From IMG/VR virus record IMGVR_UViG_3300047998_000117, positions 1 through 23,298 of that record: a stretch of 23,298 nt of DNA; one strand, 5' to 3'. Numbering within the stretch: the stretch's first letter is position 1; every line of letters begins with the position of its first letter. Shown here one piece after another: positions 1-23,298 of the stretch. A program made the translations under genes and the position numbers. The DNA comes from a virus. Under the pieces are notes generated by a model. That model searched no databases and had not been told where the DNA came from. It worked only from the letters and a program-made list of their open reading frames with translations.

Positions 1-2
1 CG

Positions 3-887
3 CCACGCCAGATCGAGGCAGTTGGGTATACGCCAGCCCAGCAAGCCGTCGCCGGACAGCAAACTGGCTTCGCATACCAGCCATCGCAGGCAGCGGCTCA
101 GCAGCTCGCAACGACTGACATCAGCCAATATCAGTCGCCGTATCAGCAGGAAGTCATCGACATGACTATGCGCGATATTGCATCTGCGCAGGAAAAGGCG
201 CTCAACGTGCAGGGCGCGCAAGCCCAGCGCGCGGGAGCGTTTGGCGGGTCACGCCAAGGCGTTGCGGAAGCGGAAACGCGTGCAGCATACGGGCAGCAGG
301 CGGCAGACGCGGCAGCGCGTTTACGCCAGCAAGGGTTCCAGCAGGCGATGGGCGCGGCTCAGTTCGACATTGGCCAGCGAGCGGCAACGGAAGCGGCAAA
401 CGTCGCGGCGCGTCAAGCTGCCGAGCGCTTTGGCGTTGGATCGCTGCAGCAGGCGCAGGCGGCAAACATTGCTCGCGGCCAGCAAGTTCAAGCATCCAAT
501 GTGGCAGCGCAAAACGCTGCTGCGCAATACGCGGCTCAGCAGGCGGCATCTGCTCAGGCGCAAAACTTGGCAGCGCAGCAATCCGCAATGGGTACGCGTT
601 TGGGTGCGGCAGGGCAGCTCGCTGGGCTTGGCCAGCAGGCATTCGGCACTGGCCAAGCGATCCAGCAGCAGCAGATGCAGCAGGGTCTTATGCAGCAAGG
701 ATTGCAGCAGGCGCTTATCGACGCGGCGCGCGGCCAATATGCAGGCTACACAGGCGCACCGCAGGCAGCGCTTTCAGCGCCATTGGCGGCGCTTGGGGCT
801 ACGCCAACGCCTCAGTCTCAAACAAGTACAAAAGAGGCCGGACTGTTTGATTATCTGAAGCTGCCATTTATGTATGCAGCGATGTAA
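3..887 (+). CDS. Q/A-rich virion (internal/ejection-type) protein, 5' truncated
   Basis: The reading frame is open from the first bases of the window, so the true start lies upstream; internal Met codons near 162 are not convincing starts. The visible 294 residues are extremely rich in Ala, Gln and Gly and should form long amphipathic helices. The stretch GAFGGSRQGVAEAETRAAYG (about residues 79-98 of the visible part) followed by repeated AAxxA and QQ runs is a pattern I recall from uncharacterised structural proteins encoded beside podovirus portal genes. It lies in the same direction as, and directly ahead of, two further structural genes. A role as a tail-associated or ejected internal protein is inference from composition and position. 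No enzymatic motif is visible. Confidence 0.7.
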   Translation, partial: PRQIEAVGYTPAQQAVAGQQTGFAYQPSQAAAQQLATTDISQYQSPYQQEVIDMTMRDIASAQEKALNVQGAQAQRAGAFGGSRQGVAEAETRAAYGQQAADAAARLRQQGFQQAMGAAQFDIGQRAATEAANVAARQAAERFGVGSLQQAQAANIARGQQVQASNVAAQNAAAQYAAQQAASAQAQNLAAQQSAMGTRLGAAGQLAGLGQQAFGTGQAIQQQQMQQGLMQQGLQQALIDAARGQYAGYTGAPQAALSAPLAALGATPTPQSQTSTKEAGLFDYLKLPFMYAAM

Positions 888-899
888 GGAATGAACGAC

Positions 900-2024
900 A
901 TGATTAACCAAAACGCAGGTTTCGACGAAGAGGACTTTATCGGTCAGGAAAAGTCAGCGCGCCGCAAGGATATGGCGGGCGCGTTTGCTGGATGGTTAAA
1001 CAGCATGTCGATCAATCCTGATCCAAACTTGCCGCAAGTCTTGCAGGCGGCGCAGCTGAAACGCGCAGATAAGATCAAAGGCAACCGCACGGTAAATATG
1101 CTTGAGAAAGCTGGCCGGACTGATCTTGCCGACATGGTAAAAGCAGGAACGCTAGACCCCAAGCAAGCAGCAGCTCAGCTATTTGCAGAAGCTGGCGAGC
1201 GTCGTGCGTTTGAGCGGCAGAAGGAATTGGCAGATTATAAGTTTGGTTTGGAAAAACAGTTATTGTCGGCAAAGCCCACTAAAGTTTCTGCTGCTGAAAA
1301 TAAAATTCAAAGGCTAATGGAGACTGGTCTTAATCGAGCGACTGCCATAGCAATAGCGGATGGGAGATTGACCACTAGCCAAGACCCGATAACAGGCCAA
1401 GTGCAGCTAATAGATAAAGGAACAGGCAAGGTCATCGCCCCAAGCGTGCCTCAATCGGTTGCCGCAGAGGTGGAGGATGTTGACGTCGCCCCCGCAGGTC
1501 AGTTTGAGGGGCTTGATCCAACCCTTGCCACGGGCGCTCGTGGGTGGGCTAATTTTTACCTAAACAAAGTGACTGACGCTATTGGAGCGGGGCAGGTTGC
1601 GGGAGAGGCGGGCGAAGTGGCTGAAGCGATGAATGTGTTGAAACTTGAGACTTTGGCTCTTGCCGACACCCAATTCGCTGGGAAGCCCACAAACTTTATT
1701 AGGGAAAGGGTAGAAGAGTTTTTGACCATATCCCCCTCAGACATTGGCACTGGCCCAGATGCAGCTAGAAAAAAAGCGGATAAGGTTATTGATATGCTGC
1801 AAAGAACGTTAAGCAATGCAGATGCAATATCAAAAGACTCAACTGCCCCAGCAGCAGCTAGGCGGTCTGCTCAGTCTTCGCTTCAACCAGTTAAGGATCT
1901 TTTGGGCCAATATCAATCTCTTAAAAACGCAATAGATAGAAAGCTAAACCCAGCGCCAAGCTCCGCAGTTGATCCTGTTGAAATTGATTTGATGAATTCA
2001 CTATTGCAGCAAGATGAGCTTTGA
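900..2024 (+). CDS. Probable internal virion/structural protein, 374 aa
   Basis: I do not recognise this protein by sequence. It is largely helical and Ala-rich, with no signal peptide or membrane segment. An alternative ATG lies at 891, but the AAGGA at 886-890 is only well spaced from the ATG at 900, so that start is preferred. Its stop nearly abuts the next gene (TGA at 2022-2024, ATG at 2027), indicating translational coupling. Placement between two Ala/Gln-rich proteins and the portal suggests a virion component, perhaps part of the DNA-ejection machinery; this is inference. Base composition changes inside the gene: up to about 1260 it uses C/G-ending codons like the portal, after that it becomes A/T-richer with more AGA/AGG/ATA/TTA codons, suggesting a mosaic join. 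Confidence 0.7.
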   Translation: MINQNAGFDEEDFIGQEKSARRKDMAGAFAGWLNSMSINPDPNLPQVLQAAQLKRADKIKGNRTVNMLEKAGRTDLADMVKAGTLDPKQAAAQLFAEAGERRAFERQKELADYKFGLEKQLLSAKPTKVSAAENKIQRLMETGLNRATAIAIADGRLTTSQDPITGQVQLIDKGTGKVIAPSVPQSVAAEVEDVDVAPAGQFEGLDPTLATGARGWANFYLNKVTDAIGAGQVAGEAGEVAEAMNVLKLETLALADTQFAGKPTNFIRERVEEFLTISPSDIGTGPDAARKKADKVIDMLQRTLSNADAISKDSTAPAAARRSAQSSLQPVKDLLGQYQSLKNAIDRKLNPAPSSAVDPVEIDLMNSLLQQDEL

Positions 2025-2026
2025 TA

Positions 2027-4621
2027 ATGGCAGACTTAACATTTGAAAATGCCTTGAAGGCCATGAGGATCGCGCATGACAAAGGCGACATGGAGTCGGC
2101 AAGAAAAATGGCGCGCCTTGCTAAAACATTGCAAGCCGAGGCAGAGGTGCAGGAGTCTGTCGAAGAGGGTGATGGTTTTACCGCACAGATGAATAAATCC
2201 ATTGCCGAAGGTGTTGGTGGATTAGTTGACTTTATAAACCCATTTGACGAATACACAGGCTCCGCGACAACTGGTTTAAAGAACTTAATGGCTGCGGGCG
2301 GGGTTAGAGTTGCTGAAGGCGAGGCAGAAGGTTTTGTGGAAAACCTTGGAGCTGGAATTGGGTCTGCCGCTGCTGCCGCTGTTCCTGTGGCTAAAGGTGT
2401 GCAGGCTTTGCAGGCCGCGCCAAGCCTTATTGGGCAAGTGGCCAGAACAGTATCCCCGCAGCTTGCAACAACTGGCGGGTTTGCAGCAGAGCTTGCTGCT
2501 GGTGGCGCTGCTGCCACTGCCGCAGAAGAAGCAGAGCGTAGGGGGTACGGCGAAACAGCACAACAAATCGCTGGCCTTGCGGGTGGCTTGACCCCCGCAG
2601 CAGTTGGCCCAGCACTGAGAACCGCCGGACGTGGCGCAGCTGCTGTTGCCAAAGCCACACCTTTTCTTGGAACTGGAATAAGCGCCACTGCCGGTGCTGT
2701 TGCGCCGTTCACGCAAGCAGGCGCTAGGCGTCTGGCTGGGGAGCGTGTTCGTGAGCTTGCTGGCGGCAGGGAAAGAGCCATAGAAGTCGCTGGAAGAATT
2801 AGATCAGGCGATACTGAGCTTGGCTTGACGCCTGCCGAGCAAACAAACGAAGCAAAGCTTATTGAGTTGCAGCGTGCAGCAATGCAGCAAGACCCAAAAG
2901 TTGCAGAGGCAATATCACAGCGCCAGTTTGAAGCCGAAACAACCGCAAGAGAAGGCCTTGAGTTTGGGGGTAAGGTTGAAGACGCGCAGGCATTTGTAGC
3001 CCAACGCCAAGCTGAGTTTTCAGACACGCTAGATAACTATATCGCTGCCGCCAGAGCATCAGCGCAAAAGAAAATACCAGCCTCAGAAACTGACTCGATT
3101 AAGGCCAGCAATATTGTTGCCGATGAGCTGCGCAGGGCTGAAAAGGTTGCCAAAGCAAATCAGAAAATGCTTTGGGATAAGATACCTGATGAAGTTGAGA
3201 TGGATGTGTCTGGCATAAGGTCAACCATTCAGTCTTTGTCTGAGGGGGCAACCCGAATAGGTCGCAAAAATATTCCGGCAGAAGCAAATTCATTTTTAAA
3301 AGCTACTGCCGCTCAAGGCACTGACAGGGTAAAAGAAGTAAATTCTTTATACACAGCTATGCGTGACACTGCGAGAAATGCAGTGTCTGGCGACAAGGTG
3401 AATAGGGATCAGGCCAGAATAGCCAACCAGATCGCTGACTCTATCCTTGCAAGCCTAGATGACATTCGGCCAGATACCGACGTGAATAGAGCAATCGTTG
3501 AGGCCCGCACATTTAGCCGCCAGATGCACGACAAGTTCTCCAAGGGAACAGCTGGTAAACTTTTAAAAAGAACCGTGCGGGGCGAAGAGGCAACGCCAAG
3601 AGAGCTTACGCTACAAAGCACTATTGGGGCCGGTGGGGATAAAGGCTTCTTAGCGCAGCAGGATATTCTTGCCGCCGTCAGAAGCGCGCCAGACACAGGC
3701 GAAGCGACAAACGCTACTGCAAATTACTTGCGCAACATTTTTAATGAAAAAGTGTTTACTGGCGATCAATTCTCAAGATCATCAGCAGAAAACTTTTTAA
3801 CCACGAATAAGCGCTTATTAGACGAGTTCCCCAACGTAAGGTCTGAGATTGAGCAATCAATATCCAGCCAACAACGGGTTAGAGACGTTACAGATCGCGG
3901 CGCTGAATTGTCAAAATCTATAAAAGAAAGCACATCTGCTAAATTTGCTGCATCAAATCCAGAAAGGGCAATAGACGCGGTTATATCTGCGCCAAACCCA
4001 ACCAAAGCGATGGCTAATCTAATTGCGTCTGCAAAGAAAGATAAAACAGGCGCAGCGCTAGATGGTGTGAAACGAGCAATATCTAAGGCATTAATATCAA
4101 GGTCAACGAGGGTGCTTGAGGTCGCGGGCGAGGCTGGCGCTACGTCAGAGCTTCGCGGAACTAGACTGTCCGAGGCATTGAGCGACGAGGTGTTAGGCGG
4201 CATTGCCCAGCAAGCGCTGTCTAAGGGCGAAATGTCTAGGTTGCGTATAATTTCAAAAGAGCTTGAAAAGCTAGACAAAGCTAGGGTTTTATCATCCACC
4301 GGCAACACAATGGCGATGTTTAAGCCAAATGTTATTTCTTCTGTCGCCGGACGTATCCTTGCGGCGAGATATGGCGCTCAATTAGGTGGCGGACTTGGCG
4401 GTAGCTTGCAATCAGCACAAATTGCGTCTGGCCGAGTTCAGCAATTTTTAGAAAGCATTACGAATGCAAAGGCGCAAAGGCTGCTAATTGATGCCGTGCA
4501 AGACCCTGATATAATGAAGGATCTTTTGCTGGATGTAAGTAATCCTAAAAACTTTGCTAGAATAGAAAAGACAATGGCACCCTATATCGTTGGCGCAGTA
4601 GCTGGAACTGAGGAACAATAA
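2027..4621 (+). CDS. Large internal virion / DNA-ejection-type protein, 864 aa
   Basis: This is the largest ORF in the window. The N-terminus (about residues 1-40, FENALKAMRIAHDKGDMESA) looks like a short TPR-like helical hairpin often seen at the start of phage internal proteins. Around residues 100-240 is a long Ala/Gly-rich, weakly hydrophobic stretch that could insert in or cross a membrane. The rest is predicted helical and charged, with no catalytic motif I can identify. The upstream TGA (2022-2024) is three bases ahead of this ATG and the portal starts one base after its stop, so it belongs to the structural operon. Size, hydrophobic segment and position suggest a counterpart of the ejected proteins of P22 or T7; that is inference. 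Codon use is more A/T-rich than in the portal gene. Confidence 0.72.
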   Translation: MADLTFENALKAMRIAHDKGDMESARKMARLAKTLQAEAEVQESVEEGDGFTAQMNKSIAEGVGGLVDFINPFDEYTGSATTGLKNLMAAGGVRVAEGEAEGFVENLGAGIGSAAAAAVPVAKGVQALQAAPSLIGQVARTVSPQLATTGGFAAELAAGGAAATAAEEAERRGYGETAQQIAGLAGGLTPAAVGPALRTAGRGAAAVAKATPFLGTGISATAGAVAPFTQAGARRLAGERVRELAGGRERAIEVAGRIRSGDTELGLTPAEQTNEAKLIELQRAAMQQDPKVAEAISQRQFEAETTAREGLEFGGKVEDAQAFVAQRQAEFSDTLDNYIAAARASAQKKIPASETDSIKASNIVADELRRAEKVAKANQKMLWDKIPDEVEMDVSGIRSTIQSLSEGATRIGRKNIPAEANSFLKATAAQGTDRVKEVNSLYTAMRDTARNAVSGDKVNRDQARIANQIADSILASLDDIRPDTDVNRAIVEARTFSRQMHDKFSKGTAGKLLKRTVRGEEATPRELTLQSTIGAGGDKGFLAQQDILAAVRSAPDTGEATNATANYLRNIFNEKVFTGDQFSRSSAENFLTTNKRLLDEFPNVRSEIEQSISSQQRVRDVTDRGAELSKSIKESTSAKFAASNPERAIDAVISAPNPTKAMANLIASAKKDKTGAALDGVKRAISKALISRSTRVLEVAGEAGATSELRGTRLSEALSDEVLGGIAQQALSKGEMSRLRIISKELEKLDKARVLSSTGNTMAMFKPNVISSVAGRILAARYGAQLGGGLGGSLQSAQIASGRVQQFLESITNAKAQRLLIDAVQDPDIMKDLLLDVSNPKNFARIEKTMAPYIVGAVAGTEEQ

Positions 4622-4622
4622 C

Positions 4623-6713
4623 ATGCAACCACAACCAAAAGATCGCCGCGAGATAGAAAGCATTGTTCAGAATGCGATCAGCGAGGCCGTTGACTTCGTT
4701 GAGAGCGAGATCAGCGAAGACCGCATCAAGGCGCAGCGCTACTACGACGGCGAGGTTGATATTGGCCACGAAGACGGTCGGAGCAAGGTTGTGGCCACAA
4801 AGGTACGGGATACCGTACGCTCTGTGAAGCCAAGCCTGATGCGGATCTTCATGTCCACCGCGAGGCCGGTAGAGTTTATCCCGAAGGGGCCAGAAGACGT
4901 TGCATTGGCCGAGCAGGCCACCAGCTACATCCAGCACGAGTTTACGCGCTTGAACGGCTACCGCGTGCTAAACGACGCCTTCCAAGACGCTATGGTGAAG
5001 AAGCAGGGCATCGTGAAGGCATATTGGCATGATTATCCCGTGGCCGAGATCTACACCTACACCGACTTGTCTGATGACGAATACACGTTTCTGATCCAAG
5101 AGGATAACGTGGACGTGATCGAGCATACGATGGAAATGTCCATCGAGATGGACGAGATGGGCATGCAGATCGAGCTTCCTGTACATTCGGTCAAGATTAG
5201 CCGCACGGAGATGAAGGGCGAGCTGCGCATCGAAAGCATCCCGCCGGAAGAGTTTTTCGTAAACCGCGACTGCCGGTCATTTGATGACGCATATGTCGTG
5301 GCGCACCGCACAGACATGCGCGTCGGCGATCTGGTCGAGATGGGTTTTGACTTCGAGGTCATCTCCAACCTGACGCCTTTCGACGGCACAAACGACATGT
5401 CTGGCGCAGAGGTTCTTGAGCGCCAAGGATACGAGGAAGACCTGTCAGACGAAGACGAGCTAGACCCGTCCATGAAGCTTGTCGGCATCACAGAAGCCTA
5501 CATGCGTATGGATGTTGACGGAACCGGCGTGCCGGTGCTGTACAAGTTTCTCTGCGGCGGCACATCATACGAGCTGCTAGACTTCATGCCGTGCGACGAG
5601 ATCCCGTTTGCCAAGTTTGAGATCGACCCAGAGCCACACAGCTGGTACGGACACAGCCTTTCTGAGCTGGTGGAAAACGATCAAGACGCCGCGACGTCTA
5701 TTCTGCGTGGCATCTTGGACAACGTGGCGATGACCAACAATCCGCGCATTGGTATCGTGGATGGCGCAGTAAATATAGACGATGTCCTAAATAACGAGAT
5801 TGGCTCACTTGTGCGGATGCGCCAAGCCGGATCTGTGCAGGATCTCAGCGTGCCGTTTGTCGCCGGTCAGACGCTATCTGCGCTTGCGTATATGGATCAG
5901 CTCACCGAGCAGAAGACGGGCGTTACAAGCGCTTCTGTGGGGCTTAATCCTGACGCATTGCAGTCTACCACCAAGGCAGCCGTTCAGGCGTCTGTGCAGG
6001 CCGCTGCGGGCCAGACAGAGGTGATGGTGCGCAACTTGGCTGACGGCCTGCGTGACTTGTTTGGCGTCATGCTGCGCCTGATGAACAAGAACATGGACGA
6101 AGAGGTCATGATGCGGATGAACGGGCAATATATCCCCGTCGATCCGCGTGTCTGGGATACGTCTATGGACATCAGCATTAACGTCGGGCTTGGCACTGGC
6201 CGCGAAGAAGAAAAGCAGATGGCATTGAACCAAGCACTGCAGATGCAGCAGATGGTTTACCAGCAATATGGCCCGATGAACGGCTTGGTATCTCTGACCA
6301 ACATCCGCAACACGCTGGCCGACAGTCTGGCGCTGTCAGGCGTGCGCAATGCCGACCGCTATTTCGCGCCGATTACGCCGGAAATCGAGATGCAGATGTT
6401 ACAGATGCAGCAGCAACAGCAGGCTATGATGGCGCAGCAGGGGCAGGCGCAAGATCCAAACGCCGCATTCCTGCAGGCTGAGCAGATCAAGGTGCAGGGC
6501 AAGATGCAGTCAGACATGATGAAGCTGCAGCTTGATGCGCAGAAAGCAGCCGCCGACAACGATCTGAAGCGCGATCAGATGGCTCAGGATCTCATGGTGG
6601 ACGCAGCCAAGGTATATGGCCAATACGGCACTGCCGTAGACGTGGCGCGCATCAAGGCCGAGCAGGATAAAGTTCGCATGATCGGCGGTATGGCTCAGGG
6701 TACACCACAGTGA
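4623..6713 (+). CDS. Portal protein (head-tail connector), 696 aa
   Basis: Portal proteins form the dodecameric ring at the capsid vertex through which DNA is packaged and ejected. The length fits large P22-like podovirus portals. Recognisable features are the N-terminal RIKAQRYYDGEVD segment, the KPSLMRIFMS stretch, the conserved IPPEEFFVNRDCRSFDDAYVVAHR block (about residues 205-228), a central FEIDPEPHSWYGHSLSELV block where the DNA-clamp domain begins, and a Gln/Met-rich helical C-terminus from about residue 590 (MQMLQMQQQQQAM) resembling a barrel region. It lies directly before a scaffold-like and a capsid gene, the usual order. Codon use is C/G-ending and clearly different from the gene upstream. 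The next ORF overlaps its stop by GTGA. Confidence 0.88.
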   Translation: MQPQPKDRREIESIVQNAISEAVDFVESEISEDRIKAQRYYDGEVDIGHEDGRSKVVATKVRDTVRSVKPSLMRIFMSTARPVEFIPKGPEDVALAEQATSYIQHEFTRLNGYRVLNDAFQDAMVKKQGIVKAYWHDYPVAEIYTYTDLSDDEYTFLIQEDNVDVIEHTMEMSIEMDEMGMQIELPVHSVKISRTEMKGELRIESIPPEEFFVNRDCRSFDDAYVVAHRTDMRVGDLVEMGFDFEVISNLTPFDGTNDMSGAEVLERQGYEEDLSDEDELDPSMKLVGITEAYMRMDVDGTGVPVLYKFLCGGTSYELLDFMPCDEIPFAKFEIDPEPHSWYGHSLSELVENDQDAATSILRGILDNVAMTNNPRIGIVDGAVNIDDVLNNEIGSLVRMRQAGSVQDLSVPFVAGQTLSALAYMDQLTEQKTGVTSASVGLNPDALQSTTKAAVQASVQAAAGQTEVMVRNLADGLRDLFGVMLRLMNKNMDEEVMMRMNGQYIPVDPRVWDTSMDISINVGLGTGREEEKQMALNQALQMQQMVYQQYGPMNGLVSLTNIRNTLADSLALSGVRNADRYFAPITPEIEMQMLQMQQQQQAMMAQQGQAQDPNAAFLQAEQIKVQGKMQSDMMKLQLDAQKAAADNDLKRDQMAQDLMVDAAKVYGQYGTAVDVARIKAEQDKVRMIGGMAQGTPQ

Positions 6714-6952
6714 GCGCCGACATCCGCATACAAGCCGATGACGCAAAGCGGCTAAAGAATGACACGGCGTTTCAGACGTTCGTGGACGATGTTCGCGAAG
6801 AGCAAATGCGTATCTTCGCCAACAGCGCAGCCTCCGATATAGAGATGCGCGAGGAGGCGCACGCAATACTGCGTGCGTTAAACAAGATCGGTGACACACT
6901 CGACGCTGCGATTGCAGCAGAGGTCATTTTAGATCGCAAACGAAGGAACTAG
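6710..6952 (+). CDS. Small hypothetical protein between portal and scaffold, 80 aa
   Basis: It starts at GTG 6710, overlapping the portal stop as GTGA, which indicates translational coupling. The product is charged and helical (MSADIRIQADDAKRLKND...), with no membrane segment, Cys or known catalytic motif. Small ORFs in this slot are common in podovirus structural operons and usually lack a known role. A minor head or assembly role is only suggested by position. Confidence 0.7.
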   Translation: MSADIRIQADDAKRLKNDTAFQTFVDDVREEQMRIFANSAASDIEMREEAHAILRALNKIGDTLDAAIAAEVILDRKRRN

Positions 6953-6956
6953 CACC

Positions 6957-7940
6957 GTGGAAGCGACTAGCCTAGATAATGCCGTAGAGGCAATGTTGGC
7001 CCCAGAGCCAAGTGAAGAAAATCAAAGCGAAGCAGTGGAAGCAGCTGAAGCGCCAACTCAAGACGTTGAGAGCGAAGCAGTTGAAGATGTTGCGGAGGGC
7101 GATGATGACGTCGAGGCATCCGGCGAAGACATAGAAGACGCAGAATATGTCGAAGATGACCAAATTGATGACGACGACCTAGTAGAGGCGGCTGAAGACA
7201 CCAACCTCATCCCCGTTAAAATTAACGGCAAAGAAGAGCGTTGGACACTGGATCAGTTAAAGCAATCTGCGGCGGGTCAGGGTTACATCAATCAAAAAAT
7301 GCAGGAAAATGCTGCCTTGGAAAAGAAATACAAGGAGCAGTCTCAGGCATTGGCCCAACAGCAGCAACAAGTCTTGGCTATGTATCAACAAGCCCAGCAA
7401 GGTGGTCTGCAAGCCCCAACCCCACCGTCGAAAGAGCTTTTTGACCAAGATCCGATTGGATACATGGAAGCGAAGCTCACATATGACGAGGCAAAGGCCG
7501 CGCACGACCAGCAATTAGTCCAGTTGCGGGGGATGCATCAGCAACAAGCGCAGCAACAGCAAGCGGCTAGACAAGCCTACCTTGCCGAGCAAGCGGAAGT
7601 GTTGAAGCAGTATATCCCCGAAATCGCAGATCCCGACAAAGGCGAAAAGCTGAAGGCGGGCATCATAGACACAGGCGTTCACTACGGCTTCACGCCGGAG
7701 GAAATGGCTGGCGTGTCTGATGCGAGATATGTGCGGGCGTTAAACGACGCGCGTAAGTATCGTCAACTGGTTGCCAATAGGCAGAAGTCACAGTCAAAAG
7801 CTGATGGCGTTCGACCCGTTGTCAAAGCTGGTGCAAAGAAACGCCCAGACGGACAGGCTGCAACCCGTAAAAAAGCGCAACAGCGCTTGCAGAAGACAGG
7901 CTCAATCGATGACGCATTGAGCTTGATGTTAAAAAGCTAA
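6957..7940 (+). CDS. Scaffold-like head assembly protein, 327 aa
   Basis: The start is GTG 6957, with AAGGA about ten bases upstream. Residues about 5-85 are strikingly acidic (runs of Glu/Asp such as EGDDDVEASGEDIEDAEY), followed by a short basic/hydrophobic motif (IPVKINGKEERWTLDQLKQSAAGQGYINQKM). Next comes a Gln-rich coiled-coil region (about 115-215), and the C-terminus is basic (GAKKRPDGQAATRKKAQQRL). Acidic N-terminus, coiled coil and basic C-terminus directly before a capsid gene fit a phage scaffolding protein, which guides procapsid assembly and is then removed. The family assignment rests on this architecture and gene order, not on a catalytic motif. Confidence 0.8.
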   Translation: MEATSLDNAVEAMLAPEPSEENQSEAVEAAEAPTQDVESEAVEDVAEGDDDVEASGEDIEDAEYVEDDQIDDDDLVEAAEDTNLIPVKINGKEERWTLDQLKQSAAGQGYINQKMQENAALEKKYKEQSQALAQQQQQVLAMYQQAQQGGLQAPTPPSKELFDQDPIGYMEAKLTYDEAKAAHDQQLVQLRGMHQQQAQQQQAARQAYLAEQAEVLKQYIPEIADPDKGEKLKAGIIDTGVHYGFTPEEMAGVSDARYVRALNDARKYRQLVANRQKSQSKADGVRPVVKAGAKKRPDGQAATRKKAQQRLQKTGSIDDALSLMLKS

Positions 7941-7960
7941 CTCCTTGAAAGGAAACGACA

Positions 7961-8917
7961 ATGGCCCAACCGGCAAATACATTCGACACATATGATTCCG
8001 TAGGAATCCGTGAAGATTTGGCAGATGTAATCTACAATGTAGACCCATCTGAGACACCGTTTTACAGCAAGTCTGCTAAAACAAAAGCTAAAAACACTCT
8101 GGTTGAGTGGCAAACACAAGCGTTGCGCGCGTCAGCCGTAAACGCTCACATTGAAGGTGACGCGACATCTGCCGATGCCGTTACGCCGACTGTGCGCCTC
8201 GGAGCGAGAACCCAGATTTTTAAGAACGCTGTGGTTATTTCCGATACCGATGAAGCGGTGGACAATGCTGGCCGCGCCAAAGAAATGGCGTACCAAACAT
8301 TGCTTATCGCTAAAGAGCAGAAGCTCGACATCGAAAAGGCGTTGTTTGCCAACCAAGGTAACGTAGTAGGGTCTAACACTGCTGCGCGTAAAACTGGTGG
8401 TGTACCATCATGGTTGATTACAAACGTAAACTTCCAGTCTGGTAACTCTGGTGCAAACCCAACCGGCGACGGCTCAGATGCGCGTACAGACGATGGCACT
8501 CCAACTGCATTCTCGCAGGCCAAGTTTGACGACGTCATGCAGTCAATCTGGGAAGAAGGCGGCAAGCCAGATACAGTATATCTGTCAGCCTTCCAGATGA
8601 ACGTTGCTCTGGGCTTCACTGGTAACAACAACCAGCGCTCAGCGGTACAAGCCGGTGACGAGACTGTGGTCAAGTCGCTTGCAGTCTACGTGACTCCGTG
8701 GGGTACGGTTCAGTTCATGCCGTCACGCGAAAATCGTAGCCGTGACGTGTTCGTGCTGCAGGATAACATGTGGGAATGCGCAGTATTGCGTGGAACCAAG
8801 AACGTTGCCTTGGCCAAAAATGGCGACAACACCACACGTCAGGTGACTACAGAGCTGGCGCTTTGCTCGAAAAACGAGAAAGCCAACGGCGCGATTTACG
8901 ACAACACCACATCGTAA
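7961..8917 (+). CDS. Major capsid protein, SU10-like (DUF5309-type), 318 aa
   Basis: The N-terminus, MAQPANTFDTYDSVGIREDL followed by ADVIYNVDPSETPFYS, is the hallmark opening of the SU10-like major capsid family (Pfam DUF5309, from memory). Later blocks fit an HK97-fold shell protein: VRLGARTQIFKNAVVISDT, the EKALFANQG stretch, GGVPSWLITN and a C-terminal FVLQDNMWECAVLRGTKNVALAKNGD. A strong Shine-Dalgarno (GAAAGGAAA) precedes ATG 7961. It follows the scaffold-like gene and is followed by a GC-rich hairpin, typical of a highly expressed capsid gene. Codon use is less A/T-rich than the internal protein genes. Confidence in the assignment is high. Confidence 0.92.
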   Translation: MAQPANTFDTYDSVGIREDLADVIYNVDPSETPFYSKSAKTKAKNTLVEWQTQALRASAVNAHIEGDATSADAVTPTVRLGARTQIFKNAVVISDTDEAVDNAGRAKEMAYQTLLIAKEQKLDIEKALFANQGNVVGSNTAARKTGGVPSWLITNVNFQSGNSGANPTGDGSDARTDDGTPTAFSQAKFDDVMQSIWEEGGKPDTVYLSAFQMNVALGFTGNNNQRSAVQAGDETVVKSLAVYVTPWGTVQFMPSRENRSRDVFVLQDNMWECAVLRGTKNVALAKNGDNTTRQVTTELALCSKNEKANGAIYDNTTS

Positions 8918-8926
8918 TATACTACA

Positions 8927-8952
8927 AGAGGGGGCGGCTTCACGCCCCCTCT
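8927..8952 (+). terminator. GC-rich hairpin after the capsid gene
   Basis: A perfect 10-bp stem (AGAGGGGGCG / CGCCCCCTCT) encloses a 6-nt loop. There is no T-tract after it, so it is more likely a partial terminator or an mRNA 3'-end stabiliser of the capsid transcript than a full stop. The downstream genes continue in the same direction. Confidence 0.7.
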
Positions 8953-8970
8953 GCTTAACGAGGGATCGAC

Positions 8971-9162
8971 ATGAAAAAAGTTTTAGTTGTAGGCCACAAG
9001 GTTCACACGTCAATCGGCAAGCTGGTCAAAGGCGACAACGCCGAGCTGCCAAACGCAGAGGTTGAAACGCTGATGCGCGTTCGCCCAGACGCACTGAAAG
9101 TGCTTGGCGATGTTGAGCCAGCGCCTGCACCCGCACCAACGAAACGCGCCAAGAAGAAATAA
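8971..9162 (+). CDS. Small protein downstream of capsid, 63 aa
   Basis: Begins MKKVLVVGHKVHTSIGKLVKGD, with a clear GAGGG Shine-Dalgarno seven bases ahead. The N-terminal half looks like a compact beta/alpha unit; the tail is Pro/Ala-rich and ends in a very basic stretch (TKRAKKK). Similar short ORFs often follow podovirus capsid genes. I do not know a function. The basic tail could contact DNA or capsid, but that is speculation. The next gene starts four bases after the stop. Confidence 0.65.
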   Translation: MKKVLVVGHKVHTSIGKLVKGDNAELPNAEVETLMRVRPDALKVLGDVEPAPAPAPTKRAKKK

Positions 9163-9165
9163 GAC

Positions 9166-9453
9166 ATGGCGAAGATTTCGGAAAATATCGACTTTGAGCA
9201 TGACCACATGGTCATCAAGCAGCGTCACGACGTCAGCCAATCTCTGAGAGACGCGCAGGCAGCAAAAGACGCTGGCATAGGCATGTCAGGCGAAAACCGG
9301 CTTGTGGGCTTCGTAGACGGCGCTGTGCTTGGCGCATGGCTCAAGGAAGCCGGTGTATCATGGTCTGATACAGAGGCGGCCAAGGAAGTCGTCAAGCGTA
9401 AGATGATGTCAGGCGAGTTCGCCAAGATGCGCGTCTGGGAAGGGTCTTACTGA
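9166..9453 (+). CDS. Phage structural-cluster protein, 95 aa
   Basis: The motif ENIDFEHDHMVIKQRHDV near the N-terminus, then GRLVG-like (ENRLVGFVDGAVLGAWLKEAGV) and a C-terminal KRKMMSGEFAKMRVWEGSY, resembles a family of small proteins I recall from many podovirus structural clusters, of unknown function. No membrane segment is present. It lies four bases after the preceding gene and overlaps the next start by one base. A head-completion or minor virion role is only suggested by position. Confidence 0.65.
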   Translation: MAKISENIDFEHDHMVIKQRHDVSQSLRDAQAAKDAGIGMSGENRLVGFVDGAVLGAWLKEAGVSWSDTEAAKEVVKRKMMSGEFAKMRVWEGSY

Positions 9454-9686
9454 TGGATGCTGACTTGCTTTGGACGGCGGCATTAACTGCCGGATTGGGC
9501 CTGATCGGCTGGGTATTGAAGAGCGCTGTGGACGAGATGCAGCGCCTCAATATTCTGCTGAACAAGACCCGCGAAGAAATGGCCAAGGATTACGTCACCA
9601 AGGCAGACAGCACAGCCGTCATGGCGCAGATCGTGGCGCGCTTTGATCGCATAGAAGAGAAAATAGACCGCCTTATGGAGCGATGA
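9453..9686 (+). CDS. Small membrane-anchored coiled-coil protein, 77 aa
   Basis: A single N-terminal hydrophobic segment (about residues 5-25, LLWTAALTAGLGLIGWVLKSAV) is followed by a charged helical region with heptad character (EMQRLNILLNKTREEMAKDYV ... FDRIEEKIDRLMER). The ATG overlaps the previous stop (TGATG). Such anchor-plus-coiled-coil proteins in this location can be virion, holin-accessory or spanin-like components; none can be chosen from sequence. No lipobox is visible. Confidence 0.6.
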   Translation: MDADLLWTAALTAGLGLIGWVLKSAVDEMQRLNILLNKTREEMAKDYVTKADSTAVMAQIVARFDRIEEKIDRLMER

Positions 9687-9689
9687 TTC

Positions 9690-10151
9690 ATGATAGACCC
9701 CGCCACGGCAATCATGGCAGCGTCCACCGCGTTCAACGCAATACGCAAGGGCTGCCAGATCGGGCGGGATCTGGAGGGCATGGCTGGCGATCTGGGGCGC
9801 TGGTCTAAGGCGATCAGCGACTTCGACTTTGCAGCGAAGCGCGTAGAAAACCCAAAATGGTATCAGAGCTTCGGCAGCGTCGAGCAGCAGGCGATGGATC
9901 TGTTTGTGCAGAAGAAGCAGCGCGAGAATATGCGCGACGAGCTGCGTAAGATGATTAGCGAAACGCTTGGCCCGTCTGCATGGCAAGAGCTAATCCGCAT
10001 GGAAAACGAGATCCGGCAGAAGCAGAAGGATGCGATGTATAAACGCATCGAGCGCAAGGAAACGATCATCGCATGGGCGGCTGGCTTGCTGCTGTTTCTG
10101 ATTTGCGTTGGCGCGCTGTTTGGCTTTGTCTGGATTGCGGTGAGGCGCTGA
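9690..10151 (+). CDS. Conserved phage protein with C-terminal membrane segment, 153 aa
   Basis: Starts MIDPATAIMAASTAFNAIRKG. The central blocks GRWSKAISDFDFAAKR, SVEQQAMDLFVQKKQRENMRDELRKMI and GPSAWQELIRMENEIRQKQKD match a pattern I recall from uncharacterised proteins of marine podoviruses. A strong transmembrane helix (about residues 128-150, IIAWAAGLLLFLICVGALFGFVWIAV) closes the protein before a double Arg. The bulk is therefore probably on one side of the membrane, anchored by its tail. Position between structural and lysis genes is compatible with either module. Its TGA overlaps the next ATG. Confidence 0.65.
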   Translation: MIDPATAIMAASTAFNAIRKGCQIGRDLEGMAGDLGRWSKAISDFDFAAKRVENPKWYQSFGSVEQQAMDLFVQKKQRENMRDELRKMISETLGPSAWQELIRMENEIRQKQKDAMYKRIERKETIIAWAAGLLLFLICVGALFGFVWIAVRR

Positions 10152-10405
10152 TGGCTGACGGTGTGAGCGGCATAGGCTCTGCGCCGTTCAACGTGCAGTC
10201 GGACATACACCAGCAAACGCAGACGCGTGAGCGTATAGAGGCGCATCTGGTGGAGCAGAGGGTAACAAAGGAGCATAGGGCCAACCACACGCATTTGGAG
10301 GCGCTTCGGGAGCAGAAGTTGGATCTGGGCAAGGGTTATGATAAGTTCGGCACCAAGACCAATGCTGACAGGCCGCAAGGCACTAACATCAACATAGAGG
10401 TGTAA
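10151..10405 (+). CDS. Hydrophilic hypothetical protein, 84 aa
   Basis: The start at ATG 10151 (MADGVSGIGSAPFNV) overlaps the preceding stop as TGATG; a longer in-frame version beginning at 10073 would lie inside the upstream gene and is rejected. The protein is rich in Gln, His, Arg and Glu (QTQTRERIEAHLVEQRVTKEHRANHTHLEALREQ), with a likely central helix. No membrane segment or motif is recognised. It sits just before the holin candidates; the function is unknown. Confidence 0.55.
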   Translation: MADGVSGIGSAPFNVQSDIHQQTQTRERIEAHLVEQRVTKEHRANHTHLEALREQKLDLGKGYDKFGTKTNADRPQGTNINIEV

Positions 10406-10406
10406 G

Positions 10407-10595
10407 ATGGAAAAGCTTTTGGAATATAAGATCATGCCGCGCCTGATGATGGCCGTGATGACGATTATGTATATACGCTGCATCGAGTGGGCGCTGACGC
10501 AGCCTGACCTTAGCACGCAGCAAAGCGCGCTTATTAGCGTTGTTGCCGGTGCCATGACTGGTGCTTTTGCCGTGTGGCTGGGATCTGAGAAATGA
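10407..10595 (+). CDS. Holin-like two-TM membrane protein, 62 aa
   Basis: Two hydrophobic segments are visible: about residues 11-27 (RLMMAVMTIMYIRCIEWAL) and 40-58 (SALISVVAGAMTGAFAVWLG), separated by a polar TQPDLSTQQ linker. Size and topology fit a class II holin or holin-accessory protein that permits endolysin access to the peptidoglycan. It precedes a 3TM-holin-type gene and an endolysin, so the lysis module assignment is reasonable, but which of the two membrane proteins is the actual holin cannot be told. Its TGA overlaps the next ATG (ATGA). Confidence 0.6.
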   Translation: MEKLLEYKIMPRLMMAVMTIMYIRCIEWALTQPDLSTQQSALISVVAGAMTGAFAVWLGSEK

Positions 10596-10936
10596 TTGGC
10601 CAAATTATAGGCGCAGTCGGCGGTCTGGCGACAAGCTACCTCGACGGCAAGACGGCAATCCAGAAAGCGAATGCCGAGATCAAGCTGAAGCAGGCAACCG
10701 GCGAGATGGATTGGGAGCAGTCAGCCATCGAGGCCAGCAAAGACAGCTGGAAAGATGAGCTGTGGACAATCGTTTTCGTGGCCATATTGTGCATGAATTT
10801 TGTGCCGTCCATGCAGGACGTAATGGCAGAGGGATTCGCTAATCTTGAGACAACACCGCTCTGGGTGCAGTGGGGCATGTATGCGTCCATCGCCGCCAGC
10901 TTCGGCATCCGCACAATGAAAGGCTTGAAGAAATGA
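10592..10936 (+). CDS. 3TM (GTA-type) holin family protein, 114 aa
   Basis: An N-terminal glycine-rich hydrophobic segment (MIGQIIGAVGGLATSYLDG) is followed by a charged helix ending in SKDSWKDELW (about residues 49-58), the signature stretch of the 3TM holin family used in gene-transfer-agent and phage release (Pfam GTA_holin_3TM, from memory). Two further hydrophobic segments follow (TIVFVAILCMNFVP; LWVQWGMYASIAASFGI). It overlaps both neighbours by 4 bp and sits directly before the endolysin. Predicted role: pore formation in the inner membrane at lysis. Confidence 0.78.
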   Translation: MIGQIIGAVGGLATSYLDGKTAIQKANAEIKLKQATGEMDWEQSAIEASKDSWKDELWTIVFVAILCMNFVPSMQDVMAEGFANLETTPLWVQWGMYASIAASFGIRTMKGLKK

Positions 10937-11388
10937 CGTTTAAACTATCAGCACGCAGCCGCGATAAGCTGTCAGGCGTGGACGAGCGCATGGCGTCTGT
11001 CGTCAACAGCGCAATCCACAGAACCAAGATCGACTTCGGCGTCATCTGCGGGCTTCGCACCATCGAGGAGCAGCGCGAGCTTGTGAAAAGCGGCGCGTCG
11101 CAGACGATGAAATCGAAGCACATAGACGGGCTGGCCGTCGATCTCATGGCCTATGTCGGCCCGCGTGGATCGTGGGAGCTGAATTTGTATGACGATATAG
11201 CCGACGCAATGGCAGAAGCTGCGCGTGAGGTGGATGTGCCAATCAGGTGGGGTGCCGCGTGGACTGTGCCAAATATAGCACAGTGGGATGGCACGATGGA
11301 GGACGCGATGAACGACTACATCGACACGCGTCGCGGGCAGGGCAGACGCCCGTTTATCGACGCCCCGCATTTCGAGCTGATGGTCTAA
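10933..11388 (+). CDS. Endolysin, M15-type peptidase, 151 aa
   Basis: M15_4-type peptidases cut peptide bonds in peptidoglycan and serve as phage endolysins. The expected zinc-site pattern is present: GLRTIEEQRELV (residues 40-51), SKHIDGLAVDL with His63 and Asp70, and a C-terminal APHFEL with His146, plus RWGAAW (105-110) that shapes the pocket. The ATG at 10933 overlaps the holin stop (ATGA); a longer reading starting at 10870 lies inside the holin gene and is rejected. There is no signal peptide, so export depends on the holin. Its stop codon overlaps the stop of the convergent minus-strand gene by 3 bp, with no terminator in between. Confidence 0.88.
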   Translation: MTFKLSARSRDKLSGVDERMASVVNSAIHRTKIDFGVICGLRTIEEQRELVKSGASQTMKSKHIDGLAVDLMAYVGPRGSWELNLYDDIADAMAEAAREVDVPIRWGAAWTVPNIAQWDGTMEDAMNDYIDTRRGQGRRPFIDAPHFELMV

Positions 11389-11747
11389 CCTAGCATCGCC
11401 TGAATGCTGTCATCCATAGCCTGCCGCGTAAAATCGGCGGGATTTATGCGCACCGTCTTACCGCTTGGCGCCCCGCGCAGTATAAACAATCGTATATCCA
11501 ATGCCACATACGCAAATATTTGCGCATCGCCGTTTGCGCGCGTGAACATGTAGCACGGCTTACGTTTACGATCGCCGCGCGGCTCAAGGGTCGCCTTAAC
11601 CTGCATGGTCAACAGATCACCGCTGGCCGACTTAACCCATAGGTCATCGTCCTGCATATCGACTCGATGGCAGCGTATCCCGCGCTGCTCCAGCTCGGCG
11701 GCGACGAGAAACTCGCCAGCACGTCCGACGTTGATGCTGTTGGCCAC
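11385..11747 (-). CDS. PD-(D/E)XK nuclease-like protein, 120 aa
   Basis: The order GRAGEFLVAAELEQRGI (Glu12), then MQDDDLWVKSASGD (Asp33-35) and LTMQVKAT (Gln49-Val-Lys51) matches the minimal Holliday-resolvase/restriction-type PD-(D/E)XK fold (Hjc-like or intron-endonuclease-like PDDEXK), with Q replacing the acidic residue before xK as seen in several subfamilies. The predicted activity is DNA cleavage or branch resolution; the substrate is unknown. The GTG start at 11747 has no clear Shine-Dalgarno, and only 32 A/T-rich bases separate it from the upstream gene. It is the last gene of the minus-strand operon that contains the guide-array candidate, so it could act with it or be a plain recombination nuclease. 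Confidence 0.72.
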   Translation of the reverse strand: MANSINVGRAGEFLVAAELEQRGIRCHRVDMQDDDLWVKSASGDLLTMQVKATLEPRGDRKRKPCYMFTRANGDAQIFAYVALDIRLFILRGAPSGKTVRINPADFTRQAMDDSIQAMLG

Positions 11748-11779
11748 AGCCGGAATATACTATAAATATCATAATGTTA

Positions 11780-12286
11780 CTACGGGCAAAGTTGCTCGCA
11801 CTTATATGACCGCCAAAGCTCCTCAACGCCCCATAGTTGATCTTGCGGCATAACAAAGCATTTCCCCTTACCTAAATCAGTTTGCATTGCTTTTTCGACA
11901 AATGCCTTACGTGATATGCAGCCAGCAACATCCATCACATTTTCGTCATCTGTCTTTGTCACAAGCACCGCAGCGCGTGACTTAAATGCTTCAAGCGATT
12001 TAAACAGAAGCTGGCCTGTCGGGTAAAACGTAGACTTAACGTCTATGCTTATTTCGCCAAGCCATAGATCAATGCCGTCATCCACGCCAAGCGTGTTGGG
12101 ATTATATGAAACGTCATAAAGCTTGGCGACAGCAACCTCTGAGCGTATGCCAAGGAAATCCAGATCAACGCCGCTGCGCGTATCGCGTTGCTGGTTCACT
12201 ATACCGCTGGCCCGCGCAAGTGTTGAGCGCAAATTAGCGCTTTGGCGGCAATCAGCCATATCCTTATCTGTGAGCTTAATTAGCAT
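11780..12286 (-). CDS. PD-(D/E)XK nuclease-like protein, 168 aa
   Basis: The core GIRSEVAVAKLYD (residues 46-58, Glu50), VDDGIDLWLGE (68-78, Asp73) and ISIDVKST (79-86, Asp82-Val-Lys84) spells out a complete PD-(D/E)XK active site. The N-terminal third is helical and polar, and the C-terminus contains MPQDQLWGVEELWRSY. Similar small proteins occur in many phages, usually unannotated. The ATG shares one base with the stop of the upstream gene (TAATG), so it is translated as part of the operon. Function is inferred only as a DNA endonuclease; restriction-like, recombination or effector roles are all possible. Confidence 0.72.
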   Translation of the reverse strand: MLIKLTDKDMADCRQSANLRSTLARASGIVNQQRDTRSGVDLDFLGIRSEVAVAKLYDVSYNPNTLGVDDGIDLWLGEISIDVKSTFYPTGQLLFKSLEAFKSRAAVLVTKTDDENVMDVAGCISRKAFVEKAMQTDLGKGKCFVMPQDQLWGVEELWRSYKCEQLCP

Positions 12287-12618
12287 TAAAACGCGAACTC
12301 TTCCTGAGTGCGCAGGCGGTACAGCTGCTGGCCCTCAATAAACGACGTTTTAATGATTGTGCGCCGCTCCCGCATGGTCTTCAGGCCAATGTCGATATGC
12401 ACGGCGTCTTGCTCGATCATGCTGCACAGGTCGCCCACAGACAGCTCGTTGTGCCTGCTCAGGCAGCGCCTGATCTCCTTGCGTAGCTTCTCCAGCGGCC
12501 ACGGCTTGTGGGCATACGCGTGCATATCATCGCGGCCAATCAGCCTGCGCTTCATGCGCGCGTTCTCGATGATCGCCAGCTCCTTCCAACGCTCTAGCGG
12601 TGTCATATGTTCCGTCAC
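12286..12618 (-). CDS. Hypothetical basic protein, 110 aa
   Basis: The preferred start is GTG 12618, which overlaps the preceding gene's TGA (GTGA) and has GGAG eight bases upstream; an ATG at 12606 is the alternative. The product is basic and helical (ERWKELAIIENARMKRRLIGRDD, LRKEIRRCLSRHNELSVGDLCSMI), with a C-terminal RRTIIKTSFIEGQQLYRLRT. The middle part (SRHNELSVGDLCSMIEQDAVHIDIGLKTMRERRTI) could form a winged-helix-like DNA-binding unit, but this is a weak impression. Function unknown. Confidence 0.6.
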   Translation of the reverse strand: MTEHMTPLERWKELAIIENARMKRRLIGRDDMHAYAHKPWPLEKLRKEIRRCLSRHNELSVGDLCSMIEQDAVHIDIGLKTMRERRTIIKTSFIEGQQLYRLRTQEEFAF

Positions 12619-12845
12619 AGCCGCTTCTCCAGCATCTCGCAAAGCGCCATGATCTCTTCGGCGCGCTGCTTGATCGTCAGGCGCTCGGGGCCACGCCCCG
12701 CGTCCATACGCATGATGTCTGCCTTGCGCCTGATCGACATGACCAGCATCAGCGGCGTTGGCTGCGTCGGCGTGCTGCTATCCTCGTCGATATGCGCGCC
12801 CACGCTGGCGCTGTTTTCCAGTTTCGATAAATCCCATTTAGCCAT
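12615..12845 (-). CDS. Small hypothetical protein, 76 aa
   Basis: The start at ATG 12845 (MAKWDLSKLENSASVGAHID) is chosen over longer in-frame Mets because an excellent GGAGAA lies five bases ahead. The N-terminal half is polar with a Thr/Pro-rich linker (EDSSTPTQPTPLML); the C-terminal half is helical and charged (PERLTIKQRAEEIMALCEMLEKRL). No known domain is seen. It overlaps the upstream gene by 8 bp and the downstream one by 4 bp, so it is a tightly coupled operon member. Confidence 0.62.
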   Translation of the reverse strand: MAKWDLSKLENSASVGAHIDEDSSTPTQPTPLMLVMSIRRKADIMRMDAGRGPERLTIKQRAEEIMALCEMLEKRL

Positions 12846-13014
12846 TGTTATTCTCCTGTGTTGGCTTGCGCTTAGGGCGAACGGTGTTTGATTTTTCTCG
12901 CTGGATAACGCATTGCACCGGCCCGTATAAATTTGCCTCATATTTTTCAATAAAGTCTGCGCATTCATATGGCGATGAAAATACCATCAAGGCAACCCAT
13001 GTTGTTTTAATCAT
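12838..13014 (-). CDS. Small hypothetical protein, 58 aa
   Basis: The start at ATG 13014 (MIKTTWVALMVFSSPYECAD) overlaps the upstream TGA as ATGA and has GGAAAG upstream. The protein has a mildly hydrophobic N-terminus, then FIEKYEANLYGPVQCVIQ and a basic Asn-rich tail (RPKRKPTQENNNG). It directly follows the Tas-like gene and is coupled to it. Function unknown. It could be an accessory of the array system only by position. Confidence 0.55.
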   Translation of the reverse strand: MIKTTWVALMVFSSPYECADFIEKYEANLYGPVQCVIQREKSNTVRPKRKPTQENNNG

Positions 13015-13715
13015 GCTGCTTTCCATTCTACAAATAAATCACGCACCAGCTTTTTTGTCATGTATCTCAATGCACGATTATGCGCGTGGCCATCGCTATC
13101 TACACGCTCGCGCTCAAGCGTTTTGCGAGTGTCATATATCCTGCGATACGGGCCAGCGTTTTCTTCTTTACCTTGGCTCTTGAGCAGGCTGTCGCCAATC
13201 GTCCAGAATACCGAATGACGTGACGGGCTATATCCATGCGCCAGTGCCATCTCCGCATTGCTGCATTTACGCTGCCTCTGGCCATCTATCACGGCAAGCC
13301 CAGCGCGCTTGTATATGCCGTCAAGCTCCTTTTCATATTCCATGAAGTCGCCTACCTCGCCAACAATGCCAGCCAAGCCCAGATGACCAAAGCCTTTCAC
13401 CTTATCGACAAACGTTGATACTGGCAGCTCCTTTGCCAAACCAACAAGCCACTTCTCAAACTCGGCGCGGCTTTCTAAGAGCGGCTGCCTTGCCTCAAAT
13501 AGTGGCTTTGTGGCGGCATATTCGTCCATTGTGCCTTCGCCCTTCTTCAGTTGAGCGAATAGCTTATTGGCTTCCTTGATGTCGCCGTCACGAAAGCTGC
13601 GGCAGATTGCCTTAATCTGCAAAACGAGCTTTGCTTCAGCGCGAACCATGTTCTGCCTGTTGCGCCAAGTCAGATATATCTTGGCAATGGTTGGGTCTTC
13701 GTAACGTTTATCCAT
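13011..13715 (-). CDS. Tas-like protein (Nop/IS110-C-terminal-like RNA-binding), 234 aa
   Basis: The ATG at 13715 has AAGGAGAT five bases upstream; the longer in-frame reading to 13835 would run into the array and is rejected. Residues 1-100 are helical and charged. Then come VKGFGHLGLAGIVGEVGDF (106-124) and RAGLAVIDGQRQR (137-149), a helix-hairpin-helix layout like the C-terminal (Transposase_20) part of IS110-family transposases, GYSPSRHSVFWTIGDSL (161-177), GPYRRIYDTRK (188-198), and GHAHNRALRYMTKKLVRDLFVEW (209-231), which resembles the RNA-binding end of Nop domains. No RuvC/DEDD or HNH motif is visible. With a structured guide-like array immediately upstream on the same strand, it fits Tas proteins of TIGR-Tas systems, of the nuclease-less type. 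Known: Tas proteins bind tigRNAs for DNA targeting. Inferred: that this one does. Confidence 0.78.
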   Translation of the reverse strand: MDKRYEDPTIAKIYLTWRNRQNMVRAEAKLVLQIKAICRSFRDGDIKEANKLFAQLKKGEGTMDEYAATKPLFEARQPLLESRAEFEKWLVGLAKELPVSTFVDKVKGFGHLGLAGIVGEVGDFMEYEKELDGIYKRAGLAVIDGQRQRKCSNAEMALAHGYSPSRHSVFWTIGDSLLKSQGKEENAGPYRRIYDTRKTLERERVDSDGHAHNRALRYMTKKLVRDLFVEWKAA

Positions 13716-13734
13716 AATGGATCTCCTTGTTTTA

Positions 13735-14230
13735 TGCGAGGCGAAGCGTACCTGACATTTCTGCGTTTTTGGAGTGGCCTCTGGTTGTTGGTGCGCCAGT
13801 AGAGTGGCATCTCTGCGCGTGTTGAGCGGCACCAAATAAAGCGGGAGCGATTTATGAATAGCATTGCTGCGTCATTTGGATGGCTCCCTGTTGTAAGGTG
13901 GGGGTGCATCTTCGTAGGCATTCCTGCGGGCTATTCACGACCCCCTGTTGTAAGGTGGGGGCGTAATATGCATGGCATTTCTGCGATCGATACTTGGCCC
14001 CCTTTTGAATGGTTGGGAAGGGTGATAGCTAATCGGCATTGCTGCATGGCGCTCGTGACCCTTCCCATTGGCGCGGCAACTGGTTGGCATTTCTGCGCAC
14101 CTGTAGTGGCACCAAAATAAGGCGGGGGCGCTGCTCTGGTGGCATTTCTGCGCCGCTCCCACGGCCCCCTGTTGTAAGGTGGGGGCGTCATATTGTTGGC
14201 ATTTCTGCGATCGATGCGTGACCCCCTGTT
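13735..14230 (-). repeat. Tandem interspaced guide RNA (TIGR)-like array
   Basis: Nine copies of a 12-nt edge element (CGCAGAAATGCC in transcript sense) start on the + strand at 13754, 13806, 13860, 13917, 13974, 14035, 14086, 14141 and 14198, so the period is 51-61 bp. Between edges lies a loop element, most often CCCCC-ACCTTACAACA-GGGGG (a hairpin), bounded by CR on one side and YCR on the other. The pieces between edge and loop are variable and about 9 nt long. Transcript-order spacers: CGCATCGAT, ACAATATGA, TGGGAGCGG, CCAGAGCAG, CTACAGGTG, ACCAGTTGC, CGAGCGCCA, ATTAGCTAT, AGTATCGAT, TGCATATTA, TGAATAGCC, ACGAAGATG, TCCAAATGA, TTCATAAAT, CTCAACACG, CTCTACTGG, CTCCAAAAA, GGTACGCTT. The array starts just after the stop of the 176-aa gene and ends about 20 bp before the Tas-like start codon. 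No separate promoter is evident, so it is probably transcribed with the operon. Confidence 0.8.
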
Positions 14231-14235
14231 AAACA

Positions 14236-14766
14236 TTATTCTACCAAAGCCTGCTCATACTCAGCTTTGACTTCGCTGATATTCCAGACATCTCTGACGA
14301 CTTTATCATCAGTGACGCGAGCCTTGATGGCAGAATAGAAGCTGCGCTGCCCTTCATGGTGCTTGCTGCGGGATGTCTCGTGCATAATCGCCTGCTCAAG
14401 ATCCTCGCTTGTTGCATCGCCCAAGCAGATGCCGGTATTGGGCAACAGCCAACGCTCAAACATATCCTTGGCATATGCGGGTGCCATGTTCTTCAGCGAC
14501 ACGGCTGGCGTTGACGTCTCGCCCTTGCTTAGAACAGTTTGATGCGCTGCACGCTTAAATCGCGCGCGGTAGCCTCTGGGCTGCGCAACAACATCCAAAT
14601 ATGCGATGCGCTCCAAATGGCGGCGTGTAGCCTCTTCGCGCAAAACATCATCTTGCTGAAGCATAGCCAGATATTTCTCTGATGCTTCCTTTGCGCTGCC
14701 TGATCCTTCCCAAGCCTTTTCCACGGCCTCGGATACAATCGAAATAATATTTTCCTGCTTAGTCAT
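14236..14766 (-). CDS. Hypothetical protein upstream of the array, 176 aa
   Basis: The ATG at 14766 (MTKQENIISIVSEAVEKAW) overlaps the upstream TGA (TGATG) with AAGGA six bases ahead; GTG 14769 is a less well spaced alternative. The protein is helical and charged throughout, with one conserved-looking middle (YLDVVAQPRGYRARFKRAAHQTVLS) and WLLPNTGICLGDATSEDLEQAIMHETSRSKHHEGQRSFYSAIK. I do not recognise a family. It is unlike any nuclease I know. Its position just before the array could mean an accessory role, but it may equally be an unrelated early phage protein. Confidence 0.6.
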   Translation of the reverse strand: MTKQENIISIVSEAVEKAWEGSGSAKEASEKYLAMLQQDDVLREEATRRHLERIAYLDVVAQPRGYRARFKRAAHQTVLSKGETSTPAVSLKNMAPAYAKDMFERWLLPNTGICLGDATSEDLEQAIMHETSRSKHHEGQRSFYSAIKARVTDDKVVRDVWNISEVKAEYEQALVE

Positions 14767-14915
14767 CACTCTTCCTTTTCTTCATTGCGCCAGTCGAAGT
14801 CGTCTTCGTCTTGGCATTCTGGGCAGCGCACCGTTGTCCACGCGTCGCTGTCCGGCGTGTTGACGAAACGCGGCAACTCGATGAAGCCGGTTCCGTCGCA
14901 AGTCGTGCAGATCAT
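14766..14915 (-). CDS. Small zinc-ribbon protein, 49 aa
   Basis: The start at ATG 14915 overlaps the upstream stop as ATGA, and the longer in-frame reading to 14996 is rejected. Two CxxC pairs are visible: CTTCDGTGFIEL near the N-terminus (DnaJ-type CxxCxGxG) and CPECQDEDD near residue 36. They would bind one zinc ion and form a ribbon. The C-terminus is highly acidic (DDFDWRNEEKEE). Proteins of this type often mediate protein or nucleic-acid contacts; the partner is unknown. Confidence 0.65.
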   Translation of the reverse strand: MICTTCDGTGFIELPRFVNTPDSDAWTTVRCPECQDEDDFDWRNEEKEE

Positions 14916-15454
14916 TTGTACACATCCGCGTTGATGCTCCACAGCACCAAGGTTGCGCGCTGCTGGTTTGCGCGCTGGTTTACATGCGCTTTGCATATCT
15001 CGCCGCGTGCGTGCATGTTTTCCAGGTGCTGCGAAAGCTTGCGCGTCTCAACGCCAACGACGTCAGCGATGTCTGCCGTCTCGCAATACGTCACGTCGGC
15101 GCTCTGTAAGAACGCAATGATCTTCCGCTGGACGTCAGCCCAATCAATCGGCTCAGGCTCCTCGGTGGGCGCCTGAACGGCCTCTGCTGGCGCGTCAGTC
15201 GCCAAGCCCAGCACGTCACGCGCTGGGCGTCGTTCCTGAACATAGGCGGCAACCCACGGCGTGCGCTCACGGTTCTCTTCGATGGCGTTCTGCACGATGA
15301 TGCCTTTGCAGATGTCATCAAGGTTTGCGTGCGCCTGCTGCAACAAGCGCGGCGAAATATGTACGCTCTCGCCATTGTCAGTACGCACGCCAAAGCCTGT
15401 GCCGCTATCTGTGATGTGCGTGATTAGAAATTCATGTGTATGCGTAAGGTTCAT
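14912..15454 (-). CDS. OB-like plus winged-helix DNA-binding protein, 180 aa
   Basis: The start has GGAG about nine bases before ATG 15454. Residues about 8-55 (FLITHITDSGTGFGVRTDNGESVHISPRLL ... CKGIIVQNA) have the look of a small OB/cold-shock-like barrel. After a Pro/Glu/Ala-rich linker (about 82-102), residues about 105-165 (WADVQRKIIAFLQSADVTYCETADIADVVGVETRKLSQHLENMHARGEICKA) read as a winged helix. This suggests a nucleic-acid-binding, perhaps regulatory, protein acting early. Both domain calls are by eye and should be treated as moderate. It overlaps the next gene by 4 bp. Confidence 0.6.
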   Translation of the reverse strand: MNLTHTHEFLITHITDSGTGFGVRTDNGESVHISPRLLQQAHANLDDICKGIIVQNAIEENRERTPWVAAYVQERRPARDVLGLATDAPAEAVQAPTEEPEPIDWADVQRKIIAFLQSADVTYCETADIADVVGVETRKLSQHLENMHARGEICKAHVNQRANQQRATLVLWSINADVYK

Positions 15455-15484
15455 TTTGGTTTCTCCTGTTAGAGTTAAATTAAA

Positions 15485-15673
15485 TTATTGAGGCTCTTTT
15501 ACTTTATGCGGGGCGTAAAACCCTTCTGTGCTTCTGGCTTCGTTCCAGCACTTAATCCTTTTAGGCGTAAAGCCTAATACTTTACCTTTTACCCACATTT
15601 CATCGTCTGCAAAACTAGACATGTTAATCCAAACGTCCTGACCAACTTTTAAATTATTTTCGCTGCTATTCAT
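15485..15673 (-). CDS. Small SH3/KOW-like hypothetical protein, 62 aa
   Basis: First gene of the minus-strand operon, with a perfect AGGAGG seven bases before ATG 15673. The pattern KVGQDVWINMSSFADDEMWVKGKVLGFTPKRIKCWNEARS is beta-rich and resembles a small SH3-like or KOW-like barrel of the kind found in little phage proteins. No catalytic residues are apparent. Role unknown; a translation- or RNA-related role would be speculation. Confidence 0.65.
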   Translation of the reverse strand: MNSSENNLKVGQDVWINMSSFADDEMWVKGKVLGFTPKRIKCWNEARSTEGFYAPHKVKEPQ

Positions 15674-15700
15674 TATGGGCCTCCTGATTTGATAAATATA

Positions 15701-15729
15701 AGTTACAATATCTCAAAGATATCTGTCAA
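15701..15729 (-). promoter_or_regulatory. Promoter of the minus-strand accessory operon with palindromic operator
   Basis: Read on the minus strand, a perfect -35 (TTGACA, 15729-15724) is followed 16 bp later by a -10 like TGTAAC (15707-15702). The spacer holds the perfect palindrome ATATCT-CAA-AGATAT (15708-15722 on the + strand), placed where a repressor would block RNA polymerase. It is the only good promoter seen upstream of the ten-gene operon and the array. Confidence 0.7.
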
Positions 15730-15739
15730 CAATTAATTT

Positions 15740-15759
15740 ATATCTAAGTGCTATTGACA
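15740..15759 (+). promoter_or_regulatory. -35 region and operator-like site ahead of the RHH gene
   Basis: A perfect TTGACA (15754-15759) overlaps by one base the sequence ATATCT-AAG-TGCTAT (15740-15754), a degenerate copy of the 15-bp palindrome in the divergent promoter. The -10 is not clear; TAGCTG at 17 bp spacing is weak. Two divergent transcription units therefore appear to share paired operators. Confidence 0.5.
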
Positions 15760-15812
15760 CGATATATGTTTATCTGTAGCTGTTGTAATCAGGCTACAGA
15801 AGGAGAATGAAA

Positions 15813-15977
15813 ATGGAGCTTCAACAGTTATTGGTTCGCGTGCGGCCAGAGGTGATTGCGGGATTGGACTTGTATAAGGACAAGACGCGTATGACAAAGG
15901 CGGCAACAGTGGAAATGGCGCTGCGTGACTTCCTTGCGAAGCACGATATTGTGGTTGAGCAACCTTTAACTGAATAA
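15813..15977 (+). CDS. Ribbon-helix-helix (RHH) regulator, 54 aa
   Basis: A short gene with AGGAG at 15800-15804, eight bases before the ATG. The whole protein reads as an RHH fold: a beta strand (QQLLVRVRPEVI, residues 4-15), helix 1 (AGLDLYKDKT, 16-25), the turn RMTKAATV, and helix 2 (EMALRDFLAKHD, 34-45). RHH proteins dimerise and insert the strand into the DNA major groove. Located beside paired palindromic sites in the divergent promoter, it is the obvious candidate to autoregulate itself and to control the accessory operon. That link is inference. The stop is followed ten bases later by the RuvC-like gene. Confidence 0.78.
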   Translation: MELQQLLVRVRPEVIAGLDLYKDKTRMTKAATVEMALRDFLAKHDIVVEQPLTE

Positions 15978-15987
15978 GGACTCAACC

Positions 15988-16446
15988 ATGAGCGACCCCG
16001 TAACCATTGGCATAGACTGCGGATATCGTACCGGCGGCGTAGCAATCATCACAGATACTTGGTCTGAGGTGCATGACTTGCCGGTGTATAGCGAGGGCGG
16101 CGTGGATGTCGTGGCGCTAAACGATATTATAATGAGCTGCGATGCAGTCGATCACATATGGATCGAGCGGCAACAGGCAATGCCAAAGCAGGGCGTCAGC
16201 TCAACGTTTAAGCTGGGTTATGCGTTTGGCCAGATCACATCTACTGTTGCGCTTTCTCGCTCAAGGTTTACGTTAGTAGGCCCAGTTAATTGGAAGCGCG
16301 CGCTGAATTTGCCAAAGGATAAAGACGCAGCAAGACGTCTGGCGCAGCAATGGTTCCCTGATCGGGCGTCGGAATTAAAATTAAAAAAGCATGAGCATCG
16401 CGCAGAGGCGTTGCTGATTGCATTATATGGAAGGGGGCGTGCATAA
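15988..16446 (+). CDS. RuvC-like Holliday junction resolvase, 152 aa
   Basis: The RNase-H-fold signature is complete: IGIDCGYRTGGVAII with Asp10, the IWIERQQAMPKQGVSSTFKLGYAFGQI block with Glu60, VGPVNWKRAL, and KKHEHRAEALLIALYG with His137 and Glu140 in place of the usual C-terminal acidic pair. Phage RuvC proteins resolve four-way junctions in replication and recombination intermediates before packaging. The length fits phage members of the family. It precedes a RecE-type exonuclease and an SSB, forming a recombination module. The next ATG shares its last stop base (TAATG). Confidence 0.85.
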   Translation: MSDPVTIGIDCGYRTGGVAIITDTWSEVHDLPVYSEGGVDVVALNDIIMSCDAVDHIWIERQQAMPKQGVSSTFKLGYAFGQITSTVALSRSRFTLVGPVNWKRALNLPKDKDAARRLAQQWFPDRASELKLKKHEHRAEALLIALYGRGRA

Positions 16447-17237
16447 TGGTTATGCGCAAAGACATGTCGAACGAGGCATATCATTTTGAACCGGCAATAT
16501 CATCGTCGGACGTAAAGACGGTCAGCAGCAAATCGCTGGCGCATTGGAAAGGTCAAGAGCGCAAAGAAAGCGCAGCATTTGATCTTGGCACGGCAACCCA
16601 TGCGCATTTGCTGGAGCCGGAAAAAAGCCTAGTCAGATGCGGGCCGGAAACAAGGCGCGGCAAGGATTGGAAGCAAGCAAAGGAAGACGCTGACAAGGCT
16701 GGCGCTGTGCTTCTGCCGGAGGCCGAATACAAGCAAAGCATAGATATGGCGCAGTCTGTATTGCAGCACAGCGTTGCGCATCATTTGCTGACGCATTCTG
16801 ATCTGATTGCAGAAGCGTCATTCTTCGTGACAGATCCAGATTTAGATTTGCCGCTCAAAACACGCCCAGATGGTCTATTGGTTAAGCAGGGCATAGCGAT
16901 AGACGTAAAGACGTGCGTTGATGCATCGCCAAAAGGATTTGACCGAGCGGTCAGGAATTTTGGCTACGATATACAAGCGGCGTTTTATTTGCATTGCCTT
17001 AATCTTGAGGGGCTACGCATAAAACAGTTTATGTTTATTTGCGTTGAAAAGGAAAAGCCTTACGCCGTATGCGTTCACGAAATGAGCGAAATGTATTTGC
17101 GGCACGCGCATAATCGCATGATGGAAACGCTCTACACGATTAAGCATGCCACAGATAACGAAGAATATGACACCGGCTGGGATGAGATAAACACCATCCA
17201 TTTGCCGGACTGGATGAACGCGTCAGGCGCGTTCTAA
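16446..17237 (+). CDS. RecE-like PD-(D/E)XK exonuclease (DUF3799-type), 263 aa
   Basis: The family blocks appear in order: SNEAYHFEPAISSSDVKTVSSKSLAHWKG (start of domain), FDLGTATHAHLLEPE with the family His, IAEASFFV with Glu123, LKTRPDGLL with Asp142, GIAIDVKTC with Asp153-Val-Lys155, and FGYDIQAAFYLH with Tyr174 and Gln177. This matches the PDDEXK nuclease domain of E. coli RecE, a 5'-3' dsDNA exonuclease producing 3' overhangs for annealing. An in-frame ATG at 16452 is an alternative start. No separate annealing protein is seen, so the SSB or another phage gene may supply that step. Confidence 0.88.
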   Translation: MVMRKDMSNEAYHFEPAISSSDVKTVSSKSLAHWKGQERKESAAFDLGTATHAHLLEPEKSLVRCGPETRRGKDWKQAKEDADKAGAVLLPEAEYKQSIDMAQSVLQHSVAHHLLTHSDLIAEASFFVTDPDLDLPLKTRPDGLLVKQGIAIDVKTCVDASPKGFDRAVRNFGYDIQAAFYLHCLNLEGLRIKQFMFICVEKEKPYAVCVHEMSEMYLRHAHNRMMETLYTIKHATDNEEYDTGWDEINTIHLPDWMNASGAF

Positions 17238-17258
17238 CAAATGTTACAACAGATCCCA

Positions 17259-17275
17259 GCGTGGGGGTGCCACGC
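17259..17275 (+). promoter_or_regulatory. Stem-loop in the SSB leader
   Basis: GCGTGG-GGGTG-CCACGC is a perfect 6-bp stem with a 5-nt loop, ending nine bases before the AAGGAG Shine-Dalgarno of the SSB gene. It could modulate translation or stabilise the mRNA. No T-tract is present. Confidence 0.4.
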
Positions 17276-17295
17276 AATTTACCAAGGAGTTGCAA

Positions 17296-17946
17296 ATGCA
17301 ACATATTATCAGTAACGCCGTTGCGCGTTATCCACGACTAAACGGCACATATAAATTCGACAGCGGCGAAATGCGATCCGTGAAATGCGATGCGCTGGAT
17401 GATGGGGCTGCCTACGACATGTCATTCATTATGACGCCAGATCAGGCGAAGCAGCTTCATTCGCTATGCATGGAAGCGTATAATAACGCCGCATCGATGG
17501 ACAGCAAAAAGAAATGGCCGGAAAAGCCGTCAAACTTGCCATATAAAAAGGGCGATGATGGCGAAATAATCGGCAAGGCAAAACTAAAAGGCGCGTATGG
17601 CATGGAAAAAACCAGCCCGCCGCGTCAGGTCGATGCGCAGCGCAATAAGCTGCCGGATGACTTTATGCTGACGTCGGGCAGTAAAGTAAACGTGGCCGTA
17701 ACGCTGGTGCCGTACAACACTGGATCAATTAATGGCATCAGCTTGAGATTGCGCGCTGTTCAGGTGCTTGAATTGGCCGAGCTTCAGCATGGCGCTGATC
17801 CATTCGATGCTGTGATCGGGGGCTACACAGCCGCAGCAAGCCCAGCGGAAGATGATCCGTTTGCACTACCGCAAGCAAGCCCAGCGCCTGCCACGGCAGC
17901 GCCCCAATCGGCGTCAGAATCTTTCGATGATGAAATACCCTTTTAG
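17296..17946 (+). CDS. Single-stranded DNA-binding protein with acidic tip, 216 aa
   Basis: The start ATG 17296 is six bases after AAGGAG; an upstream TTG at 17290 is too close to that site. The N-terminal two-thirds looks like an OB-fold of the T7 gp2.5/DUF2815 type (YPRLNGTYKFD..., LKGAYGMEKTSPPRQVDAQ, LTSGSKVNVAVTLVPYNTGSINGISLRLRAVQVLE). A Pro/Ala-rich linker follows (ASPAEDDPFALPQASPAPATAAPQ) and the protein ends in SESFDDEIPF, the acidic/aromatic tip that recruits replication partners in bacterial SSBs. It sits between the recombination nucleases and the primase-helicase. Confidence 0.85.
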   Translation: MQHIISNAVARYPRLNGTYKFDSGEMRSVKCDALDDGAAYDMSFIMTPDQAKQLHSLCMEAYNNAASMDSKKKWPEKPSNLPYKKGDDGEIIGKAKLKGAYGMEKTSPPRQVDAQRNKLPDDFMLTSGSKVNVAVTLVPYNTGSINGISLRLRAVQVLELAELQHGADPFDAVIGGYTAAASPAEDDPFALPQASPAPATAAPQSASESFDDEIPF

Positions 17947-17957
17947 GACATAAAAAA

Positions 17958-17995
17958 GCCCCGCCCGAACAGTGCGAAACCTAATCGGGCGGGGC
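17958..17995. terminator. Strong hairpin between SSB and primase genes
   Basis: An 11-bp perfect stem (GCCCCGCCCGA / TCGGGCGGGGC) has a 16-nt loop. The A6 run precedes the stem on the + strand, so the T-tract lies after the hairpin only for minus-strand transcription. For the + direction it may act as an attenuator or RNA-processing site that reduces primase expression relative to SSB. Confidence 0.65.
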
Positions 17996-18021
17996 AACCA
18001 TGAGGAGAGGTATGCACGATT

Positions 18022-19971
18022 ATGTTAAATAATTTAAGGCAGGATAGCAAGTTCCCCACCGCGCATTGGGCCGAATGGGGCAACGAGATAGTCAAGCTCC
18101 TTAACCTAAAGCAAACCAGCAAGGGAGAGCATCATGGGGCATGTCCGAATTGCGGCGGCAAAGACAGGTTTTGGATAAAGGAATTTAACGGCGAGGTCAT
18201 GGTTAATTGCAGGCAATGCAATGATTTTAAGGCCATACAAGAAGCATTGCGCAGCCAAGGATTATGGCCGGACGCAAATAAAATGCCGGATCTTGCAAGG
18301 CCGCAAAATAAAGCCATAGAATGGCCAGCGCAGGGGGAACAAATAATGCCGGAAATCGAGCAGGCGCAGCAAGCGCAGGAAGCGGAAACGCACCCGTATC
18401 TGGTACGCAAAAACGTACAACGTCACAACGCTATTATTGACGGGCCTGATCTGCAGATACCAATCATTGACGTGACAGGCCGACGCCAAGGCGTGCAGTT
18501 TATAGACGAAGACGGCAAAAAGAAATTTTCGTATAAAATGCCGGTAAATGGTAATTTCTCCGTAATCGGTGGGCCAATCAGGGATTTTGCATATATTGCT
18601 GAAGGCTGGGCAACAGCGGCAAGCATTGCGCAGGCAACGGGCAAGCCAGTCGTGTTCGCGCTAAACGCAGGCAATATTCATAAGGTCGTGGCGGGTCTTA
18701 GGGAAGCCAAGCCAAACGCAACGCTGGTGGTGGCAGGCGATAATGACGAGGCTGGCATAAAAGCAGCGGAGCAAGCATTTGCTGAGCATGGCGTTGAATA
18801 TATTTTGCCGCCAAGCGAAGGCACAGATTTCAATGATCTTTGGGTCACGCAAGGGCCGGAGGCCACACGTAAAGCACTAACCGTGCATAACTTGCTGGAC
18901 GAGGTGTTTTTCCCAGAAGATGCGCAGGCCCAGCTTTCAAGAAATTATCTGGTCAAAAAATGGCTGGGCGAAGGGCAAATGTCTGTCTTGTACGGGCCAA
19001 GCAACACAGGCAAATCATTCTTTGCGCTAGATATGTCGTGGCATGTGGCGGCAAGTAAGCCGTGGAACGGATGCAAGGTGCAAGGCGGCAGCGTTTTATA
19101 TCTGGCAACGGAAGGCGGCAATGCGTTTCACAATCGGATTGTTGCGCTGCGCCAAAAATATCCTGAGCATAAAGACGTCAAGCTTGCTGTCAGGCCGTCG
19201 CCGGTCAATTTGCTTGACCCAAACGCGGATCTTGAAAAGCTGGCCAAGCTGGTGCGTGAAGTATCGCGCAAGCATGGGCCGGTGCGTATGATTGTGGTGG
19301 ATACATTATCGCGCAGCATGGCGGGCGGCAATGAAAATGCGCCTGACGATATGACCAGATTTATTGGCAACGTGGATGCGCTGCGCCAAGTAACGCTGGC
19401 GCATATTATGATCGTGCATCATAGCGGCAAGGATAAAGCAGCGGGCGCGCGCGGCCATTCAAGTTTGCGCAGCGCAACGGACGCAGAAATTGAGCTAGAT
19501 CACGACGCGGAAACCGGCATTCGCTACGCGATAGCCACAAAGCAGCGCGACATGGAAACCGGCGCAAGGTTTGATTTTGTGCTGGACGTGATCGAGCTAG
19601 GGCAAGACGAAGACGGCGATGCCGTCACAACTTGCACCATATCAGAGGCCAGCGCAGAGCAAATAGAAGAAGCCAGCAAGCCAAAGATAAGCGGCAAGAA
19701 TCAACTATTACTCAAGCGGTGCTTCACGCAGCTGCGCGGTGAACGCGTCGGACAACCAAACCCAGCGGGCGCAGGATTTCCAGAGGCAAGCGCCTACTGG
19801 ACGATTGACGAAGAAGTTTTGCGGGATCACTTCAAGGGCAAAATTACCGGCGCAAGTAATCCGTGGCAGTCGTATACAAGGGCGCTTGATGCGCTGATTG
19901 CAGGCGGTCATGCGGTGCAAAATGAGGGTTTAGTATGGTTTACGGCCAAAGATGGGCGTGTGAAGGATTAG
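18022..19971 (+). CDS. Primase-helicase (zinc finger, TOPRIM, RecA-like), 649 aa
   Basis: The N-terminal zinc finger is CPNCGGKDRFW...CRQC with Cys41, 44, 63 and 66. The TOPRIM primase core has YIAEGWATA (Glu194) and VVAGDNDEAG (Asp240, Asp242), ending in GTDFNDLW. The helicase part has Walker A GPSNTGKS (325-332), LATEGG (361-366), Walker B MIVVDT (423-428) and IMIVHHSGKDKAAGARGHSSL (462-482), typical of RepA/AAA_25 hexameric helicases. The C-terminus (about 590-649) looks like a small winged helix. It combines primer synthesis and fork unwinding, as in T7 gp4-type proteins. The Shine-Dalgarno GAGGAGAGG sits about 11 bases before this ATG, and a six-codon reading frame from ATG 18012 overlaps the start. 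Confidence 0.9.
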   Translation: MLNNLRQDSKFPTAHWAEWGNEIVKLLNLKQTSKGEHHGACPNCGGKDRFWIKEFNGEVMVNCRQCNDFKAIQEALRSQGLWPDANKMPDLARPQNKAIEWPAQGEQIMPEIEQAQQAQEAETHPYLVRKNVQRHNAIIDGPDLQIPIIDVTGRRQGVQFIDEDGKKKFSYKMPVNGNFSVIGGPIRDFAYIAEGWATAASIAQATGKPVVFALNAGNIHKVVAGLREAKPNATLVVAGDNDEAGIKAAEQAFAEHGVEYILPPSEGTDFNDLWVTQGPEATRKALTVHNLLDEVFFPEDAQAQLSRNYLVKKWLGEGQMSVLYGPSNTGKSFFALDMSWHVAASKPWNGCKVQGGSVLYLATEGGNAFHNRIVALRQKYPEHKDVKLAVRPSPVNLLDPNADLEKLAKLVREVSRKHGPVRMIVVDTLSRSMAGGNENAPDDMTRFIGNVDALRQVTLAHIMIVHHSGKDKAAGARGHSSLRSATDAEIELDHDAETGIRYAIATKQRDMETGARFDFVLDVIELGQDEDGDAVTTCTISEASAEQIEEASKPKISGKNQLLLKRCFTQLRGERVGQPNPAGAGFPEASAYWTIDEEVLRDHFKGKITGASNPWQSYTRALDALIAGGHAVQNEGLVWFTAKDGRVKD

Positions 19972-19990
19972 GCGGCAAAGATAAGCGGCT

Positions 19991-20097
19991 TAACATTTAG
20001 TAACGTTTTGCAGGTTCAATGAAATCAATAGCTTAGGTGATAAAATGGTAGTGAATGTTAGTAAATGTTAAGTGTATGTTAATAACATTGGCTAAAT
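19991..20097. repeat. Iteron-like repeats downstream of primase, candidate origin
   Basis: Copies of a TAAATGTTA-like 10-mer occur as GTGAATGTTA (20051), GTAAATGTTA (20061) and GTGTATGTTA (20072), with inverted relatives ATAACATT (20082) and TAACATTTAG (19991). The three direct copies are 10-11 bp apart, one helical turn. The region is A/T-rich and lies directly after the primase-helicase gene, as many phage origins do. Origin function is inference; a cluster of operators is the alternative. Confidence 0.5.
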
Positions 20098-20108
20098 GCT
20101 CTGCTAAC

Positions 20109-20150
20109 TACCATTCTTAACAAAACCCTATAGGGTTGTTAAGAATGGTA
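20109..20150. repeat. Long inverted repeat (42 bp)
   Basis: Arms TACCATTCTTAAC and GTTAAGAATGGTA (13 bp, perfect) flank an inner AACCC-TATA-GGGTT, with only two unpaired A's on the left side. No T-tract follows, so it is not a standard terminator. It could be a cruciform at a replication origin, a protein-binding site, or an RNA hairpin protecting the primase mRNA. Confidence 0.7.
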
Positions 20151-20189
20151 AGTGATGCATAGCTGCGGTTTTGCCGAGGTTGAATTTGG

Positions 20190-20450
20190 ATGGATAAAAA
20201 GGGTTTGGAAAAATGGTTGGATCGTATGTTTGCTGAAGGTAAAGCGGTGACTTACCCTTGCGGGCATTTTGTCGGGCGTGAATGGTGCAGGTCATTTGAT
20301 GAAAAATTGGCAAGCTGTTCTACGCTTGCCGAATTGGAAGGGTTCGCCAACCGGCGCAGGTTTGATCCAAGCTTGCCGCGCTGGACGGCAGCAGAGCGCG
20401 CAGAAATATTGAAGCGCAAAATTAAACTGGAAAAAGGGAAACGGAAATGA
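20190..20450 (+). CDS. Small hypothetical protein, 86 aa
   Basis: Starts MDKKGLEKWLDRMFAEGKAV with GAGG about nine bases upstream. It contains one CGH...C set (YPCGHFVGREWC, about residues 23-34) that could bind zinc, then a helical tail that is very basic (EILKRKIKLEKGKRK). A DNA- or RNA-binding role is possible but not shown. Its stop overlaps the next ATG (ATGA). Confidence 0.6.
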   Translation: MDKKGLEKWLDRMFAEGKAVTYPCGHFVGREWCRSFDEKLASCSTLAELEGFANRRRFDPSLPRWTAAERAEILKRKIKLEKGKRK

Positions 20451-20764
20451 ATACGGATACGACACGCGGGAAGGTGCTGGCAAAAGCTGGAACGCTGGTG
20501 CATGGATCGAGAAATAGGGACTACGGGCCACCGCAAGAAAACTTCCAGCGGATTGCGGTAATGTGGAATGCATACATTGCGGGAAAAGAAACGCTAACCG
20601 CGTCGGACGTGTGTATGATGATGGGCCTGCTAAAGATTAGCCGCGTCTCGCATCAGGTGGACGCGGATGGATTCGTGGATTTGGCGGGATATGCTGCGCT
20701 TGGCGCGGAGTGTGCTGCGGTATATATAGAAGATGGCGATTGGAAGCCCGTAGAGGGGCCATAG
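20447..20764 (+). CDS. DUF6378-like phage protein, 105 aa
   Basis: The blocks LAKAGTLVHGSRNRDYGPPQENFQRIAVMWNAYI and LTASDVCMMMGLLKISRVSHQ, then DGFVDLAGYAALGAE, match a family common in phages that I recall as DUF6378. The arrangement of helices with Glu/Asp and the NxRDYG-P motif suggests a nucleotide- or metabolite-binding all-alpha fold similar to MazG/dUTPase-type proteins; this is only an impression. It closes the + strand replication operon, which ends at a clear terminator 180 bp further on. Confidence 0.75.
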   Translation: MNTDTTRGKVLAKAGTLVHGSRNRDYGPPQENFQRIAVMWNAYIAGKETLTASDVCMMMGLLKISRVSHQVDADGFVDLAGYAALGAECAAVYIEDGDWKPVEGP

Positions 20765-20850
20765 AGGCGCGAAACGATACGTCAGGCTAGGGTGGGTGCT
20801 TAATTTGGTTTATGCGGCTCTGTTCGGGGTTTTATGGGGCTTGTCTGTTG

Positions 20851-20906
20851 GACATAACTGGCGTAGGTTTTGTCTAACGTAGTTTCCTCCCTGTCTACGT
20901 TATGTC
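20851..20906. repeat. Nested, mutually exclusive inverted repeats
   Basis: The right arm CTACGTTATGTC (20895-20906) can pair either with TAACGTAG (20875-20882) or with GACATAAC...GTAG (20851-20866, with a four-base bulge). The stretch 20765-20945 contains no convincing gene. Two alternative stems just upstream of an intrinsic terminator resemble an attenuator or small-RNA layout. Confidence 0.45.
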
Positions 20907-20945
20907 GCGCCTTGATTGCTCTTACCTCATATCAGCGACATACTT

Positions 20946-20983
20946 GACCATGTGAAGCAAAAGCTTTGCATGGTCTTTTTTTT
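20946..20983 (+). terminator. Intrinsic terminator of the replication operon
   Basis: GACCATG...AAGC-AAAA-GCTT...CATGGTC forms a long stem with two central G-U pairs in RNA (20946-20975), followed by eight T's (20976-20983). It is a textbook rho-independent terminator for rightward transcription after the 105-aa gene. Confidence 0.88.
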
Positions 20984-20999
20984 GGGATAGCGTGGCCGC

Positions 21000-21185
21000 A
21001 TGATAAAGCTAACGCTGATAATGCCGATAGAAAACGATGATGAAGCGGAAGCGGAATTGGACGCGCTGGCCGAATATATTGAAGAACGCCTGACAGACGG
21101 GTCAAGCGTTCAACAAATTGCGCAAAGCATGGTTGAGGCTTTGGCAGGCTTAGCTGACGATGACGTCAGCGCAATGTTACATTAA
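21000..21185 (+). CDS. Small acidic hypothetical protein, 61 aa
   Basis: Starts MIKLTLIMPIENDDEAEAELDAL. The sequence is a strongly acidic helical protein (LAEYIEERLTDGSSVQQIAQSMVEALAGLADDDVSAM) with no known motif. It begins 16 bases after the terminator T-run, without a good Shine-Dalgarno, so its expression is uncertain. Its TAA overlaps the stop of the convergent minus-strand gene. Confidence 0.5.
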   Translation: MIKLTLIMPIENDDEAEAELDALAEYIEERLTDGSSVQQIAQSMVEALAGLADDDVSAMLH

Positions 21186-21496
21186 TCAGATTTTGCCGGA
21201 CGTCCACGCGGAGTAGGTGGCCATTTGACATCATGCTCGGCAAAGCGTTCAAGCTGCCATTCGCTTGGATCTATATCAAAGAATATATTTTGCAGCCTAT
21301 GGAAGGCGCTTTCCAGCTTGGCAACGTCTGACACATAAAGATCGTTACATTCGTTAAGCATCCAAACGCAATTTTGCATTGCGTCAAATGATTTTTGCAG
21401 CGCTTCGCGTTGATCTTCCTGCAGCGCGTCAAGAAACTTTTTACGCGCTGCCATGCGGTTAGCTTGGTTCTGGAAAGTTTGCTTTTCGTTAGACAT
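21182..21496 (-). CDS. Hypothetical protein, 104 aa
   Basis: AGGAG lies eight bases before ATG 21496. The protein is helical, Gln/Glu/Ala-rich at the N-terminus (MSNEKQTFQNQANRMAARKKFLDALQEDQREALQKSFDAMQ), with IFFDIDPSEWQLERFAEHDVKWPPTPRGRPAKSD at the end. The RGRPAKSD tail resembles an AT-hook-like basic motif. No family recognised. It is the last gene of the left-going small-gene cluster. Confidence 0.6.
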   Translation of the reverse strand: MSNEKQTFQNQANRMAARKKFLDALQEDQREALQKSFDAMQNCVWMLNECNDLYVSDVAKLESAFHRLQNIFFDIDPSEWQLERFAEHDVKWPPTPRGRPAKSD

Positions 21497-21498
21497 GA

Positions 21499-21627
21499 TT
21501 AAACTCCTGTTTTGACAATGGTTGCGATAATTGCCGCTATGATCGGCACGGCAAAGAGGACAATGCCGCCCGCGATGTCATGCGGGCGAATTGATTTGAT
21601 GATTGCGATAAGCTCTTGGCGGGTCAT
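21499..21627 (-). CDS. Small single-TM membrane protein, 42 aa
   Basis: The start at ATG 21627 (MTRQELIAIIKSIRPHDIAG) has GGAGG seven bases upstream; the longer reading to 21702 lacks such a site. A single transmembrane helix (GIVLFAVPIIAAIIATIVKTG) fills the C-terminal half. Its ATG overlaps the stop of a 35-aa ORF (ATGA), and the next gene starts two bases after its stop. Function unknown. Confidence 0.6.
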   Translation of the reverse strand: MTRQELIAIIKSIRPHDIAGGIVLFAVPIIAAIIATIVKTGV

Positions 21628-21731
21628 TGCGTGGCCTCCAAAAGAATTGGAAGCCAAACCAAATAGGACATTGAGCCGAATAGATGCAGCAAGAATAAGC
21701 AAGCGGCTATTTTGTGTAATATGGGCATCAT
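21624..21731 (-). CDS. Very small hydrophobic peptide, 35 aa
   Basis: This ORF begins with two consecutive ATG codons (21731, 21728): MMPILHKIAACLFLLHLFGS then MSYLVWLPILLEATQ. It is almost entirely hydrophobic and would cross the membrane once. Its TGA overlaps the next start as ATGA, as for other genes of the cluster, which supports it being real. The upstream GGATAGG is a weak ribosome site. Function unknown; confidence moderate. Confidence 0.45.
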   Translation of the reverse strand: MMPILHKIAACLFLLHLFGSMSYLVWLPILLEATQ

Positions 21732-21736
21732 GCGGC

Positions 21737-22126
21737 CTATCCGTGCGCTTTATGTAGAATCAAATTACGCTTGCCGGTAAGCTTGCGGCCGATGGCTAAA
21801 GCTGCGTCGCGTATAGCGCTTTCACCACGGCCGCCAAAGCGTTTGTCTAAGGCAATGCCAGCGTTTGCAATGGCTTCGTCTATTGCCGCGCTTTCTTTGC
21901 AGTAGCCGCCGCCGGTTGCCTTGCCATAGCCCGTGCCGTAGCTGTCGGCGCTGTAAAACCAAGCGCAGCAATGAAAGGTGTGTCCTGTGATATAGGTGCG
22001 AAAAGTTGCAATGCTTCGGCCTGTCTTTGGCTCTATCACGGTCAGCTCATTGGAAAAGCCGTTGGCAACGCGGTCACGCTTTGCACCTATTTCGTTATCT
22101 TGTAAGTCTATTGATAATACTTTCAT
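21737..22126 (-). CDS. Conserved phage hypothetical protein, 129 aa
   Basis: Start MKVLSIDLQDNEIGAKRDRV with GGAGA nine bases ahead. The central GHTFHCCAWFYSADSYGTGYGKATGGGYCKESAAIDEAIANAGI block, with Cys, His and many Gly, is recognisable from unannotated phage proteins, and the C-terminal RFGGRGESAIRDAALAIGRKL is also conserved-looking. No function is known to me. It is driven by its own promoter (22163-22191), which overlaps the end of the next gene. Confidence 0.65.
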   Translation of the reverse strand: MKVLSIDLQDNEIGAKRDRVANGFSNELTVIEPKTGRSIATFRTYITGHTFHCCAWFYSADSYGTGYGKATGGGYCKESAAIDEAIANAGIALDKRFGGRGESAIRDAALAIGRKLTGKRNLILHKAHG

Positions 22127-22154
22127 TGTCTTTGTCTCCGTGTTTTATGTTGTT

Positions 22155-22191
22155 ATATCTTAGTGATATCTGATTGCTATCATATGGTCAA
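22155..22191 (-). promoter_or_regulatory. Promoter with palindromic operator
   Basis: On the minus strand, TTGACC (22191-22186) and TATCAC (22168-22163) are spaced by 17 bp. The palindrome ATATCT-TAG-TGATAT (22155-22169 on the + strand) covers the -10. It is one base from perfect and matches the site in the 15.7 kb promoter. Confidence 0.6.
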
Positions 22192-22421
22192 GCATAAACT
22201 TGCTTTGCTGTCGGTTTATATGTTGCCGCAAGCTTCAAGAACGTTTTACACGCTTTGTCTAAACCGTGTGTTTTAATGCCGGATTTAAATTGATTCAACG
22301 TGATGTTGCGGCCTTTGTTATTGGTAAGCTGCACGCATTCCTGCTCGTTTGTTTCCTTGTCTTTGATGACAAGCCAGCCATTGTGATAATCTACTTCAAA
22401 CAATTCGCTTTCATAATCCAT
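22188..22421 (-). CDS. Hypothetical protein, 77 aa
   Basis: The start at ATG 22421 (MDYESELFEVDYHNGWLVIKD) is eight bases after GGAG; longer in-frame readings lack a site. The N-terminal half is beta-rich (FEVDYHNGWLVIKDKETNEQECVQL) and the second half helical and basic (LNQFKSGIKTHGLDKACKTFLKLAATYKP). Unrecognised. The promoter of the following gene lies at its 3' end. Confidence 0.55.
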   Translation of the reverse strand: MDYESELFEVDYHNGWLVIKDKETNEQECVQLTNNKGRNITLNQFKSGIKTHGLDKACKTFLKLAATYKPTAKQVYA

Positions 22422-22501
22422 CTTTTTTGCTCCATGTTTTGTTTTTGTTTCATGCTTGACACATGGCAAGGCAGCGCCGCTAAGCGCTGCTAAGCGATGG
22501 G

Positions 22502-22723
22502 TCAACACAGGTAATCTGTTCTATCTTCGCTGTGGTCAATTATGCCCGCGTTAATACCAGCCTGCCATGCTTCTTCGCTCATGGCATAATACCATTGCAT
22601 TGATCTAATTAGCGCATCACGCTCTGCGGCTTGCTTTGAATCCGTCACTGACTCAGTGAAGTATTTAGAGCCGGTAAGAACCGCCCATTTTCCGTCGTTT
22701 AATTGTCCAGCTTTATATTTCAT
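22502..22723 (-). CDS. Hypothetical protein, 73 aa
   Basis: The start at ATG 22723 (MKYKAGQLNDGKWAVLTGSK) follows GAGAGGA; the longer reading starting at 22819 runs over the promoter and is rejected. The sequence is polar with a beta-rich start and a helical end (EAWQAGINAGIIDHSEDRTDYLC). No family recognised. It heads the left-going cluster and is transcribed from a promoter with the shared operator. Confidence 0.55.
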   Translation of the reverse strand: MKYKAGQLNDGKWAVLTGSKYFTESVTDSKQAAERDALIRSMQWYYAMSEEAWQAGINAGIIDHSEDRTDYLC

Positions 22724-22741
22724 TGCGTTTCCTCTCTGTTG

Positions 22742-22778
22742 ATATCTAATAGATAGCATAGAGATATATAAAGGGCAA
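22742..22778 (-). promoter_or_regulatory. Promoter with palindromic operator
   Basis: On the minus strand TTGCCC (22778-22773) and TATCTA (22755-22750) are spaced by 17 bp. The palindrome ATATCT-AAT-AGATAG (22742-22756 on the + strand) covers the -10 and is one base from perfect. It is the third promoter with this operator on the minus strand. Confidence 0.6.
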
Positions 22779-22800
22779 GCATAAAACGCAATCAAATGCA

Positions 22801-22833
22801 AAAAAGTGACGCGCAACACAGTGAAGCGTCACC
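22801..22833 (-). terminator. Minus-strand intrinsic terminator
   Basis: Read on the minus strand, GTGACGC and GCGTCAC (7-bp perfect stem, 13-nt loop) are followed by six T's. It would stop leftward transcription entering from 22.9-23.2 kb just before the promoter at 22.77 kb. No gene to its right on the minus strand is convincing. Confidence 0.65.
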
Positions 22834-22862
22834 ACACAGACGCGCGCGCGAATACGCATTTT

Positions 22863-22902
22863 TTACCAAATGGTCAAATTTTATAAGCTGACCAACTGGT
22901 CA
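22863..22902. promoter_or_regulatory. Paired palindromic operators flanking an A/T-rich core
   Basis: TTACCAAATGGTCA (22863-22876) and TGACCAACTGGTCA (22889-22902, a perfect 14-bp palindrome) share 12 of 14 bases, are centred 26 bp apart, and surround TTTATAAG. This looks like a two-site operator over a promoter core facing the terminase gene, but -35/-10 elements are weak. Confidence 0.5.
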
Positions 22903-23210
22903 GGATGCGCCTAAAATGCAGCTATGATACAACTATAGATAGTTGTAAAATGCTAAGGCATTGTTATCGTTGCACAATAAATTTAACATAATAAACATTA
23001 TGCGATAAAGGCCATGCACCAGACGCAACTCGGCCAGCTTTTGCAGCTTGCAGGCGCAAAAACCCCCCCCGCCAAAGCTTTTCGCCGGTAGTGTTATTAT
23101 TATACCCTCACACACACAAATCCCACATGTTCAGCCATACCCCCCCCTGCACCCCCCTTGCCATCCTTCGCTGCCCCACGTAAAATTTTGCAAAATTTGG
23201 GGAAAAGCAA
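22903..23210. other. Non-coding control/packaging region upstream of terminase
   Basis: About 300 bp without a convincing gene. It contains the palindromes ACAACTA-TAGA-TAGTTGT (22929-22946), CATAAT-AAAC-ATTATG (22987-23002) and the perfect 16-bp AAATTTTG-CAAAATTT (23183-23198). It also holds three C-tracts: eight C's at 23063-23070, eight at 23140-23147 and six at 23152-23157. Position directly before the terminase small subunit suggests a packaging (pac/cos) and regulatory region; this is inference. Confidence 0.45.
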
Positions 23211-23298
23211 ATGGCGGGCAGAGCGTTAAAAAAGCGCATACTAAGCGATGTGGCCAAGCGCGGTGGCATAGACTACATAACGGACAAGGTTGCATCAG
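23211..23298 (+). CDS. Terminase small subunit, 3' truncated by the window
   Basis: The visible start MAGRALKKRILSDVAKRGGI followed by DYITDKVAS, after GGGGA at a suitable distance, is the typical opening of phage terminase small subunits, whose N-terminal helix-turn-helix recognises the packaging site. Only 29 residues lie inside the window, so the call rests on the basic RALKKRIL motif and on the usual phage gene order. The gene runs off the right edge. Confidence 0.7.
   Translation, partial: MAGRALKKRILSDVAKRGGIDYITDKVAS

What the first reader, a model, noticed from the sequence alone, without database searches (positions are those of the whole stretch)
13735..14230. Array architecture: fixed edges, several loop classes, 18 spacers of 9 nt
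When the units are aligned, the 12-nt edge (13 nt with a mostly conserved flanking T) is fixed, and the bases bordering the loop are conserved (YGR and YG on the + strand). What remains is 9 nt on each side. Loops fall into classes: four hairpin loops with TGTTGTAAGGT, two with CACCAAA(A)TAA (in the units after 13806 and 14086), and three divergent ones. Loop classes within one array are unusual and could mark ancestry or different processing of units.
Basis: seen in the sequence. Interest (0 to 1): 0.8.

Follow-up and report, generated by a model that had tools for sequence, protein, structure and literature searches.

The report
Phage array of paired DNA-targeting guides
A marine phage carries nine tandem small-RNA units, each holding two 9-letter guides, next to the gene of a nuclease-free TIGR-Tas (TasA) protein; the system is of a recently described kind, but about 40 natural arrays show how its guides change while everything around them stays fixed.

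Summary
In detail: nine units and 18 spacers of 9 nt lie at 13738-14226, directly upstream of a minus-strand gene (13014-13715) that encodes a solo Nop-domain protein. By sequence it is a TIGR-Tas protein: NCBIfam TIGR_Tas E=5e-22 (below the curated cut-off), PDB TasR 4e-13, TasH 2e-3. The array is a stem-loop TIGR array with TasA, as described by Faure et al. 2025 (PMC12045711). The RNA is read from the minus strand. The stems pair across each unit, not locally (173 of 179 units against 50 of 157 local pairings), with strong covariation; so the '12-nt edge' is the internal loop repeat and the 'loop classes' are linkers plus outer stem arms. No target was found: no enrichment in own and related phage DNA, and database hits at chance level or low complexity. 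New details: slot-specific stems, a linked 177-aa partner gene, and an optional cassette at a site where siblings carry homing-type endonucleases. A new member of a known kind.

The parts
13014..13715 (-). tasA: 234-aa solo Nop-domain TIGR-associated protein, no nuclease domain
   Evidence: NCBIfam NF052498 TIGR_Tas E=5.3e-22 (78.8 bits, cut-off 100) over profile 16-215, IS110 E=3e-4; PDB 9mty_A E=4.1e-13 and TasH 21kl E=1.7e-3; phrog_4285 transposase 1.8e-14
13738..14226 (-). stem-loop TIGR array, nine units, transcribed strand inferred to be minus
14181..14226 (-). unit 1: stem GGGGG/CCCCC; spacer A 14210-14218 CGCATCGAT; loop repeat 14197-14209; spacer B 14188-14196 ACAATATGA
14124..14169 (-). 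unit 2: stem GGGGG/CCCCC; A 14153-14161 TGGGAGCGG; loop repeat 14140-14152; B 14131-14139 CCAGAGCAG
14068..14115 (-). unit 3: stem TTGGTG/CGCCAA (one U-G pair); A 14098-14106 CTACAGGTG; loop repeat 14085-14097; B 14076-14084 ACCAGTTGC
14014..14067 (-). unit 4: stem TGGGAAGGG/CCCTTCCCA (9 bp, full pairing only across the unit); A 14047-14055 CGAGCGCCA; loop repeat 14034-14046; B 14025-14033 ATTAGCTAT
13957..14002 (-). unit 5: stem GGGGG/CCCCC; A 13986-13994 AGTATCGAT; loop repeat 13973-13985; B 13964-13972 TGCATATTA
13900..13945 (-). unit 6: stem GGGGG/CCCCC; A 13929-13937 TGAATAGCC; loop repeat 13916-13928; B 13907-13915 ACGAAGATG
13843..13888 (-). unit 7: stem GGGAG/CTCCC; A 13872-13880 TCCAAATGA; loop repeat 13859-13871; B 13850-13858 TTCATAAAT
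13788..13835 (-). unit 8: stem TTGGTG/CACCAA; A 13818-13826 CTCAACACG; loop repeat 13805-13817; B 13796-13804 CTCTACTGG
13738..13781 (-). unit 9: stem GAGG/CCTC; A 13766-13774 CTCCAAAAA; loop repeat 13753-13765; B 13744-13752 GGTACGCTT
   Evidence: local pairing rejected
14236..14769 (-). orf177: upstream gene of unknown family, stop codon just before the array; co-occurs with the marine tasA clade; candidate partner gene
   Evidence: 57 loci with both; exceptions are contigs cut off near the array, or distant relatives; no convincing family or PDB match

Best explanation
A TIGR-Tas system of the stem-loop kind. A minus-strand transcript through the array folds into nine stem-bounded units. 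Each unit is a small RNA of the form stem - box C (YCR) - spacer A - loop repeat with its own boxes D and C (CGCAGAAATGCCA) - spacer B - box D (CR) - stem. A TasA dimer is inferred to bind each processed tigRNA by its two box C/D pairs and to place spacer A on one strand and spacer B on the other strand of a DNA site of about 18 bp. As TasA has no nuclease, the most likely effect is binding, bending and blocking of foreign DNA (competing phages or other mobile elements), not cutting. Shown here: anatomy, covariation, the homology of TasA, fast guide change in a fixed scaffold, an optional cassette. Inferred: transcription, processing, DNA binding, and the role against competitors. The confidence given is for identity and RNP mechanism; for the role against competitors alone it is about 0.5.
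For: TasA matches TIGR-Tas and TasR/TasH by sequence. The array directly precedes tasA on the same strand. Across-unit stems of at least 4 bp in 173 of 179 units found without a stem requirement, against 50 of 157 for local hairpins. On 40 ungapped units, 95.6% of cells pair and 63 cells are changed on both sides, against 17.3 in shuffles (0 of 500 reach it); this includes the box C/D pair (columns 10-45) and the loop-repeat pair (columns 23-32). The non-Watson-Crick standard pairs are U-G when the minus strand is read as RNA. Spacer differences 0.48 per site, scaffold 0.054, TasA 98-100% identical at protein level within the window clade. Across-unit stem, box C/D motifs, dual 9-nt spacers and solo Nop protein match Faure et al.. 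The half-site TGGGAGCCA occurs as spacer A in some units and as spacer B in others, as expected if the two halves are equivalent.
Against: No target was found: no enrichment of A+rcB sites in own, related or sister phage DNA, and IMG/VR hits are chance-level or low complexity. The score to NCBIfam TIGR_Tas is below its curated cut-off. The AlphaFold model was poor (pLDDT 66) and the fold search inconclusive. No RNA data exist. No sigma-70-like promoter was found upstream of the array.
Confidence: 0.87

Rival explanations
1. The array and TasA regulate genes of the phage's host (or of the phage itself) by guided DNA binding, as a programmable repressor used during infection.
For: TasA has no nuclease domain; some spacer pairs are shared by many arrays (for example CTACAGGTG/ACCAGTTGC in five); in the sister clade one unit is nearly invariant.
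Against: 115 distinct spacer pairs in 22 arrays are more than a fixed host regulon would need; no site with 0-1 mismatch and gap 0 in own or related phage genomes. Host not known, so host genomes were not tested.
Confidence: 0.25
2. TasA-tigRNA acts on RNA, like archaeal box C/D RNPs, and not on DNA.
For: Nop domain, box C/D layout and stem-bounded units resemble box C/D guide RNAs.
Against: No fibrillarin or L7Ae relative among the neighbour proteins scanned; characterised Tas proteins bind DNA with the two spacers on opposite strands, and TasR had no activity on RNA.
Confidence: 0.08
3. A repeat array without guide function (for example terminators, attachment or packaging sites); spacers drift neutrally.
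For: Some spacer families differ by few substitutions, with transitions over transversions 52:24 and no codon periodicity, as drift would also give.
Against: The scaffold is kept at 5% divergence with compensatory changes while spacers reach 48%; spacer length is almost always exactly 9; always next to a TIGR-Tas protein.
Confidence: 0.05

Closest known systems
TIGR-TasA stem-loop arrays (Faure et al. 2025, PMC12045711; Peromyscus gut metagenome locus)
   Same: Solo Nop protein without nuclease; units bounded by palindromic stems of variable sequence; two spacers of 8-12 nt flanked by box C/D motifs; phage or metagenome setting.
   Different: Here the internal loop repeat is a conserved 13-mer, as in dual-repeat arrays (the paper mentions such arrays as possible intermediates); stem sequence is fixed by position in the array; box D is CR rather than UG; an upstream 177-aa partner gene.
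TIGR-TasR / TasH dual-repeat arrays
   Same: 9-nt spacers, box C CCA, loop repeat with a covarying C/D pair, Nop domain homologous by sequence.
   Different: No RuvC or HNH domain; edge repeats replaced by stems and linkers.
IS110 transposases with bridge RNA
   Same: Distant Nop-domain similarity (NCBIfam transpos_IS110 E=3e-4).
   Different: No transposase catalytic domain, no mobile element ends, a many-unit array instead of one bridge RNA.
CRISPR arrays
   Same: Variable spacers in a conserved scaffold next to an effector gene.
   Different: Two repeat types, paired 9-nt spacers, no Cas proteins and no adaptation genes near the array.

Membership tests
TIGR-Tas system | Tas protein with Nop domain related to TIGR-Tas proteins | tested here: met
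   NCBIfam NF052498 E=5.3e-22 over most of the profile, though 78.8 bits is under the curated 100; PDB TasR 9mty E=4.1e-13
TIGR-Tas system | adjacent array with two spacers of 8-12 nt per unit, interspaced by two conserved elements | tested here: met
[quoted passage not shown]
   YCR and CR at both elements; pair columns 10-45 and 23-32 covary
TIGR-Tas system | spacers vary between loci | tested here: met
TIGR-Tas system | transcription and processing to tigRNA bound by Tas | not testable with these tools
   needs RNA sequencing or pull-down
TIGR-Tas system | spacers A and B pair with opposite strands of one DNA site | tested here: inconclusive
   no enriched A+rcB sites in 1.48 million unique 20-mers or in IMG/VR scans
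TIGR stem-loop array subtype | palindromic stems bound each unit in place of edge repeats | tested here: met
TasA subtype | no nuclease domain | tested here: met
   234 aa, TIGR_Tas profile covers residues 46-232; no other domain in Pfam or PHROGs
CRISPR-Cas | Cas effector or adaptation proteins near the array | tested here: not met
   neighbour proteins scanned in Pfam, PHROGs, NCBIfam and PADLOC without Cas matches (only weak CARF-like hits, best E=0.0026, in window 14912-15454)
IS110 bridge RNA | DEDD transposase domain fused to the Nop domain | tested here: not met
   only the Nop part matches

The most novel reading that the evidence does not exclude
These marine podophages carry a three-part TIGR cassette (orf177, slot-ordered stem-loop array, tasA) that takes the place of homing-type endonucleases at one variable genome site, with orf177 as a new Tas partner (effector or guide-replacement factor) and guides exchanged unit by unit between phages through slot-specific stems; the array would then be a natural system for studying how TIGR guides are gained.
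Probability: 0.3. Interest if true: 0.75.

Novelty: new member of a known kind. Interest (0 to 1): 0.5.

Why it matters
How TIGR arrays gain and change guides, and what they target in nature, are stated as open by their discoverers. This phage group gives about 40 arrays, many on nearly identical backgrounds, and sibling phages with and without the cassette, so guide turnover, recombination between units and the role of a linked partner gene become directly testable. It also gives independent covariation evidence for the stem-loop tigRNA model and for box C/D pairing in a nuclease-free Tas system.

Tried and rejected
1) Codon-like variation between related spacers (apparent LNTPVL, PQGTKR motifs): tested, no 3-periodicity (p 0.085-0.96 over thresholds and gaps); dropped. 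2) Tail-sheath hits for CTCAACACKCCAGTRSWG: the pattern covers 16 words, and 13 loci are about what a rough estimate of chance gives for a collection of this size (the size is my estimate); most are one abundant prophage gene. 3) CTACAGGTG-NN-GCAACTGGT, 33 contigs, 31 with gap 2: low-complexity ATGxATG / APVxAPV coding repeats in unrelated phages, gap forced by codon phase. 4) GAAGTGACC-NN-CAATCCCCG, 8 contigs with gap 2: one small lipoprotein gene family, so one independent event; kept only as a lead. 5) Self-targets and related-phage targets: two pairs with 1 mismatch and gap 2 in sister phages, not significant over nine tests. 6) Local hairpins with TGTTGTAAGGT loops: rejected by pairing statistics. 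7) Rfam: no match. 8) Structure models of TasA and orf177: low confidence, fold searches not informative. 9) A first alignment of units with wrong offsets was replaced. 10) Searches of host genomes by pattern failed because no host handle was at hand.

Full report
What is there. The window is a 23.3-kb virus record (IMG/VR) with a podovirus-like portal and major head protein (nearest portal in Octadecabacter Antarctic DB virus 2, 46.5%). At 13738-14226, between two minus-strand genes (orf177, 14236-14769, and tasA, 13014-13715), lie nine tandem units with 18 spacers of 9 nt. The marine setting is my inference from related phages and contig sources.

Anatomy. Read on the minus strand, a unit is: stem arm, YCR, spacer A (9), CGCAGAAATGCCA, spacer B (9), CR, stem arm, linker. 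That pairing is good only where neighbouring units happen to have matching stems (mostly GGGGG/CCCCC). Where stems differ, arms pair only across their own unit: GGGAAGGG with CCCTTCCC (unit 4), GGGAG with CTCCC (unit 7), TTGGTG with CACCAA (unit 8). Units located by the loop repeat alone, without any stem requirement, give 173 of 179 own stems of 4 bp or more against 50 of 157 local pairings. On 40 distinct units from 12 sources, aligned without gaps, the structure pairs in 95.6% of cells, with 63 cells changed on both sides against 17.3 in shuffles, 0 of 500 reaching it, and no slid version coming near. The 40 units were chosen for stem diversity and had passed a parser that asks for a 4-bp stem, so the percentage paired in the stem is favoured by selection; the box pair (columns 10-45) and the loop-repeat pair (23-32) were not selected for and also covary. 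The wobble pairs are U-G on the minus strand, which supports that strand as the RNA.

What it is. The TasA protein matches NCBIfam TIGR_Tas (E=5.3e-22, 78.8 bits against a cut-off of 100), the solved TasR (9mty, E=4.1e-13; the 331-aa length equals the TaTasR of the paper) and TasH (21kl, E=1.7e-3), and weakly IS110. It has no nuclease domain. Faure et al. (PMC12045711) describe this kind: stem-loop TIGR arrays with TasA, some with conserved loop-repeat-like sequence, perhaps intermediate to dual-repeat arrays.

Relatives. Forty arrays (331 units, 184 distinct pairs of 9/9 length) were read from IMG/VR contigs; some contigs hold identical arrays. In the window clade TasA is 98-100% identical and stem classes keep their order. 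In slots that can be matched, spacers differ at about 0.48 per site and the scaffold at 0.05-0.06 in all but the closest pairs, while tasA differs from the window at 2.4-4.7% of bases. Sharing is slot by slot: the window shares unit 3 with L003, L011, L015 and L018 but its last unit with L002, L005 and L013, as recombination between arrays would give. Spacers A and B mostly travel together, and a spacer pair stays with its stem class apart from single-base changes, so the unit seems to be the module that moves. TGGGAGCCA occurs as spacer A in some units and as spacer B in others, which fits equivalent halves.

Cassette. Among phages whose portal is 96-100% identical, some lack tasA, array and orf177 together while keeping the flanking genes (L038, L041, L043, L048, L054, L061, L078, L079). 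In those the same site holds an HNH-like protein (L038, L041), a protein with an endonuclease VII-like pattern (L043), other small genes, or nothing (L048) (the endonuclease assignments rest on motifs read by eye). Orf177 is found with marine tasA in 57 loci; exceptions are contigs cut off near the array and distant homologues in rhizobia and L153 (several loci come from the same contigs, so 57 is not a count of independent phages). Orf177 is less conserved between clades (48-56%) than TasA (81-84%). It has no convincing family.

Targets. All pairs were searched as A plus reverse-complement B with gaps 0-2, the geometry that fits the paper's 8-nt 3' overhangs, in own, related and sister phage DNA, with re-paired spacers as control. 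There is no convincing excess (the lowest p of 18 comparisons is 0.017). Scans of IMG/VR with five spacer-pair patterns gave chance-level or low-complexity hits. An early impression of codon-like variation failed its test. Targets remain unknown; the host is also unknown.

Judgement. Membership in TIGR-Tas is close to certain on sequence and architecture. RNA processing and DNA targeting are inferred from characterised relatives. A role against competing mobile elements is the best guess, because guides are many and change fast and because the cassette sits where siblings carry homing-type endonucleases, but it is not shown.

Noticed in passing
L153 390-735: A distant TasA locus (46% identity; NCBIfam TIGR_Tas E=8e-25) whose stem-loop array (loop repeat TGCCGAAAGGCCA near 439, 641, 706; stems GAAGAAGCG/CGCTTCTTC and GGGAAGGC/GCCTTCCC) overlaps the 5' part of the tasA open frame; several frames are open there, so real coding overlap is not shown.
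   Followed up: partly
L037 5341-5908 and 6810-6990; L118 9591-9850 and 10818-10871: Rhizobium phage RHph_X2_25 and a Rhizobium esperanzae contig carry a TasA homologue with strong inverted repeats of unit-like span on both sides, apparently stem-loop arrays without a conserved loop repeat; one lies inside the annotated tasA gene.
   Followed up: partly
window 14236-14769: orf177, a protein of unknown family linked to marine tasA in all loci not cut off near the array; candidate new partner of TasA.
   Followed up: partly
L038, L041, L043, L048 between the homologues of window 14766-14996 and 12615-12968: The cassette site is variable among near-identical phages: HNH-like protein, endonuclease VII-like protein, other genes or nothing.
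   Followed up: partly
L156-L163: Eight contigs hold an exact match, gap 2, to the sister-clade spacer pair GAAGTGACC/CGGGGATTG in one small lipoprotein gene; one independent event, possibly chance, worth a check when the host is known.
   Followed up: partly
spacers of the window clade and its relatives (loci L002-L023): Spacer base composition is uneven by position (T at positions 1-2 and A at 4-6 of spacer A; C at 7 of spacer B), not corrected for relatedness.
   Followed up: no
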